NCBI RefSeq assembly: GCF_022899935.1
Contig: NZ_JALJCJ010000001.1
Coordinates: 1,138,053 to 1,202,052 of the forward strand
Direction: 5' to 3'
Source: Shinella curvata
Lineage (GTDB): Bacteria > Pseudomonadota > Alphaproteobacteria > Rhizobiales > Rhizobiaceae
Length of the DNA stretch: 64,000 nucleotides
A model generated the notes under the pieces. It had not been told where the DNA came from. It made no database searches and was given only the letters and a program-made list of their open reading frames with translations. Numbering within the stretch: position 1 is the first letter of the stretch; each line of letters starts with the position of its first letter. A program made the position numbers and the translations under genes. This document shows positions 1-64,000 of the stretch, in pieces.

Positions 1-818
1 AGGCCCGGCAATTTGATGCCGACAAAGGCGAGCAGGAACGTACCGAACGCCGACCAGAGGATTGCCGCCCAGAACAGCGCATGGGGAATTTCACCGATGA
101 AGGGCATCGGCCCGATATGCACGGAGAGTGCAAACAGCACGGGCAGGAAGGCGACCAGCGTCATCACGGCGTCGATCAGGCTGACGCCGAGACCCTCCGT
201 AATCGACGCGAAGCGCATCGTGTCTTCCTGCACACGCTGCGAAGCGCCTTCGATATGGCGCACGCGTGTCCAGAGCGACATGTAGTAATTGTTCATCGCC
301 GAGCGCCAGCGGAAGACATAGTGGCTGACGAAAAACCGGGTGATGACGTAGACAAAGACGCTGATGAAGGCGATCTGGCAGAAGATCAACATCAGATCGA
401 AGAAGTTTTCGACCTTGACCGTGCTGTTTGGCTGAAAGGCGCCCATCAGCGTATCGCCGAACGGGCGACGCCAATTGTTGATGGCAAGCGAGACCTGAAC
501 GCTGAAATAGGTCGAGAAGATGATGAAGGCAGAACCCCAGATCGACCAGTTCGTCCACGGATTGTCCTTCGCCTTCACCTGCCAGAACACACCGAAGATA
601 ACGGTGCAGAGCAGGAAGTAGGTGTAGAACCAGATATTGTCGGGCGTGATGAAATAACCGAGCCCGACGGGCGGATCCGTTCCCTCGGGCAGCGGCGGCA
701 GGCCGATCAGCGCACCGAAATTGGCGCCCACCGTGTACCAGACCCCAATCGCCAGCAGCGTCCAGACGACAAGGGAAGAAAAGAACAGCTTAGGCTGCGG
801 GAAGAAGGAATGGAACAA
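1..818 (-). CDS. bacA: BacA/SbmA-family peptide transporter (C-terminal part outside window)
   Basis: The minus-strand frame gives 272 residues with no stop up to the window edge; E. coli SbmA is about 406 aa, so roughly the last third is missing. It starts at a TTG (MFHSFFPQPK), preceded by an in-frame TGA 15 nt upstream, so no longer start exists. The family core is visible: FVSHYVFRWRSAMN near residues 163-176 and RHIEGASQRVQEDTMRFAS near 187-205, with hydrophobic segments around 10-30, 62-80, 92-112, 144-162, 213-235 and 248-268. SbmA/BacA proteins are inner-membrane, proton-driven importers of antimicrobial peptides; in rhizobia BacA is needed for chronic infection of some legumes. No ABC ATPase domain is seen in the visible part, but BclA-type fusions carry it at the C terminus, which is outside the window. 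It lies downstream of the MFS gene in the same direction. Confidence 0.88.
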   Translation of the reverse strand, partial: MFHSFFPQPKLFFSSLVVWTLLAIGVWYTVGANFGALIGLPPLPEGTDPPVGLGYFITPDNIWFYTYFLLCTVIFGVFWQVKAKDNPWTNWSIWGSAFIIFSTYFSVQVSLAINNWRRPFGDTLMGAFQPNSTVKVENFFDLMLIFCQIAFISVFVYVITRFFVSHYVFRWRSAMNNYYMSLWTRVRHIEGASQRVQEDTMRFASITEGLGVSLIDAVMTLVAFLPVLFALSVHIGPMPFIGEIPHALFWAAILWSAFGTFLLAFVGIKLPG

Positions 819-913
819 GGCGCGGAACTTTCATTTTCTGAGGGCAGCAGCGCCGCCGGTTCGCGCCGAACCTAGAGGAGTTTGCGAAAGGCAACAATCG
901 CCAAGCGCCCGGA

Positions 914-2104
914 TTACCGAGATTTAATGGAAAGCGCTCCCCCTATCACAAAGGTCACGGCGGCAAGGAGCAGGATCGCTGCGGCAGCGAGACTGGGCAG
1001 GACATAGCTGCCGGTGCGTGCAGCAAGGAAACCCGCGCCGAGCGGTCCCAGGATCTGCCCGACGCCGAAGGCGGCCGTCATCAGCGCGAGGACCTGGCGC
1101 GGGCTTTCACTCGCCAGAACCCTGCCGAGTTGCAGACCGTAGGCGGTGATGACGATGAAGGTAAGGCCGAGCAGAACGCCGCCAATGAGCGCCGAGGCGG
1201 GGAATGGCAGCGTGACGGTGACGGCAACCCCGACCACCTCGACGAGCAGCGCCGCCAGATAGGCCGTCGCCACCCCATAGCGCCGCTCCATCGGTTTCCA
1301 GGCGATGACGGAAATTGCCGCGGACGCACCCGTGACCAGCCAGGTGAGGCATTCGAGCAGCGGGCTCTGCGCACCCTCCCGCGCGATGGCGACGATGAAG
1401 GTGGCGGTAACGACATAGCCGATGCCGAACAGACCGTAGCTCAGCGTCAGCGCGACGAGCGGCCGCGTCCAGACGATGGCGGGCTCCCGCCGCCCACCCG
1501 TGTGACCTTCCGGGCGCGGCAGAAGCCGAACAACCGCCGCAAGGCCGGCGGCACCGAGCAGTGCCCCGGCAAGCCAGTCGATGCGCCAGGTCGGGATCGC
1601 GAAGGGACCGGCGAGCGACAGAAGATAGACCAGGAGGGCAGAGACCGCGATGCCGCAGCCCACGCCCGAAAAATGCGCCATCTGCACACGCGGGTCGCCG
1701 TGACGGAGACCAATGGACAGTACGATGCCGGAGGTGAAGATCATGGCGAACGCGCTGGCAAGGCCGGCCAGGAAGCGCACGACGGACAGCGCGGCAACGC
1801 CCGAAAGCAGCCCCATGGCGACGAGCAGCACGACGGTGGATGCCAATGCGCCCAGGGCGATGCGCCGTTCGAGGCCTGCCGCCCAGCCGTAGGCGGCCAG
1901 CACCGCACCGAGCAGATAACCCGCGAAATTGGCGGCCGCGATGATGCCGGCATCGGCGGCGTTGAGCCCGAGGCCCGCCATCATGCCCGGCAACACGGGC
2001 GTATAGAAGAAACGGCCGAGGCCCATGGCGACGGCCATCGCGATCGCGCCGGCAAGGGCGGCCCGGACGGGTTCGCGCGACAGAACGGGTGTGCGTTGCA
2101 TCAT
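914..2104 (-). CDS. YbfB/YjiJ-family MFS transporter
   Basis: About 396 aa with twelve hydrophobic segments and short loops. The N-terminal signature (GLGRFFYTPVLPGM, just after the first helix) is typical of the YbfB/YjiJ branch of the major facilitator superfamily, whose substrates are largely unknown. Expected location is the inner membrane, acting as a secondary transporter. The start is uncertain: an in-frame ATG at 2128 would add eight residues (MLQCDGRG), while the paired ATGs at 2104/2101 begin just before the first helix; neither has a strong ribosome binding site. The gene is co-directional with the BacA-family gene about 95 bp downstream. Substrate cannot be assigned. Confidence 0.8.
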   Translation of the reverse strand: MMQRTPVLSREPVRAALAGAIAMAVAMGLGRFFYTPVLPGMMAGLGLNAADAGIIAAANFAGYLLGAVLAAYGWAAGLERRIALGALASTVVLLVAMGLLSGVAALSVVRFLAGLASAFAMIFTSGIVLSIGLRHGDPRVQMAHFSGVGCGIAVSALLVYLLSLAGPFAIPTWRIDWLAGALLGAAGLAAVVRLLPRPEGHTGGRREPAIVWTRPLVALTLSYGLFGIGYVVTATFIVAIAREGAQSPLLECLTWLVTGASAAISVIAWKPMERRYGVATAYLAALLVEVVGVAVTVTLPFPASALIGGVLLGLTFIVITAYGLQLGRVLASESPRQVLALMTAAFGVGQILGPLGAGFLAARTGSYVLPSLAAAAILLLAAVTFVIGGALSIKSR

Positions 2105-2193
2105 GCCGCGACCATCGCACTGCAACATGGCCGCGACAAACGAGATTAATTGATCGACGGATCAGCGCCGGTGAAGGCTTGGAAGAGCGGGGC

Positions 2194-2946
2194 TCAGCCC
2201 GGCAGCGTCACGACCAGTGGCCCGTTGCGCGTGGCGACGACCGTGTGCTCGAACTGCACCGTCGGCGCATTCGGCTCACTGTAGAGCGTCCATTCGTCCC
2301 GGTCGCCGCTTTCGGCCCAGTTGGCGCCGAGCGACAGGAACGGTTCGACCGTGAAGACGAGGCCATCCGTCATGCGGCGCGTTTCCTGTGGATCGGGCCA
2401 GGTCGCGATTTCCGTCGGCTCCTCGTGCAGCGACCGGCCAACGCCGTGGCTGGCGAGATTGGCGATAAGCGTGTAGCGGTTCTTGCGGGCGAATTCGCCG
2501 ATCGCGTTGCCGACCTGCGCCAGCGGCTTGCCGGCCTTCACCTCCTTGAGACCGACCCACAGCGCGCGCTTGCCATCCCGGCAGAGCCGTTCGACCGCCG
2601 GCGTCGAACGTCCGACAACGAAAGAGGCGCCCGTATCGGCAAAGTAGCCGTCGAGCACCGCCGAGACATCGATATTGACGAGATCGCCATCTTGGATCAC
2701 CCGGTCGCCGGGAATGCCATGCGCGACTTCCTCATTGACGGAAATGCAGGTCGCGCCCGGAAACTTGTAGCAGCTTTCCGGCGCCGAGACCGCACCCGCG
2801 GCCTCCAGCAGGCGTCGGCCGATCAGGTCGAGTTCGGCCGTCGTCATGCCGGGGCGCACCGCCGTCTGCATGTGTTGCAGCACGTTGGCGCAAATCCGGC
2901 CGATGGCCTTCAGGCCGTTGAGGTCGTCGTCGTTTTCCAGGGTCAT
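2194..2946 (-). CDS. map: type I methionine aminopeptidase
   Basis: 250 aa, the normal length of bacterial type I MetAP. It removes the initiator methionine from nascent proteins in the cytosol. The pita-bread-fold metal ligands appear in order: VNIDVSAVLDGYFADTGASF (two Asp), ASHGVGRSLHEEP (His region), FTVEPF (Glu) and the final FEHTVVAT (Glu). I chose the ATG at 2946 (MTLENDDD) because AGAGAGA lies six bases upstream; an in-frame ATG at 2976 lacks this. It is probably a second or specialised map copy, since it is not beside rpsE/secY or the usual map neighbours; that is inference. Confidence 0.9.
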   Translation of the reverse strand: MTLENDDDLNGLKAIGRICANVLQHMQTAVRPGMTTAELDLIGRRLLEAAGAVSAPESCYKFPGATCISVNEEVAHGIPGDRVIQDGDLVNIDVSAVLDGYFADTGASFVVGRSTPAVERLCRDGKRALWVGLKEVKAGKPLAQVGNAIGEFARKNRYTLIANLASHGVGRSLHEEPTEIATWPDPQETRRMTDGLVFTVEPFLSLGANWAESGDRDEWTLYSEPNAPTVQFEHTVVATRNGPLVVTLPG

Positions 2947-2960
2947 CGTATCTCTCTTTC

Positions 2961-2982
2961 GCGGGCGTCCTACCACGCCCGC
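2961..2982 (-). terminator. GC-rich hairpin between the LLM oxidoreductase and map
   Basis: GCGGGCGT, a six-base loop, then ACGCCCGC: a perfect 8-bp stem in the 45-bp gap after the luciferase-like gene and just before the map ribosome binding site. No T-run follows on the minus strand, so it could be a weak terminator or a stabilising hairpin rather than a full intrinsic terminator. Confidence 0.35.
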
Positions 2983-2991
2983 GCGCCGCTG

Positions 2992-4053
2992 TCAGGCGGA
3001 AGCAGGCTCGGACTTCGCCGATTGCTCCGCCAGCATCTCGCGCACCAAGGGTGCGACGCGGCTGCCGTACAGTTCGATTCCGCGCAAAATTTGATCATGC
3101 GGCATCAGCCCGATCGCCATCTGCAACAGGAAGCGGTCATTCCTGAAGATCTTCTGGTGTGCGACGATCTTGCGGGCCACGGACTCGGGATCGCCGAGGA
3201 AGAGATGGCCGGTCGGACCGGTCGACTGGTCGAACTGCGCCCGGCTCGTCGGCCCCCAGCCGCGCTCGCCGCCGATGCGGTTCATCACCGCGGCCTGCGG
3301 GCCATAGAAGGCATCCGCCGCCGCCTCGGTCGTATCGGCGATGAAGCCATGCACGTTGATGCTGGTCTTCAGCTTCGCCTCATCCTGGCCGGCGCGCCGC
3401 GCAGCCTCGCGGTAGAGGTCGAAGAGCGGAGCATACCGCGACGGCGTGCCGCCGATGATGGCAAGCGCCAGCGGCAGGCCATAGGCGCCGGCCCGCGCCA
3501 CCGATTGCGGCGTGCCGCCGACGGCGATCCAGATCGGCATCCTGCCATGCGCCGGACGCGGATAGACACCGAGCCCCGGCAGCGGCGCCCGCATCGTGCC
3601 GTTCCAGGAAACCTTTTCGCTCTCGTTCAGCGCCAGCAGCAGATCGAGCTTTTCTTCGAAAAGCACGTCGTAGTCGTCAAGCGCATAACCGAAGAGCGGG
3701 AAGGATTCGATAAAGGAGCCGCGCCCCGCCATGATTTCCGCCCGGCCGCCGGAAATGAGATCAACCGTCGAAAACTGCTGGAAGACACGAACCGGATCGT
3801 CCGACGAGAGCACAGTCACTGCGCTGGACAGCCTGATATTCTTCGTGCGCGCCGCCGCGGCGGCGAGCACGACGGCAGGCGCGGAAGCCGCATAGTCCGG
3901 CCGGTGATGTTCGCCCAGCCCGAAGACATCGAGCCCGACCTGATCGGCCAGCTCGATTTCCTCAAGCAGGTTCTTTAGCCGCCGCTCCCCTTCCCGCCCC
4001 TTGTCGGCTGCGGTGGGATCGACATCGGCAAATGTGTAGAGGCCAAGTTCCAT
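2992..4053 (-). CDS. LLM-class flavin-dependent oxidoreductase (luciferase-like)
   Basis: 353 aa, a normal length for luciferase-like monooxygenases. The start [11 protein letters not shown] is the typical first beta strand of the TIM barrel, and [18 protein letters not shown] (residues about 43-60) is the hallmark loop of the family. [14 protein letters not shown] matches the downstream phosphate/flavin region. Such enzymes use FMNH2 and O2 on varied substrates; the physiological substrate here cannot be deduced. It precedes map by 45 bp on the same strand. Confidence 0.87.
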
Positions 4054-4160
4054 GGGAGGTTCCAGATGAGAGGATTTCTCCTCACATATGGGCGGGCCGC
4101 GCGGGTTGAAAGGCCCTGCCGGGAAACAGTGTGTTCACCAAGCCTCCCGCGTCGAACAAA

Positions 4161-4182
4161 ACGGGGCGGTTTCCCGCCCCGT
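4161..4182 (-). terminator. rho-independent terminator downstream of the SRPBCC gene
   Basis: ACGGGGCGG-TTTC-CCGCCCCGT is a perfect 9-bp stem with a 4-nt loop. Read on the minus strand it is followed by TTTTGTT, and it begins 9 bp after the stop of the SRPBCC gene, so it should end the yciI-ecf42-SRPBCC transcript. The rest of 4054-4190 shows nothing else that I recognise. Confidence 0.75.
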
Positions 4183-4190
4183 CTGAGGGT

Positions 4191-4676
4191 TTAAAGCTTC
4201 GACGCCACCTCTTCCAGCTGGGTCGCCACCTGCCCCCAGCCTTCGTGAAAACCCATCTTCTCGTGCGCTTCGCAATCCTCGACGTTCCAGTGGCGAGCGA
4301 TGGCGGTGTAGCGCGTCTGGCCGTTGCCGAGATCATCGAACAGAATTTCGGCACTGAAGAAGGCCTTTTCGGTCGGCTTCCAGTCCGGGCCGAAGGCATC
4401 GGTTGTGATGATGCGCTTGTCCTTCTCGACCTTCAGGAAGACGCCGGTCGAATCCATGTGGAAACCATCCGGGCCGGTCATAACCGTGCGGAACTTGCCG
4501 CCCTCACGCGGCTCCATGTCGACAAGCGCCAGTTCGTAAGGCTTGGGCATGAACCACTCCTTCAGAATCTCGGGCGTCGTCCAGGCCTTGAAGAGCTGGG
4601 CAGGCGTGGCGTTCAGCACGCGGGTCAACACCAGTTCGCGGTTGTTGGCGGGCTTGATTTCGGCGTTCACGTTCAT
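4191..4676 (-). CDS. SRPBCC (AHSA1-type) domain protein
   Basis: 161 aa. The pattern RVLNATPAQLFKAWTTPEILKEWF at the N terminus and TRYTAIARHWNVEDCEAHEKMGFHEGWGQ in the second half are typical of Activator-of-Hsp90-homologue-1-like START/SRPBCC proteins (ligand-binding helix-grip fold). The start has a strong ribosome binding site (GAGGAGGACATC then ATG). It lies 80 bp downstream of an ECF42 sigma factor. SRPBCC proteins commonly accompany ECF sigma/DGPF modules, so it may be part of the same response, but its ligand is unknown. Confidence 0.85.
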   Translation of the reverse strand: MNVNAEIKPANNRELVLTRVLNATPAQLFKAWTTPEILKEWFMPKPYELALVDMEPREGGKFRTVMTGPDGFHMDSTGVFLKVEKDKRIITTDAFGPDWKPTEKAFFSAEILFDDLGNGQTRYTAIARHWNVEDCEAHEKMGFHEGWGQVATQLEEVASKL

Positions 4677-4756
4677 GATGTCCTCCTCGTTCGGATGTGT
4701 TTGTCGGTTCGTATCAAGGACGCCCGACGGAGGAGCGATCCGACATCGAACGCAGA

Positions 4757-6013
4757 TTATTTTTCAGCGGCCGCCATCTCCCGCTGCACGCAATCGAGAT
4801 GCTGGCGGATATGGGCGGCTTCCGCCGGCGTGGTGGCGAGCGCGATGGCGCGGTCGAAGGCCTCGTGCGCCTCGCTATAGCGGCCGAGCTGCTTCAGAAG
4901 TCCGCCGCGCAGGCCATGAAAATAGAAATAGCCCGAGAGTTTTTCCGCCAGCGGCTCGACCAGTGCCAGTGCGGCCTCCGGCCCCGACCGCTTCGACACC
5001 GCGACGGCGCGGTTGAGCCGCACCACCGGCGACGGCTGCAGGCGCTCCAGCGTCTGGTAGAGTAAGTCGATCTGCAGCCAATCCGTCTCCGCCGCCGTCG
5101 TCGCGCGGGCATGCAGGGCGGCAATCGCCGCCTGAATCTGTAAAGCGCCGGGCGTGCGGTGGCGGATCGCCTTGTCGATCAGGACCAGCGCTTCGTCGAT
5201 CAGCGCGCGATCCCACAGCGAGCGATCCTGATCCTCCAACAACACGATCTGGCCGTCGGCGTCGAAGCGGGCGTCGAGGCGCGAATGCTGGAGCAGAAGC
5301 AGCGCCGTCAGTCCCATGATCTCCGGCTCGGAGGGGAAAAGCGTCAAGAGAAGTCGCGCCAGCCGGATCGCCTCCGCGCAGAAGGGCGTGTCCGCCCTCT
5401 CTGGTGCGCCGGCAGAGTAACCCTCGTTGAAAACGAGATAGATCATCGCCGCGACAAGCCCGAGCCGTTCGGCGCGTGCCACGGCATCCGGCGTCTCGAA
5501 GGGAATGCCTGCCGCCCCCACCTTCGCCTTGGCGCGCGTGATACGCTGTTCCATCGCGGCTTCGGAGACGAGAAAGGCTTTGGCGATCTGCCTTACCGAA
5601 AGGCCGGAGACGATACGCAGCGCCAGCGCGATCTGCTGGGTCGCCGGCAGGTCCGGATGGCAGCAGACGAAGAGCAGGCGCAGGATATCGTCGCGGTAAT
5701 GCGCACCGTCCAGCCGATCCGCGAGATCGCTTTCCGTATCCTCCAGATCGGACAGCACCTCTTCGGGTGGAAGCGGCTGGTGTTTGGCGCGTTTGCGCAC
5801 CTGGTCGATGCCGCTGTTGCGGCCGACGAAGATGAGCCAGGCTGCCGGATCGCGTGGCGGACCCTTCTCGGGCCAGTTTTTCAGCGCGCGAAGGCAGGCC
5901 TCCTGAAAGGCCTCCTCCGCCAGGTCGAGGTTGCGGAAGTAGCGCAGCAGCGCCCCCATGGCCTGCGGCCGTGCCGATGTCAGCGCCAGATCGATCCAGG
6001 CAAGCTCTGTCAT
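4757..6013 (-). CDS. ECF42-type RNA polymerase sigma factor with C-terminal TPR-like extension
   Basis: 418 aa, far longer than a plain ECF sigma factor. Region sigma2 is near residues 10-80 (DLAEEAFQEACLRALKNWP), and sigma4 follows near 110-160 (LALRIVSGLSVRQIAKAFLVSEAAMEQRI, a helix-turn-helix). The remaining ~240 residues are helical (repeated pattern LHARATTAAETDWLQIDLLYQTLE) and correspond to the DUF6596/TPR-like extension of group ECF42. That group has no classic anti-sigma factor and is encoded beside DGPF proteins. The ATG overlaps the stop of the upstream yciI gene as ATGA (6010-6013), a sign of translational coupling. Confidence 0.9.
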   Translation of the reverse strand: MTELAWIDLALTSARPQAMGALLRYFRNLDLAEEAFQEACLRALKNWPEKGPPRDPAAWLIFVGRNSGIDQVRKRAKHQPLPPEEVLSDLEDTESDLADRLDGAHYRDDILRLLFVCCHPDLPATQQIALALRIVSGLSVRQIAKAFLVSEAAMEQRITRAKAKVGAAGIPFETPDAVARAERLGLVAAMIYLVFNEGYSAGAPERADTPFCAEAIRLARLLLTLFPSEPEIMGLTALLLLQHSRLDARFDADGQIVLLEDQDRSLWDRALIDEALVLIDKAIRHRTPGALQIQAAIAALHARATTAAETDWLQIDLLYQTLERLQPSPVVRLNRAVAVSKRSGPEAALALVEPLAEKLSGYFYFHGLRGGLLKQLGRYSEAHEAFDRAIALATTPAEAAHIRQHLDCVQREMAAAEK

Positions 6014-6384
6014 GTTATGGGGACTCCCGGATTGAAGAACTGCAACGGCCGGATTTCATAGGTGCCATTGGCCGGATTGGCGGCGGAAAGCTCGCGCGCG
6101 AAGGTGATCGCCTCGTCCAGGGTGGCCGCCTCCAGCACGAAGAAGCCGAGGAACTGCTCCTTGGTCTCCGCGAAGGGGCCATCCATGATGATGTCGTCGG
6201 TCGCACCCTTGCGCACCGTAACGGCCGCCGTCGTCGGCATCAGCCGCGCGACGGGGCCAAGCTTGCCGGCCTCGGCATAACGCTGGTTGACGGCGCCAAG
6301 ATCAGCCATGACCTTGTCGTCCAGCTCCTTTGACCAGGCATTGATCTCGCTTTCGCAATCGTAACAAAGAACGGCATACAACAT
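6010..6384 (-). CDS. YciI-family (DGPF) protein, ECF42 partner
   Basis: 124 aa ferredoxin-like-fold YciI/YCII-related protein. The diagnostic DGPFAETKEQ sequence sits near residues 70-79. Proteins with this motif are encoded next to ECF42 sigma factors in many bacteria and are thought to be members of the sigma factor's own output, with unknown biochemical role. Its stop overlaps the sigma factor start by 4 bp, so the two are probably translated together. The start MLYAVLCYDCES is the usual beginning for the family. Confidence 0.88.
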   Translation of the reverse strand: MLYAVLCYDCESEINAWSKELDDKVMADLGAVNQRYAEAGKLGPVARLMPTTAAVTVRKGATDDIIMDGPFAETKEQFLGFFVLEAATLDEAITFARELSAANPANGTYEIRPLQFFNPGVPIT

Positions 6385-6576
6385 GGTGAACTCCCGTTGA
6401 CTGAAAGACGTAGGAGTAGCCGCTCAGCCGACAGGGCGCACCGGATTATTTTTGGATTTTGGGTGAGAGGCGCGAGTTGGGTCGAATTCGACTTACACCC
6501 TTTGCAAATTCTTAAACCCAGGCGTGAAATCTGTCGCCACTAAAAGTTGCCCTGTTTAGTATGCATAGGTATCGAA

Positions 6577-6900
6577 ATGCCCTGGTGGATGCATGTTGTT
6601 GGTTTTTTGTTGGGGGTCGGGGCCGTAGTCGCTGGCGTCGTGTTTCGCCCATTTTTGCGATCCGATTGGGGCATGCCCACGGTTCTTCTAATCTTGTTCG
6701 TCGCAACATCGGCCGTCTCTGGCTATGGTGGCCCCGGAAAGCCTTACTCCCCCCTCTTCGGGCTCGCATGCGGGTGCTTGCTTATGCTCGGAATTGGGGT
6801 CGGGATGCACTCACACCCATTCATCGGTGCGCTGGCTTGTTTTGGACTAGGGTACCTCGGATCAAAAACAAAATTTGCCCAAGACAGGCTCAGCAAATGA
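6577..6900 (+). CDS. small predicted inner-membrane protein, unknown function
   Basis: 107 aa from the ATG at 6577 (MPWWMHVVGF). An upstream in-frame TTG at 6547 would add ten residues, but the added stretch is not obviously protein-like. There are three to four hydrophobic segments (about residues 5-25, 35-50, 60-78, 82-98) with glycine-rich stretches. G+C is visibly lower than in the neighbouring genes. I do not recognise the family. It stands alone between two minus-strand genes, with 192 bp upstream back to yciI where no clear promoter motif was seen. A short spurious reading is possible but the membrane pattern is coherent. Confidence 0.5.
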   Translation: MPWWMHVVGFLLGVGAVVAGVVFRPFLRSDWGMPTVLLILFVATSAVSGYGGPGKPYSPLFGLACGCLLMLGIGVGMHSHPFIGALACFGLGYLGSKTKFAQDRLSK

Positions 6901-6956
6901 AACCGCGCCGTCTGTGTTCACAGCATATGAGAATGCGGGAAGTCGCAATGAACTGA

Positions 6957-7361
6957 TCAAATCTTGAACACGTCATCCTGCCAGAACACGATGACGTAAC
7001 CACCATTGGGCTCGGCCTCGTCCGCCCAGGCCCGCAATTGCGCATGATACGGTTCGCGCCGCCAGATATCGGGATGGTCGGGATCGACCAGAACGGTGAT
7101 CTGCGGCCCCTGCCGGTAGACCATCATATGCGAGCGGGACGGCTCCCAGGCTTCCCCAAGCGCCTCTTCGGTCATCCACAGACAGAGAAAGTCGCGGCAG
7201 ACCGACGGCCGGTCCGCATAGATTGAGCAGCCCTTGCCCTCGATGCAATGCCGACACCAGGCATTGGCCGGCTTGTCGAACAGATCGATATCCGGCAACC
7301 GGCAACAGAGCGTGCAGGTGCCGCAGGATCGGCCGGGGACAATGGCGGGAGATGGATGCAT
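6957..7361 (-). CDS. YkgJ-type cysteine-cluster protein
   Basis: 134 aa with the CxxCxxCC motif near the N terminus (CGTCTLCCRLP) followed by WCRHCIEGKGCSIY and RPSVCRDFLC. This spacing matches the YkgJ/UPF0153 family, zinc or iron-sulphur chelating proteins of unknown function. The start MHPSPAIVPGRSC lies 12 residues before the first Cys. It is preceded (49 bp) by glpK on the same strand and could be co-transcribed. Nothing suggests a substrate. Confidence 0.85.
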   Translation of the reverse strand: MHPSPAIVPGRSCGTCTLCCRLPDIDLFDKPANAWCRHCIEGKGCSIYADRPSVCRDFLCLWMTEEALGEAWEPSRSHMMVYRQGPQITVLVDPDHPDIWRREPYHAQLRAWADEAEPNGGYVIVFWQDDVFKI

Positions 7362-7410
7362 GGGTGACGCATAGCATCCGCCCGCGTCGCCTTGAAGGGG
7401 GAGCGGAAAG

Positions 7411-8904
<1,494 letters not shown>

Positions 8905-8960
8905 GCAGTCCTCCCCTTGGAAGGCCTCTCCCAGGCCCTTCGGAATCTTCAATACGAGAC

Positions 8961-8990
8961 TAAAACGAATGTCAAAGGAAAATAAAACGC
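8961..8990. promoter_or_regulatory. candidate operator direct repeats upstream of glpK
   Basis: TAAAACGA (8961-8968) and TAAAACGC (8983-8990) are near-identical octamers spaced 22 bp apart, two helical turns. Between them, on the minus strand, is a TTGACA that could be the glpK -35 box. DeoR-family GlpR repressors often control glpK, so this may be their site; that is inference from position only. Confidence 0.3.
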
Positions 8991-9100
8991 AAATCCCGCT
9001 TCGCTCCCAGCGGGACTGTAGCGTGCGGAAAACACAATTGTCATCGCTTGAGTTTTAGGCGTAGGCTATCGCAACGCAGCATGACCTGGAGAGTACAAGC

Positions 9101-9874
9101 ATGAAAAGTGTCGTCGTCACCGGCTCCACCAGCGGCATCGGCCTCGCCATTGCCGAAGCTTTTGCGGAAACCGACGCAAACGTCATCATCAACGGTTTTG
9201 GCAATGCCGATGAGATCGAGGCGATCAGGGCGAGGCTCGACGGCCTCGGCAAAGGTCGCGTGCTCTACCACCCCGCCGACATGACGAAGCCGCACGAAAT
9301 CTCCGACCTCATCCAGACCGCCGTGGAGGAATTCGACGGCGTCGATATCCTCGTCAACAATGCCGGCATCCAGCATGTCGAGAAGATCGAGGACTTTCCA
9401 CCGGAAAAGTGGGACCAGATCATCGCGATCAACCTCTCCTCCTCGTTCCACACCATCCGCAATGCCGTTCCGCATATGAAGCGCAAGGGCTGGGGCCGCA
9501 TCATCAATATCGCCTCGGCGCACGGCCTCGTCGCCTCGCCCTTCAAGGCGGCCTATGTGGCGGCGAAACACGGCGTCATGGGCCTGACGAAGACCGTCGC
9601 GCTCGAGGTCGCGGAAAACCGCATCACCGCCAACACCATCTGCCCTGGCTACGTGCTGACGCCGCTCGTCGAAAAGCAGATCCCCGACACGGCAAAGGCG
9701 CGCGGCATCAGCGAGGCGCAGGTGAAGTCCGATGTCATGCTGAAATTCCAGCCGACCAAGGAATTCGTCGGTACGGACGAGGTGGCGGCCATTGCGCTTT
9801 TTCTCGCCTCGGATGCGGCAAAGTCGATCAACGGCACCCATATATCCGTCGATGGCGGCTGGACCGCCCAATAA
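9101..9874 (+). CDS. bdhA: D-3-hydroxybutyrate dehydrogenase
   Basis: 257-aa short-chain dehydrogenase. It shows the NAD-binding TGSTSGIGLAIA (residues 6-17), NNAG (about 86-89), catalytic Ser and the YVAAKHG motif (Tyr/Lys near 152-156). The long insert with PLVEKQIPDTAKARGI is typical of D-beta-hydroxybutyrate dehydrogenase, which interconverts 3-hydroxybutyrate and acetoacetate with NAD(H) in polyhydroxybutyrate/ketone metabolism. It starts the xdh gene run; in Sinorhizobium meliloti bdhA is likewise co-transcribed with xdhA2 and xdhB2. The stop is 10 bp before xdhA. Confidence 0.95.
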   Translation: MKSVVVTGSTSGIGLAIAEAFAETDANVIINGFGNADEIEAIRARLDGLGKGRVLYHPADMTKPHEISDLIQTAVEEFDGVDILVNNAGIQHVEKIEDFPPEKWDQIIAINLSSSFHTIRNAVPHMKRKGWGRIINIASAHGLVASPFKAAYVAAKHGVMGLTKTVALEVAENRITANTICPGYVLTPLVEKQIPDTAKARGISEAQVKSDVMLKFQPTKEFVGTDEVAAIALFLASDAAKSINGTHISVDGGWTAQ

Positions 9875-9884
9875 GGCAAGGCAT

Positions 9885-11360
9885 ATGAGCACGGACACCG
9901 GCAGCATCCGTTTCATCCTCAACGGCGAGGACATTTCGCTGCGCCATGTGCCGCCGACGCGCACCCTGCTCGACTGGCTGCGGCTGACCCGCCGCCTCAC
10001 GGGCACCAAGGAAGGCTGTGGCGAGGGCGACTGCGGCGCCTGCACCGTGCTCGTCGGCCGCGTGGTCGAGGGGCGACTTGCCTATGAGAGCGTCAATGCC
10101 TGCATTCGCCTGCTCGGCTCGATGAATGCCACCCATATCGTCACCGTCGAACATATGGCAGGTGGCGATGGCGTGCTGCATCCCGTGCAGCAGGCGATGG
10201 TGGACTATCACGGTTCGCAATGCGGCTTCTGTACGCCCGGCTTCGTCATGTCGCTCTATGGTCTCTGGCTTTCCGAGCCGGCGCCGAGCCGCGCCCGTAT
10301 CGAAAAGGCGCTGCAAGGCAATCTCTGTCGCTGCACGGGCTATGAGCCGATCATCCGCGCAGCCGAAGCGGTCGCCGCGGCGCGGCCGAGTGCCGTCTTC
10401 GACCCCATCGAACGGGTGCGAACGGAGATTTTCGCCAAGCTGAAGTCCCTGGCCCCGCAGGACACGATCCGCGTCAGCGACGGCGATGGCCGCGTGATCG
10501 TACCCGCCTCGCTCGACGGTCTCGCCGCCGTGCTGGCGGAGGAGTCGAAAGCCACTGTCATCGCGGGCAGCACCGATGTCGGCCTCTGGGTGACGAAACA
10601 GTTCCGCGACCTCAATCCGGTCGTTTTCATCAACCACCTCGCCGAGCTGCAAACCATCGAGCAAACGGCGGCAGGCATCCGTATCGGCGCCGGCGTCACC
10701 TATTCTCAGGCCTTCGCCACGCTCTGTCGCCGCTTCCCGGCATTGCGCCCGCTGATCGACCGCATCGGCGGCGAGCAGGTGCGCAATATGGGCACGATCG
10801 GCGGCAACATCGCCAACGGTTCGCCGATCGGCGATACGCCGCCGGCGCTGATCGCGCTCGGCGCCACGCTTGCCCTGCGCTCCAGGGAGGGCCGGCGCGA
10901 ACTGCCGCTCGAAAGCTACTTCATCGAATACGGCCGGCAGGACCGCCGCCCCGGCGAGTTCGTCGAAAGTCTTTTCGTCCCCGATCTACCCGCCGGCACC
11001 GATTTCGCCGTCTACAAGATTTCCAAGCGCCGCGACGAAGACATCTCCGCCCTCTGCGCCGCGTTCCGCGTCATGCTTTCGCCCGAAGGCACCGTCACAG
11101 ACGCCCGCCTCTGCTTCGGCGGCATGGCCGGCACGCCGAAACGCGCGGCAACCGTCGAGGCGGCTCTCCTCGGCAAGCCGTGGAGCCAGGCCACGATCGA
11201 CGCCGCCCGCCCGGCCTTCGAGGCGGATTACAAACCTCTCACCGACTGGCGCGCCACGGCGGAGTACCGCCTGCTGACGGCCAAGAACCTGCTGACGCGA
11301 TTTTTCCTCGAAACGACAGGCGAGACCGCACAGGTCCGGCGCTTCGAGGATGTTGCCTGA
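9885..11360 (+). CDS. xdhA: xanthine dehydrogenase small subunit (2Fe-2S and FAD)
   Basis: 491 aa. Two [2Fe-2S] clusters are visible: plant-type C45, C50, C53, C73 (CGEGDCGACTV) and C113, C116, C148, C150 (QCGFCTPGF ... NLCRCTGYEP). The FAD-binding CO-dehydrogenase-like domain follows (about 190-370), containing GGNIANGSPIGDTPPALIALGA. With XdhB it oxidises hypoxanthine and xanthine to urate, passing electrons to NAD+. The start at 9885 (MSTDTGSIRF) fits the family; a reading extending further upstream would overlap bdhA. It is translated directly after bdhA. Confidence 0.96.
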   Translation: MSTDTGSIRFILNGEDISLRHVPPTRTLLDWLRLTRRLTGTKEGCGEGDCGACTVLVGRVVEGRLAYESVNACIRLLGSMNATHIVTVEHMAGGDGVLHPVQQAMVDYHGSQCGFCTPGFVMSLYGLWLSEPAPSRARIEKALQGNLCRCTGYEPIIRAAEAVAAARPSAVFDPIERVRTEIFAKLKSLAPQDTIRVSDGDGRVIVPASLDGLAAVLAEESKATVIAGSTDVGLWVTKQFRDLNPVVFINHLAELQTIEQTAAGIRIGAGVTYSQAFATLCRRFPALRPLIDRIGGEQVRNMGTIGGNIANGSPIGDTPPALIALGATLALRSREGRRELPLESYFIEYGRQDRRPGEFVESLFVPDLPAGTDFAVYKISKRRDEDISALCAAFRVMLSPEGTVTDARLCFGGMAGTPKRAATVEAALLGKPWSQATIDAARPAFEADYKPLTDWRATAEYRLLTAKNLLTRFFLETTGETAQVRRFEDVA

Positions 11361-11379
11361 GGCGCGAAGGAGACGTGTG

Positions 11380-13725
11380 ATGGACCAATCCACCTTCGAG
11401 GACCGCAAGACGATTTCCGCGCCGATGCATGCGTCGTTGCGCCACGATTCGGCGCACAAGCACGTTTCCGGCACCGCCGACTATATCGACGACATGCCGG
11501 AGCCCGACGGCACGCTGCATGCCGCGCTCGGCATGGGCGATCGGGCGCATGCCGAAATCCTCTCCCTCGACCTTTCTTCCGTCAGGGCCCATCCGGGCGT
11601 CGTGCTGGTGCTGACCGCCAGGGACATGCCGGGCGAAAACGATATCAGCCCCTCGCACCGCCACGACGAGCCGGTGCTGGCCGAGGCAAGGGTGGAATTT
11701 CATGGCCAGGCGATCTTCTGCGTCATCGCCGAGACGCGCGACGTCGCACGCCGCGCCGCGCGCCTGGCGAAAATCGAATACCGCGACCTGCCGCACTGGA
11801 CCGATATCACCGATACACTGAAAGATGGCGGCACGCTGGTCACCGAGCCGTTGACGCTGAAGCGCGGCGACGCGGAGGGCGCGCTGGAAAAGGCATCGCA
11901 TCGTGTCAAAGGCCGGATGCGCGTCGGCGGGCAGGATCACTTCTATCTCGAAGGCCATATCGCGCTGGCTATTCCCGGCGAGGACGACGAAATCACCGTC
12001 TGGTCTTCGACGCAGCATCCGAGTGAAGTGCAGCACATGGTGGCCCACGTGCTCGGGGTGCCCTCCAATGCCGTAACCGTGCAGGTGCGCCGCATGGGTG
12101 GCGGCTTCGGCGGCAAGGAAACGCAGGGCAATCAGTTTGCAGCACTCGCTGCCGTCGCGGCCAAGCGCCTGAACCGCGCCGTCAAATTCCGCCTCGACCG
12201 CGACGAGGACATGACGGCCACCGGCAAGCGGCACGACTTCCTCATCGACTACGAAGTCGGTTTCGATGGCGAAGGCCGCATCGAGGCCGTGAAGGCGAAC
12301 TATGCCGCCCGCTGCGGCTATTCTTCCGATCTCTCGGGCCCCGTCACCGACCGTGCGCTCTTCCATGCGGACAATGCCTATTTCTACCCGCATGTCCTCC
12401 TGACCTCGCAGCCGCTGAAGACGCACACCGTCTCCAACACCGCCTTCCGCGGCTTCGGCGGGCCGCAGGGTCTCGTCGGCGGCGAACGCATGATCGAGGA
12501 GATCGCCTACAGGCTCGGCAAGGATCCGCTGGAAATCCGCAAGGCCAACTTCTACGGGATGCCCGGCTCGGAGCGCGTGCTGACGCCCTATCACCAGACG
12601 GTCGAGGACAACATAATCCACCGCATCGTCGATGAGCTGGAAACCTCTTGCGACTATCAGGCCCGTCGCAGGGCTGTCCTCGCCTTCAACGAAACGAGCC
12701 GCGTCGTCCGCAAGGGCATCGCGCTGACGCCCGTGAAATTCGGCATCTCCTTTACCGCCACCTGGTACAATCAGGCGGGTGCGCTGGTGCACGTCTACCA
12801 GGATGGCTCGATCCACCTCAACCATGGCGGCACGGAGATGGGCCAGGGCCTGTTTACCAAGGTCGCCCAGGTGCTTGCCGATGCGTTCCAGGTCGATGTT
12901 TCCCGCGTAAGGATCACCGCGACGACGACGGCGAAAGTGCCGAACACCTCGGCGACCGCCGCCTCCTCCGGCTCGGACCTGAACGGCATGGCCGCCTACG
13001 ACGCCGCCCGCCAGATCAAGCAGCGCCTCATCGCCTTCGCTGCGGAAAAGTGGAGCGTGGCCCCGGATGAGGTCGCATTCGTGCCGCACCACGTGCGCGT
13101 CGGGAAGGCGTTGATCCCCTTCTCCGACTTCATACGGCAGGCCTATATGGCCCGCGTGCAGCTCTCCGCCGCCGGCTTTTACAAGACGCCGAAGATCCAT
13201 TGGGACCGGGCGAAGGGCATGGGCACGCCCTTCTACTACTTCGCCTATGGCGCTTCGGTCTCGGAAGTTTCGGTCGATACATTGACCGGCGAGTACCATG
13301 TCGATCGCGTCGATATCCTTCACGATGTCGGCCGCTCGCTGAACCCGGCAATCGACAAGGGCCAGGTGGAGGGCGCCTTCGTTCAGGGCATGGGCTGGCT
13401 GACGGCGGAGGAACTGTGGTGGGACGACAAGGGGCGGCTGCGCACGCACGCACCCTCCACCTACAAGATCCCTCTCGCCTCCGACCGGCCGAAAATCTTC
13501 AACGTCAAGCTCGCCGAATGGGCTGAGGCCGCCGAGCCGACCATTGGCCGCTCCAAGGCGGTCGGCGAACCGCCCTTCATGCTTGCGGTCTCCGTTCTGG
13601 AGGCCCTTTCCATGGCTGTCGCCAGCACGGCCGACTATCGCCTCTGCCCAAAACTCGATGCTCCCGCCACGCCCGAGCGCGTGCTGATGAGCATCGAACG
13701 GCTCAAGACACAAAAAGAAGAGTGA
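11380..13725 (+). CDS. xdhB: xanthine dehydrogenase molybdopterin-binding subunit
   Basis: 781 aa. The first aldehyde-oxidase domain and the Moco domains are complete: MGGGFGGKETQ (about 240-250), NTAFRGFGGPQG, and near the C terminus KAVGEPPFML with the catalytic glutamate. The ATG at 11380 has GAAGGAGACG upstream; a frame extension to 11350 overlaps xdhA and is ignored. It works with XdhA as a heterodimer or (AB)2 enzyme in the cytosol. The stop is one base before the xdhC ATG, indicating tight coupling. Confidence 0.96.
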   Translation: MDQSTFEDRKTISAPMHASLRHDSAHKHVSGTADYIDDMPEPDGTLHAALGMGDRAHAEILSLDLSSVRAHPGVVLVLTARDMPGENDISPSHRHDEPVLAEARVEFHGQAIFCVIAETRDVARRAARLAKIEYRDLPHWTDITDTLKDGGTLVTEPLTLKRGDAEGALEKASHRVKGRMRVGGQDHFYLEGHIALAIPGEDDEITVWSSTQHPSEVQHMVAHVLGVPSNAVTVQVRRMGGGFGGKETQGNQFAALAAVAAKRLNRAVKFRLDRDEDMTATGKRHDFLIDYEVGFDGEGRIEAVKANYAARCGYSSDLSGPVTDRALFHADNAYFYPHVLLTSQPLKTHTVSNTAFRGFGGPQGLVGGERMIEEIAYRLGKDPLEIRKANFYGMPGSERVLTPYHQTVEDNIIHRIVDELETSCDYQARRRAVLAFNETSRVVRKGIALTPVKFGISFTATWYNQAGALVHVYQDGSIHLNHGGTEMGQGLFTKVAQVLADAFQVDVSRVRITATTTAKVPNTSATAASSGSDLNGMAAYDAARQIKQRLIAFAAEKWSVAPDEVAFVPHHVRVGKALIPFSDFIRQAYMARVQLSAAGFYKTPKIHWDRAKGMGTPFYYFAYGASVSEVSVDTLTGEYHVDRVDILHDVGRSLNPAIDKGQVEGAFVQGMGWLTAEELWWDDKGRLRTHAPSTYKIPLASDRPKIFNVKLAEWAEAAEPTIGRSKAVGEPPFMLAVSVLEALSMAVASTADYRLCPKLDAPATPERVLMSIERLKTQKEE

Positions 13726-13726
13726 A

Positions 13727-14545
13727 ATGAACTTTCTGCAGGACAGTCTCGAGGGCTTTCTCGCCCGCGAACACCGCGTCGTCATCGTCGACATCACCGC
13801 CGCCAGGGGCTCCGCGCCACGCGACCAGGGCACCTTCATGCTGGTGGCCCCGACGGAAATCCACGGAACCATCGGTGGCGGACAACTCGAATATGTCGCC
13901 ATCGAAAACGCGCGAAAGTTGCTGGCCGAGGTCGGTGGGGAGGCGACGCTCGACATTCCGCTCGGCCCCGAGATCGGCCAATGCTGCGGCGGCCGCGTCG
14001 AACTGGCCTTCACCTTCGCCGATGAAGAGGCACGCCGCGCGCTCGACCGGCGCCGCGCGGAGGAGGAGCGGCTGAAGCCACAGGTCTGGGTATTCGGCGC
14101 CGGCCATGTCGGCCGGGCGCTCGCTGAAGCACTGACGCTGCTGCCCCTCAAGGTCTTCGTCGTGGAAGCGCGCGAAACGGAACTCGACCAACTGACGTCG
14201 GGAGTGCATCACCGCCTGGCCGCCATGCCGGAAGCGCTGATAGCGGACATTCCCGCAGGCTCCGCCATTGTCATCGTCACCCATGACCACGCGCTCGATT
14301 TCCTGATCGGCAGGCAAGCGCTCGAACGGCGCGATCTCGCCTATATCGGAATGGTCGGCTCCAAATCGAAACGGGGCACGTTCCTGCGCTATCTCGAGGA
14401 ACAAGGCGTAGAACGAGGCGAGGCCGACCGGCTGGTGCTGCCGATCGGCGGAAATGCGGTCGACGACAAGCGCCCCGAAGTCATCGCCGCGATGACGGCA
14501 TCGGAAGTGCTGCTCGCCTTTGCGCAATGGCGCAAGGCGGCCTAG
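13727..14545 (+). CDS. xdhC: xanthine dehydrogenase accessory protein
   Basis: 272 aa. XdhC binds molybdenum cofactor, promotes its sulfuration and inserts it into XdhB. The N-terminal XdhC/CoxI domain includes TAARGSAPRDQGTFMLV and GTIGGGQLEYVA; a Rossmann-type C-terminal domain starts with VWVFGAGHVGRALAE (about 121-135) and includes YIGMVGSKSKR. It starts one base after xdhB, completing bdhA-xdhA-xdhB-xdhC. Confidence 0.95.
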   Translation: MNFLQDSLEGFLAREHRVVIVDITAARGSAPRDQGTFMLVAPTEIHGTIGGGQLEYVAIENARKLLAEVGGEATLDIPLGPEIGQCCGGRVELAFTFADEEARRALDRRRAEEERLKPQVWVFGAGHVGRALAEALTLLPLKVFVVEARETELDQLTSGVHHRLAAMPEALIADIPAGSAIVIVTHDHALDFLIGRQALERRDLAYIGMVGSKSKRGTFLRYLEEQGVERGEADRLVLPIGGNAVDDKRPEVIAAMTASEVLLAFAQWRKAA

Positions 14546-14721
14546 GACCGGCCGTCGAGAAAACCGAGATCGCGCTTCAGGTGGTCGGACAGCTCGTCCG
14601 GCTCCAGTCGCGGCATACGGCTGCGCCGGCGAAAGGGAAAGGCGAGAGAGAGCTTATGCAACAAGCCGTTCAGCCAGCTGCGTTCGCGTCTTGCCGGCAC
14701 TGTCTCCGCGATACATGTCAT
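14542..14721 (-). CDS. small DUF1127-domain protein
   Basis: 59 aa from the ATG at 14721 (MTCIAETVPARRER), with a GAGG ribosome binding site 8 bases upstream. The C-terminal half RMPRLEPDELSDHLKRDLGFLDGRS carries the DUF1127 pattern (basic stretch, then L-x-D-hydrophobic spacing, then DLG-hydrophobic). DUF1127 proteins are abundant in rhizobia and one has been tied to RNA turnover and phosphate/carbon adaptation in Agrobacterium; the exact role here is unknown. The 3' end overlaps the xdhC stop by four bases on the opposite strand, and the gene is divergent from the LysR regulator. Confidence 0.75.
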   Translation of the reverse strand: MTCIAETVPARRERSWLNGLLHKLSLAFPFRRRSRMPRLEPDELSDHLKRDLGFLDGRS

Positions 14722-14827
14722 GGTAAAACCTCGTAAATTCCATCCATTGCTTGCAGGGTGCGCCGAAAAATGATGGAATTCCAATCGAACCTTCGTCTGC
14801 ATCCATAAAGAGAACTTGGCCTTGAAG

Positions 14828-15715
14828 ATGTCGCGCAACTTTCCGCTGAACGCGCTTCGTGTCTTCGAGGCAGCCGCGCGGCATGCCAGCTTCACTCGCG
14901 CCGGCGACGAACTCGGCATGACGCAGACGGCGGTCAGCTACCAGATCAAGCTCCTGGAGGAGACGCTCGGCGAAACGCTGTTCCTGCGCCAGCCGCGACA
15001 GGTTCTGCTGAGCGAGGCGGGCGAGCGCCTGGCGCCGAAAGTCGGCGAAGGCTTGGCGAAACTCGTCGAAGCCGTTGCGGACCTCAAGGGCGCGACGGAG
15101 CACAAGCTGCACATCCACTCGACGCCGACCTTCGCCACGCAATGGCTGAGCCGGACGCTGGGCGATTTCCAACTCAAGCATCCCAACATCGCCGTGCGGC
15201 TTTCCACGTCGCAGGACCTCATCGACTTTTCCAAGGAAGAGGCCGATGTCTCGATCCGCTGGGGCAAGGGCGACTGGACGGGTCTCACCAGCCATCGCAT
15301 CATGCGCATGGATTTCACGCCGATGCTGAACCCGGCTCTGGCCGAGACGATCGGCGGCATCCGGGAGCCTGCGGATCTCTTGAAATTGCCGATCATCAGC
15401 CCGCCGGATATTTGGTGGCGTACCTGGTTTTCCGCCGCAGGCATCGACAATCCGGGGCTCGAGCGTTATCCGCCGAACGAACTCGGCATCCAGACGATCG
15501 ATGCGCAGGTGGCCATGAACGGCCAGGGTGTCGCCATCCTCAATCCCGGCCATTTCCGGACCGAGATTGCGGCCGGGCTGCTCTACCAGCCATTTGAACT
15601 CACTTGCAACGACGGCCGAGACTACTGGCTTGCCTATCCGGAAAACCGTCGCAACATTCTGAAAATCCGCGCGTTTCGTGATTGGATTCTGGCGACGATG
15701 CCAGATGAGGCATAA
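14828..15715 (+). CDS. LysR-family regulator, GcvA-like
   Basis: 295 aa from the ATG (MSRNFPLNALRVFEAAARH); in-frame TTGs at 14816 and 14822 are possible, and an AAAGAGAA stretch fits the latter. The winged helix-turn-helix is within residues 5-65 (SFTRAGDELGMTQTAVSYQIKLLEE), followed by the periplasmic-binding-like effector domain. It most resembles the GcvA/AmpR branch. Its neighbours are xdhC and a DUF1127 gene; divergence from the latter suggests it may control that gene or itself, but no operator was identified. Confidence 0.88.
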   Translation: MSRNFPLNALRVFEAAARHASFTRAGDELGMTQTAVSYQIKLLEETLGETLFLRQPRQVLLSEAGERLAPKVGEGLAKLVEAVADLKGATEHKLHIHSTPTFATQWLSRTLGDFQLKHPNIAVRLSTSQDLIDFSKEEADVSIRWGKGDWTGLTSHRIMRMDFTPMLNPALAETIGGIREPADLLKLPIISPPDIWWRTWFSAAGIDNPGLERYPPNELGIQTIDAQVAMNGQGVAILNPGHFRTEIAAGLLYQPFELTCNDGRDYWLAYPENRRNILKIRAFRDWILATMPDEA

Positions 15716-15745
15716 GATGATGCGAACACAAACGGAGTTCAGATC

Positions 15746-16228
15746 TTGAGCGTTGCCTTCATGAAGGAAGAAAGTGCCGAAACAGCAGCGGAAACCCTGC
15801 TGCCCGAACGGCCGATTTCTCCCCATCCGAACCTTGTCACCGAAACCGGCCTGAAGGCGCTGGAAACGCAGCTCGCCGAAGCGCGCACGGCCTTCGAGCT
15901 GGCCAATGCGATCGAGGACATCAACGAGAAGCGCCGCCAGCTCGCCGGCCCCTCACGCGACATCCGTTATATCGTCGAGCGCCTGCGCACCGCGCAGGTG
16001 ATGACCGATCCCGTATCGACCGAAACCGTGGCCTTCGGCAGCAAGGTGAAGTTCAGCCGCGATGACGGGCGGGTACAGGCCTATCGTATCGTCGGCGAAG
16101 ACGAGGCCGACCCCAAGGCAGGCACCATCTCCTATGTCTCGCCGGTGGCCCGCCTGCTCCTCGGCAAGGGCATGGGCGACGTCGTGACGCTGAACGGGCA
16201 GGAACTGGAGATCGTCGCCATTTCCTGA
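15746..16228 (+). CDS. GreA/GreB-family transcription elongation factor
   Basis: 160 aa. The C-terminal half (VAFGSKVKFSRDDGRVQAYRIVGEDEADPKAGTISYVSPVARLLLGK) is the FKBP-like Gre domain. The N-terminal part is a helical coiled coil (LVTETGLKALETQLAEARTAFELANA) but lacks an obvious match to the GreA basic patch, so it may be a GreA paralogue rather than the main GreA. I use the TTG start at 15746 (CGGAG ten bases upstream); an ATG at 15761 is the alternative. It follows the LysR gene by 30 bp on the same strand. Confidence 0.85.
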   Translation: MSVAFMKEESAETAAETLLPERPISPHPNLVTETGLKALETQLAEARTAFELANAIEDINEKRRQLAGPSRDIRYIVERLRTAQVMTDPVSTETVAFGSKVKFSRDDGRVQAYRIVGEDEADPKAGTISYVSPVARLLLGKGMGDVVTLNGQELEIVAIS

Positions 16229-16247
16229 GAAGAATGCGTGCCAGGCG

Positions 16248-16961
16248 CTATCGCCTGCCGTCCAGCTCGGGATAGTGGCGGAACAGGTCATGCTCGTTGC
16301 CGGGAAGGCGGCGTTTGCTTGCGAGATAGGCGCCGATCTTTGGATGTTCGGCGACCGCGGAGCACAGTGCCCGAACACTTGGGTAGCGTTCGCCCAGGCC
16401 GCTCATGAGCTTCGGGAAGGCATAGGTCAGCCCGTCCATGACCTGAAACAGTGAAAGATCGGCGTAACTCAAACGGTCGCCGACGAGATGCGCCGGGCCT
16501 TCGGGGTTGCGCGTCAGGATGCCTTCGAACCAGTCGAGGAACTTTGGAACGCGCTCTTCGCGGAACTCACGGGCGCGACGCTGTGATTCGGGCTTCTGGT
16601 TCTCGTAGTATTCACCCGCCCCGATCGGGTGGTGCACATCATGGCCTTCGAGAACGAAGTCGGCGATGGTCAGCTGGATCTGATGCGTCCAGAGTTTCTG
16701 CCGCGATGCTTTGGGCGCAAGGTCGAGCTTGTCGCCGAGATAGAGCAGAATGGCGGCGACCTGCCCGACCACCACATCGCCGTCCCGCAGAAAGGGCGGC
16801 GCGAAGGATGGCGTGGCCACCTCCTTGCTCACCCGTGCAATCACGCCGTCGCCGTCCTCCCGCGCGACATCGCGGTAGGGGGCACCGGCCGCTTCCAGCG
16901 CGAGACGGATATATTCGCCACGCCCCTGAATGCCGGTCCAGTAGTAAAGTTCATAGGCCAT
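16248..16961 (-). CDS. glutathione S-transferase family protein
   Basis: 237 aa. The thioredoxin-like N-terminal domain starts with YELYYWTGIQGRGEYIRLALEAAG and the all-helical C-terminal domain has GDRLSYADLSLFQVMDGL (the conserved N-capping/hydrophobic-staple region). The tyrosine-rich start (YYW) is similar to sigma/alpha-like GSTs. Substrate is unknown. It is convergent with the Gre-type gene and divergent from puuD; no link to purine catabolism is shown. Confidence 0.85.
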   Translation of the reverse strand: MAYELYYWTGIQGRGEYIRLALEAAGAPYRDVAREDGDGVIARVSKEVATPSFAPPFLRDGDVVVGQVAAILLYLGDKLDLAPKASRQKLWTHQIQLTIADFVLEGHDVHHPIGAGEYYENQKPESQRRAREFREERVPKFLDWFEGILTRNPEGPAHLVGDRLSYADLSLFQVMDGLTYAFPKLMSGLGERYPSVRALCSAVAEHPKIGAYLASKRRLPGNEHDLFRHYPELDGRR

Positions 16962-17087
16962 GCGCCAGAATACACCTGACCGGGCTCAGGTTCCATCCCG
17001 CATGACCGCCGGGGCGCGATCCACCCTTCCCTCTGCGGCAAATCTTGCGCAATGTGCGATGAGGACGACGCGAGAAGGGAACACCGC

Positions 17088-18320
17088 ATGTACGAATATG
17101 CCATCGCCTGGGAATGGATCACCTTTGCCGTCCGCTGGCTGCATGTCGTCACCGCCATCGCCTGGATCGGCTCGTCCTTCTATTTCATCGCACTCGACCT
17201 CGGCCTCGTGAAGCGGCCGCATCTGCCGGCGGGCGCCTATGGCGAGGAATGGCAGGTGCATGGCGGCGGCTTCTACCATATCCAGAAATATCTGGTGGCG
17301 CCGGCCTCCATGCCCGAGCACCTGACCTGGTTCAAATGGGAAAGCTACATGACCTGGCTTTCCGGCTTCACGCTGCTCTGTCTGGTCTATTACGGCGGCG
17401 CCGATCTTTTCCTGATCGACCGCAGCGTGCTCGATGTCTCGACGCCCATGGCGATCGGGATTTCGCTGGCCTCCCTGGCGCTCGGCTGGATCCTCTACGA
17501 CCTGCTCTGCAAGTCGCCGCTCGGCAAAAACACCTGGGGACTGATGATCGTCCTCTACTTCATCCTGGTCGCCATGGCCTGGGGCTATACGCAGGTCTTC
17601 ACCGGCCGCGCCGCCTTCCTGCATCTCGGTGCCTTCACCGCGACGATCATGTCGGCCAACGTGTTTTTCATCATCATGCCGAACCAGCGGGTGGTGGTGG
17701 CGGACCTCATCGCCGGCCGCACGCCCGATCCGAAATACGGCGTCATCGCCAAACAGCGCTCGACCCACAACAACTACCTGACGCTGCCCGTCATTTTCTT
17801 CATGCTGTCGAACCACTATCCGCTGGCTTTCGCGACGGCCTTCAACTGGGTCATCGCCGCCCTCGTCTTCCTGATGGGCGTGACGATCCGGCACTGGTTC
17901 AACACGACGCACGCCCGCAAGGGCAAGCCGACCTGGACCTGGCTGGTCACCGCCCTGCTCTTCCTTCTCATCATGTGGCTTTCCACCGTGCCGAAGGTGC
18001 TGACGGGCGAAACCGCCGATGTGGGTCTTGCCCCCTCTGCGGAACGCTTTGCCGCCAACAGCCATTTCCCTGCCGTGCGCGATCTCGTCTCCACCCGCTG
18101 CTCGATGTGCCATGCAGCCGAGCCGGCCTGGGAGGGCCTGCGCGCAGCACCGAAAGACGTCGTGCTCGAAAGCGAAACGGCGATTGCGCTGCATGCCCGC
18201 GAAATCTATCTGCAGGCGGGACGCAGCCACGCCATGCCGCCGGGCAACGTCACCGGCATGACCAGGGAAGAACGCGCCCTCATTGCCGCCTGGTTCGAAA
18301 CATCGGCAGAAGGAAGCTGA
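17088..18320 (+). CDS. puuD: urate hydroxylase (membrane, cytochrome c domain)
   Basis: 410 aa. About eight transmembrane helices precede a C-terminal cytochrome c domain with C338xxCH342 (RCSMCHA) and a distal Met in HAMPPGN. The N-terminal WLHVVTAIAWIGSSFYFIALDLGL is characteristic of PuuD, which oxidises urate to 5-hydroxyisourate, the step preceding UraH. The ATG at 17088 (MYEYAIAWEW) follows GAAGGGAACACCGC; an ATG 36 bp upstream is less likely. The haem domain would face the periplasm or pass electrons to the respiratory chain. guaD follows after five bases. Confidence 0.93.
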   Translation: MYEYAIAWEWITFAVRWLHVVTAIAWIGSSFYFIALDLGLVKRPHLPAGAYGEEWQVHGGGFYHIQKYLVAPASMPEHLTWFKWESYMTWLSGFTLLCLVYYGGADLFLIDRSVLDVSTPMAIGISLASLALGWILYDLLCKSPLGKNTWGLMIVLYFILVAMAWGYTQVFTGRAAFLHLGAFTATIMSANVFFIIMPNQRVVVADLIAGRTPDPKYGVIAKQRSTHNNYLTLPVIFFMLSNHYPLAFATAFNWVIAALVFLMGVTIRHWFNTTHARKGKPTWTWLVTALLFLLIMWLSTVPKVLTGETADVGLAPSAERFAANSHFPAVRDLVSTRCSMCHAAEPAWEGLRAAPKDVVLESETAIALHAREIYLQAGRSHAMPPGNVTGMTREERALIAAWFETSAEGS

Positions 18321-18325
18321 GCGCC

Positions 18326-19633
18326 ATGACCAAGACCCTCATTCGCGGACGCCTGCTCTCCTTTCTCCGCCGCCCCGAAGCGCTCGACGACGCCACGAGC
18401 TATCGCTACGAGGAGGATGGCGGCCTGTTGGTCGCCGACGGCAGGATCATCGCTGTCGGCGCCTACGAGACGGTGCGCGCCGGAGTGCCCGAGGACGTGG
18501 AGGAGATCGATCACCGGCCGCACCTGATCCTGCCGGGCCTCATCGATACCCATGTGCATTTCCCGCAGATGCAGGTCATCGGCTCCTATGCCGCGAACCT
18601 GCTCGAATGGTTGAACACCTATACTTTCCCGGAGGAGTGCCGCTTCGTCGAAAGCGAGCATGCCGCCCGCATCGCCCGGCATTTCTACGACGAGTTGCTC
18701 CGTCAGGGCACGACGACCGCCGTTGCCTATTGCTCCGTGCACAAGACCTCGGCCGATGCCTATTTCGCCGAGGCGCTGAAGCGCGGCATGCGCATGATCG
18801 GCGGCAAGGTCATGATGGACCGCAACGCCCCGCAGGGCCTGCTCGACACGCCCGAGATGGGCTATGACGAGACCCGTGCCGTCATCGCAGAATGGCACGG
18901 CAAGGGCCGCAACCACGTCGCCATCACGCCGCGCTTCGCCATCACATCGACACGGGCGCAGATGGAGATGGCGGCAGCTCTCGCACGCGAATTCCCCGAT
19001 CTGCACATCCAGACGCACCTGTCGGAAAACCACGACGAGATCCGCTTCACCGGCGAACTCTATCCCGATGCCATCGACTATACCGACGTCTATGCGAGAT
19101 ATGGCCTCCTCGGCCCCAGAAGCCTGTTCGGTCACTGCATCCACCTCTCGGAACGCGAAGCGGATGCGATGAGCGCGGCCGGTGCTGTGGCTGTACACTG
19201 CCCCACCTCCAACCTCTTCCTGGGCTCCGGCCTCTTTCCGCTGAAGGCCCTGTCGAGACGGGAAAGGCCGGTGCGCATCGCCGTCGCCACCGATATCGGC
19301 GGCGGCACGAGTTATTCCATGCTGAAGACGCTGGACGAAGCCTACAAGATCCAGCAGTTGCTCGGCGAGCGGCTGAACCCGTTCGAGAGTTTCTACCACA
19401 TGACGCTCGGCAATGCCGAAGCGCTCTCCCTATCCGACAGCATCGGCACGCTTGAGGTCGGCACGGATGCCGATTTCGTGGTGCTCGATGCGGCCGCCAC
19501 GCCCGCCATGGCGCTGAAGATGGAGGTGGTGCGCTCGCTCGCCGACGAACTGTTCCTGCTCCAGACGCTCGGCGATGATCGCGCAGTACGCGAGACCTAC
19601 GTGGCGGGCAAACCACTGAAGGCGTTGATCTAG
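18326..19633 (+). CDS. guaD: guanine deaminase
   Basis: 435 aa amidohydrolase. It converts guanine to xanthine and ammonia. Metal-ligand motif DTHVHFPQ places His76/His78; the later [20 protein letters not shown] and [13 protein letters not shown] supply the remaining zinc ligands and catalytic Asp. A GAAGGAAGC sequence precedes the ATG at 18326, which is 5 bp after the puuD stop, so the two are an operon. The stop TAG lies in CTAG (19630-19633), which also contains the opposing uraH stop. Confidence 0.95.
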
Positions 19634-19992
19634 CTGCCGCGATACGTCGAATAGCTGAACGCCGAAAGCAGCAGAGGCACGTGATAATGGCTTGCCAGAT
19701 CCGCAACGCCGAAGCGCAGCGGAATGCGGTCGAGGAAGGCAGGCTCGCTAACCGCCGCACCGCTCTCGCGCAGATAGTCGCCGGCATGGAAGACGAGCTC
19801 ATAGGTGCCGGCCATGAAGCCGACACCTTCGACGAGCGGGGCATCGACGCGGCCGTCCGCATTCGTGACGGTGCTCACGATATGCTGGTGCTCCCCGTTC
19901 TCGATCCAATAGAGATCGATCTTCAGACCGGCGGCAGGTTTGCCGAGCGCGGTGTCGAGAACATGGGTCGTCAGGCGGCCGGTCTTGCTCAT
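19630..19992 (-). CDS. uraH: 5-hydroxyisourate hydrolase (transthyretin-like)
   Basis: 120 aa. It opens 5-hydroxyisourate to [24 protein letters not shown] is the N-terminal family motif and the C-terminal tetrapeptide YRGS is the diagnostic ending of HIU hydrolases. The ATG at 19992 is 8 bp after the allA stop, as the last gene of puuE-uraD-allA-uraH. Convergent with guaD, sharing the palindromic CTAG for the two stop codons. Confidence 0.95.
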
Positions 19993-20000
19993 GCGTCCTC

Positions 20001-20495
20001 TCAGGGTTTCTCGATGACGAAGGGTTCCTCGAGGAAGAACTCTTCCAGGTTGACGCCGCCGCCCAGGCGGTCGACGACGAGGAAATCGCTGACGGCGCCG
20101 ACCGCGATCAGCGGATGGTGCCAGACATTGCGGCGATAGTTCACCCCCTGCCGGCCCCCGGCGCGAAAAACCTTCGGCTTGCCGGGCTTCCCGCCCTCGT
20201 CTTCCGCCACCACCACGAGCCAAGGCCGGTCGTCGAGCGGCGAAAAGCTCTGGCTGCCGAAGGGATGGCGCTCCATCATATCGACAGTGTAGGGGAACGC
20301 ACGCGGGGTTCCGCGGAAAAGGTTGATAATGACCTTCGCGTCCTCGCCCACCGCCTCGGCCTCCGCAAGCGCGTGATAGCGCTCGGTCGTGCCGCCGTTG
20401 ATGTAGCGCATCGAGGCGGGATCGGCCTCGATGACGGTTCCGAAGGGCGCAAAGGCCTCTTGCGTCAGGGGTTGGATTTCAAGCTTCTCAGCCAT
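20001..20495 (-). CDS. allA: ureidoglycolate lyase
   Basis: 164 aa cupin. AllA splits ureidoglycolate to glyoxylate and urea. [12 protein letters not shown] near the N terminus, [15 protein letters not shown] and the [13 protein letters not shown] motif are typical of the family. The ATG at 20495 ([10 protein letters not shown]) has GGGAGGG eight bases upstream; an ATG at 20537 would add 14 odd residues. The genes making ureidoglycolate (allantoate hydrolase) are not in the window. Confidence 0.92.
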
Positions 20496-20546
20496 CGGAC
20501 AGCCCTCCCGGGGAGAGGAAGGGCGGTCGTAGGTCATCAGGCATCG

Positions 20547-21044
20547 TCAATCTCCGGGGAGCAGAGCATTCAATCTCAAGAGCGCGATGCGCTCCACTTG
20601 GGTCTTCGCGGTTTCGAATTCCGTCTCGACTGCATTGCCGATCCGCACCTCGAAGGCCGCAAGGATATCGTCCTTAGTAAGCCCCTTCACGGCGATGATG
20701 AAGGGGAAGCCGAATTTTTCGACATAGCCGGTGTTGAGCTCGGTGAAACGGGCGTGTTCACCAGCACTCAGCCGGTCGAGGCCGGCGCCGGCCTGTTCCT
20801 TGCGGCTGTCCTCCGTCAGGCCGCCGGCAATCGCGAGTTTCCCGGCAAGATCCGGGTGGGCGACGAGCACGCCGAGCTGTTCGGCATGGCTCGCCTTGCG
20901 GAATGCGTCGGAGAGTGCGGCATGCACACCGCCGGCCGTCAGCGGCTCGGCAATGGCATTCGCGTCGAGCGCGCGTTCGGCGATGAACGGCGAATGCTCG
21001 AAGACGCCGCCGAAACGGTCGAGGAAATCGGCCCGGTCGATCAT
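20547..21044 (-). CDS. uraD: OHCU decarboxylase
   Basis: 165 aa, the standard length. It decarboxylates 2-oxo-4-hydroxy-4-carboxy-5-ureidoimidazoline to S-allantoin. Visible motifs are VFEHSPFIAERA, the HPDLAG region and a C-terminal GFPFIIAVKG-like catalytic segment with EVRIGNAVETEFETA. Its start overlaps the puuE stop by 4 bp (21041-21044). Confidence 0.94.
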   Translation of the reverse strand: MIDRADFLDRFGGVFEHSPFIAERALDANAIAEPLTAGGVHAALSDAFRKASHAEQLGVLVAHPDLAGKLAIAGGLTEDSRKEQAGAGLDRLSAGEHARFTELNTGYVEKFGFPFIIAVKGLTKDDILAAFEVRIGNAVETEFETAKTQVERIALLRLNALLPGD

Positions 21045-21973
21045 GCGCCTTTCACCTTCGACGGATGGTGATTTTCGATCCAGTGGCGCGCGATATCGAT
21101 GCGGCGCGGGATCCAGACTTTCTCGTGGCCAAGCACATAGTCGACGAAGCGGGCAAGCGCTGCGGCGCGACCCGGACGGCCGACAAGACGGCAGTGCAGG
21201 CCGATGTTCATCATCTTCGGGCTGCCTTCGGCACCTTCCTGGTAGAGCACGTCGAAAGCGTCCTTCAGGTAGGTGAAGAACTGGTCACCCGTGTTGAAAC
21301 CCTGCGGGGTCGCAAAGCGCATGTCGTTGGTTTCGAGCGTGTAGGGAATGATCAGGAAGGGCTCGCCATCGAGACCCGGCACCCAGAACGGCAGGTCGTC
21401 CGCGTAGGAATCGGAGGAATAGACGAAACCGCCCTCCTCCATGACAAGGCGCAGCGTGTTGTCCGAGGGCTTGCCCTGGTACATGCCGAGCGGGTGCGAG
21501 CCGGTCAGTTCCTTGTGCAAGCGCACCGCCTCGCGGATATGCTCGCGCTCCTTCTCCTCGGAAAAATCCTTGTATTCCAGCCAGCGGTAGCCGTGGCTGG
21601 CGATTTCCCAGCCGGCTTCCTTCATGGCGGCAACGGCTTCCGGATTGCGCGCCATGGCGAGCGTCACGCCATAGACGGTCGTGGTGACGTTGCGGCTGGT
21701 AAACAGGCGGTGCAGGCGCCAGAAACCAGCGCGCGAACCATATTCGTAAATCGATTCCATGTTGAGGTTGCGCTGGCCCGGCCAGGGCTGTGCACCGACG
21801 ATCTCCGACAGCAGGTTTTCCGAGGCCGCATCGCCATCGAGGATGCAGCTTTCGCCGCCCTCTTCGTAGTTCACGACGAACTGCACGGCGATGTTGGCGT
21901 CACCAGGCCAGCGCACTTGCGGCGGGTTGCGGCCGTAGCCGATCAGGTCACGCGGATAGGTCTTTTCTGTCAT
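21041..21973 (-). CDS. puuE: allantoinase (polysaccharide-deacetylase-like PuuE)
   Basis: 310 aa NodB-homology protein. PuuE hydrolyses allantoin to allantoate without resemblance to the amidohydrolase AllB. Typical PuuE sequences are DLIGYGRNPPQVRWP at the start, NYEEGGE, EYGSRAGFWRLHRLF, ASHGYRWLEYKDFSEEKER and the C-terminal GLHCRLVGRPGRAAAL. First gene of the puuE-uraD-allA-uraH run; it is divergent from the PRC-barrel gene with a 115-bp gap in which I found no clear operator. Confidence 0.94.
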   Translation of the reverse strand: MTEKTYPRDLIGYGRNPPQVRWPGDANIAVQFVVNYEEGGESCILDGDAASENLLSEIVGAQPWPGQRNLNMESIYEYGSRAGFWRLHRLFTSRNVTTTVYGVTLAMARNPEAVAAMKEAGWEIASHGYRWLEYKDFSEEKEREHIREAVRLHKELTGSHPLGMYQGKPSDNTLRLVMEEGGFVYSSDSYADDLPFWVPGLDGEPFLIIPYTLETNDMRFATPQGFNTGDQFFTYLKDAFDVLYQEGAEGSPKMMNIGLHCRLVGRPGRAAALARFVDYVLGHEKVWIPRRIDIARHWIENHHPSKVKGA

Positions 21974-22088
21974 TCGATCACCTTCGCAAGGGGGAGACGG
22001 TCGAAACGGCCTCTGATGTTCTCCCGGAAAGAGGAACCATTACCGCTTTGCGCCGTTTTCTGTCCATTACATGCAAGGAGAAACACCT

Positions 22089-22463
22089 ATGGTCATGCAG
22101 GATGCAAACATTCGCGAAACCCAGGATCTTATCGCCAGCGACAAGGTGGAGGGCACAAGTGTCTATGGCGCCGACGGCAAGCACATCGGCTCGGTGGAGC
22201 GCCTGATCCTCGACAAGCGTAGCGGCCACGTGTCCTACGCGGTCCTGAGCTTTGGCGGTTTCCTCGGTATAGGCCACGATCACTATCCCCTTCCCTGGGG
22301 TAAGCTTGCCTATGACGAAGGTCTCGGCGGTTACCGTGTCGACGTGACGAAAGAACAGGTCGAGGCCGCCCCGCACTATGAAAGCGACGCGGAATACGAC
22401 TGGAACCGCCGCAACGGCAAGGTGATCCACGATTATTACGGCGTGCCGCCCTACTGGATGTAA
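22089..22463 (+). CDS. PRC-barrel domain protein
   Basis: 124 aa from the ATG at 22089, which has AAGGAGA eight bases upstream; the in-frame ATG at 22071 overlaps that ribosome binding site. The PRC-barrel pattern is at residues about 18-95 (VYGADGKHIGSVERLILDKRSGHVSYAVLSFGG ... YPLPWGKL). No transmembrane segment or signal peptide. Such stand-alone PRC-barrel proteins are common in rhizobia and often stress-associated; function is not known. Confidence 0.85.
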   Translation: MVMQDANIRETQDLIASDKVEGTSVYGADGKHIGSVERLILDKRSGHVSYAVLSFGGFLGIGHDHYPLPWGKLAYDEGLGGYRVDVTKEQVEAAPHYESDAEYDWNRRNGKVIHDYYGVPPYWM

Positions 22464-22470
22464 GGTGGCA

Positions 22471-23646
22471 TCAGATACGCCCGGCTTGTTCCAGGTGAGC
22501 AGAAACGGTGAAAGAGGGCGGGACGTCCAGCGTTCCGCCCTCGACCTCGTTGAGCACGGTGCGGGCAAGGGCATGCGCCAGACCAAAGCTCACCTTGAAG
22601 CCACCCGTCATCAGGCTGAGATTGGCGTGATCCGGATGCCGGCCCACCATCGGCTCGCGGCCGATCGCCTTGGGACGCAGGCCCGCCCAGCGCTCCACGA
22701 CGGGCGCATCGGCAAGGATGGGCGTTATCAGCCGCGCCTTTTCGATCAGCGCGTCGAGCAGACCATCGGTACTGTGCGCATCCTCAAAACTGTTTTCGCT
22801 CGTGCTGCCGATGGCGACGACGCCGTTTTCATGCGGCACGATATAGAGTCCGTCGGCAAAGACCACCGGAAGGCCGGGATCGACGTGTGCCCGAAGCAAT
22901 GCCGCCTGTCCCTTGACGCCCATACCGACCGGTTTGGCGAGAGGGGTCAGGGGTTGCAGCAACGGGAAGGTTTCGACACCGGCGGCGAGCACGCAATGGC
23001 CGAAAGGCAGAAGCGAGCCGTCATCGAGACGGGCAAGGCCAGCGGCGGCGTCGAGTGCCGAGAGGCCGATGCCCTCTGTGATCGTCACCGTCGCCTGCCG
23101 TTCAAGGGCCGCCTTCAAGGCGGCAAGCAGGCCGCGCGGGGAAAGACGGGCAGCGAGATGATCGTGAACCAGCCCATGCGGCATGGCCTCGGTTGCAGGC
23201 CATCCCGCAATCGGTGCGGCATCCAGCACCTCGAAAGAAAAGCTGCGCTCGGGCGTCAACCAGACGGATTGCGCATCCCGCGCATGGCCCATCGCCGTAT
23301 CGCGGTTTTGCGGTTTCGTCACCGGAATGAGGCGGCCGGACCGGCGGTAGCCGGCAGAAAGACCGGTTTCGGCCTCCAGTGCGGCAATCTCCGCTTCGAT
23401 CGACACCAATGCGGCGAACTGAAAGGCCTTCTTGGCATTCCACCGATCCGGCAGGTGGGGCATCAAGGCACCCAGCACGCCGCCACTCGCGCCGGCACCC
23501 AAACGCCTGCGATCGACGAGATGGACGGAAAGCCCTTTTCGCGCGGCGAAAAGCGCGGTCCACAGACCCATCACCCCGCCGCCGGCCACGAGCAGGTCCA
23601 CAGCCGGTTGACCGGCGGCCCTCACGGGATTATCGGCATTCGGCAT
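22471..23646 (-). CDS. FAD-dependent oxidoreductase, possible MnmC-oxidase-like partner of MnmD
   Basis: 391 aa from the ATG at 23646 (an ATG at 23655 is also in frame). DLLVAGGGVMGLWTALFAARKG is the FAD-binding Rossmann motif at the N terminus and GASGGVLGALMPHLPDRW is a substrate-loop signature. The fold is the DAO/DadA family. In E. coli the MnmD-type methyltransferase is fused to a DAO-family domain (MnmC) that makes its substrate; here such a protein is divergent from mnmD with overlapping start codons. That context supports a split MnmC, but a general amino-acid oxidase is also possible. Confidence 0.7.
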   Translation of the reverse strand: MPNADNPVRAAGQPAVDLLVAGGGVMGLWTALFAARKGLSVHLVDRRRLGAGASGGVLGALMPHLPDRWNAKKAFQFAALVSIEAEIAALEAETGLSAGYRRSGRLIPVTKPQNRDTAMGHARDAQSVWLTPERSFSFEVLDAAPIAGWPATEAMPHGLVHDHLAARLSPRGLLAALKAALERQATVTITEGIGLSALDAAAGLARLDDGSLLPFGHCVLAAGVETFPLLQPLTPLAKPVGMGVKGQAALLRAHVDPGLPVVFADGLYIVPHENGVVAIGSTSENSFEDAHSTDGLLDALIEKARLITPILADAPVVERWAGLRPKAIGREPMVGRHPDHANLSLMTGGFKVSFGLAHALARTVLNEVEGGTLDVPPSFTVSAHLEQAGRI

Positions 23647-24367
23647 GGCAGACAACGATCCCTACACTGCGCCCGAAACCCTCGGTGTTCTCAACTGGCA
23701 CGAGGGCGATATGCCCTATTCCAGTGCCTTTGACGACCACTTTTATTGCCGCAACGACGGCCGGCTGGAGTGTGGACACGTCTTCCTCTCCGGCAACGGC
23801 CTGCCGGCCCGCTGGCAGCGGCAGGAGCCGTTCCGCATCGCCGAGCTCGGCTTCGGCACCGGCCTCAATCTCACCGAAACCTGGCGGCAGTGGCAGGAGA
23901 CCGCGCCGGAAGGGGCAAGCCTGCACTTCACCTCTTTCGAGCGCTTTCCGATGGCCCGCGCCGATATAGATCGGGCACTCGGCCATTGGCCGGAACTTGA
24001 TGCACAGCGCGCGCGCCTCACCGAAAAATGGCCCGATACGCCCGATGGGCGCATCGAGATCGACCTTGCGCCCGGCGTCCGTCTCACCGTCGTATGCGGG
24101 GTGGCGCTGCAAAGCCTCGCTGGGGAAAAAATCCCCTTCGACGCCTGGTATCTCGACGGTTTCGCCCCGTCACGAAATCCGGACATGTGGTCGGCGGATC
24201 TGATGGCCGAGGTTTTCCGCCTGACGGTTCCCGGCGGGCGTTTCGGCACCTATGCGGCAGCCGGTTTCGTGCGGCGCAATCTTGCAGCCGGGGGCTTCAC
24301 CGTGGAGCGACGGCCGGGATTTGCGGGCAAACGCGAAATGCTCTGTGGTGAAAAACCCGCGGCCTGA
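23645..24367 (+). CDS. mnmD: tRNA 5-(aminomethyl)-2-thiouridine methyltransferase, MnmD type
   Basis: 240 aa. The family signature is complete: DDHFYCRNDGRLECGHVFLSGNGLPARW near residues 28-55, the SAM-binding AELGFGTGLNL (about 65-75), and DAWYLDGFAPSRNPDMW followed by FGTYAAAGFVRRNLAAGGF. The enzyme transfers a methyl group to nm5U34 of tRNAs in the mnm5s2U pathway. No fused FAD domain follows, unlike E. coli MnmC. It ends 2 bp before the end of the convergent hybrid kinase gene. Confidence 0.88.
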   Translation: MADNDPYTAPETLGVLNWHEGDMPYSSAFDDHFYCRNDGRLECGHVFLSGNGLPARWQRQEPFRIAELGFGTGLNLTETWRQWQETAPEGASLHFTSFERFPMARADIDRALGHWPELDAQRARLTEKWPDTPDGRIEIDLAPGVRLTVVCGVALQSLAGEKIPFDAWYLDGFAPSRNPDMWSADLMAEVFRLTVPGGRFGTYAAAGFVRRNLAAGGFTVERRPGFAGKREMLCGEKPAA

Positions 24368-24369
24368 CG

Positions 24370-27300
24370 CTAGTGCTGCGTGCCGTTGGCCGCCTGCGCC
24401 TTGCCGCGCGTCAGCCAGCGGTCGATCTTTTCCTCGAGTTTTTCGATGCTGATCGGCTTCGCCAGATAGTCGTCCATGCCGGCGGACAGGCATTCCTCAC
24501 GATCGCCGTCCAGCACATGGGCGGTCACGGCAACGATCGGCACGCGGTGTCCGGTGCCGCTTTCGAGGTCGCGGATCGCCCGGCTTGCCTGGAGACCGTT
24601 CATCACGGGCATGGAGATATCCATCAGGATCATGCCGGGTCGCGTGGTGCGGAACACGTCGACCGCCTCTTCGCCATTGCCCACGAGGCGGAAGCGCAGG
24701 CCTGCCGCCATCAGCATCTGGGTGAAGAGGATCTGGTTGACCTCGTTGTCTTCGGCAACCAGCACATCCAGAACATCGCCCTCCGCCACGGCAGTGCCCG
24801 CGGCATGCGGACGCAGCGACAGAATCTTGCCCTCGGCTGCAGGAGAAGCAACCGGCGAGGATTTGCCGCCGCGCGTCGCCCGCAGGACCTCACCGACCGT
24901 TTCGCGCAGCAGATCGGCCCGCACGGGTTTCATCAGATGCGCCTGGACGTCCTGCGAGGAGAGCAGCTTGTCATCGGCCGGAAGGTTCATGGAGGTGAGG
25001 ACGATGATGGCGCTTCCCGCCGTTGCAGGACTGTCACGCAATATGCGCACAAAGGCGGGCGAACGGTCCGGCTGGTAGTCGAGGAGTATCGCGTCGACAC
25101 GCACGCCCATGTCGGCCGCAGCCGTCAGCACCGCGAGCGCCTCCCCTTCCGAACCGACCGCCGTCGCATCGAAACCCCAGTCGAGCAGCATGTCATGCGA
25201 GGCCTTGCGCGAAAGGTCGTGCGTATCGACGATCAAAACGCGCGCGCCGGAGGTTCTGGCCGGCATGATGCGGGCCGGCAGCGCGGCGACCGCGAGCGTC
25301 ATCGGCAGGCGCACGGTGAAGACGGACCCCGTGCCCACCGCGCTGTCGGCCGCGAGCGTGCCGCCGAACAGACGGGTCAGCCCGTCGGTGATGGCAAGAC
25401 CGAGGCCGGTGCCCTCGTGACGGCGCGTCGAGGAGGCATCGACCTGCGAGAATTTTTCAAAGATCGACGCCATCTTCTCGGTCGGAATCCCCGCGCCGGT
25501 GTCTTCGACACGGATCTCGATTTCCACCGCACCATCTCCACGGGAATGGGAGGCGAGATCGATCAGCACATGGCCGCGATCGGTAAACTTGACGGCGTTG
25601 CCGACGAGATTGGTTACGATCTGGCGGAAGCGCCCCGCATCGCCCATCACCGCCGCCGGCATATGCGCGGCGCCACGCACGACGAGCTCGATATCCTTCT
25701 CCGCCGCCTTTGCCGAAAGCAGCGTTGCGACATCCTCGATCGCTTCCACGGGATTAAAGGCGATGTCGCGCAGCGTCATCTGGCCGGCATCGATCTTCGA
25801 GAAATCGAGAATGTCATTGATGATCGTCAGCAACGCATTGCCCGACTTCACCATGATGTCGATGAAGGTCTTCTGGCGTGTGTCGAGATTCGACTTGGCG
25901 AGCAGTTCAGCCATGCCGAGCACGCCGTTCATAGGTGTGCGGATCTCGTGGCTCATGTTGGCGAGGAATTCCGACTTCGCCTTGTCTGCCGTCTCGGCGC
26001 GCTGCACAAGGCGGCGCAGCTCGTCCTCGCGGCTCTTGAGGTCCGTAATGTCGGAGAACACTACAACGCTGCGGCCGCGGCTGGTTGGCGTCACGTCGAG
26101 ACGCAGCCAGCGCTCATAGCCGCTGAACACCGTGAGTGACGCTGGCTTGCCCGTAAAGAGGATGGTGCCGAACGCCGCGGCATCCACCGGATCCTCACCG
26201 ATAAATCCGGGAATCTTGCGGTCGATGCAGCTCTGCAGCACATTCTTGACCAGCGCGCCGGGCTGCAACAGGTGCGGCGGCATGGCGATCATGGTGGAAA
26301 GCGCTTCGTTGGACAGGACCACCCTTTCGCCTTCGATGATGAGCAGGCCCTGGCTCATCGAGGAAACGGCATCCTCCATGAGCGTGCCGACTTCCTCCAG
26401 CGCGCTGCGTGTCTCCAGCACCTCGCGCTCGCGCTCGCGACGCTCGGTGATGTCGATATAGGTGAGTAGGCATCGGCCACCGGAAATGGAACATCCCGCC
26501 TCGATCAGCGTGCGGCCGTTCGCATAGGCGACTTCACGCGCGGCGAAAGTGCCGGTGCGAATGCTGCCCAGCACCTGTTCATGACTGGGCGGCGCGATAT
26601 CGCAGCCGTCCTCGCATGTCCCGCCCTGCGCCTCCTGGAAGCGCAAGAGCATGCCGAGCGGCCTGCCCCTGAGATCCGGCAACGCGTCGTCCCAAAGGGT
26701 CTCGAAGGCGCCGTTGATGAGTTCGATATCGCCGGCCTCATCGACGACGACGATGCCGACCGGAAGCGATTCCACGACACTCGCAAGATCCGCGCGCGCC
26801 GCCTCGGCCTCGCGCTGCGCTTCGATCAGCTGCTCTTCACGTTTTTTCAGGACCGTGGTGTCAGTGATCGAGCCGATAAGATAACTCTTCTCGTCAAGCG
26901 TCGTGACGCGGTAGAGCCTGGTAATCGTCGGCAGGACGAAACCGTCCGCCCTGATATAGTCGATTTCGGTCTCGAGCAGTTCGCCGGTGTCGAGCACCTG
27001 CTGGTTCTGCGCGTGGAACGCTTGCCCCTGCTCGGGATACATGTCGAGCGTGGTGAGGCCGAGCAGCTCCTCCGGCTGTTTGCCGGTCAGTTCCACATAG
27101 GCCCGGTTGGCGAAGATCATGCGCTGGCTCTCGTCGCGCATGAAGCTTGCAACGGGAAGTTCGTCAAGCAGCGCGCGGTAGAGGCTGATTTCCTGCGCGT
27201 GCTGGCTGAGCCGCGCTTCGCTTTCCTTCAGAGCCGTCACGTCGAGACGGAAGGCAATGAGCCTTCCATCCGGGCGGCGCTGGGTGACCAGGCGCATCCA

Positions 27301-28023
27301 GCCACCGGCAAGGCGGGCGACCGCCTCGTAGAGCGGCAGGTCGTAGTTTGCCAGGCGCTTGGCAACCCAGCGCTCCCGCTCCGCCGGCGTCGTGCGCCCG
27401 ATCTCCATGTCGTGAAGTGCTTCGGTAATGGAAGCCAGACTGACCGGACCCTCCGCAAGGTCGCCGACGAGCGTGCGGTAGAATTCCCGCATGCAGCGGT
27501 TGGCATAGCTCAGCCGGTTGTCGGCGCCGAATATAGCGATACCGGCTCCGAAGGCATCCAGCGCACTTTCGATAGGATCGGCCTCCTCCGCCGGAGCCTC
27601 CACAACAGGCACTCTAGCCGGCCTGATATCCGTGTTGGCGGCGGTGCGGGCCGCCAGGGCGAGCGCCTCGACGGCCGGGGTGAAGAGACCGACAAGGATG
27701 GAAAGCGTCGCAGACAGCCGTTCGCGCTTCAGCGCTATATCGAAACTGCCGCGACCGAAGGGATGCGCAAAGCGGGCGCGCTCGGGATTGCCGAAGATCA
27801 GGCAGCGGCGTTCGGGGTCGTCCCGTTCGCCATGGCCGGGCAGCTCGCCGATTTCATCGCTTCGCAGACCGATCATATCGGCAGGGCTATGGCCGAAAAG
27901 GGCCGCGTACGGCTCGTTCACCGCAAGGTACCGCAGCTCGCTGCTCTTGACGTAGGCGGGATGCGGATACGCGCGAACGCGCGCTATGGCCGCCACCAGC
28001 AATTCGTCTTGAGATTCAGTCAC
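24370..28023 (-). CDS. large multi-PAS hybrid sensor histidine kinase with two receiver domains
   Basis: 1217 aa from a GTG at 28023 (MTESQDELLV), preceded by GGGGAG seven bases upstream; an ATG at 28083 would give 20 extra residues. Order: four to five PAS-like modules (about 5-660), including one with a C-x3-C pair (GGTCEDGCD) and one ending in ITDTT/DIT linkers; dimerisation domain with FLANMSHEIRTPMNG (His692); HATPase (NLVGNAVKFTD, DTGAGIP, GTGLGLAI); receiver 1 (LLDYQ, Asp982; LMKP); receiver 2 (LVAEDNEVNQ, LMDISMPVMNG, Asp1135; LAKP). No convincing transmembrane segment, so probably cytosolic. No cognate regulator is adjacent; the divergent neighbour is an MttB-family gene. Confidence 0.92.
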   Translation of the reverse strand: MTESQDELLVAAIARVRAYPHPAYVKSSELRYLAVNEPYAALFGHSPADMIGLRSDEIGELPGHGERDDPERRCLIFGNPERARFAHPFGRGSFDIALKRERLSATLSILVGLFTPAVEALALAARTAANTDIRPARVPVVEAPAEEADPIESALDAFGAGIAIFGADNRLSYANRCMREFYRTLVGDLAEGPVSLASITEALHDMEIGRTTPAERERWVAKRLANYDLPLYEAVARLAGGWMRLVTQRRPDGRLIAFRLDVTALKESEARLSQHAQEISLYRALLDELPVASFMRDESQRMIFANRAYVELTGKQPEELLGLTTLDMYPEQGQAFHAQNQQVLDTGELLETEIDYIRADGFVLPTITRLYRVTTLDEKSYLIGSITDTTVLKKREEQLIEAQREAEAARADLASVVESLPVGIVVVDEAGDIELINGAFETLWDDALPDLRGRPLGMLLRFQEAQGGTCEDGCDIAPPSHEQVLGSIRTGTFAAREVAYANGRTLIEAGCSISGGRCLLTYIDITERREREREVLETRSALEEVGTLMEDAVSSMSQGLLIIEGERVVLSNEALSTMIAMPPHLLQPGALVKNVLQSCIDRKIPGFIGEDPVDAAAFGTILFTGKPASLTVFSGYERWLRLDVTPTSRGRSVVVFSDITDLKSREDELRRLVQRAETADKAKSEFLANMSHEIRTPMNGVLGMAELLAKSNLDTRQKTFIDIMVKSGNALLTIINDILDFSKIDAGQMTLRDIAFNPVEAIEDVATLLSAKAAEKDIELVVRGAAHMPAAVMGDAGRFRQIVTNLVGNAVKFTDRGHVLIDLASHSRGDGAVEIEIRVEDTGAGIPTEKMASIFEKFSQVDASSTRRHEGTGLGLAITDGLTRLFGGTLAADSAVGTGSVFTVRLPMTLAVAALPARIMPARTSGARVLIVDTHDLSRKASHDMLLDWGFDATAVGSEGEALAVLTAAADMGVRVDAILLDYQPDRSPAFVRILRDSPATAGSAIIVLTSMNLPADDKLLSSQDVQAHLMKPVRADLLRETVGEVLRATRGGKSSPVASPAAEGKILSLRPHAAGTAVAEGDVLDVLVAEDNEVNQILFTQMLMAAGLRFRLVGNGEEAVDVFRTTRPGMILMDISMPVMNGLQASRAIRDLESGTGHRVPIVAVTAHVLDGDREECLSAGMDDYLAKPISIEKLEEKIDRWLTRGKAQAANGTQH

Positions 28024-28146
28024 GCATGCGCTCCCCGAAGCGGGACGGAAGAGAGTTTTGTACCCCTCGGGGAGTATCACCAATCCTTGAACGGATGGTT
28101 AACCGATCGTTGCCGACGCCGCCCCTTATCCATGGCGGCATTTCCC

Positions 28147-28187
28147 TGTCGCAAATGACGGGCCATCATGACGCAGGATGTGCGACA
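28147..28187. promoter_or_regulatory. inverted repeat upstream of the MttB-family gene
   Basis: TGTCGCA (28147-28153) and TGCGACA (28181-28187) form perfect 7-bp inverted arms 27 bp apart, 36 bp before the chosen MttB start and in the intergenic region shared with the hybrid kinase. Looks like a paired operator for an AraC- or other dimeric regulator; no regulator is identified. Confidence 0.4.
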
Positions 28188-28223
28188 AGGAGCCAAGGCA
28201 AACAGACCGGGGCTCTGCTGCAT

Positions 28224-29816
28224 ATGGGCGACGTGATCAAACTCGAAAGCCACCTCGAACAACCGGAGGCCGAAGCGCCTCTCGAGCGGCGGCGGCGCGG
28301 CGGCGGACGTGGCGCGGAACGCACAAGGCGGGCGCCGGCCAACGCGAAATATCTCAACCTTGTCAATACGACGGCCAAGTCTGCCGTGCTTTCGGACGAT
28401 GCGCTTGAGGCCATCCATCAGGCGTCGCTGACGATCCTCGAAGAGATCGGCATGGACGTCATCCTACCGGAGGCGCGCGAGCGCATGAAGGCGGCCGGCG
28501 CCGACGTGACGCCCGGCACGGATCGTGTGCGCTTCGACCGCGGCCTCATCATGGACATGATGGCCTCGGTGCCGTCAGGCTTCACGATGCATGCCCGCAA
28601 TCCGCTACGCAACGTGGAGATCGGCGGCAACAACCTCGTCTTCGCACAGATCGCCTCCGCTCCCTTCGTCGCGGATCGCGACGGCGGCCGGCGCGCCGGC
28701 AACCAGGAGGATTTCCGCAAGCTGGTGAAGCTTGCGCAGTCCTATGACGTCATCCACACGACGGGTGGCTATCCGGTGGAACCGATCGATATCCACGCCT
28801 CCATCCGCCACCTCGATTGTCTTTCGGACATGGTGAAGCTGACGGACAAGGTCTTTCACGTCTACTCGCTGGGCAAACAACGCAATCTCGACGGCATCGA
28901 GATCGCCCGCATCGGCCGCGGCATTTCAATGGAGCAGATGGAGCGCGAGCCTTCGCTCTTCACGATCATCAACACGTCCTCGCCGCTGCGGCTCGACGGA
29001 CCGATGCTGCAGGGCATCATCGAAATGTCGTCGCGCAACCAGGTCGTTGTGGTGACGCCTTTCACGCTGGCAGGCGCCATGGCACCGGTAACCATAGCCG
29101 GGGCCGTCGTGCAGCAGAATGCCGAGGCGCTGGCCGGCATCGCCTTCACGCAGATGGTGAGGCGCGGCGCGCCGGTGATGTATGGCGGCTTCACCTCGAA
29201 CGTCGACATGAAGACGGGAGCGCCGGCGTTTGGCACCCCGGAATACATGAAGGCGGTCATTGCCGGCGGCCAGCTCGCCCGCAAGTACAACATCCCCTAT
29301 CGCACCTCCAACACCAATGCCTCCAACACACTGGATGCGCAGGCGGCTTACGAATCGGCCTTCTCGCTCTGGGCGCTGACGCAGGGTGGCGGCAATTTCA
29401 TCATGCATTCGGCGGGCTGGAGCGAGGGCGGCCTGACGGCGTCCTTCGAGAAATTCATCCTCGACGTCGATATGCTGCAAATGGTGGCGGAATATCTGAC
29501 GCCGCTCGATGTCAGCGCCGACGCGCTTGGCCTGGATGCCGTGCGTGACGTCGGCCCCGGCGGCCATTTCTTCGGCACGCCGCACACGCTGGCGCGCTAC
29601 GAGACGGCCTTCTACTCGCCGATCCTGTCGGACTGGCGCAATTTCGAAACCTGGACGGAAGCCGGCCGGCCGACCACCTACGATCATGCCAACCGGGTCT
29701 TCAAGGAAAAGCTCAACACCTACGAAAAGCCGCCGCTCGACCCTGCAATCGAGGACGAACTGGATGCGTTCGTCGCAAAGCGCAAGGAAGAGGGCGGCGT
29801 TCCGACCGACTTCTAA
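28224..29816 (+). CDS. MttB-family (trimethylamine methyltransferase-like) corrinoid methyltransferase, non-pyrrolysine
   Basis: 530 aa from the ATG at 28224 (MGDVIKLESHL); upstream in-frame ATGs (28026, 28155) yield non-homologous leaders, one overlapping the inverted repeat. The MttB core is visible: LTILEEIGMDVILPEARERMKAAGADV, then IINTSSPLRLDGPMLQGIIEMSS, SNTNASNTLDAQAAYESAF and GWSEGGLTASFEKFILDVDMLQM. There is no in-frame amber codon, so this is the non-pyrrolysine branch, members of which demethylate glycine betaine and related quaternary amines via a corrinoid protein. No corrinoid protein or reductive activator lies nearby. The N terminus has a basic linker (ERRRRGGGRG). Confidence 0.85.
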   Translation: MGDVIKLESHLEQPEAEAPLERRRRGGGRGAERTRRAPANAKYLNLVNTTAKSAVLSDDALEAIHQASLTILEEIGMDVILPEARERMKAAGADVTPGTDRVRFDRGLIMDMMASVPSGFTMHARNPLRNVEIGGNNLVFAQIASAPFVADRDGGRRAGNQEDFRKLVKLAQSYDVIHTTGGYPVEPIDIHASIRHLDCLSDMVKLTDKVFHVYSLGKQRNLDGIEIARIGRGISMEQMEREPSLFTIINTSSPLRLDGPMLQGIIEMSSRNQVVVVTPFTLAGAMAPVTIAGAVVQQNAEALAGIAFTQMVRRGAPVMYGGFTSNVDMKTGAPAFGTPEYMKAVIAGGQLARKYNIPYRTSNTNASNTLDAQAAYESAFSLWALTQGGGNFIMHSAGWSEGGLTASFEKFILDVDMLQMVAEYLTPLDVSADALGLDAVRDVGPGGHFFGTPHTLARYETAFYSPILSDWRNFETWTEAGRPTTYDHANRVFKEKLNTYEKPPLDPAIEDELDAFVAKRKEEGGVPTDF

Positions 29817-29823
29817 AGAAAGA

Positions 29824-30276
29824 TCAGGCGTCGAACATGATCGAGCGGACGGACGAGATCAGCTTTTCCGTCGGCAGGTTCGAAAAGTTCTTGTCGATCT
29901 CGGCCATGGTCAGTGTCCGGGACTTGTCGGAGAGCTTGTTGCGCAGGTCGCCGAGCGTTTGGGGGGCTGCGCAGACGACCAGTCGGTCGAAGGCGCCTTC
30001 GGCGGCGTAACCGTCGATCAGGCCAGCCACTTCGGCGGTGAATTTCTGCTGTTCCTCCCGTACCGGGTCGCTCGAATATTCCATGGCGGACCGGCCATGA
30101 CCGACGGAGGAGTGGCTGCGGCCGGGCTTGTCGGCCATGATGTCCTGCGCCTTCTTTGGCTCCCAGCGAAAGACTTCCTGCTCCGGGCTCTGCTGTTCGT
30201 CCTTCAGCAGGTTGACCCCCTTCAAGAGGCGGGCCTGGTTGCCGTCGGCGGCGAGAATCCAAGTCGTAGCGGTCAT
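29824..30276 (-). CDS. host-attachment-family protein (PF10116-like)
   Basis: 150 aa. The N-terminal TWILAADGNQARLL and the C-terminal DRLVVCAAPQTLGDLRNKLSDKSRTLTMAEIDKNFSNLP are the hallmarks of the family named protein required for attachment to host cells. Soluble, no signal peptide; biochemical role is unknown, and attachment function comes from a few plant-associated bacteria. Convergent with mttB (7 bp between stops) and divergent from the AlkD-like gene. Confidence 0.85.
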   Translation of the reverse strand: MTATTWILAADGNQARLLKGVNLLKDEQQSPEQEVFRWEPKKAQDIMADKPGRSHSSVGHGRSAMEYSSDPVREEQQKFTAEVAGLIDGYAAEGAFDRLVVCAAPQTLGDLRNKLSDKSRTLTMAEIDKNFSNLPTEKLISSVRSIMFDA

Positions 30277-30475
30277 GTTTCACTCCCATAGAGCGGTTTG
30301 TGGACTGGCAGCAGATCTGCCTGCGAGCGCAACCGGCAGGGTGCGCGTTCAAGAAAACGCGGGCGCCCGCCGCATGTTCCCGGCGATAACGATCACAAAG
30401 CTGTTGGAAAGCGTGTTTGCCCCTATCCTCGAGTCAACATGGCCCGCTAGGGTAGGTCGAACAAAAGGGAAACAA

Positions 30476-31576
30476 ATGGCCGAGCCGCTGAAAAACCTGC
30501 TGCATCCCGGACTGGTGAAGGACATGGCGAGGCATATCTCGCGCGTCGCGTCCGATTTCGACGCCGATCGCTTTACGGCGCTGGCGACCGACGGCATGGA
30601 CACGCTGGAACTGATGCAGCGCGCCGAGCAGATCAAGGATGCGTTGACGCAGACGCTGCCCGCCAATTACGTCGATGCAGCGGATAGCCTGCGCAAGGCG
30701 CTCCCGGCGGAAGGCAAGCCGGGCCTTTCCGGCTGGGCTCTGCTCCCGGTCAATCAATTCGTCTCCGAACACGGCCTTGGCCATTTCGATCTGTCGCTTG
30801 CACTTCTGAAAGCGCTGACACCGCATTTCACCGCCGAATTCGGCATCCGCCGCTTCATCGATACCGAACAGGACCGCGCACTGGCCGAAATCTCCGGCTG
30901 GGTCACAGACGCCAACCACCATGTTCGTCGCCTCGCCTCGGAAGGCACGCGCCCGCGCCTGCCCTGGGCGATGCGCCTGCCGGCATTGGTGAAACAGCCC
31001 GCCCCGATCCTGCCGATCCTTGTCGCCCTCATTGACGACCCGGAGGACTATGTGCGCCGCTCCGTCGCGAACAGCCTCAACGACATCGCCAAAGACCATC
31101 CCGCCCTGGTTGCCGATTTCGTGGAGCGCCACATCGAAGGAGCCTCGGCCGAGCGGCGTCAGTTGTTGCGCCATGCCTCGCGCACACTGCTGAAGAAGGG
31201 GGACGCCAAAGCCCTCGCCAATTTCGGGTTCGCTGCCGTACGCGGCATCGCTGCAAGCCTGAACGTCGCGACACCCGTCGTGATCTTCGGCGACAAACTC
31301 GGCTTTTCCATCACCGTTAGCAACGAGGATGCAGCGCCCCAGCGACTGATGATCGACTACGCCATCCACCACGTGAAGGCGAACGGAACCCTGGCGCCGA
31401 AAGTGTTCAAATGGAAGACGCTCGATCTTCCCGCCGGTGGCCGTCACACGATAGACAAGGAGCACGCGATCCGCGCCATCACCACGCGGGTCTACTATCC
31501 CGGCATACACCGCGTGGAAATCCTCATCAACGGCACGGTTTGCGCCGCTGCCGACTTCGATTTGCGCATGGATTGA
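30476..31576 (+). CDS. HEAT-repeat AlkD-like DNA alkylation repair protein
   Basis: 366 aa from the ATG at 30476, preceded by AAAGGGAAACAA. The central HEAT-like helices (ISGWVTDANHHVRRLASEGTRPRLPW, LIDDPEDYVRRSVANSLNDIAKDHP) match AlkD/AlkC-type DNA glycosylases; the last ~110 residues (VVIFGDKLGFSITVSN ... VYYPGIHRVEILINGTVC) form a beta-rich extension absent from AlkD, as in AlkC-related proteins. A role in repair of 3-methyladenine or 7-methylguanine lesions is inferred from family. It stands alone, 199 bp after the divergent host-attachment gene. Confidence 0.8.
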   Translation: MAEPLKNLLHPGLVKDMARHISRVASDFDADRFTALATDGMDTLELMQRAEQIKDALTQTLPANYVDAADSLRKALPAEGKPGLSGWALLPVNQFVSEHGLGHFDLSLALLKALTPHFTAEFGIRRFIDTEQDRALAEISGWVTDANHHVRRLASEGTRPRLPWAMRLPALVKQPAPILPILVALIDDPEDYVRRSVANSLNDIAKDHPALVADFVERHIEGASAERRQLLRHASRTLLKKGDAKALANFGFAAVRGIAASLNVATPVVIFGDKLGFSITVSNEDAAPQRLMIDYAIHHVKANGTLAPKVFKWKTLDLPAGGRHTIDKEHAIRAITTRVYYPGIHRVEILINGTVCAAADFDLRMD

Positions 31577-31585
31577 GCCCCGACC

Positions 31586-31603
31586 CTTTCGCACCTGCGA
31601 AAG
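31586..31603 (+). terminator. weak hairpin after the AlkD-like gene
   Basis: CTTTCGC-ACCT-GCGAAAG is a 7-bp stem 10 bp after the stop codon. The T-run after it is broken, so termination strength is doubtful. The rest of 31577-31874 (298 bp) contains no gene I can support; it is the leader of the DEAD-box gene and includes TTGACT at 31610-31615 as a possible -35 box with no good -10. Confidence 0.35.
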
Positions 31604-31874
31604 TAGCACTTGACTTTTGGGCATAAAACAACGACATGAGCCGCAGCGTCGCCCTTCGGCCGCCGCGTGAGCGAGCCAGCGATTTCCCCGTACGGGATGC
31701 CAAGAAGGACAAGCGCAAGAGACGATCCGCCTCCCATTTTGCGGATGACTGCGCAGACGACTGCCAACCAACCCACAAGTTCCCAATTCACGCGGGGTTC
31801 TTGACGCCAGACGAAACCGGAAGCGCATGGTGCGTTCCGGCGATACCTGTTTGGCGCCCCGAAAGGTATTTGAC

Positions 31875-33299
31875 TTGACCACTTTCCACGACCTCGGCCT
31901 CTCGCAGACCATTGTCGCCACCCTCTCGGCACTCGGCTTCGAAAAAGCAACGCCGATCCAGGAAAAAGCCATTCCGCTCGTCCTCGAAGGCAGCGACCTG
32001 ATCGGTCTCGCCCAGACCGGCACCGGCAAGACGGCCGCTTTCGGCCTGCCGATGATCGAGAAGCTGCTCGCCGACCCCCGCCGCCCCGACCCGCGCAACA
32101 TCCGCGCCCTCATCCTCGCGCCGACCCGCGAACTGGTGAACCAGATCGCCGACAACCTGCGCGACTTCGTCAAGAAGACCCCGCTGCGTGTCGTCACCGT
32201 CGTCGGCGGCGCCTCGATCAACAAGCAGTCGGAAATGCTGAACCGTGGCACCGACATCCTCGTCGCCACCCCCGGCCGCCTGCTCGATCTCGTCGCCCGC
32301 AAGGCCGTGACGCTGACGCAGGCCCGCTACCTCGTGCTCGACGAAGCCGACCAGATGCTCGACCTCGGCTTCATACACGATCTGCGCAAGATTTCGAAGA
32401 TGGTGCCGAAGAACCGCCAAACGCTGCTGTTCTCGGCCACCATGCCGAAGCTGATCGGCGAACTCGCCGGCGAATATCTCGTCAACCCGAAGAAGGTCGA
32501 AGTAACCCCTCCGGGCAAGGCCGCCGACAAGGTGGAGCAGTATGTCCACCACGTTCCCGGCAAGGACCAGAAGGCGCAGATCCTGCGCAAGACGCTCACC
32601 GACAACCCGGATGGCCTGTCGCTCGTCTTCTCGCGCACCAAGCACGGCGCCGAAAAGCTGATGAAGCATCTCGAGCATATCGGCTTCAAGGCTGCCTCGA
32701 TCCACGGCAACAAGAGCCAGGGCCAGCGCGAACGCGCCCTCAAGGCCTTCCGTGACGGCGAAATCCGCGTGCTCGTCGCGACCGACGTCGCCGCCCGCGG
32801 CATCGATATTCCGGGCGTCACGCACGTCTACAACTACGACCTGCCGGAAGTGGCGGACGCTTACGTCCACCGCATCGGCCGCACGGCCCGCAACGGCCGT
32901 GACGGCATCGCCATCGCCTTCTGCACGCCGGACGAAGCGCATCTGCTGCGCGACATCGAAAAGCTGATGGGCATCCAGATCACCGTCGCCAGCGGCGAAG
33001 CACCGGCTGTTGTCACCGCCGGCCCCGGCGGCAAGCGCAAGCCGCGCAGCGGCAGCGGCCATCGCGCCAGCCAGGGCCGCGCCGGCCAGCGCCCGCCGCG
33101 CAAGCCGTTCGGCGAAGGTTCGCAGGCCGGTTCCGAAGGTGGCGCACCGTCCGCCGGCAAGCGCGCCCATGGCGGCCGCCCGCCGCAGAAGCAGGGCGAG
33201 CGCCAGAACCGCAACCACGGCGGCGGAAACGGCCAGGGCCGCCCGCAGAACCACGGCAAGCCGCGCCGGCCGGAAGGCCAGCGCCGCGAACAGGCGTGA
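31875..33299 (+). CDS. DEAD-box ATP-dependent RNA helicase, RhlE-like
   Basis: 474 aa. I use the TTG at 31875 (MTTFHDLGLS, the Q-motif region) because GAAAGG lies 8 bases upstream; an ATG at 31827 would add 16 unrelated residues. Motifs are complete: AQTGTGKT (46-53), PTRELVNQ, ATPGRLLD, DEAD (156-159), SAT, and HRIGRTAR in the second RecA domain. The last ~95 residues are a low-complexity basic tail rich in Gly, Arg, Pro and Gln. Such helicases unwind RNA during ribosome assembly and decay and are often cold-induced; the 298-bp leader would allow such control. Confidence 0.93.
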   Translation: MTTFHDLGLSQTIVATLSALGFEKATPIQEKAIPLVLEGSDLIGLAQTGTGKTAAFGLPMIEKLLADPRRPDPRNIRALILAPTRELVNQIADNLRDFVKKTPLRVVTVVGGASINKQSEMLNRGTDILVATPGRLLDLVARKAVTLTQARYLVLDEADQMLDLGFIHDLRKISKMVPKNRQTLLFSATMPKLIGELAGEYLVNPKKVEVTPPGKAADKVEQYVHHVPGKDQKAQILRKTLTDNPDGLSLVFSRTKHGAEKLMKHLEHIGFKAASIHGNKSQGQRERALKAFRDGEIRVLVATDVAARGIDIPGVTHVYNYDLPEVADAYVHRIGRTARNGRDGIAIAFCTPDEAHLLRDIEKLMGIQITVASGEAPAVVTAGPGGKRKPRSGSGHRASQGRAGQRPPRKPFGEGSQAGSEGGAPSAGKRAHGGRPPQKQGERQNRNHGGGNGQGRPQNHGKPRRPEGQRREQA

Positions 33300-33320
33300 C
33301 CGAATAATCATCGAATGAGA

Positions 33321-33344
33321 AACGGCGGGCTTCGGCCCGCCGTT
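33321..33344 (+). terminator. rho-independent terminator after the DEAD-box gene
   Basis: AACGGCGGGC-TTCG-GCCCGCCGTT is a perfect 10-bp stem with a stable tetraloop, 21 bp after the stop codon, followed by TGTGTC. The strongest intrinsic terminator shape in this part of the window; it may also serve the convergent DMT gene. Confidence 0.8.
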
Positions 33345-33415
33345 TGTGTCTGTGCAGCACGGTGCGTTATGGCCGTGGCGTGGTTCCTCGGGTCAAACAC
33401 CATCCAGAGCGGCAA

Positions 33416-34300
33416 TCACCCCGCGGGTGCAGAAACCTTCCGATTGGTGAGATAGACGCCAACCACCACGATGGCCGTGCCAACGATCATCGGCACCGTC
33501 AGCTCCTCGCCGAATATGGCGGCAGCCTGCAGCGCAGCTATGGGCGGGACGAGATAGATGAGGGAGGCGGCACGCGAAACCTGCCCGCGACGCAGCAGAT
33601 AGAGCAGGAGCAGGATAGCGCTCATCGAAATGCCCAGCACGGACCAGGCAAGCAGTGCAACGAAAGTGAAGCCGAAATCGACGTGCAGGCTTTCCAGCCA
33701 CAGGGCGAAGGGGACGGTCACGATGAACGCGCCGACATATTGCAGCGTCGCGATGGAGCGGATGTCGCCATGCTGGAGATATTGTTTCTGGTAGATCGTG
33801 CCGTAGGTCACGGCGGCCATGCCGAGCATGTTGATGAGGATGGCGACGGATGGGATTTCCGCCGCACCGTGACCGAAGAATTTCGGCAGGACAGCGAGCA
33901 GCACACCGAGAAAGCCGAGGCCAAGCCCCAACTTCTGCGTTCCGCTCAGCCGTTCGCCGATGAAGAAGGGCGCGGCCAGCGCCGTCATCAGCGGCTGAAG
34001 CGCGGCGATGATCGAAGACAGCGCCGCCGGCACACCCGCACCGATCGCCCACCAGACCGCACCGAGATAGATGCCGTGCAGGAAAGCACCAGAGGCAACG
34101 GCGTGCACAATGGTGCGCGCATCACGCGGCCAGGAGGCGCGGGTAACAAGACAGAATCCGGTGAACAGCATCGCGGCCGTCAGGTAGCGGATGCTGAGAA
34201 AGGTCAGCGGCTCGGAAACGAAGGTAGCATATTTGGCAACGACCCAGCCGGTCGACCAGAGCAGGACGAAAATGGCTGGCGCCAGACGATCGAGAGACAT
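33416..34300 (-). CDS. DMT-superfamily (EamA) transporter
   Basis: 294 aa with ten hydrophobic segments in two EamA repeats (ILLWSTGWVVAKYA in the first, LLAWSVLGISMSAILLLLYLLRRG in the second). The ATG at 34300 (MSLDRLAPAIF) is the typical family start; a frame extension to 34468 has no hydrophobic or homologous character. Probably an inner-membrane exporter of metabolites or amino acids; substrate is unknown. Convergent with the DEAD-box gene and divergent from the ATP-grasp operon. Confidence 0.87.
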   Translation of the reverse strand: MSLDRLAPAIFVLLWSTGWVVAKYATFVSEPLTFLSIRYLTAAMLFTGFCLVTRASWPRDARTIVHAVASGAFLHGIYLGAVWWAIGAGVPAALSSIIAALQPLMTALAAPFFIGERLSGTQKLGLGLGFLGVLLAVLPKFFGHGAAEIPSVAILINMLGMAAVTYGTIYQKQYLQHGDIRSIATLQYVGAFIVTVPFALWLESLHVDFGFTFVALLAWSVLGISMSAILLLLYLLRRGQVSRAASLIYLVPPIAALQAAAIFGEELTVPMIVGTAIVVVGVYLTNRKVSAPAG

Positions 34301-34482
34301 GGAGGTTCCGGGGGGATGACAAGCGGTGCGCGAGCGATAGGCGCTGCCCCCGTGATGGTCAAAGGAATTTCCTTGATGCTTAGGTTCAGCGAAAGGCGCG
34401 GCGCGCCTATTCGGCACCTGCCCATCTTTTCGGCAGATGCAATCCCGACGGCCGGCCGTCCAGTACATACATGTCCAAAAAA

Positions 34483-34528
34483 ACCGTCGCTACGGTCGGT
34501 TTGACTGCGTTCAAAGCGGTGTGAGAAT
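34483..34528 (+). promoter_or_regulatory. candidate promoter of the ATP-grasp/alpha-E/transglutaminase operon
   Basis: TTGACT at 34501-34506, then 16 nt, then GAGAAT (34523-34528) form a plausible sigma-70-type promoter. Immediately upstream is a small hairpin, ACCGT-CGCT-ACGGT (34483-34496). The remaining intergenic sequence up to the ATG shows nothing else clear. Confidence 0.35.
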
Positions 34529-34591
34529 TCTTCGTCGCTAATTGAGCATGGTTCTTGCATTGCCCCTTATGTTGTACTCAAATGGCGAAAA

Positions 34592-36016
34592 ATGGGGAAC
34601 ACGCCTTTGGCATTTGATGAAATGATAAACGCGGATACCAACCCGCGGCAGCCATATCAAAACTACCATGAATGGTATGAAGGACAGGATCGGGCTCGCC
34701 TGATCGCCAAATCAAGGGACGCCGAAAACCTCTTTCGAAAAACCGGCATCACCTTCGCGGTCTACGGGCACGAAGACAGTTCCGAAAAACTCATCCCCTT
34801 CGACATCATCCCGCGCATCATTTCCGGCCGAGAGTGGCGCAAGCTCGCCCAGGGCATCGAACAGCGGGTCATCGCCCTCAACGCCTTCCTCGACGACATC
34901 TACCACAAGCAGGAGATCATCAAGGCCGGCCGCGTGCCGCGCGAGCTGATCGAGCGCAACGTCGCCTTCCTGCCGCAGATGATCGGCTTCAAGCCGCCGG
35001 GCGGCGTCTATACCCACATCGTCGGCACCGATATCGTGCGCACCGGCGAAGACCAGTTTTACGTCCTGGAAGACAATGCCCGCACGCCTTCCGGCGTCAG
35101 CTACATGCTGGAAAACCGGGAAACCATGATGCAGATGTTCCCGGAACTGTTCCACCTGAACAAGGTGCGCCCGGTCGAGGACTATCCGAAGCTTCTGCGT
35201 CAGAGCCTTGCGTCACTCGCGCCGCCCGGCTGTTCCGGCAAGCCGCGTGTCGCGGTGCTGACCCCCGGCATCTTCAATTCCGCCTATTACGAGCACTCGT
35301 TCCTGGCCGACATGATGGGCGTGGAGCTGGTCGAGGGCTCGGATCTGCGTGTCGTCGACGGCAAGGTCAAGATGCGCACGACACGAGGCTACGAGGCGAT
35401 CGACGTGCTCTACCGCCGCGTCGACGACGATTTCCTCGATCCGCTGACCTTCCGGCCCGATTCCGCACTCGGTATTCCCGGCATCATGGATGTCTACAAG
35501 GCCGGCAATATCACAATCGCCAATGCGCCAGGCACGGGCATTTCCGACGATAAGGCGATCTATTCCTACATGCCCGAGATCGTCGAATTCTACACCGGCC
35601 GCAAGGCGCTTCTCGAGAACGTGCCGACATGGCGGTGCTCGGAGGAAGACAGCCTGAAATACGTGCTCGAACATCTCGACGAGCTGGTGGTGAAGGAAGT
35701 GCATGGCTCCGGCGGCTACGGCATGCTGGTCGGTCCGACAGCCTCGAAGAAGGAGTGCGCCGCCTTTGCCGAAAAGCTGAAAGCACGGCCGTCGAACTAC
35801 ATCGCGCAGCCGACACTGTCGCTCTCCACAGTTCCCATTCTCGTCAACAAGGGCATCGCGCCCCGGCACGTCGATCTTCGGCCCTACGTGCTCGTTTCCG
35901 ACAAGGTGCAAATCATTCCGGGCGGGTTGACCCGCGTGGCGCTGAAAGAAGGCTCGCTGGTGGTGAACTCCAGCCAGGGCGGCGGCACGAAGGACACCTG
36001 GGTACTGGAGGACTGA
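34592..36016 (+). CDS. circularly permuted ATP-grasp protein
   Basis: 474 aa. The start MGNTPLAFDEM could instead be the TTG at 34607 (MAFDEM), which has GGGGAA eight bases upstream. Recognisable core: LIPFDIIPRIISGREWRKLAQGIEQRVIALNAFLDDIY, VLEDNARTPSGVSYMLENR, GSGGYGMLVGP and a C-terminal RPYVLVSDKVQIIPGGLTRVAL. Such proteins (CP-ATP-grasp type 2) are predicted to form amide bonds and are co-encoded with alpha-E and transglutaminase proteins. The stop overlaps the start of the alpha-E gene as TGATG. Confidence 0.9.
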   Translation: MGNTPLAFDEMINADTNPRQPYQNYHEWYEGQDRARLIAKSRDAENLFRKTGITFAVYGHEDSSEKLIPFDIIPRIISGREWRKLAQGIEQRVIALNAFLDDIYHKQEIIKAGRVPRELIERNVAFLPQMIGFKPPGGVYTHIVGTDIVRTGEDQFYVLEDNARTPSGVSYMLENRETMMQMFPELFHLNKVRPVEDYPKLLRQSLASLAPPGCSGKPRVAVLTPGIFNSAYYEHSFLADMMGVELVEGSDLRVVDGKVKMRTTRGYEAIDVLYRRVDDDFLDPLTFRPDSALGIPGIMDVYKAGNITIANAPGTGISDDKAIYSYMPEIVEFYTGRKALLENVPTWRCSEEDSLKYVLEHLDELVVKEVHGSGGYGMLVGPTASKKECAAFAEKLKARPSNYIAQPTLSLSTVPILVNKGIAPRHVDLRPYVLVSDKVQIIPGGLTRVALKEGSLVVNSSQGGGTKDTWVLED

Positions 36017-36963
36017 TGCCGATGCTGGGAAGAACTGCCAACGGCCTTTACTGGATGTTCCGCTATATCGAGCGGGCCGAGAACATTGCCCGCCTGATCG
36101 ATGCGGGTTTGCGCATGGCGCTGACGCGCAGCGGCTCCACCGACGAGGACTGGGACGGCGTACTGCAAAGCGCCGGCGTGCGTGAGGATTTCGACAGCGC
36201 GCACAACAAGCTGACGAGCGCCGACGCCATCGACTACCTGCTTCGCGATTACTCGAACCCGTCGAGCGTGATGTCCTGCATCGAAGCGGCGCGCAACAAT
36301 GCCCGCATGGTGCGCACGGCGCTGACCCGGGAAACCTGGGAAGCGACCAACGAATGCTGGATCGAGTTGAAGCTGGCGCTCTCGAAACGCGTCAAGCCGG
36401 CCGACATGCCCGAGATCATCGACACGATCAAGCGCAGCACCGGCCTCATCCGCGGCGCCTTTCACGGCACCATGCTACGCGACGATATCTACAACTTCTC
36501 GCGCATCGGCACCTTCATCGAGCGTGCGGACAACACGTCACGCATCCTCGACGTGAAATACTACGTGCTGCTGCCGGCGATCGCCAAGGTGGGGTCGTCG
36601 CTCGACAACAAGCAGTGGGAATCGATCCTGCGCTCCGTGTCGGCGCACCGCTCCTACAGCTGGGTCTATGACGGCGACTACTCGCCGGCCAATATCGCGG
36701 ATTTCCTGATTCTGAACGACCGCATGCCGCGCTCGCTCGCCTACAGCTACGACAAGATCGTCAGCAATCTCGGTTATCTCGCAAAACTCTACGGCGACAA
36801 CCACGCGGCACACGAGACGGCCTCGGCCACGCTGATGCTGCTCAGGAGCCGCACCATGGAAGACATCATGGAACAGGGGCTCCACGAGTTCATCGAGGAG
36901 TTCATCGCGCACAACAACCGCCTCGGAGAGGAAATCTCCGACGGCTACCGCTTCTATCGCTAG
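36016..36963 (+). CDS. alpha-E domain protein
   Basis: 315 aa, almost wholly helical. MLGRTANGLYWMFRYIERAENIARLIDAG at the N terminus is the typical alpha-E motif, and FIERADNTSRILDVKYYVLLP the second. It is the obligate partner of the ATP-grasp protein upstream (one-base overlap of start and stop). Function is unknown; predicted to work in a peptide- or amide-forming system together with the transglutaminase-like protein. The reading frame extends upstream of 36016 only as an out-of-context extension. Confidence 0.9.
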   Translation: MPMLGRTANGLYWMFRYIERAENIARLIDAGLRMALTRSGSTDEDWDGVLQSAGVREDFDSAHNKLTSADAIDYLLRDYSNPSSVMSCIEAARNNARMVRTALTRETWEATNECWIELKLALSKRVKPADMPEIIDTIKRSTGLIRGAFHGTMLRDDIYNFSRIGTFIERADNTSRILDVKYYVLLPAIAKVGSSLDNKQWESILRSVSAHRSYSWVYDGDYSPANIADFLILNDRMPRSLAYSYDKIVSNLGYLAKLYGDNHAAHETASATLMLLRSRTMEDIMEQGLHEFIEEFIAHNNRLGEEISDGYRFYR

Positions 36964-36978
36964 GGCTGGGGGCGTGCC

Positions 36979-37800
36979 ATGCGACTGAAAATCAGCCACA
37001 CGACCGAATATCACTATGACGACCCGGTGCAGTATTCACTGCAGCGGCTGCGGCTGACGCCGAAAAACCAGCCGGGCCAGATCGTGCGCGAGTGGAAAAC
37101 CACCGTTCACGGCGCCCGCCTGGAAGCGGGTTACACGGATCATTTCGGCAACCATGTCGATCTCGTCAGCACCAATGCCGAACAGGTGTCGATCCGCATC
37201 ATCGCCGAAGGTGAAGTGGAGACGCAGGATCGGGCCGGCGTCTTCGGCCCGCATCAGGGCTTCGTCCCGCTCTGGCTTTACCTCCGCGAGACGCCGCTGA
37301 CCAAAGCCGGCAAGCTCGTCCGCGACCTCGCCAAAGCCGCGACCGGAGACAATGAACTGGCGCGCATGCATGCCCTGATGGCCGCCATTCATGAAGGTGT
37401 TGAATATAAACCCGGAGAAACGGCTTCCGACACGACCGCTGAAGAGGCGCTGGAAAAGAAACAGGGCGTCTGCCAGGACCACGCCCATATCTTCCTGTCG
37501 GTTGCCCGCCATCTCGGCATCCCCGCCCGCTACGTCTCCGGCTATCTCCTGATGGACGCGCCGGACCAGACGGCAAGCCACGCCTGGGCCGAGGTACACC
37601 TGCAGGGCCTCGGCTGGGTCGGCTTCGACGCCGCCAACAAGATCTGCCCCGATGCACGTTATGTCCGCCTCTCGACCGGCCTCGACTATAACGACGCTGC
37701 CCCCATCTCCGGCATGGTGACGGGCAACGCCACGGAAACGATGAGCGTCGCCATCAAGGTGGAAACGGCAGGCCAGAGCCAGTCGCAAAGCCAAAGCTGA
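36979..37800 (+). CDS. transglutaminase-like cysteine protease family protein
   Basis: 273 aa. The N-terminal Bact_transglu_N segment (MRLKISHTTEYHYDDPVQYSLQRLRL) precedes the catalytic core with the Cys in EKKQGVCQDHAHIFLSVARHLGIPARYVSGYL, His in ASHAWAEVHLQGLGWVGFDAAN and Asp. It follows the alpha-E gene by 15 bp. The C terminus ends in a run of Ser/Gln repeats (QSQSQSQS). Likely a protease/amidase of the same system rather than a true cross-linker. The stop codon lies in the terminator stem. Confidence 0.9.
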   Translation: MRLKISHTTEYHYDDPVQYSLQRLRLTPKNQPGQIVREWKTTVHGARLEAGYTDHFGNHVDLVSTNAEQVSIRIIAEGEVETQDRAGVFGPHQGFVPLWLYLRETPLTKAGKLVRDLAKAATGDNELARMHALMAAIHEGVEYKPGETASDTTAEEALEKKQGVCQDHAHIFLSVARHLGIPARYVSGYLLMDAPDQTASHAWAEVHLQGLGWVGFDAANKICPDARYVRLSTGLDYNDAAPISGMVTGNATETMSVAIKVETAGQSQSQSQS

Positions 37801-37823
37801 CGGCAGCCGCAAACGGCTGCCGT
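37800..37823 (+). terminator. bidirectional terminator between transglutaminase and glycine-rich gene
   Basis: ACGGCAGCCG-CAAA-CGGCTGCCGT is a perfect 10-bp stem followed by CCTTTCG. It begins in the TGA of the transglutaminase gene and lies between two convergent genes. Confidence 0.75.
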
Positions 37824-37834
37824 CCTTTCGAGCA

Positions 37835-38770
37835 TCAACGCGATGCCGTTTCCAGCAGGCGGCAGAGCTTTACCAGCGCCGCATCGTAGCCGCCGCTGCC
37901 GATGCCGCGGCAACGCTTGAGCAACTGCTGGCGCTCGCTGCCCGGCAGTTGCGCGAAATCGCGGATAACATCACGGTCGGGGCGGGAGCCCGTGTTTCCA
38001 CCGCCGGGGGTGTTGCCGCCGTTGCCACCACCACCCGTTCCGCCGCCTCCGGTGTCACCACCCCCCGGATTGTTGCTGCCGTGGCCGCCATCCGAGCCGC
38101 CACCGGTGTTTCCACCGCCGAGGCCGACATCCACGCCGAGGCCGAGAAGACCGCCACCGCCCACATTGGCACCGACATTCGCAGAAAGCCCGCCGCTACC
38201 GCCCACCGTTGCGCGGGCATTGGCATCGAGCAAGCCTCTGGAGCCGCCAACATTGGCATTGACACCGGCATTCACGCCATTTCGTCCGCCGACCGACGCG
38301 CCGACCCCGACATTGGCAAGGCCGCGCGCGCCACCGACATTGGCGCCGACACCCGCATTCACACCGTTGCGACCGCCCACGGACGCGCCCACACCCGCAT
38401 TGGCAAGGCCGCGCGAACCGCCGACATTAGCGCCAACGCCGGCATTCACACCGTTGCGACCGCCCACGGACGCCCGCGCCCCGGCATTGGCCAGGCCTTT
38501 TGAGCCGCCGACATTCGCACCCACGCCAGCCTTGGCGCCGTTCTTGCCGCCGACGCTAGCGCCGACATTGGCATTCGCGAGACCTTTGCTGCCGCCGACA
38601 TTGGCGCTCACACCAGCCTTGACGCCGCCGATGCTTACACCGACGCCAACACCAAGACCGCCTCCCTTCTTGCCACGATCCGCCGCATGGACGGGCACGG
38701 CAAGAACGACCGCAGCCAAAAGGGCCGCAGAAAGCTTCGGGATCGATACACCGCGTGATGGTCCAGACAT
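37835..38770 (-). CDS. secreted glycine-rich protein with 29-residue tandem repeats
   Basis: 311 aa from the ATG at 38770 (GAAAGGGAGG upstream). A Sec signal peptide (LSAALLAAVVLAVPVHAA) is cleaved near residue 30. Residues 51-195 are five copies of a 29-residue repeat of the type AGVGANVGGSRGLANAGVGASVGGRNGV, then a Gly/Asn/Ser-rich linker (about 210-265, GGGNTGGGS-type) and a helical C-terminal domain with two cysteines (KRCRGIGSGGYDAALVKLC). Probably an extracellular or envelope protein with a stacked beta structure; family unknown to me. Upstream 38771-38975 is intergenic. Confidence 0.82.
   Translation of the reverse strand: MSGPSRGVSIPKLSAALLAAVVLAVPVHAADRGKKGGGLGVGVGVSIGGVKAGVSANVGGSKGLANANVGASVGGKNGAKAGVGANVGGSKGLANAGARASVGGRNGVNAGVGANVGGSRGLANAGVGASVGGRNGVNAGVGANVGGARGLANVGVGASVGGRNGVNAGVNANVGGSRGLLDANARATVGGSGGLSANVGANVGGGGLLGLGVDVGLGGGNTGGGSDGGHGSNNPGGGDTGGGGTGGGGNGGNTPGGGNTGSRPDRDVIRDFAQLPGSERQQLLKRCRGIGSGGYDAALVKLCRLLETASR
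38186..38620 (-). repeat. five-copy 87-bp tandem repeat in the glycine-rich gene
   Basis: The repeat unit is 87 bp (29 codons). Copies 2-4 are the most similar, in both codons and amino acids (alternating GANVGG and GASVGG every 14-15 residues); copies 1 and 5 have diverged, and a sixth is partial. Recent copy-number change by slippage or unequal recombination is likely. Confidence 0.75.
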
Positions 38771-38941
38771 GGAAACCTCCCTTTCAGTGGCCGGTCCGGA
38801 CGTGGACCGGTATCGCATGGGAAAGGAAGGCGATACGTTGGGAGTTCCTCGCGTGATGCGGCCAGTCGAAAACAAGGGAAAAGGAAAAGTTGCGTTCGCT
38901 GCACGAAACGCGGGCATCTGTTTCAAGACGATACAAATCGG

Positions 38942-39075
38942 GCACGGCCTTTGAAGCCGTGCCCTGGAGATCCTCGAGCATTTCCGGTGAAAACCGGATC
39001 ACCTGAAATACCCCATCCTTTTGTTTTGCCGCATTGTCCGATGCCGAAGCGATCACGCTTCGGCTGGAAATGCTC
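38942..39075. repeat. palindromic intergenic mosaic element (RIME-like)
   Basis: Within the 304-bp gap are a GGGCACGGC/GCCGTGCCC hairpin, TCCGGT-GAAA-ACCGGA (38983-38998) and CCGAAGCG-ATCA-CGCTTCGG (39044-39063). GAGCATTTCC (38976-38985) and GGAAATGCTC (39066-39075) form outer inverted arms bracketing the last two. This pattern is typical of the dispersed intergenic palindromes of Rhizobiaceae. The right end reaches the stop codon of the dehydratase gene. It may act as a terminator for that gene. The part from 38771 to 38941 is the upstream region of the glycine-rich gene with no clear motif. Confidence 0.6.
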
Positions 39076-40814
39076 TAGTGGCTGTCCTTGCCGACAGCGT
39101 TGCCGCGGCAGCCCTTGAGGAAGTCGAGATCGGCGCCGGTATCGGCACCCTGGACGTGCTGCTGGTGCAGCCAGGCATAACCCGACGTCGGCAGCTCATG
39201 GTTCGGCTTCCATTCGGCGAGACGGCGCGCCAGCTCTTCGTCGGAAATGTCGAGATGCAGGCGACGGTTCGGCACGTCGAGTTCGATCATGTCGCCATTC
39301 TTGACCACGGCCAGCGGGCCGCCGACGGCGGCTTCCGGCGAGGTGTGCAGCACGACGGTGCCGTAAGCCGTACCGGACATGCGGGCATCCGAGATGCGCA
39401 CCATGTCGGTGATGCCCTTCTTGAGCACCTTGGGCGGCAGGCCCATATTGCCGACTTCGGCCATGCCCGGATAGCCCTTGGGACCACAGTTCTTCATGAC
39501 CATGACGCAGGTCTCGTCGATGTCGAGATTATCGTCGTTGATCTTGGCCTTGTAGTCGTCGATATCCTCGAACACCACGGCGCGGCCGCGATGTGTCAGG
39601 AGATGCGGCGAGGCGGCGGACGGCTTCAGCACCGCGCCCTTCGGCGCGAGGTTGCCGCGCACGACGACGATACCGCCCGACTGTGTCAGCGCCTTTTCGG
39701 CCGGCAGGATGACGTCCTCGTTCCAGTTTACGACGTCCTTGACCTCGTTCCAGACGGTCTCGCCGGACACAGTGATCGCATCCTTGTGCAGGAGGCCCGC
39801 TTCGCCGAGACGCTTCAGCACGACGGGCAGGCCGCCGGCATAGAAGAACTCTTCCATCAGGTACTTGCCCGACGGCATGAGGTTGACGATGGTCGGCACG
39901 TCGCGGCCACAGCGGTCCCAATCGTCCAGCGTCAGGTCGATACCGACGCGGCCGGCCATGGCGAGCAGGTGGATGACGGCGTTGGTCGAGCCGCCGATGG
40001 CCGCATTGGTGCGGATGGCGTTCTCGAAGGCCTGCTTCGTCATAATGTCGGAGGGCTTCAGATCGTCCTTGACCATCTGCACGATGCGGCGGCCGGTGAG
40101 CTGCGCCATGACCTTGCGGCGGCTGTCGACGCCGGGAATGGCGGCATTGCCCGAGAGGGCCATGCCGAGCGCTTCGGCCATGGAGGCCATGGTGGAGGCC
40201 GTGCCCATCGTGTTGCAGGTGCCGGAGGAGCGGCTCATCGAGGCTTCGGCCTCGAGGAACTCTTCCTGCGTCATCTCGCCGGCCTTCACCATCTCGGAGA
40301 ACTTCCAGAGATGCGTGCCGGAGCCGACGCGCTCGCCGCGGAAGTAACCGTTCAGCATCGGGCCGCCGGTGACGACGATCGACGGCAGGTCGACGGAGGC
40401 GGCCGCCATGATCAGCGACGGCGTTGTCTTGTCGCAGCCGACCATCAGAACGCAGCCATCCATCGGCTGGCCGCGAATGGTTTCCTCGATGGCGAGGGCC
40501 GCAAGGTTGCGGTACATCATCGCCGTCGGGCGGAAGGTGTTTTCCGAGGCTGAGAAGACGGGCACTTCCATCGGGAACCCGCCGGCCTCCCAGATACCGG
40601 CCTTCACCTTTTCGGCCAGCTCGCGCAGATGGCCGTTGCACGGCGTCATGTCCGACCAGGTGTTGAGAATGCCGATAACCGGGCGCCCGTCGAACAGGTC
40701 GTGCGGGTATCCCTGGTTCTTCATCCAGCCACGGTGATAGATCACGTCACGGCTGGTGCCGCCGTACCATTCCTGAGACCGCAGCCTGCGCGGCCATTCC
40801 GCTTTCTTCGTCAT
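39075..40814 (-). CDS. L-arabinonate dehydratase (IlvD/Edd family)
   Basis: 579 aa. Cysteines expected to bind the [2Fe-2S] cluster are present at 59 (DMTPCNGH), 127 (VGCDKTTPS) and 200 (SSGTCNTMGTAS), the same positions as in the characterised Rhizobium leguminosarum L-arabinonate dehydratase, and the start MTKKAEWPRRLRSQEWYGGT also agrees. It forms 2-keto-3-deoxy-L-arabonate from L-arabinonate. The ATG at 40814 fits; the frame extends further upstream without homology. It is the last gene of a chvE-gguAB-gguC-aldehyde dehydrogenase-dehydratase run. Confidence 0.9.
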   Translation of the reverse strand: MTKKAEWPRRLRSQEWYGGTSRDVIYHRGWMKNQGYPHDLFDGRPVIGILNTWSDMTPCNGHLRELAEKVKAGIWEAGGFPMEVPVFSASENTFRPTAMMYRNLAALAIEETIRGQPMDGCVLMVGCDKTTPSLIMAAASVDLPSIVVTGGPMLNGYFRGERVGSGTHLWKFSEMVKAGEMTQEEFLEAEASMSRSSGTCNTMGTASTMASMAEALGMALSGNAAIPGVDSRRKVMAQLTGRRIVQMVKDDLKPSDIMTKQAFENAIRTNAAIGGSTNAVIHLLAMAGRVGIDLTLDDWDRCGRDVPTIVNLMPSGKYLMEEFFYAGGLPVVLKRLGEAGLLHKDAITVSGETVWNEVKDVVNWNEDVILPAEKALTQSGGIVVVRGNLAPKGAVLKPSAASPHLLTHRGRAVVFEDIDDYKAKINDDNLDIDETCVMVMKNCGPKGYPGMAEVGNMGLPPKVLKKGITDMVRISDARMSGTAYGTVVLHTSPEAAVGGPLAVVKNGDMIELDVPNRRLHLDISDEELARRLAEWKPNHELPTSGYAWLHQQHVQGADTGADLDFLKGCRGNAVGKDSH

Positions 40815-40860
40815 CTTTCCAGTCCTCGAAGGGACCACCCGCGACCGGGCGGCCTTTGTC

Positions 40861-42294
40861 TCACGCCAGGGTGTAGGCGGTCTTGACGGTTGTGTAGAAT
40901 TCGTTGGCGTATTTGCCCTGCTCGCGCGAGCCGTGCGACGAGCCCTTGCGGCCGCCGAAGGGCACATGGAAATCGACGCCTGCCGTCGGCAGGTTGACCA
41001 TCACCATGCCGGCCTCGGCATTGCGCTTGAAATGCGTCGCGTGCTTGAGGCTGGTCGTCGCGATTCCCGAGGACAGGCCGAAGGGCGTATCGTTGGCAAT
41101 CGACAGCGCTTCCTCGTAGTCCTTGACGCGGATGACCGCGGCGACGGGGCCGAAGATTTCTTCGCGCGAGATGCGCATGTCATTGGTCGCCTCGGTGAAG
41201 AGCGCCGGTGCGAGGTAAAAGCCGGGCGTGTCGCGCTTCAGAAGCTCGCCGCCGAAGGCGAGCCTGGCGCCCTCCTTCTGACCGATCTCGATATAGTCCG
41301 TGTCCTGCTTGAGCTGGCTCTGATCGACGACCGGGCCGATATGCGTGCCGGCCTTCAGCGCATCGTCAACGACAACGCTCTTCAGCCGTTCGCCGACGGC
41401 GGCGACGAAGCGATCATGGATGCCTTCCGTGACGATGACGCGCGAGGAGGCCGTGCAGCGCTGGCCGGTGGAGAAGAAGGCTGAGTTTACGGTGGCTTCT
41501 ACGGCCACGGCGAGATCCGCATCGTCGAGCACGACGAAGGGGTTCTTGCCGCCCATTTCCAGCTGGTACTTGCGGTTATGCTCGACGGAGGCGAGCGCCA
41601 CACGCCGGCCCGTACCGGTGGAGCCGGTGAAGGTGATGGCGTTGACGTCTGGGCTGTCGAGCATGGTCTGGCCGACGATGGAGCCCTTGCCCATGACGAG
41701 GTTCAGCACACCCTTCGGCAGGCCGGCGCGCACCAGGATATCGACGATCGCCCACGAACAGCCGGGCACCAGTTCGGCCGGCTTGAAGACGACGGTGTTG
41801 CCGTAGCAGAGCGCGGGCGCGATCTTCCAGGCGGGAATTGCGATCGGGAAATTCCATGGCGTGATGATGCCGACGACACCGACCGGCTCACGGGTGATCT
41901 CCACACCGATATTCGGCCGCACCGAGGGCAGCGTCTCGCCGGCAAGGCGCAGACATTCACCGGCAAAGAAATCAAAAATCTGGCCGGCGCGCACGGTCTC
42001 GCCGATGCCTTCCGCCAGCGTCTTGCCCTCTTCGCGTGACAGCAGACGGCCAAGCTCGTCCTTGCGGGCGAGGATCTCGTCGGCCGTCTTGCGCAGGATG
42101 GCGTGGCGCTCGAGGATGCCGGAGCGCGACCAGGCCGGGAAGGCTGCCTTGGCCGCGGCAATCGCCGTCTTGGTATCCTCGACGGAGGCGCGGGCATACT
42201 GGCCGACGACATCGCCCGTGTTCGACGGGTTGATGTTCTCGATGGCATCGGAGCCGACCCATTCGCCGGCAATCAGGTTCTGGTGGATGGTCAT
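40861..42294 (-). CDS. aldehyde dehydrogenase, probable alpha-ketoglutarate-semialdehyde dehydrogenase
   Basis: 477 aa. Catalytic Cys280 (FFSTGQRCTASSRV), Glu246 (YQLEMGGKNP), and the NAD(P) loop FTGSTGTGRRVA are complete. Sequence type and neighbourhood match the 2,5-dioxovalerate dehydrogenases that finish the non-phosphorylative pentose pathways, giving 2-oxoglutarate. The start MTIHQNLIAGEWVG is normal. It lies between gguC and the dehydratase on the same strand, 23 and 46 bp apart. Confidence 0.9.
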   Translation of the reverse strand: MTIHQNLIAGEWVGSDAIENINPSNTGDVVGQYARASVEDTKTAIAAAKAAFPAWSRSGILERHAILRKTADEILARKDELGRLLSREEGKTLAEGIGETVRAGQIFDFFAGECLRLAGETLPSVRPNIGVEITREPVGVVGIITPWNFPIAIPAWKIAPALCYGNTVVFKPAELVPGCSWAIVDILVRAGLPKGVLNLVMGKGSIVGQTMLDSPDVNAITFTGSTGTGRRVALASVEHNRKYQLEMGGKNPFVVLDDADLAVAVEATVNSAFFSTGQRCTASSRVIVTEGIHDRFVAAVGERLKSVVVDDALKAGTHIGPVVDQSQLKQDTDYIEIGQKEGARLAFGGELLKRDTPGFYLAPALFTEATNDMRISREEIFGPVAAVIRVKDYEEALSIANDTPFGLSSGIATTSLKHATHFKRNAEAGMVMVNLPTAGVDFHVPFGGRKGSSHGSREQGKYANEFYTTVKTAYTLA

Positions 42295-42317
42295 GGCCTC
42301 AGCCTCCTGTCCGTCAC

Positions 42318-43313
42318 TTACAACTGGCGGATTTCGATCTCTTCTTCCCTGGCAATCGCCAAGGGATTGCGCAGCGGCAGACCGAAACCATCCGCGCCGA
42401 TCTCGAACACATCGCCCTCTTCCGTGCGGATGCCGTCACCGAAGGACAGCGTCGCCGTGCCGAACATGTGGACATGGATATCGCCCGGTGTGCGGAACAG
42501 GCCGTATTTGAAATGGTGGTATTCGAGATTGGCGAAGGTATGCGACATGTTCGCCTCGCCGGAGACGAAGGGCTTTTCCCAGAGAACCTTGCCGCCGCGC
42601 ACGATGCGCGAGAAGCCGCGGATATCGTCCGGCGCCGCACCCACGCGGATTTCCGGGCCAAAGCTCGCCTGGCGCAGCTTGGAATGGGCAAGGTAGAGAT
42701 AGTTGATGCGCTCGGTCACATGGTCGGAGAACTCGTTCGACACGGCAAAGCCGATGCGGAACGGCGAACCATCGGCGGCGATGACATAGATGCCAGCCAT
42801 TTCCGGCTCCTCACCGCCATCCAGCGCGAAGGAAGGAGACGTCAGCGCCGAGCCGGGGGCGACGGCCTGGGTGCCGTTGCCCTTGTAGAACCATTCCGGC
42901 TGAACGCCCTTCTCGCCGGCCTTCGGCTTGCCGTTCTCCAGGCCCATGCGGAACATTTTCATGGAATCCGTCAGCGTCTCTTCCGCGGCTTCCGAGGTCT
43001 TCTTGTGCATGGAATCGCGCGTCGCGGCAGAGCCGAGATGGGTGAGGCCCGTGCCCGTCAGATGCAGATGCGCAGCGTCCGGATGGGTGATCGGCGAGAG
43101 CAGGCGGCCATCGACATAGGCGGCCTCCAGATCAACTTCGTCGCCGAGACCCTTGGCCTCGATAGCGGCCTTCAGCGATCGGCCGCTGTTGGCGGCTTCC
43201 AGCGCCAGCGCGTAGACGCTTGTCGCACCGTTGACGACGCGGCCCTTGCCGCCCTCTTCCCGCACGACGACGGCGATCGAGCCATCAGCCTTTGCTACCT
43301 GCGAAATCAGCAT
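42318..43313 (-). CDS. gguC: GguC/AraD1-family protein (FAH fold), probable 2-keto-3-deoxy-L-arabonate dehydratase
   Basis: 331 aa from the ATG at 43313 (AAGGAAACGG upstream). C-terminal FAH-like region includes GIYVIAADGSPFRIGFAVSNEFSDH, LRQASFGPEI and DIHVHMFGTATLSFGDGI. Such FAH-fold proteins (XylX in Caulobacter, AraD1) dehydrate 2-keto-3-deoxy acids. Here the enzyme lies between the transporter and the aldehyde dehydrogenase, which fits the missing middle step from 2-keto-3-deoxy-L-arabonate to the semialdehyde. In Agrobacterium it is GguC of the chvE-gguABC locus. Activity is inferred. Confidence 0.8.
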   Translation of the reverse strand: MLISQVAKADGSIAVVVREEGGKGRVVNGATSVYALALEAANSGRSLKAAIEAKGLGDEVDLEAAYVDGRLLSPITHPDAAHLHLTGTGLTHLGSAATRDSMHKKTSEAAEETLTDSMKMFRMGLENGKPKAGEKGVQPEWFYKGNGTQAVAPGSALTSPSFALDGGEEPEMAGIYVIAADGSPFRIGFAVSNEFSDHVTERINYLYLAHSKLRQASFGPEIRVGAAPDDIRGFSRIVRGGKVLWEKPFVSGEANMSHTFANLEYHHFKYGLFRTPGDIHVHMFGTATLSFGDGIRTEEGDVFEIGADGFGLPLRNPLAIAREEEIEIRQL

Positions 43314-43440
43314 TTCCGTTTCCTTCCTGAGGTCGGCGCCGGTCAAAGCTCCGCTGCTGCGGCGGACAGGCGTCACCACACTGGCCGCACCGGCGACCGG
43401 TCAAACTCTTCTGCAATCGGGTGGGTGACCGGTTTCCCGG

Positions 43441-44649
43441 TCAGCCCTTGTTCTTGTTGTAGACGTCGAAGAACACGGCAGCGAGCAGCACCAGACCCTT
43501 GATGAGCTGCTGGTAGTCGATGCCGATGCCCATGATCGACATGCCGTTGTTCATCACGCCCATGATGAAGGCGCCGATGACCGCGCCGGTGATCTTGCCC
43601 ACGCCGCCGGATGCAGAGGCGCCGCCGATGAAGCAGGCCGCGATCACGTCGAGTTCGAAGCCCACGCCGGCCTTCGGCGTCGCCGAGTTGAGGCGGGCAG
43701 CGATGATCATGCCAGCGAGCGCCGCAAGCGCACCCATATTGACAAAGGTGTAGAAGGTCAGCCGCTCGGTGTTGATGCCCGAAAGCTTCGCGGCCTTCTC
43801 GTTGCCGCCCATGGCGTAGATACGCCGGCCGATCGTCGTGCGGGTCGTCACGAAAGCGTAGAGCGCGATCAGCAGGCCCATGATGACGAGAACGTTCGGC
43901 AGGCCGCGATAGGTCGAAAGCTGGAAGCCGATGAAGATCGCAACCACGCCGATGATCGCCATCTGCACGGCGAAGAAGCCGAAGGGCTCGTTCTCCGTTT
44001 CGTTGGCGGCGTTGAGACGCCGCTCACGCAGGCCGGCATAGAAGGCATAACCGACAAGCAGCAGCACGGCGACGAGCGCGACATAGTTCTTGATCAGGCT
44101 GGTCGAGGGATCCGTGATCGACAGGAAGTCCGGCACGAAGCCCGTCGACAGAACCTGGAATTCCTTCGGGAACGGACCGACCGGGCGACCCGACAGCACG
44201 ACATAGGTCATGCCGCGGAAAACCAGCATGCCCGCGAGCGTCACGATGAAGGACGGGATCTTCTGGTAGGCGACCCAGTAGCCCTGCGCCGCGCCCATGA
44301 TGGCGCCCATCAGGATGGCGAGCGGCACGACGACGATGGCCGGCAGCCCCCATTTCACCAGCATGATCGCCGACATCGCCCCGATGAAGGCGACGATGGA
44401 GCCGACGGACAGGTCGATATGTCCCGCCACGATGATCAGCAGCATTCCCAGCGCCATGATGACGATGAAGGAGTTCTGCAGCACGAGATTGGTGATATTG
44501 ACGGGACGGAACAGCACGCCGTTCGTAATGACCTGGAAGAAGATCATGATCACCACGAGTGCGACCAGCAGGCCGTATTCGCGGATGTTCTTCTTGAGAT
44601 ATTCCCCCACCGAAGGCTGGGTCGTCTTGGTCGCGGTATCGGTGGACAT
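43441..44649 (-). CDS. gguB: sugar ABC transporter permease
   Basis: 402 aa with about ten or more hydrophobic segments; a long cytoplasmic insert after residue 210 (RRLNAANETENEP) is typical of GguB/XylH-like permeases. The EAA-like loop GGNEKAAKLSGINTERLTF is visible. Together with GguA and the binding protein ChvE it imports galactose, arabinose and related sugars. Its ATG overlaps the gguA stop by one base as TAATG. Confidence 0.93.
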   Translation of the reverse strand: MSTDTATKTTQPSVGEYLKKNIREYGLLVALVVIMIFFQVITNGVLFRPVNITNLVLQNSFIVIMALGMLLIIVAGHIDLSVGSIVAFIGAMSAIMLVKWGLPAIVVVPLAILMGAIMGAAQGYWVAYQKIPSFIVTLAGMLVFRGMTYVVLSGRPVGPFPKEFQVLSTGFVPDFLSITDPSTSLIKNYVALVAVLLLVGYAFYAGLRERRLNAANETENEPFGFFAVQMAIIGVVAIFIGFQLSTYRGLPNVLVIMGLLIALYAFVTTRTTIGRRIYAMGGNEKAAKLSGINTERLTFYTFVNMGALAALAGMIIAARLNSATPKAGVGFELDVIAACFIGGASASGGVGKITGAVIGAFIMGVMNNGMSIMGIGIDYQQLIKGLVLLAAVFFDVYNKNKG

Positions 44650-46184
44650 TAGTGTTTCTCCCCGGAGCGCATGATGGCGCGCATGATGGATTCCTGGCTT
44701 GCTTCCGCCTTCGAAAGCTCGGCCACGATGCGTCCTTCGTTCATGACATAGATGCGATCGCAGGTCCCGAGCAGTTCCGGCATCTCTGACGAGATCATCA
44801 GGATGCCCTTGCCCTCGGCGGCAAGCTGGTTGATGATGGAATAGATTTCGAACTTGGCGCCGACATCGATGCCGCGCGTCGGTTCATCGAGGATCAGCAC
44901 CTCGGGATTGGTGAAAAGCCACTTGGACAGCACGACCTTCTGCTGGTTGCCGCCCGAAAGATTGACCGTTTCCTGATAGATCGAATGCGAGCGGATGCGC
45001 AGCTTCGAGCGATAGTCGGAGGCCACCTTGGCTTCCTGCCGGTCGTTGATGACCATGTTCGACGACACGCCATCGAGATTGGAGAGCGTCGTGTTGTGCA
45101 TGATGTTGTTGATCAGCACGAGGCCGAGATGTTTGCGGTCCTCGGTGACATAGGCGAGGCCGGCATCGATCGCCTTGGGGATCGTGCTGACATCGACAGG
45201 CTTGCCACGCATGGAGACGTCGCCGGTGATCTTGTGGCCCCAGCTCTTGCCGAAAATGCTCATCGCCGTTTCGGTGCGGCCGGCACCCATCAGGCCGGCA
45301 ATGCCGACGACTTCGCCGGCGCGCACCGTGAAGCTCACGTCATGCAGGAACTGGCGGTCGCGGTGATGCTGGTGATAGACGTTCCAGTTCTTCACCTCCA
45401 GCAGCGTCTCGCCGATCTTCGGCTCGCGCGCCGGATAGCGGTCTTCCATCTCGCGGCCGACCATGCCCTTGATGATGCGGTCTTCAGAGATATCCTCGTG
45501 ATGACAGTCCAGCGTTTCCACCGTGCCGCCGTCGCGCAGGATGGTGATCTGGTCGGCGACCTTTTTGATCTCGTTCAGCTTGTGCGAGATGATGATCGAG
45601 GTCATGCCCTGCGTGCGGAACTCCATGAGCAGCTTCAGGAGCGCGTCGGAGTCCTTTTCGTTGAGCGAGGCGGTCGGCTCATCGAGGATGAGCAGGCGCA
45701 CCTTCTTGGACAGCGCCTTGGCGATTTCCACCAGCTGCTGCTTGCCCACACCGATATCGGTGATCAGCGTTCCCGGTGAGTCCTTGAGACCCACCTTGTC
45801 GAGCAGTTCCTGCGTGCGGCGGAAGGTCTGCTTCCAGTCGATAACGCCCTTGGTGGCGACCTCGTTTCCGAGGAAGATGTTCTCGGCAATCGACAGAAGC
45901 GGCACCAGCGCCAGCTCCTGATGGATGATGATGATGCCGAGATGCTCGCTGTCGGAGATCGTGGAAAAGTGACGGACCTGGCCGTCGAAATGGATTTCAC
46001 CCTCGTAGGAGCCGGCCGGATAGACGCCGCTCAACACTTTCATGAGGGTGGATTTGCCGGCGCCGTTTTCACCGACAAGGGCGTGAATCTCGCCTTCGCG
46101 GACCTTCAGGTTGACGTTGTCGAGCGCCTTTACGCCCGGGAACGTCTTCGTGATGCCACGCATTTCGAGAAGGGTCTTGCTCAT
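44649..46184 (-). CDS. gguA: sugar ABC transporter ATP-binding protein
   Basis: 511 aa, a fused double nucleotide-binding protein of the CUT2/XylG type. First Walker [10 protein letters not shown] (38-46), Walker [12 protein letters not shown], second half with GLMGAGRTE instead of a normal Walker A, and [15 protein letters not shown] signature. Between it and chvE lies a strong 10-bp hairpin (46262-46286), probably reducing ATPase and permease expression relative to the binding protein. Confidence 0.94.
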
Positions 46185-46261
46185 ATACCAGTTTCCAGCG
46201 GCCAGTGATCGCCCTTCGACAGGGAGACTGAGCCTATTCGCTCTGCGATCCGGAGAAAAGA

Positions 46262-46286
46262 GGGTTCGCGCTCTCGGCGCGAACCC
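46262..46286 (-). terminator. attenuating hairpin between chvE and gguA
   Basis: GGGTTCGCGC-TCTCG-GCGCGAACCC, a perfect 10-bp stem, followed on the minus strand by TCTTTTCTCC. In binding-protein transporters such hairpins commonly allow partial termination or mRNA protection after the binding-protein gene. Confidence 0.65.
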
Positions 46287-46305
46287 CGGAGAGATTTGAG
46301 AACGA

Positions 46306-47379
46306 TTAGTTCTTCAGCTGGTCAGCCGTGTAGTAGGCCGAGTCCGTGACGAGGATCTTCTCGGCATTGGACTTGTCGACGGCAACCGGCTTCAGGAGGT
46401 AGGACGGGATGACCTTGACGCCGTTGTCGTAGGTCTTCGTGTCGTTAACTTCCGGTTCCTTGCCCTCGAGGATCGAGTTGACCATGCTGACAGTGACCTT
46501 GGCGAGCTCGCGCGTGTCCTTGAAAACAGTCGAATACTGTTCGTCAGCGAGGATCGACTTGACGGACGGCAGTTCGGCGTCCTGGCCGGTGACGACAGCC
46601 ATCGGCTGGTCGCCCGAGCCGTAGCCGACGCCCTTCAGAGCAGACAGGATACCGATGGAGAGACCGTCATAGGGCGACAGAACGCCATCGACGCGGCCGT
46701 CGGTGTAGGTCGAGGACAGCAGGTTTTCCATGCGGGCCTGGGCAACGGCACCGTCCCAACGCAGCGTGCCGACGGTTTCCATGCCGGTCTGGCCGGACTT
46801 GACGACGATCGCACCGCTGTCGATCAGCGGCTGAAGAACCGACATCGCGCCGTCATAGAAGAAGAAGGCGTTGTTATCGTCCGGCGAGCCGCCGAAGAGC
46901 TCGACGTTCCACGGCTTGGTGTCCGGGAACTTCGCCTTCAGGCCGTCGACGAGGCTGGTGGCCTGGAGAACGCCGACCTGGAAGTTGTCGAAGGTGGCGT
47001 AGTAGCTGACATTGCCCGAATCGCGGATGAGGCGGTCGTAAGCGATGACCTTCACGCCGGCGTCGGCAGCCTTCTGCAGGATGTCGGAGAGCGTCGTGCC
47101 GTCGATGGCGCCGATGACGAGAACTTTGGCACCCTTGGTGACCATGTTTTCGATCTGGGCCAGCTGGTTCGGGATATCGTCGTCAGCAAACTGCAGGTCC
47201 GGCGTGTAACCGGCTTCCTTGAACAGCTTTTCCATCGTCTCGCCGTCGGAAATCCAGCGGGTCGAGGTCTTGGTGGGCATGGAGATGCCGACCATGCCCT
47301 TGTCCTGGGCGAAAACCGGGGCGACGAACGACGCGACGCTGATGGCAGCGGCCGCGAGAAGCGAGGTGATCATTTTCAT
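46306..47379 (-). CDS. chvE: ChvE-like periplasmic sugar-binding protein
   Basis: 357 aa, with a Sec signal peptide ([24 protein letters not shown]). Mature-domain sequences such as [62 protein letters not shown] and [15 protein letters not shown] match ChvE of Agrobacterium, which binds arabinose, galactose, glucose and related sugars, feeds GguAB and can activate the sensor VirA. The ATG at 47379 follows GGGAGAGACC. First gene of the operon, divergent from gbpR. Confidence 0.94.
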
Positions 47380-47546
47380 AGAAAGGTCTCTCCCTTGTGC
47401 GCACTGGCCGTTGAGCCAGGCATTGTTCTGTGCACGGGCGGGGTCGCTTTCAGGCGACGGCCTGGACTGGTGAGCAAAAGCCCGCCGGTCCCCACTCCCA
47501 AGGACCCCAGCGCACATCGGCGAAACCTCTACCGAATTGCCATAAC

Positions 47547-47589
47547 TGTCAAATGCAATGAGCTTCTAATTCGATACCAAAATTGGTAT
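47547..47589. promoter_or_regulatory. GbpR-type operator and chvE promoter region
   Basis: ATACCAA-AA-TTGGTAT (47574-47589) is a 7-bp inverted repeat with 2-nt spacer, a T-N11-A LysR-type box. On the minus strand a TTGACA (47547-47552) lies downstream of it, with no strong -10 box. If the start is near 47518 the box is centred about 65 bp upstream, the usual LysR activator position. It also lies 40 bp before the gbpR start, fitting autoregulation. The rest of 47380-47629 shows no other clear motif. Confidence 0.6.
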
Positions 47590-47629
47590 AGAGGGGCAGA
47601 TATGTAATATTTTTACGACCGAGGGTGCG

Positions 47630-48637
47630 ATGCGTTTGCACAATGATATCGACGAGCCGCTTTTTCCCGACGAGGGCGCCGACAATCTGCAGGGCGTCGG
47701 CCTGCTGCGCAGCGGCCTGAAACTCAACCATCTGCGCATGATCGTCGCCATCGAGGAGCACAAGCAGGTCAGTGCTGCGGCGGATGTGCTGAACATCACG
47801 CAACCGGCCGCCTCCCGCATGCTGACGGAAATGGAGACGATCCTCAAGGCGCAGCTCTGCGAACGCGTGTCGCGCGGCGTGGCGCTGACGGCCTTCGGCC
47901 GGGCCTTCGCGCGGCGGGCGCGCACCATCCTGCTCGAACTGCGCGAGGTCGACCGCGAGCTTTCGGCGCTGAAATCCGGCACCGGCGGTTCGGTCTATCT
48001 GGGTTCCGTCACCGCACCGGCGATCAGTCTCGCCGTGCCGGCGATCCAGCAGGTCAGCGCCGCCTATCCGGGCATCGAGGTGAATGTGCGCGTCGAGACG
48101 AGCAACGTGCTCGCCCGCGAACTCTTGGCCGCCCGGCAGGATTTCATCATCGCCCGCGTGCCCGACGACCTCAATCCGCGGCTGTTCAACGTCACAGAGA
48201 TCGGCATCGAAAAGGCCTGTCTCATCGTGCGCAAGGGCCATCCGCTGACGGAAAAGCCGGTCGTGGGCCTTGCGGATCTGCCGCATTTCGACTGGGTGTT
48301 CCAGCCCGCCGGCACGCTTCTGCGCCGCCGCATCGAGGAACTGTTCATCGCCGACGGCGTGCCGCTGCCCTCCACCGTCGTCAACACCTCGTCGATCCTG
48401 CTGACCACCGCCATCGTCTGCGGCTCGAACGCCATTGCGCCCGTCGCCCGCGACATGGCTGTCTTCATCGCCGATGTCGGCGCGCAGGCCGGCGAGATCA
48501 GCATTCTCAACACGGATTTCGATATCGACATCAAGCCCTACAGCCTGATTTCCGTGAAAGGCCGGGCGCTCCCCCCGAGCGCCAAATTGCTTTATGATCT
48601 CATCCTGCAACGCAGCCGGATGCTTTCACCGGACTGA
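47630..48637 (+). CDS. gbpR: LysR-family regulator of chvE, GbpR-like
   Basis: 335 aa. The HTH is near residues 32-85 (LKLNHLRMIVAIEEHKQVSAAADVLNITQPAASRMLTEME), preceded by an extra 30-residue acidic leader typical of GbpR. The effector domain follows. GbpR activates chvE in Agrobacterium in response to sugars; the divergent position to chvE with a shared T-N11-A box supports the same role here. Confidence 0.88.
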   Translation: MRLHNDIDEPLFPDEGADNLQGVGLLRSGLKLNHLRMIVAIEEHKQVSAAADVLNITQPAASRMLTEMETILKAQLCERVSRGVALTAFGRAFARRARTILLELREVDRELSALKSGTGGSVYLGSVTAPAISLAVPAIQQVSAAYPGIEVNVRVETSNVLARELLAARQDFIIARVPDDLNPRLFNVTEIGIEKACLIVRKGHPLTEKPVVGLADLPHFDWVFQPAGTLLRRRIEELFIADGVPLPSTVVNTSSILLTTAIVCGSNAIAPVARDMAVFIADVGAQAGEISILNTDFDIDIKPYSLISVKGRALPPSAKLLYDLILQRSRMLSPD

Positions 48638-48652
48638 ACGGAGAAAGACACC

Positions 48653-49153
48653 ATGTTCGGCATGACCGTTTTCGAATCCGTGCTGGAAAGGCTGAAGGCC
48701 GAGGCGCGCCAGGCCGAGGAAGATGCAGCCGATGAGGCTGCGGACGACGACGGCCCTGGCGAGATTCGCGGCCTGACATCTGGTTTTGCCGGTATCGGCA
48801 CGGGTGGCACCTTCGTCTCCGGCTCGCAGGCAGCCGCCGCCTATCTCGACCTCTACGAGGAGCCGCGCCCCGTGGAGCCCGAACCGCAGCCGGCCCCCGA
48901 GCCGCCCGCTGCCCCGCCGCATCTCCTGCGCGTCGCGCCGGAAGAGATTGCCGAGGACCTTGCACTCAACGGCAAAGAAGGTGTGGACGACCTTCTCGCC
49001 CGCCGTCGCAGCTTTGCCCGCGAAAACCATCCCGATCGGGCGCCGGAGGACCTGCGCGCCAACGCGACATTGCGCATGAAGGTTGCCAACATGCTGATCG
49101 ACGAGACAATCCGGAGGCTAAAAGTGGAAGAGAGCCTTGGGCTTTCGCGCTAG
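48653..49153 (+). CDS. J-domain protein
   Basis: 166 aa. A C-terminal J-like domain has the HPD motif in FARENHPDRAPEDLRANATLRMKVANML (residues about 120-150). The N-terminal half is an acidic and proline-rich linker (EPRPVEPEPQPAPEPPAAPP). It would stimulate DnaK-type chaperone ATPase, client unknown. It follows gbpR by 15 bp and ends in the CTAG shared with the opposite gene. Confidence 0.8.
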   Translation: MFGMTVFESVLERLKAEARQAEEDAADEAADDDGPGEIRGLTSGFAGIGTGGTFVSGSQAAAAYLDLYEEPRPVEPEPQPAPEPPAAPPHLLRVAPEEIAEDLALNGKEGVDDLLARRRSFARENHPDRAPEDLRANATLRMKVANMLIDETIRRLKVEESLGLSR

Positions 49154-49371
49154 CTCTTCGTTTCCTCCGGCGGCTTGGCGGCCGGGTCGGAGGGCTTGAA
49201 GAACAGGATGAGGTTGGCAAAGGCGTAGGCGGTCACGACGAGGAAGATCGTCGCCCAGGTCTGTTCGCCATTGTAGAACTCGACACCCGTCCACGCCGCG
49301 CAGGACCCGACCAGCAGCAGCCGCCGCCAGAGCGGACGGTAGAACGGGTGGTCGGGGTCGATGAATTTCAT
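49150..49371 (-). CDS. small two-helix membrane protein
   Basis: 73 aa, with GGAGACATTC ahead of the ATG. Two hydrophobic stretches (LLLVGSCAAWTGVEFY and TIFLVVTAYAFANLILFF) are separated by a short loop; the C terminus is charged (PSDPAAKPPEETKS). Function is unknown; similar short proteins are common in rhizobia. Its TAG stop shares the palindromic CTAG (49150-49153) with the J-domain gene. Confidence 0.75.
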   Translation of the reverse strand: MKFIDPDHPFYRPLWRRLLLVGSCAAWTGVEFYNGEQTWATIFLVVTAYAFANLILFFKPSDPAAKPPEETKS

Positions 49372-49431
49372 GAATGTCTCCTCACGCCTTCAGGCCTACA
49401 TAGGCGGTTTTCCAGCGCGAGGAAACCGGCT

Positions 49432-50226
49432 TCATGATGGAAGGCGATCAAGAAAAGCGGCAAGCTCCGGAGGCTCAATCCCGACAAGGTGGCCTTTCTC
49501 CGGATAGGCGCCAGAACGCACATCATCGGCATATTCGCGGAAGGCGGCGATGCGCTCCTGCTGGAGGCGATCATATTCCGCCGCGAAATTGCGGTAAACC
49601 TTGGCATGGCGCGGGTAGTGGCCGCGATTCTGGCCGAGCACATCATCGGCAAAGAGATATTGCGCATCGCAGCCCGTGCCAGCGCCCATGGAGAGCATGA
49701 AGAGCGACGTCCTGGCGCTGATCGCCGCCGCGATCTCGCCCGGCACGACCTCGATTTCGGCGGCAAAGGCCCCGGCCTCCTCCAGCGCCTTCACCTGCCG
49801 GAAGATTTCCAGCGCACTGTCCGCCGTCTTGCCGACGGCGCGAAAACCGCCGGTCCAGGTGGCTTTGGAGGGAATGAGGCCGACATGGCCGCAGACCGGA
49901 ATGCCCTCCTCACGCAGGCGCCGCACGGTGGAAAGGCCAGCCGCGCAATAGACGGCATCGCCGCCTGCCCGCATCGCCTGGAAGGCGCCGCGCAGATAAT
50001 CGTCGGCGGTGATGAAATCGCCGTATTCGAGGCCCGGAAAGGCAAAGACAGTCGGGGCCGCCTCGCGAAAAGCCGGCCCGAGCAGAACGGGCGGCACGGA
50101 GACGAGGTCGATGCCCGCCTGTTCGGCGGCTTCAGCCTCTTCCAGCGTGACGACGCGCAGCATGGTGAGCTGGCGCTTGCCCTTCATCGCCTGGATATCG
50201 GCAACGGTCGGTCTTTTGGTCTTCAT
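49432..50226 (-). CDS. PanB-family (ketopantoate hydroxymethyltransferase-like) protein in the moc cluster
   Basis: 264 aa from the ATG at 50226, with CGGAGGACATC upstream. It keeps PanB-like segments DIQAMKGKRQLTMLRVVT (N terminus), EEGIPVCGHVGLIPS and EIEVVPGEIAAAIS (the Glu of the general base), and GHYPRHAKVYRNFAAE. The segments that in PanB carry the metal-binding acids are changed: VGDSLG is SVPPVLLG, the ADLPF-like Asp is AFPGLEY, and KIEGG is YCAAG. So it is a PanB-fold paralogue unlikely to be a normal Mg-dependent ketopantoate synthase. It lies 20 bp after mocF in the same direction. Confidence 0.75.
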   Translation of the reverse strand: MKTKRPTVADIQAMKGKRQLTMLRVVTLEEAEAAEQAGIDLVSVPPVLLGPAFREAAPTVFAFPGLEYGDFITADDYLRGAFQAMRAGGDAVYCAAGLSTVRRLREEGIPVCGHVGLIPSKATWTGGFRAVGKTADSALEIFRQVKALEEAGAFAAEIEVVPGEIAAAISARTSLFMLSMGAGTGCDAQYLFADDVLGQNRGHYPRHAKVYRNFAAEYDRLQQERIAAFREYADDVRSGAYPEKGHLVGIEPPELAAFLDRLPS

Positions 50227-50246
50227 GATGTCCTCCGGGACGCCGT

Positions 50247-51470
50247 TTACGCGGCGAGCAGTTTCTTGAGCTTGGTCTCCGGTGCGGCGAGTTCGGCCGG
50301 ATCGGGATGGATGCGGGCGGCGATCAGCATTTCGGCGAGACGGATGTCGCGGGCGACCGCATTGCCCGGCCCGATGCCGCTTGCCGCAATCAGCCGGCCC
50401 TCGGCATCGAGATGAAAGAGAATGAAGGCGCCCTCGCCCATGTCGCGGCGGACCGTGCTGACGGCACCATCGGCAAGGCCAGCGATCTGCAATGTCATGT
50501 CGTACTGATCCGACCAGAACCACGGCACGGCGGCATGGACATCCGCACCGCCCAGCATGTTGGCGGCAGCAAGCTGACCCTGCTCCTGCGCATTGCGCCA
50601 GGATTCAAGCCGGATTCGGCGATCACCATAAAGCGGTAGCGGATAGGACGTGCAGTCGCCCGCAGCAAAAATATCGGGATCGGAGGTGCGCAACAGGCCA
50701 TCGACGGCGATGCCGTTTTCCACCGTCAAGCCCGCGGCTTCCGCGAGTTCCGTATTCGGCACGGCACCGATGCCGACGACGAGCAGATTGGCACTGACGA
50801 CGCTGCCATAGCCCAGCGAAATCAACACCTCGCCTGCCCGCTCCTCGACACCGGCCACCTTGGCGCCACAGAGAATGTCCACGCCCTCGGCGGCATGACG
50901 GCTGGCGACGATTTCGGCGATCTCGGCCGGCACGCCACGGGTCAGCACGCGCGGCAGGCCCTCCACCAGCGTGACGCGCGCCCCCAGCTTGCGGGCGCTG
51001 GCGGCAAGCTCCAGCCCGATGAAGCCACCGCCGAGAATGGCGACATGGCTCCCCTCGACGAGATGTTCGCGGATACGCGCCGCATCGTCATGACTGCGCA
51101 GCGCAAGGATGCGCCCGCCATGGGCCGCACCCGGCAGGGTGCGCGGACGTGCGCCGGTGGCCAGCAGCAGCCTGTCATAGGGAACGACCGTGCCATCGCC
51201 CAGCACTACACGCTTCGCGTTGCGGTCGATCTCGGACACCGTGCGGCCGAGCAGCAGGTCGATACCAGCTTCGACATAGCGGCCGGGCTCGGCGACGAAT
51301 TTCGGGCCAGCGCCGGCGACGAGCGCCTCCTTGGAGAGCGGCGGGCGCTCGTAGGGCAGATGGGGTTCGCTGCCGATCAGGGTCAGCGTGCCGTCAAAGC
51401 CCTTTTCGCGCAGGGCAAAGGCTGCGCGCGCGCCGCATTCGCCGGCGCCGACGATCACGAAATTCGCCAT
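50247..51470 (-). CDS. mocF: ferredoxin reductase of the MocDEF monooxygenase
   Basis: 407-aa FAD/NAD-linked reductase. FVIVGAGECGARAAFALRE is the FAD-binding motif (residues 3-21), ILGGGFIGLELAASARKLG the NAD motif (about 145-165), and TSDPDIFAAGDCTSYPL the second FAD motif, all as in ferredoxin reductases of Rieske/alkane oxygenase systems. It would reduce the Rieske protein MocE, encoded just upstream (10 bp apart). In S. meliloti mocF has the same role in rhizopine catabolism. Confidence 0.88.
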   Translation of the reverse strand: MANFVIVGAGECGARAAFALREKGFDGTLTLIGSEPHLPYERPPLSKEALVAGAGPKFVAEPGRYVEAGIDLLLGRTVSEIDRNAKRVVLGDGTVVPYDRLLLATGARPRTLPGAAHGGRILALRSHDDAARIREHLVEGSHVAILGGGFIGLELAASARKLGARVTLVEGLPRVLTRGVPAEIAEIVASRHAAEGVDILCGAKVAGVEERAGEVLISLGYGSVVSANLLVVGIGAVPNTELAEAAGLTVENGIAVDGLLRTSDPDIFAAGDCTSYPLPLYGDRRIRLESWRNAQEQGQLAAANMLGGADVHAAVPWFWSDQYDMTLQIAGLADGAVSTVRRDMGEGAFILFHLDAEGRLIAASGIGPGNAVARDIRLAEMLIAARIHPDPAELAAPETKLKKLLAA

Positions 51471-51479
51471 GATGGTTTC

Positions 51480-51794
51480 CTAAATTCCGATAAAGACCGT
51501 GCCGCCCTCGACCTTGACCGGATAGGTCCTGAGGTCGACGCAGACGGGGGCGCCCTTGGCCTCGCCGGTCTTGTAGTTGAAGCGGCCGTTGTGCTTAGGA
51601 CATTCGATGATGTGATCCATCACCAGGCCATCGGCGAGGTGGATCTTCTCATGCGTGCAGAGCCCGTCCGTCGCGTGATAGGTGTCCTCGGGGCTGCGGT
51701 AGATCGCGAAGGTGCGACCCGCATGGTCGAAGCGGATGACATCCTCCTCGTCGATGTCGTCGGCTGCGCAGACTTCGATCCAAGTGTCGCTCAT
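51480..51794 (-). CDS. mocE: Rieske 2Fe-2S ferredoxin
   Basis: 104 aa. The Rieske ligands are Cys46/His48 (LCTHEKIHL) and Cys65/His68 (IECPKHNGRF). Small soluble ferredoxin of the NirD/biphenyl-dioxygenase type that delivers electrons to MocD. It lies between mocD and mocF in the same direction. Confidence 0.92.
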   Translation of the reverse strand: MSDTWIEVCAADDIDEEDVIRFDHAGRTFAIYRSPEDTYHATDGLCTHEKIHLADGLVMDHIIECPKHNGRFNYKTGEAKGAPVCVDLRTYPVKVEGGTVFIGI

Positions 51795-51822
51795 GGGTGT
51801 CTCTCCTCCAGGAAATCAGATG

Positions 51823-52908
51823 TTATTCGGCGGCGGCGAAGGCCGGTTCGGCGTGGAACTCTTCCTTGTAGGGTCGCGCCGTCTCGGGCAGGTCACGCTT
51901 GAGGAAGTAATCTTCGTTGCGCAGCTGGCGCAGGAAGGCCGGCAGCATTTCGCGGTAGCCGTGCCACATGGACGGGTTCGGCGCCGGCAGGTCATGCCTG
52001 ATCATGGCGTGCAGCCGCGGCAGGGCATGATAGGGCACCATCGGGAACATGTGATGCTCCACATGGTAGTTCATGTTCCAGTAGATGAAGCGGCTCACCG
52101 GGTTCATGTAGACGGTGCGGCTGTTCAGGCGATGATCGATGACATTGTCGGCAAGGCCGCCGTGCTGCAACAGGCCGGTCATGACATGGTGCCAGGCGCC
52201 GTAGAGCCGCGGCAGGCCGATGAACATGGCCGGCAGGATCGAGCCGAAGGCGAAGCACGCAGCGATCGTCGCGAGATAGATGACGAGCCAGATACGGGCG
52301 ATGCGAATCGCCTTGCCCTGCTCCATCTCGGGAACGAAGGTCTTTTCGGCTTCGCTCATGACGCCGGCCGCATTGCGCACCATGTCGATGACGGCATGCC
52401 AGGCATCGAGAATGCCGAAGAAGTTCAGCACGAGACGCAGAAGATCCGGCGGGCGCATGACGGCGATCTCGGGATCGCGGCCGACGATGACCGTATCCGT
52501 ATGGTGGCGCGTATGGCTCCAGCGCCAGGTCACCGGATTGCGCATGATCATGAAACAGGCGATCTGGTAGACGGCGTCGTTCATCCACATCGTCTTGAAG
52601 GCCGTACCGTGGCCGCATTCGTGCCAGCGGCTGTCCGAGGCCGAGCCGTAGAGCACGCCATAGATCAGGAAGAATGGTACGGCGGCCCAGCTGCTCCAGA
52701 ACCACGCGCCTAGCGCACCGGAGACGACCATGGCACCGAGCCAGATCGCGGTGTCGCGAATGGCGGGTCCATCGCTGCGCTGCATCAGCGCCTTCATCTC
52801 CTTGCGCGCAACATCGGTGTGGTACCACTCGGCCGCAGCCAGACCATTGGCAACGGCCGCTTCGGCGTCGCGCCCCAGAAGGCTATAGTCCCGCTTCGTC
52901 GGCTTCAT
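51823..52908 (-). CDS. mocD: fatty-acid-desaturase-type oxygenase (rhizopine demethylase component)
   Basis: 361 aa. Three histidine boxes bind the di-iron centre: H96ECGH100, H132TRHH136 and YH282VEHH286, with four predicted transmembrane segments around them. The ATG at 52908 (MKPTKRDYSLLG) is the likely start; the frame extends upstream to 52983 without homologous sequence. MocD in S. meliloti, with MocE and MocF, is required for demethylation of 3-O-methyl-scyllo-inosamine. First gene of mocDEF and the PanB-like gene, divergent from the LacI regulator. Confidence 0.9.
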   Translation of the reverse strand: MKPTKRDYSLLGRDAEAAVANGLAAAEWYHTDVARKEMKALMQRSDGPAIRDTAIWLGAMVVSGALGAWFWSSWAAVPFFLIYGVLYGSASDSRWHECGHGTAFKTMWMNDAVYQIACFMIMRNPVTWRWSHTRHHTDTVIVGRDPEIAVMRPPDLLRLVLNFFGILDAWHAVIDMVRNAAGVMSEAEKTFVPEMEQGKAIRIARIWLVIYLATIAACFAFGSILPAMFIGLPRLYGAWHHVMTGLLQHGGLADNVIDHRLNSRTVYMNPVSRFIYWNMNYHVEHHMFPMVPYHALPRLHAMIRHDLPAPNPSMWHGYREMLPAFLRQLRNEDYFLKRDLPETARPYKEEFHAEPAFAAAE

Positions 52909-52997
52909 CGCTGTTCCTCCCGCAAGGCGCTGTCCGAGGACCCGCCGTATCTGATGGGCAAACGATAGCGCTGCTGCTTGCATCTCTCAATCCTGCC

Positions 52998-53034
52998 ATG
53001 ATAGAATGCGTCAAATTACATCATTAGCTATCAT
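52998..53034. promoter_or_regulatory. inverted repeat between mocD and the LacI regulator
   Basis: ATGATAG (52998-53004) and CTATCAT (53028-53034) are perfect 7-bp inverted arms 23 bp apart, in the 161-bp divergent region. A TTTGACG between them on the minus strand could be the -35 of the mocD promoter. Probable operator region for the adjacent LacI protein; not proved. Confidence 0.4.
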
Positions 53035-53069
53035 TCAGTACTGATGGAAAGATTTCACGGAGGAGAGCC

Positions 53070-54101
53070 ATGGCATCGCGACCGACGATTTCGGATCTTG
53101 CGCAGGCGGCTGGCGTCAGCGTCGCAACGGTCGACCGGGTGCTGAACGGCCGCCACAAGGTGCGCGAGGAGACGGCGCGCCGGGTCTATGAAGCTGCCAA
53201 TGCCATCGGCTATCACGCGCTCGGCCTCATCCGGCAGCGCGTCTTCGAGGACCTGCCGCAATATCGGCTCGGCTTCAGCTTCCAGCGTCCCAACCAGGCC
53301 TTCTACCAGAACTTCGCCCGCGAAATCGAAATCGCCTGCAATGCGTGCACCGTTGCCCGCATCGTGCCGCAGATCGAGTTCATCAATGCGCAGACGCCAT
53401 CCGCGATGACAGAGATGCTGCGCCAGCTTTCGACACGCAATCAGGCCCTTGCCGTCGTGGCACCCGACTATCCCGCCACGACAACCATGGCGGAAGACCT
53501 GAAAAACCGCGGCATTCCGCTGTTCTGCCTGCTCTCCGATTTCGCCATGGACATCCGCCAGGGTTATATCGGCCTCAACAATATGAAGGTCGGCCGCACC
53601 GCTGCCTGGATGATCGCGCGCGGCGCAAAGCGTCCCGGCAAGGTGGCGATCTTCGTCGGCAGCCATCGCTTCCATGGCCATGAACTGCGCGAGATCGGCT
53701 TCCGCTCCTTCTTCCGCGAGAAGGGCCAGGGCTTCGAGGTGCTGGACACGCTGGTCAATCTCGACACTAGCGAGATCACCCACGAAGCGACCGCCAACCT
53801 GCTCGCGCAGCATCCCGATCTTGTCGGTCTCTATGTGGCGGGCGGCGGCATGGAGGGCGCGATCTCGGCGGTGCGTGAGGAAGGTTTTGCCGGCCGGATC
53901 CAGCTCATCGTCAACGAACTCACGCCGGAATCGAAGGCCGGCCTTGCCGATGATGTCGTGACCATGGCGATCAGCACACCCCTGCCCGCGCTCTGCCGCG
54001 AGCTCGTCTCGCTGATGGTGACGGCGATCGAAAAGGGTGAAAATGCCGTGCCCGGCCAGACCTTCCTGCCCTTCGATCTCTTCACGCCGGAAAATATCTG
54101 A
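53070..54101 (+). CDS. LacI-family regulator of the moc cluster
   Basis: 343 aa. LacI headpiece: TISDLAQAAGVSVATVDRVLNGRHKVREETARRVYEAA (residues 6-43), with hinge, followed by a periplasmic-binding-like sugar domain. The ATVDRVLNG version is typical of LacI proteins in inositol/rhizopine loci. It is divergent from mocD and upstream of mocC, so it may control both directions. It is not MocR of S. meliloti, which is a GntR-type protein. Confidence 0.88.
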   Translation: MASRPTISDLAQAAGVSVATVDRVLNGRHKVREETARRVYEAANAIGYHALGLIRQRVFEDLPQYRLGFSFQRPNQAFYQNFAREIEIACNACTVARIVPQIEFINAQTPSAMTEMLRQLSTRNQALAVVAPDYPATTTMAEDLKNRGIPLFCLLSDFAMDIRQGYIGLNNMKVGRTAAWMIARGAKRPGKVAIFVGSHRFHGHELREIGFRSFFREKGQGFEVLDTLVNLDTSEITHEATANLLAQHPDLVGLYVAGGGMEGAISAVREEGFAGRIQLIVNELTPESKAGLADDVVTMAISTPLPALCRELVSLMVTAIEKGENAVPGQTFLPFDLFTPENI

Positions 54102-54263
54102 CGCTCTTTTGAAAGAATTCCATCACGGCGTATTGCTAATCTTTCAGCAATGAGGGCGGCATCGCCACCTTGGCCTTTGACGACCGTCAAGCGCATCCCG
54201 ATCCTCACATGTGCATGCGAGGCCGCCCTGTCGGTGGCCCCGAGACCGGAGGACACCCATTCC

Positions 54264-55070
54264 ATGCCGACTTTCGCCATCAACCACATGACGGCGCCCG
54301 CCCTCGCGCTCGACGCCTTCTTCGCGCTCGCCGTCTCGCTCGGCACCAGCGCCGTCGAAATCCGCAACGACCTTGACGGCAACGCCATTCTCGACGGCAC
54401 GACGCCCGACGAGGTGAAGGCGCTTGCCGAGCGCCACGGCATCACGATCATCTCGATCAATGCCCTGCAGCGCTTCAACGAGTGGACGCCCGCCCGCGCC
54501 GCCGAGGCCCGGGAACTGATCGACTATGCCGCTGCCTGCGGCGCCAAGGCACTCGTGCTCGTGCCGAAGAACGACGGCACCGGGCAGGCCGATGGCGAGC
54601 GGCAGGCTAACCTTGGCCAGTCCCTGACGGAACTCAAGCCGCTGCTCGATGCCGCCGGCATCATCGGCCTCGTCGAACCGCTCGGCTTCGAAATCTGCTC
54701 GCTGCGCTCCAAGCGTGAAGCCGTCGAGGCCATCAAGGCTGTCGGTGGGGAACAGACATTCCGTCTGGTGCACGACACGTTCCACCATCATCTCGCCGGC
54801 GAGCCCGAACTCTTCGCCGATTTCACCGGCCTGGTGCACATTTCCGGCGTCGAGGACCCGGCAGTATCGGTTTCCGATATGCGCGACGGCCACCGCGTGC
54901 TCGTCGGCCCGGCGGACCGCCTGGCAAATACCAGTCAGATCAAGGCCTTGCTTGCCGCCGGCTATACCGGCCCGCTCTCCTTCGAGCCCTTCTCGCCCAC
55001 CGTGCACGGTGTCGCCGACCCCAAGGCCGCCATTGCCGAAAGCATCGCCTTCATCCGCGAAAACATCTGA
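54264..55070 (+). CDS. mocC: sugar phosphate isomerase/epimerase-like protein
   Basis: 268 aa TIM barrel of the IolE/MocC type. Visible: AINHMTAPALALDAFFALAVSLGTSAVEIRND, TIISINALQRFNEW, and metal-ligand regions EPLGFEICSL, VHDTFHHHLAG and GVEDP. The ATG at 54264 is the start; GGAGG lies 11 bases upstream, a little far. In S. meliloti MocC is required for rhizopine breakdown, perhaps dehydration or isomerisation of the inosose product. Stands 162 bp after the LacI gene and 254 bp before mocB; the first gap has no clear motif. Confidence 0.8.
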   Translation: MPTFAINHMTAPALALDAFFALAVSLGTSAVEIRNDLDGNAILDGTTPDEVKALAERHGITIISINALQRFNEWTPARAAEARELIDYAAACGAKALVLVPKNDGTGQADGERQANLGQSLTELKPLLDAAGIIGLVEPLGFEICSLRSKREAVEAIKAVGGEQTFRLVHDTFHHHLAGEPELFADFTGLVHISGVEDPAVSVSDMRDGHRVLVGPADRLANTSQIKALLAAGYTGPLSFEPFSPTVHGVADPKAAIAESIAFIRENI

Positions 55071-55171
55071 AAATCCGGGGTGGCGGGGCTTGCCGCCGCG
55101 CCTTTTCCCCAGCTTCGGCGGAAATCCCGTCCTGCAAAATGGAACGGGCTTGACGCCATGAGCAGAAAATG

Positions 55172-55213
55172 GAATAAACATTCCGCAATACGGAATTCGC
55201 GGTTTGTTTATTC
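55172..55213. promoter_or_regulatory. nested inverted repeats upstream of the mocB transport operon
   Basis: Outer arms GAATAAACA (55172-55180) and TGTTTATTC (55205-55213) are perfect 9-mers. Inside, and sharing one base with the left arm, lies a second repeat ATTCCG-CAATA-CGGAAT (55180-55196). The site is A/T-rich against a GC-rich background, about 110 bp before the mocB ATG, so it is a likely regulator binding site. Confidence 0.55.
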
Positions 55214-55324
55214 TGTTTTGGCTTTCGCCTCCCGGGAGGAGCGACGGCCGGGCCGCCCGCAAGGGTAGCCATCCGGATTAAGTGAGTGGCGCGGCCGGAC
55301 GCCACGTTGAGGAGGAGAACGAAC

Positions 55325-56254
55325 ATGAAAAAATTGATCCTGAGCTCGGCACTTGCCGTGATGATGTCCACCGCCGCCCACGCTGAAACGATCGGCGTTT
55401 CGATGGCGCTGTTCGACGACAACTTCCTGACCGTTCTGCGCAACGGCATGACCGATTATGCCAAGACGCTCGACGGCGTCGAGCTGCAGATCGAAGACGC
55501 CCAGAACGACGTCGCCAAGCAGCAGAGCCAGATTCAGAACTTCATCGCATCCGGCGTCAGCGCCATCATCGTCAACCCGGTCGATACCGATGCGACGGCC
55601 GCGCTTTCGAAGGCTGCCGCAGACGCCGGCATTCCGCTCGTCTACGTCAACCGCGAACCGGCAAACATCAACGAACTGCCGGAAAAGCAGGCTTTCGTCG
55701 CCTCCAACGAAGTGGAATCCGGCACGCTGGAAACCAAGGAAGTCTGCCGCCTTCTGAACGGCAAGGGCAAGGTCGTCGTCATGATGGGCGAACTGTCCAA
55801 CCAGGCCGCCCGCGTTCGCACGCAGGACATCAAGGACGTCATCGCGACCGACGAGTGCAAGGGCCTGACGATCGTCGAGGAGCAGACCGCCAACTGGTCG
55901 CGTACGCAAGGCGCCGACCTCATGACCAACTGGCTCTCCGCCGGCCTGGAATTCGACGCCGTCATCTCCAACAATGACGAAATGGCGATCGGCGCCATCC
56001 AGGCCTTGAAGGCCGCCGGCCGCTCGATGGACAGCGTCGTCGTCGCCGGTGTCGATGCCACGCAGGACGCCCTTGCCGCCATGGCAGCCGGCGACCTCGA
56101 CGTGACGGTGTTCCAGGATGCCGCCGGCCAAGGCAAGGGCTCGGTCGATGCCGCGCTGAAGCTCGCCAAGGGCGAAAAGGTCGAGACCAAGGTCTACATC
56201 CCCTTCCAGCTCGTGACGCCGGCAAACATCGCCGACTTCCAGGCGAAGAACTGA
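55325..56254 (+). CDS. mocB: rhizopine/inositol-type periplasmic binding protein
   Basis: 309 aa with signal peptide MKKLILSSALAVMMSTAAHA. Mature sequence contains GVSMALFDDNFLTVLRNGM, the double Asn-Asp-type sugar-binding loops, and VGGVDATQDALAAMAAGDLDVTVFQDA-like C-terminal motif, as in RbsB/MocB. Strong ribosome binding site GAGGAGGAGAACGAAC. First gene of the transport run mocB-ATPase-permease. A strong GC-rich hairpin follows it. Confidence 0.88.
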   Translation: MKKLILSSALAVMMSTAAHAETIGVSMALFDDNFLTVLRNGMTDYAKTLDGVELQIEDAQNDVAKQQSQIQNFIASGVSAIIVNPVDTDATAALSKAAADAGIPLVYVNREPANINELPEKQAFVASNEVESGTLETKEVCRLLNGKGKVVVMMGELSNQAARVRTQDIKDVIATDECKGLTIVEEQTANWSRTQGADLMTNWLSAGLEFDAVISNNDEMAIGAIQALKAAGRSMDSVVVAGVDATQDALAAMAAGDLDVTVFQDAAGQGKGSVDAALKLAKGEKVETKVYIPFQLVTPANIADFQAKN

Positions 56255-56294
56255 TCGGCCCAAGGGTCCAAACCAGCTAGACTAGGGTATGCAG

Positions 56295-56322
56295 GACGCG
56301 CGCACGCAGGCGTGCGCGCGTC
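56295..56322 (+). terminator. attenuating hairpin between mocB and the ABC ATPase gene
   Basis: GACGCGCGCAC-GCAGGC-GTGCGCGCGTC: perfect 11-bp stem and 6-nt loop in the 104-bp gap. There is no T-run, so it probably protects or partly terminates the mRNA after the binding-protein gene, like the hairpin after chvE. Confidence 0.6.
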
Positions 56323-56358
56323 CGATCCGTTTCAGATTGCTCCGGGAGGGAGGGGACG

Positions 56359-57897
56359 ATGGTCAGTCCGACCACCATGGCCGCGGTTCGCGCAAGCGGC
56401 GCCATTCCGAATGCTGAATATCTCCTGTCCGCGGAAGGTGTCCGCAAGGAATTTCCGGGCGTGGTCGCGCTCGACGATGTGCAGTTCAAGCTGAAGCGCG
56501 GCACCGTGCACGCCTTGATGGGCGAAAACGGCGCCGGCAAATCCACGCTCATGAAGATCCTTGCCGGCATCTATACGCCGGATCAGGGCGAAATCCTCCT
56601 GAAGGGCCAGAAGATCCGGCTGCAATCGCCGCTCGACGCGCTGGAAAACGGCATCGCCATGATCCATCAGGAACTGAACCTGATGCCCTTCATGACGGTG
56701 GCGGAAAACATCTGGATCCGCCGCGAACCGAAGACCCGCTTCGGCTTCGTCGATCACGGCGAGATGCGTCGCAAGACCGCCGAACTCTTCAAGCGCCTCA
56801 ACATCACCATAGACCCGGAAACGCAGGTGCGCGACCTCTCCGTCGCCAACCGCCAGATGGTCGAGATCGCCAAGGCCGTGTCCTATGAGAGCGACGTGCT
56901 CATCATGGACGAGCCGACCTCCGCGCTGACCGAGCGCGAGGTGGAGCACCTCTTCACGATCATCCGCGACCTGCGCTCGCAGGGCATCGGCATCGTCTAC
57001 ATCACCCACAAAATGAACGAGCTGTTCGAGATCGCTGACGAGTTCTCGGTGTTCCGCGACGGCAAATATATCGGCACCCACGCCTCGACCGACGTGACGC
57101 GCGACGACATCATCCGCATGATGGTCGGCCGCGAGATCACCCAGATGTTCCCGAAGGAAGAGGTGCCGATCGGCGATGTCGTTCTCTCGGTGAAGAACCT
57201 GACGCTCAAGGGCGTGTTCCACGATGTCTCCTTCGACGTTCGCGCTGGCGAAATCCTCGGCCTTGCCGGCCTCGTCGGCTCGGGCCGCTCAAATGTCGCC
57301 GAGACGATCTTCGGTGTGACGCCTGCGACCTCGGGCACAATTGCGATCAACGGCAAACAAGTCAGCATCGACAGCCCGAACACAGCGATCAAACACCGCA
57401 TGGCCTTCCTCACGGAAGACCGCAAGGACACCGGCTGTCTTCTGATCCTCGATATTCTCGAGAACATGCAGATCGCCGTTCTCCAGGACAAGTTCGTCAA
57501 GAACGGCTTCGTGGCCGAGGGCGAGCTGACCAGGGTCTGCGAAGAGATGAGCAAGAAGCTGCGCGTCAAAACGCCCAACCTGTCGGAGCGCATCGAAAAC
57601 CTGTCGGGCGGCAACCAGCAGAAGGTGCTGATCGGCCGCTGGCTGCTCACCAATCCGCGCATCCTCATTCTGGATGAGCCGACCCGCGGCATCGATGTCG
57701 GCGCCAAGGCGGAAATCCACCGCTTCGTCACCGAACTCGCCCGCGACGGCGTCGCCGTCATCATGATCTCGTCGGAAATGCCGGAGGTTCTGGGCATGAG
57801 CGACCGCGTCATGGTCATGCACGAGGGCCGCGTCACCGGCATTCTCGACCGGGCGGAGGCAACGCAGGTCAAGGTGATGGAACTGGCTGCCCAGTGA
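56359..57897 (+). CDS. sugar ABC transporter ATP-binding protein
   Basis: 512 aa, double ABC cassette of the RbsA/CUT2 type. First half: [15 protein letters not shown] (Walker A), [15 protein letters not shown] (signature), [15 protein letters not shown]. Second half: GLVGSGRSN and [16 protein letters not shown] with [11 protein letters not shown]. With MocB and the permease it would import rhizopine or an inositol. Start [10 protein letters not shown] is the only good one (GGGAGGGAGGGG upstream). Confidence 0.92.
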
Positions 57898-57960
57898 GAT
57901 GAACCCAGAGATGGGTCCAACAGGATTTAAGGCCGCCGGGCGGCCGCAAGGGAGGTAATC

Positions 57961-58980
57961 ATGAGCACGAATTCCGCCGCGCAGGCCCAGGCCGCTGCGC
58001 AGAAATCTGCCCGCCGGCTCCCGCCGGAACTCAACATCTTTCTCGTCCTCGTCGGCATTGCGCTGGTCTATGAAATCCTCGGCTGGATCTTCGTCGGCCA
58101 GAGCTTCCTGATGAACCCGCAGCGCCTGACGATCATCATCCTGCAGGTTTCCGTCATCGGCATCATCGCCGTCGGCGTGACGCAGGTCATCATCACCGGC
58201 GGCATCGACCTCTCGTCCGGCTCGGTCGTCGGCATGACGGCGATGTTCACCGCCTCGCTGGCGCAAGCCTCCACCTGGCCGCGCGCGCTCTATCCGTCGC
58301 TCACCGACATGCCGGTCATCGTGCCCGTGGCACTCGGCATCGGCGTCGGTCTGCTTGCTGGCTATATCAACGGTCAGCTCATCGCCAAGACGAAGATCCC
58401 GCCCTTCATCGCCACGCTCGGCATGATGGTCTCGGCGCGCGGTATCTCCAAGTGGTACACGAAGGGCCAGCCAGTCTCGGGCCTGACGGAACAGTTCAAC
58501 TTCATCGGCACCGGCATCTGGCCCGTTGTCATCTTCCTCGTCGTCGCTGTGATCTTCCACATCGCGCTGCGCTACACCCGCTACGGCAAGTTCACCTATG
58601 CGATCGGCGCCAATGTGCAGGCCGCCCGCGTCTCCGGCATCAATGTCGAAGCCCATCTTGTGAAGGTCTATGCCATTGCCGGTGCGCTCGCTGGCCTCGC
58701 CGGCGTCGTCACCGCCGCCCGCGCCCAGACCGCGCAGGCCGGCATGGGCGTGATGTACGAACTCGATGCGATCGCCGCGACCGTCATCGGCGGCACCTCG
58801 CTTGCCGGCGGTGTCGGCCGCATCACCGGCACGGTCATCGGCACCGTCATCCTCGGCGTCATGACCTCGGGCTTTACCTTCTTGCGCGTCGATGCTTTCT
58901 ACCAGGAGATCGTCAAGGGCGTGATCATCGTGGCCGCCGTCGTCGTCGACGTCTACCGCCAGAAGAAGCGCAAGACGTAA
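57961..58980 (+). CDS. sugar ABC transporter permease
   Basis: 339 aa RbsC-type permease with about nine to ten transmembrane segments. GVTQVIITGGIDLSSGSVVGMTAMF and ATVIGGTSLAGGVGRITGTVIGTVILGVMTSGF are the typical sequences. Ribosome binding site AAGGGAGGTAATC. It follows the ATPase gene by 63 bp and completes the transporter. Confidence 0.92.
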   Translation: MSTNSAAQAQAAAQKSARRLPPELNIFLVLVGIALVYEILGWIFVGQSFLMNPQRLTIIILQVSVIGIIAVGVTQVIITGGIDLSSGSVVGMTAMFTASLAQASTWPRALYPSLTDMPVIVPVALGIGVGLLAGYINGQLIAKTKIPPFIATLGMMVSARGISKWYTKGQPVSGLTEQFNFIGTGIWPVVIFLVVAVIFHIALRYTRYGKFTYAIGANVQAARVSGINVEAHLVKVYAIAGALAGLAGVVTAARAQTAQAGMGVMYELDAIAATVIGGTSLAGGVGRITGTVIGTVILGVMTSGFTFLRVDAFYQEIVKGVIIVAAVVVDVYRQKKRKT

Positions 58981-59084
58981 CCAAACCCTCGCGGTTCGCC
59001 GCGGCGCTTTTGCGGGGCGAGCGTATCGCCCCGCCCCTCCTCCCGCATGGTCCCCAAGCATGCGGCTTATTTGAGAGAATGAAG

Positions 59085-60077
59085 ATGACTGTGAGATTTG
59101 GTCTTCTCGGCGCCGGCCGCATCGGCAAGGTCCACGCCAAGGCCGTTACCGGCAATCCCGACGCCGTGCTCGTCGCCGTCGCCGACGCCTTCCCCGCCGC
59201 CGCCGATGCCATCGCCAAGCAGTATGGCTGCGACGTCCGCACCATCGAGGCGATCGAAGCCGCCAGGGATATCGACGCCGTCGTGATCTGCACGCCGACC
59301 GACACCCATGCCGACCTTATCGAGCGTTTTTCCCGCGCTGGAAAAGCCATCTTCTGCGAAAAGCCGATCGATCTCGATGTCGACCGCGTACGTGCGTGCA
59401 TGAAGGTCGTCGAAGAGACCAAGGGCAAGCTGATGGTCGGCTTCAACCGCCGCTTCGACCCGCATTTCATGGCTGTGCGCAAGGCGATCGACGACGGCAA
59501 GATCGGCGACGTCGAGATGGTCACCATCACCTCGCGCGATCCCGGCGCCCCGCCGGTCGACTACATCAAGCGCTCGGGCGGCATCTTCCGCGACATGACG
59601 ATCCATGACTTCGACATGGCCCGCTTCCTGCTCGGCGAAGAGGTCGTCTCGGTCTCCGCCACCGCCGCCGTTCTGGTCGATCCGGAAATCGGCAAGGCCG
59701 GCGACTATGACAGCGTCTCGGTCATCCTGCAAACCAAGTCCGGCAAGCAGGCCGTCATCTCCAATTCGCGCCGCGCCACCTACGGCTATGACCAGCGCAT
59801 CGAGGTGCACGGCTCCAAGGGCGTCGTCTCGGCCGAGAACCAGCGCCCCGTCTCCATCGAGATCGCCAACGGTGACGGCTACACCCGCCCGCCGCTGCAC
59901 GATTTCTTCATGACCCGCTACACCGAAGCCTACGCCAACGAGATCGCCGCCTTCATCGCCGCGGTCGAAAAGGGCGCCACCATCACGCCATCAGGCGCCG
60001 ACGGCCTCGCCGCCTTGGCGCTTGCCGACGCCGCCGTGAAATCCGTCGAAGAAAAGCGCCAGATCTCCGTCGCCTGA
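59085..60077 (+). CDS. iolG: Gfo/Idh/MocA-family inositol dehydrogenase
   Basis: 330 aa, the IolG/IdhA length. FGLLGAGRIGKVHAKAV (residues 5-21) binds NAD, EKPIDLD (about 97-103) carries the catalytic Lys, and RDMTIHDFDMARFLLGEEVVSV the Asp/His pair. It oxidises myo- or scyllo-inositol type substrates to inososes; in rhizopine loci MocA, of the same family, is needed for catabolism. The ATG at 59085 has GAGAG seven bases upstream; an ATG at 59079 is possible. Followed by a strong terminator, so the moc plus-strand unit ends here. Confidence 0.9.
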   Translation: MTVRFGLLGAGRIGKVHAKAVTGNPDAVLVAVADAFPAAADAIAKQYGCDVRTIEAIEAARDIDAVVICTPTDTHADLIERFSRAGKAIFCEKPIDLDVDRVRACMKVVEETKGKLMVGFNRRFDPHFMAVRKAIDDGKIGDVEMVTITSRDPGAPPVDYIKRSGGIFRDMTIHDFDMARFLLGEEVVSVSATAAVLVDPEIGKAGDYDSVSVILQTKSGKQAVISNSRRATYGYDQRIEVHGSKGVVSAENQRPVSIEIANGDGYTRPPLHDFFMTRYTEAYANEIAAFIAAVEKGATITPSGADGLAALALADAAVKSVEEKRQISVA

Positions 60078-60101
60078 CGGATCAAAGCTCCCAAGGCAAC
60101 T

Positions 60102-60126
60102 GGCCGGGCGACGATGTCGCCCGGTC
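60102..60126 (+). terminator. rho-independent terminator after iolG
   Basis: CCGGGCGAC-GAT-GTCGCCCGG (9-bp stem plus two more pairs at the base) followed by TTTTTT. The clearest intrinsic terminator in the window. Confidence 0.9.
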
Positions 60127-60144
60127 TTTTTTGTCAAAATCGTT

Positions 60145-61077
60145 CTAGGCCAGGAAATCCAGCGCGGTCAGTTCCAGGTTGTTGGAAAGCTTGATCTGAA
60201 GATCAACAACGCCATCCCCATCAACGTCGCCCTGAATATACGTCCCTCCCTTTTTCGAGATGAACGAACGCAATTCACCCGGCGTATCGCTGAAGGCGGA
60301 CGTCCCGATGAAGGTGAATGCCTGATCACCGGATAATTCGGCGTCCGCATCGATCTTCGCCAGGTCGATGATGTCGTCGGCGCGGTTGAACTGGATGATG
60401 GTGTCAAAAGCAGACACCGTGCTGTTGGACACACGGTCGAAGATGAACGTGTCCTTTCCGGAGCCTCCCGACAGGATGTCTCGGCCGCCACCACCATAAA
60501 GGCGGTCGAGCCCCGCACCGCCATAAAGCTTGTCATCCCCCAGACCGCCATGCAGAAAGTCATTGCCATCGCCGCCAAAGAGCTCATCCCTGCCGGCCCA
60601 CCCCAGCAAGGAATCATTGCCGCCATTGCCGGAGAGTACGTCGTCTCCTCCATATGCTCTTACGACATCTCGTTTCTGCCCCCCTCCGAACGTGTCGTTC
60701 CCCGAGAAAATGACGGAAAAAAGAAGCGCGTCATCCATCGTTTCTTTGCTGACACCGGCATCAAAGACGGCTTTCGCCGAAACCCTGAAACCCGTCATGT
60801 CCTCAGTATTATAAATATTCCAATCCAGTAATTCCAAATCATACGAGTGATATTCCGTAAAATATCCGCCAACAATCCGTCCTTTCGAGTCGTATTTCAA
60901 ATCCACGCCGGAAAAAGAACTACGCCCTCCAGTTTCATCGTAGTAGGTTGCGAGGCCGTATTCGGTGCTCGTTCGTATTACGGTCGTGTATGGCCCATTG
61001 TTTGGCTCCTTGAAACCACCGAACCAGACATGCGGAGTCACGATCCGAGCATTCCCATCCGCCAAATAGGTCACCAT
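60145..61077 (-). CDS. RTX (haemolysin-type calcium-binding) protein
   Basis: 310 aa. Residues about 143-209 hold seven GGxGxDxLx nonapeptide copies (GGNDSLLGWAGRDELFGGDGND and so on). The C-terminal LTALDFLA end fits a type I secretion signal. The N-terminal ~140 residues match no known enzyme domain to me. RTX proteins are exported by ABC/MFP/TolC type I systems, none of which is nearby. GGGGG lies 7 bases before the ATG at 61077. Convergent with iolG and adjacent to the island boundary. Confidence 0.85.
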   Translation of the reverse strand: MVTYLADGNARIVTPHVWFGGFKEPNNGPYTTVIRTSTEYGLATYYDETGGRSSFSGVDLKYDSKGRIVGGYFTEYHSYDLELLDWNIYNTEDMTGFRVSAKAVFDAGVSKETMDDALLFSVIFSGNDTFGGGQKRDVVRAYGGDDVLSGNGGNDSLLGWAGRDELFGGDGNDFLHGGLGDDKLYGGAGLDRLYGGGGRDILSGGSGKDTFIFDRVSNSTVSAFDTIIQFNRADDIIDLAKIDADAELSGDQAFTFIGTSAFSDTPGELRSFISKKGGTYIQGDVDGDGVVDLQIKLSNNLELTALDFLA

Positions 61078-61393
61078 ATCAGCCCCCTTTCATCTCCCCT
61101 TCAGCAGCCACAATGTCGCCGAAGCACTTACGGTCACGCTGGATCGTATTCGCGGCATATGACGTAATTTTCACACTGATCCGGTGCGGAAATACCGACG
61201 ACGGTGCCGATCACGTTTCATATCCATGGATGGCTCGCTTGCCCGCATTACCCAGCAATCCTCGACGCGTCAGGAGACTTTTCAAGGAGGTTGAAGTCGG
61301 GGCAGCAGCTGCAGCAGGCAGCACAGGCCCACCCCCGTCACAGGGCACAGCCAGACAGAGGTGGCATGATCATTTCAAAAATGCGTGCTTAAA
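61078..61393. other. intergenic stretch between the RTX gene and the tRNA fragment
   Basis: 316 bp without a gene I can support. An open plus-strand frame here (61113-61475) runs into the antisense of the tRNA fragment and gives the well-known false peptide DRIRTCDLWNR. No convincing promoter or repeat. This is probably the original downstream flank of the tRNA gene. Confidence 0.6.
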
Positions 61394-61438
61394 TGGCGCA
61401 CCCGACAGGATTCGAACCTGTGACCTTTGGAATCGGAA
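61394..61438 (-). tRNA. 3' fragment of a tRNA gene (att site), anticodon loop to CCA
   Basis: The minus strand reads from the anticodon loop (TTCCGAT, 61432-61438) through the anticodon 3' stem, variable loop AGGTC, T-arm ACAGG-TTCGAAT-CCTGT and acceptor CGGGTGC-G-CCA. A 5' half that would complete the fold is absent: the bases before TTCCGAT do not pair with TCCAA. The loop would place CCG as anticodon, so tRNA-Arg(CCG) is likely. Tyrosine-recombinase integration at tRNA 3' ends leaves exactly such a fragment at one island end, with the intact gene at the other. Confidence 0.8.
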
Positions 61439-61816
61439 ATGGTTATCCATGGTTCTAAGCTATTGTTTTATATGATGTACGCTCGAAACTGGACTGGAAC
61501 TGCGCTACCTTGCGCTCCTCTGCGGTCAAGAGGAAATTAGCTCAGTGGAGAAATTTTTAGCACGGCAAATCCGCGTCATCGGAATTGGTTGTCCATGGTT
61601 CTAAGCTTTTGTTTTCACCGAACTTAGATCAATACTGGACTAGGAATGCGCTACCTTGTGCGCCAGCACCGGATCGGAAACTAGCTCAGCACCGGCGACT
61701 GAAAATGGCCTGAAAGCCGGTCGCGCGTTAGCTGTGATCGGAACTGAAAGACAAGGCCTCGAAGTATTTGAAATATAATAGCCTGAATCAGCCGTGTGCT
61801 GCATCTGTGCTACCTT
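61432..61816. repeat. three-copy island-end repeat (ATCGGAA ... GCTACCTT)
   Basis: ATCGGAA is at 61432, 61578 and 61737; GCTACCTT at 61504, 61650 and 61809. In all three copies the two motifs start exactly 72 nt apart. Copies 1 and 2 are 146 bp apart and share much of the intervening sequence (TCCATGGTTCTAAGC, TTGTTTT, ACTGGACT); copy 3 is degenerate. The first ATCGGAA is the tRNA anticodon-loop sequence. TAGCTCAG, resembling a tRNA D-arm, precedes copies 2 and 3. No gene is found between 61439 and 61823. Confidence 0.7.
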
Positions 61817-61823
61817 CGAGCGC

Positions 61824-62786
61824 TCAATTCGGTAGCCAATCGTATTCGAGAGGGTAATAATCTCGCCGCGCCTTAATCATAGCTCCCCTTGGCCGACTCT
61901 CTGCCTGTTCCGGAACAATAAGTTCGCTTAAGGTCTGGTCGATGAAGCGTCTGGAGCTTTCGTCGTCGTGCGCGGCCGCTAAGAATTCGGGTTTGATGTG
62001 TATGCGATACTCGTTGTCGAACCATAGCTGGTGTGCATCATAAGCAGCATGATGATTGTGACATAAGGGAACTCCGTTCCATACCTCATCTTCAGATCCT
62101 GGCGCGGAAACAGGGTAAATGTGTGCGCCCGCCAATAAGCCTAGCTTAAGGCCACACATCGCACACCTGTGGCCGTAGGCCTGCTTAACCTTTTTACTGA
62201 AAGCAGCGTCTCTTACGTATGAAGAAATGGTACGGCGAGCGCGCTCTCCGCTTTCAGCGTCGTTTTCTTCGATAACGCCCGCTGCTTTCGCTGCATCAGA
62301 AACCTGGGCGGTGGGAATTATAACGTGGTTATCCAGCATCTCCAGCAGGGCCGGAAGCAGCCGCGGTCGAAGCGCAAATATCTGTTCTCCCGTGTTCGAG
62401 GTGTATTGGCTCCACCCATTCTGACTAGCTTCCTGAACAATCCGATGATTGAACAAGATAGAAAATCTGGCCGTTCTCCCGACTCGTGACGTCCCGTCAA
62501 CAACCACAAGTATTTGCTGCCCGGTTGTCTCATCGATGCCGATCAGTAGGGGTTTGTGACCCTCAGGTTCTTCAACTGCCTGAGAATTTGCAGGATTTTG
62601 AAATCGCCATTCATAATCCTTGCGGTTATGCGAACTGGTTTTCGAGAGATGTGCCGCTACAGGCCGGTCACCTGTTGAAGTTGTCACGGTGAGCCGTGAG
62701 GGCCAGCCGTCGCCCAAATTTGTTATGGCGGCTACTTCATGGCCGACGGCGGCGGCCATGGTGCTAGCGAGGTCAGCTCTTGACAT
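61824..62786 (-). CDS. HNH endonuclease, probable restriction enzyme
   Basis: 320 aa from the ATG at 62786; an upstream TTG at 62816 is possible. The HNH/zinc module is near residues 208-246: CAMCGLKLGLLAGAHIYPV (Cys208, Cys211, His222) and NGVPLCHNHHAAYD (Cys242, His245). The N-terminal ~150 residues, with YEWRFQNP and LLIGIDETTGQQILVVVDG and ARFSILFNH, look like a target-recognition domain of HNH restriction proteins, but I do not know the exact family. It follows the C5 methyltransferase by 36 bp, the usual R-M arrangement. G+C is lower than the chromosome. Confidence 0.75.
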   Translation of the reverse strand: MSRADLASTMAAAVGHEVAAITNLGDGWPSRLTVTTSTGDRPVAAHLSKTSSHNRKDYEWRFQNPANSQAVEEPEGHKPLLIGIDETTGQQILVVVDGTSRVGRTARFSILFNHRIVQEASQNGWSQYTSNTGEQIFALRPRLLPALLEMLDNHVIIPTAQVSDAAKAAGVIEENDAESGERARRTISSYVRDAAFSKKVKQAYGHRCAMCGLKLGLLAGAHIYPVSAPGSEDEVWNGVPLCHNHHAAYDAHQLWFDNEYRIHIKPEFLAAAHDDESSRRFIDQTLSELIVPEQAESRPRGAMIKARRDYYPLEYDWLPN

Positions 62787-62822
62787 GGAAACCCGATAAG
62801 TGATGCGGCTTGGCAAGCTGAT

Positions 62823-64000
62823 TTAGCTTGCGACAGCTACCTTATCTTTGGTTGTCTGTGCGTCAATCAACTGCACGCGGCTTTCCACAAGAGCGCGTGG
62901 AGATAGCAACGGAAACGGATACGTGCACAAAGTGCGTTCGGCACCTATGATCGCATGCGTTCTCGAGGTTCGAACATCGAAACGAACTTCTCGCAACTTT
63001 GAGACGCAATCGCGGAACTGCTGGGAATTCATTCCCACTGACGACTGAAGTTGCTTGAGATTATGAAAATCTCCGCAATTTTCAGTCTTACTAAAGAAGT
63101 TCAGAAGCTCCAAGCTTTTGTTGTCAATCAACAAATTCCAGTCCGCGTTGATTGAAACTGTGTCTCCGCGGTTCGCATAGTGACCATAAATGTCAATCAG
63201 ACTGAAAAAACGCGACCGTGCGATTAGTGCATCTTCTACTGCGGCCCAAACGTGAAACACGTCAACGAGAGATTCAACCTGGGCTGTCAGTCTGAGCGTG
63301 TCGTAATTGGGCAGATACTTCCTTAATCCGGAGATCTCCACGATTGAGACCCTGTTCGTCTTCGCTGGCCCGCGAAATTCCATCTCGATATGCGGACCCA
63401 AATCGGAACATTCTATCGAATATGCTCGTTCGCCAGATATTTTCTGGTCTGCAGCGTGCTTTGTTCGATCAAAGAGGTTCTTGGGTGCTAACCTGTACGA
63501 TTCCCTCTCTGCAACTGCAGATGGCTTATTGTGGGTGGCTGAAGCGGGATATTGCGTCGCGATCGCTTCCTTGGCAACTTCGGCGAAGCGAGCGCTTCGC
63601 AGGCGTTGCCTTTGACGAAAGGTGGATTTGAAGTTCGCCGGGCGAACTGCGAACGTTAAGTCCTGCGTGCTTTCAAGTAGCTGCTCCCTTACTGATACAG
63701 CAAGCGCATAGGCTAGGCGCGGAGGAACGGAATTGCCGATTTGTTCCAAGACCTTGGCGAAGCTTCCGACGATCTCGTAGTTATCGGGGAAGCTCTGCAA
63801 TCTCTTTAATTCTGGCACGGTAAAGTGGCGGTTCTTCCAATGAAATGGCCCCGTGAACTTTCCCGGTTGTGCCTTGATCGTTCTACATGGCGCATTTCGT
63901 TCGACCTTATACAAAAGGTCATGAAATTTCGATCGCCATGCGAAAACCGGCGCGGGATGTCCCATCTCGGCGGTGAAATATGCGTAATTGAGACCCTCTG
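62823..64000 (-). CDS. C5-cytosine DNA methyltransferase with long C-terminal extension (N-terminal part outside window)
   Basis: The frame is open to the window edge, so only the C-terminal ~391 residues are seen; motifs I-VIII with the catalytic Cys lie beyond 64000. Visible conserved parts are YAYFTAEMGHPAPVFAWRSKF, the TIKAQPGKFTGPFHW segment, motif IX (RHFTVPELKRLQSFPDNYEIVGS) and motif X (QIGNSVPPRLAYALA). About 270 residues follow motif X, with no match I recognise. Acts as modification enzyme of the R-M pair with the HNH gene. Codon use and G+C are lower than in the moc genes. Confidence 0.85.
   Translation of the reverse strand, partial: EGLNYAYFTAEMGHPAPVFAWRSKFHDLLYKVERNAPCRTIKAQPGKFTGPFHWKNRHFTVPELKRLQSFPDNYEIVGSFAKVLEQIGNSVPPRLAYALAVSVREQLLESTQDLTFAVRPANFKSTFRQRQRLRSARFAEVAKEAIATQYPASATHNKPSAVAERESYRLAPKNLFDRTKHAADQKISGERAYSIECSDLGPHIEMEFRGPAKTNRVSIVEISGLRKYLPNYDTLRLTAQVESLVDVFHVWAAVEDALIARSRFFSLIDIYGHYANRGDTVSINADWNLLIDNKSLELLNFFSKTENCGDFHNLKQLQSSVGMNSQQFRDCVSKLREVRFDVRTSRTHAIIGAERTLCTYPFPLLSPRALVESRVQLIDAQTTKDKVAVAS

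Follow-up and report, generated by a model that had tools for sequence, protein, structure and literature searches.

Near the right end of the window, the 64,000-nucleotide stretch of Shinella curvata DNA analysed here (G000:C11:1138053-1202052), a short minus-strand piece of a tRNA gene lies close to genes of restriction and modification. This raises the question whether the piece marks the boundary of a genomic island, and if so, how far the island extends and what it carries. Genomic islands that target tRNA genes by means of tyrosine integrases form a general class, in which the 3' end of the tRNA gene is duplicated at the far boundary. We conclude with high confidence that the locus is an 18.9-kb integrative element in tRNA-Arg(CCG), with the 3' 45 nt of this gene duplicated, an integrase adjoining and a slot of exchanged defence genes; the roles of integrase and cargo in recombination and restriction are predictions. 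The insertion in the tRNA gene, the duplicated 45 nt, the adjoining integrase and the empty site in relatives can be read directly from the sequences compared. As such, the finding is not unusual: it is a defence island seated in a tRNA gene, or more precisely a modular, defence-carrying integrative element of a known kind. The features that fall within the window are collected in Table 1.

Table 1. Features at the right end of the window (window positions)
Feature	Position	Strand	Basis or remark
RTX-type calcium-binding protein gene	60145..61077	-	Homology comparison; absent from G010 and G013; placed left of the island core
Displaced tRNA-Arg(CCG) 3' 45 nt, attachment core of the far island end	61394..61438	-	Exact copy of C11:1218307-1218351
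First far-end attachment module	61439..61577		~146 bp from core 1 to core 2; 89-93% alike in G009, G012 and G016
Putative integrase arm-type site ACTGCGCTACCTT	61499..61511	+	Each of the four elements has a similar site with this offset; predicted function
Second core copy ATCGGAA, start of a second, partly similar module	61578..61584		Self-match 78% over 87 nt
Putative arm-type site of the second module	61645..61657	+	One mismatch; predicted function
HNH nuclease with MTaX1 domain, 330 aa, TTG start	61824..62816	-	PF20296, PF13391
C5 cytosine methyltransferase, cut by the window edge	62823..64000	-	PF00145, 1e-60

The 45 nt are the reverse complement of nucleotides 33-77 of the 77-nt tRNA-Arg(CCG) (positions counted by hand); they begin with the opening base of the anticodon loop and run through the encoded CCA. 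A sequence-only reading had described them as a tRNA 3' piece that stops at the anticodon loop and lacks a 5' half, and both points hold: ARAGORN calls no tRNA within the 64-kb window. In a whole-genome search the 45 nt recur at a single place, C11:1218307-1218351 (45/45 identical, E 1.5e-16), which belongs to an intact tRNA-Arg(CCG) (C11:1218307-1218383, minus strand) on the same contig, 18.9 kb to the right. Identity of this degree inside the intact gene excludes a chance match. The island had been predicted to run past position 64,000 to an intact tRNA-Arg(CCG) repeating the fragment as its last 45 nt, with an integrase beside it; the tRNA gene is present, and 135 bp separate it from the start of the ORF for a tyrosine integrase of 509 aa. 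The element corresponds to C11:1199446-1218351, so that the window stops inside it. Measured from the fragment through the whole intact tRNA, it spans 18,938 bp, with a G+C content of 55.3%. The reported fall in G+C on the high-coordinate side is seen as values of 50-52% per kb at 61-64 kb compared to 55.7-68.8% over 1-60 kb, but 54.6% is already reached at 60-61 kb, where the RTX-type gene is located.

A query consisting of the tRNA and its flank finds matches in 21/21 genomes of the genus, our own included, and displaced tRNA-Arg(CCG) 3' fragments are present in at least six of them (the present genome G000, G002, G009, G011, G012 with two, and G016). The empty site was to be sought in relatives without the restriction-modification genes, and it is seen in G010 and G013. 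In these closest relatives at the locus (93% over the query), the end of the left-flank gene lies less than 400 bp from the tRNA, with no island. Homology of the left flank ends at window position 60134 (G010) or 60131 (G013), not at 61393, and resumes at the tRNA. Therefore, about 1.26 kb (about 60135-61393) with the RTX-type gene is strain-specific as well, and the earlier statement that ordinary rhizobial genes lie directly left of the fragment does not hold. Neither a whole-genome search with the fragment nor inspection by eye revealed another tRNA fragment where this stretch begins on the left. In G014, no displaced fragment is among the matches listed; letters like those of the integrase-side end of the G000 element are kept beside its tRNA, and no integrase match was obtained in the stretch examined.

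The T-stem letters of the intact tRNA-Arg(CCG) pair in all 21 genus genomes and occur in three variants (L006-L027). Fragment and intact copy carry the same variant in G000 and G011 and different variants in G002, G009, G012 and G016. Such a mismatch, observed in four of the six occupied genomes, is expected if an incoming element supplies its own 3' half. In the proposed mechanism, the integrase would recombine the core in the anticodon loop, aided by arm-type sites at the two termini; the tRNA would then be completed by the 3' half that the element brings, and the old 3' half of the host would be displaced to position 61394.

The far end of G000 and of three other elements is built of two or three attachment modules with a spacing of ~146 bp, each opened by a copy of the core. 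Within the first 700 bp, exact ATCGGAA is found at island positions 39 and 185 in G000, G009, G012A and G016. G012A has a further copy at 332, G000 has two more at 280 and 344, and G002 has the copy at 39 only. The first module was recovered from 4 of 394 family genomes sampled, including G103, where the match covers 41 nt only. With up to two mismatches allowed, G000 has five sites of the motif ACTGMGCTASCTT within the far 480 bp, two next to the integrase and a single one across the remaining 18,081 bp; the corresponding far, near and middle counts are 3, 2, 1 in G012A, 2, 2, 1 in G009 and 1, 2, 0 in G002. One far and two near sites hold constant offsets across all four elements. Because the motif was derived from these very ends, only the contrast between ends and middle and the kept offsets count as evidence. 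It may be that the series of core modules documents, in legible form, how one insertion followed another at this site.

In the island, 17 ORFs of at least 70 aa were picked by script, and all except an 87-aa ORF (16) were analysed with Pfam. From the far end onward, their order is: the HNH/MTaX1 nuclease, the C5 methyltransferase, Vsr, a TIGR04141/DUF6119 protein, a 190-aa tyrosine recombinase, a DUF6626 protein, a 197-aa protein with a replication-family match below cut-off, an HNH protein, two proteins for which no Pfam family exceeds the cut-off, a DUF2958 protein, a protein just under the DUF6641 cut-off, a NucS_C protein, the 87-aa ORF, a flagellin (559 aa), a serine recombinase (552 aa) and the tyrosine integrase (509 aa). 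The NucS_C protein matches the PADLOC candidate PDC-S02 (E 4.4e-27). The 197-aa protein has HAH and YxxKE motifs that are conserved in three elements, and by our reading of these motifs it may be named a HUH-type, replication-like protein.

The restriction-modification families were identified by Pfam, NCBIfam and PADLOC. The HNH endonuclease and C5 methyltransferase genes reported at the window end are both real, but the description as a restriction-modification pair is too narrow: beyond the window edge the methyltransferase is followed by Vsr and then TIGR04141, and the set therefore exceeds a pair. The methyltransferase itself is a 683-aa ORF that reaches C11:1202926 (L004:3876-5927) and has a C-terminal extension. 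Together, this cargo would restrict foreign DNA, with the methyltransferase marking cytosines, the HNH/MTaX1 nuclease cutting DNA according to its methylation state, and Vsr repairing the T:G mismatches that would arise from deaminated 5-methylcytosine.

Outside its own genome, the methyltransferase has two matches at E<=1e-60 among 297 sampled family genomes (38-40% identity, catalytic part only), and none at E<=1e-80 among 385 sampled genomes of the class; G010 and G013 have no relative at E<=1e-60. Relatives that carry the same restriction-modification genes without a tRNA fragment, which would have spoken against the island, were not seen in the genomes sampled. A donor of the methyltransferase was among the ideas rejected: the sole plasmid record matching most of its length was haloarchaeal (34% over 89%). 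The haloarchaeal plasmid protein shares the C-terminal extension; a large HNH endonuclease is encoded ~3.6 kb away, and none of the eight neighbouring annotated features is named Vsr.

Elements with a common backbone occupy the same tRNA-Arg(CCG) in G000, G012A, G009 and G002 and differ in the defence genes at the far-end slot. Relative to G000, the identities in G012A, G009 and G002 are 95%, 97% and 70% for the integrase, 97%, 95% and 92% for the small recombinase, 93%, 93% and 54% for the flagellin, and 74%, 75% and 80% for the DUF2958 protein; the serine recombinase is 87% identical in G012A and 89% in G009 and was not found in the G002 element. The G012A slot is made up of an N4/N6 methyltransferase, an HTH protein whose BsaWI match falls below cut-off, and a TIGR04141 relative (26%); the element additionally contains GmrSD and matches to RmrA and RmrT. 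The slot of G009 holds Mrr, HNH, Response_reg_2, HEF_HK, a C5 methyltransferase and a Vsr relative (45%), and that of G002 holds McrBC, a partial C5 methyltransferase relative (33% over 129 aa, outside the Pfam scan) and a Vsr relative (49%). As recombinases and flagellin are kept and the slot differs, the slot has been exchanged. The middle gene set of the related elements belongs to no Pfam or PADLOC family except for an AAA protein and an NMT1-like protein. An NMT1/THI5-like binding protein (L075:9600-10619 in G002, with relatives in L099 and L102) has been retained by several elements and is odd in a defence island. The integrase alignment search yielded 15 loci in named genomes, and among the 13 scanned for a neighbouring tRNA, ten have tRNA-Arg(CCG), one has tRNA-Phe, one has tRNA-Arg(CCT) and one has none.

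Several other explanations of the locus were weighed. Fragments of tRNA genes are able to persist without an element, and the 45 nt could in principle be such a decayed copy with no island involved. This is scarcely credible given the perfect identity to a tRNA 18.9 kb away with an integrase adjoining, and given that the same island end lies next to the fragment in G009, G012 and G016. A more serious alternative places the end of the element at the second core (61578) instead of 61394, and we regard it as possible, although not as the favoured reading; the same weight applies to its companion claim that the first 146-bp module is the scar of an earlier element, replaced by recombination at core copies. 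The likeness of G009 and G016 to the G000 far end indeed stops right after the second core, G012 has three core copies spaced by 146-147 bp, and the first module of G016 is 93% like that of G000 despite a nearby integrase relative that is broken and reaches just 60% identity. However, G000, G009 and G012, whose integrases are 95-97% alike, have the first module in common, which fits a module belonging to their own arm; G002 has a single core, and repeated modules could be an ordinary feature of such arms.

The class of the integrative element can be questioned as well. Its size of 18.9 kb, its integrases and the small HUH-type replication-like protein would suit a phage satellite or remnant prophage, and two of its proteins, DUF6641 (E 1.4e-17) and DUF6626 (E 1.5e-7), have matches among PHROGs of unknown function. 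Such an origin is nevertheless improbable: Pfam finds no structural or packaging family in 16/17 selected ORFs, PHROGs returns only integrases and families of unknown function for nine island proteins, integrase and flagellin have no match in 50,697 phage records, and no relative from the integrase alignment was confirmed in viral contigs. Slightly less unlikely is an integrative mobilisable element moved by conjugation, with the HUH protein as an unusual relaxase. The HUH-like motifs kept in three elements and a distant integrase relative on plasmids (43.5% at best) point in this direction, but the protein is small, its sole Pfam match is to a replication family and below cut-off, and relaxase, mating-pair and type IV secretion families are absent by Pfam from the 16/17 ORFs scanned, a set that excludes the 87-aa and shorter ORFs. 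As to the cargo, the HNH/MTaX1 protein might be a modification-dependent nuclease against foreign-marked DNA rather than the partner of the methyltransferase, which we consider a plausible minority view. Its match among solved structures is TagI, a modification-dependent enzyme, over the HNH part only, and it has a match, far below cut-off, to the phosphorothioate-dependent family NF045808; matches to the PADLOC HNH models are weak, and a single-sequence structure model (pLDDT 35) is uninformative. Against this, the methyltransferase gene adjoins on the same strand at a distance of 6 bp. The MTaX1 domain bears on both sides, since it has been proposed as a discriminator of modified DNA and is also placed in several restriction-modification systems (PMC10853773).

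The integrative element in tRNA-Arg(CCG) resembles other tRNA-targeted islands in the duplicated tRNA 3' end, the integrase at the intact tRNA, the empty sites and the exchangeable cargo. It is set apart by a far end with two or three cores ~146 bp apart, by the conserved flagellin, by an additional small tyrosine recombinase and by a serine recombinase, the last of these present in three of the four elements. As in the type II systems described in PMC8011034, the C5 methyltransferase adjoins Vsr, and the G009 element has the Response_reg_2/HEF_HK/Vsr set of that source; the HNH/MTaX1 nuclease (the putative partner) and TIGR04141 as neighbours set the present locus apart from what is described there. 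The literature searched, which falls short of most subscription journals, did not yield a description of this element family. The 45-nt fragment leads to a Rhizobiaceae element family at one tRNA, in which defence genes change and the backbone is kept; this family is a variant worth following for its exchangeable slot, its far-end modules and its kept flagellin.

The flagellin lies beyond the window (L005:3022-4701; C11:1213022-1214701) and has both filament domains; at 559 aa it exceeds the host flagellins, which measure 294-420 aa. In a tree of 27 sequences, comprising 23 of 28 matches from five genomes and four element copies from named loci, eight element copies and one long G009 orphan fall on one side of a branch (100/99) and 18 host flagellins on the other; the five weakest matches, FlgL-like in our reading, were omitted. 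The island flagellin is under strong purifying selection (dN/dS 0.068-0.081 among the G000, G012A and G009 copies). It lies near the integrase in 5/15 named loci (L098-L102, of which L100 is G002), some loci being cut by contig ends; the two genes are also close in G286, G233 and G229 and far apart in G273. Relatives at E<=1e-75 were found in 35 of 394 family genomes, a tRNA occurs within flanks of ~1.5 kb in 7 of the 27 loci scanned (30 listed), and three plasmid-borne relatives have no recombinase within 8 kb according to incomplete annotation. These results make the flagellin an accessory type that is not limited to the element. The predicted structure of a relative from Ciceribacter (L099; not the Shinella curvata copy) has a pLDDT of 55.6, and its top structural match is the S. 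meliloti filament 7sn9.

For flagellins carried by mobile elements, a tested precedent is given by the Flagellin Remodelling prophages, FRphi (PMC13418256), which likewise are mobile elements with their own flagellin in a host that has others. Compared with these prophages, the present element is not recognisable as a phage and has no TnpB/TldR family by Pfam (16/17 ORFs). Outside the flagellin gene, it has no 15-mer in common with four host flagellin loci, and on this result an RNA guide or a repressor directed at the flagellins of the host was rejected as a candidate. The kept flagellin raises the testable question whether non-phage mobile elements remodel flagella and whether this has a role in defence. 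It is conceivable, though doubtful, that the elements protect the host on two levels, with an exchangeable restriction slot against injected DNA and an own flagellin that alters the filament. As parts of this same tentative picture, the altered filament would block or divert flagellum-binding phages or change motility without the RNA-guided repressor of FRphi, and the multiple far-end cores would let elements replace each other in one tRNA. The picture is weakened by the conclusion of the FRphi authors that, in their case, resistance to phages is probably not the principal cause (PMC13418256).

Two further arrangements were observed at this tRNA. In G012 (L071, L072), two tandem islands lie behind a single tRNA-Arg(CCG), with two displaced 3' fragments, and in G016 (L067-L070) a 74-kb composite region extends from the intact tRNA to the displaced fragment, with the broken integrase relative near its far end.
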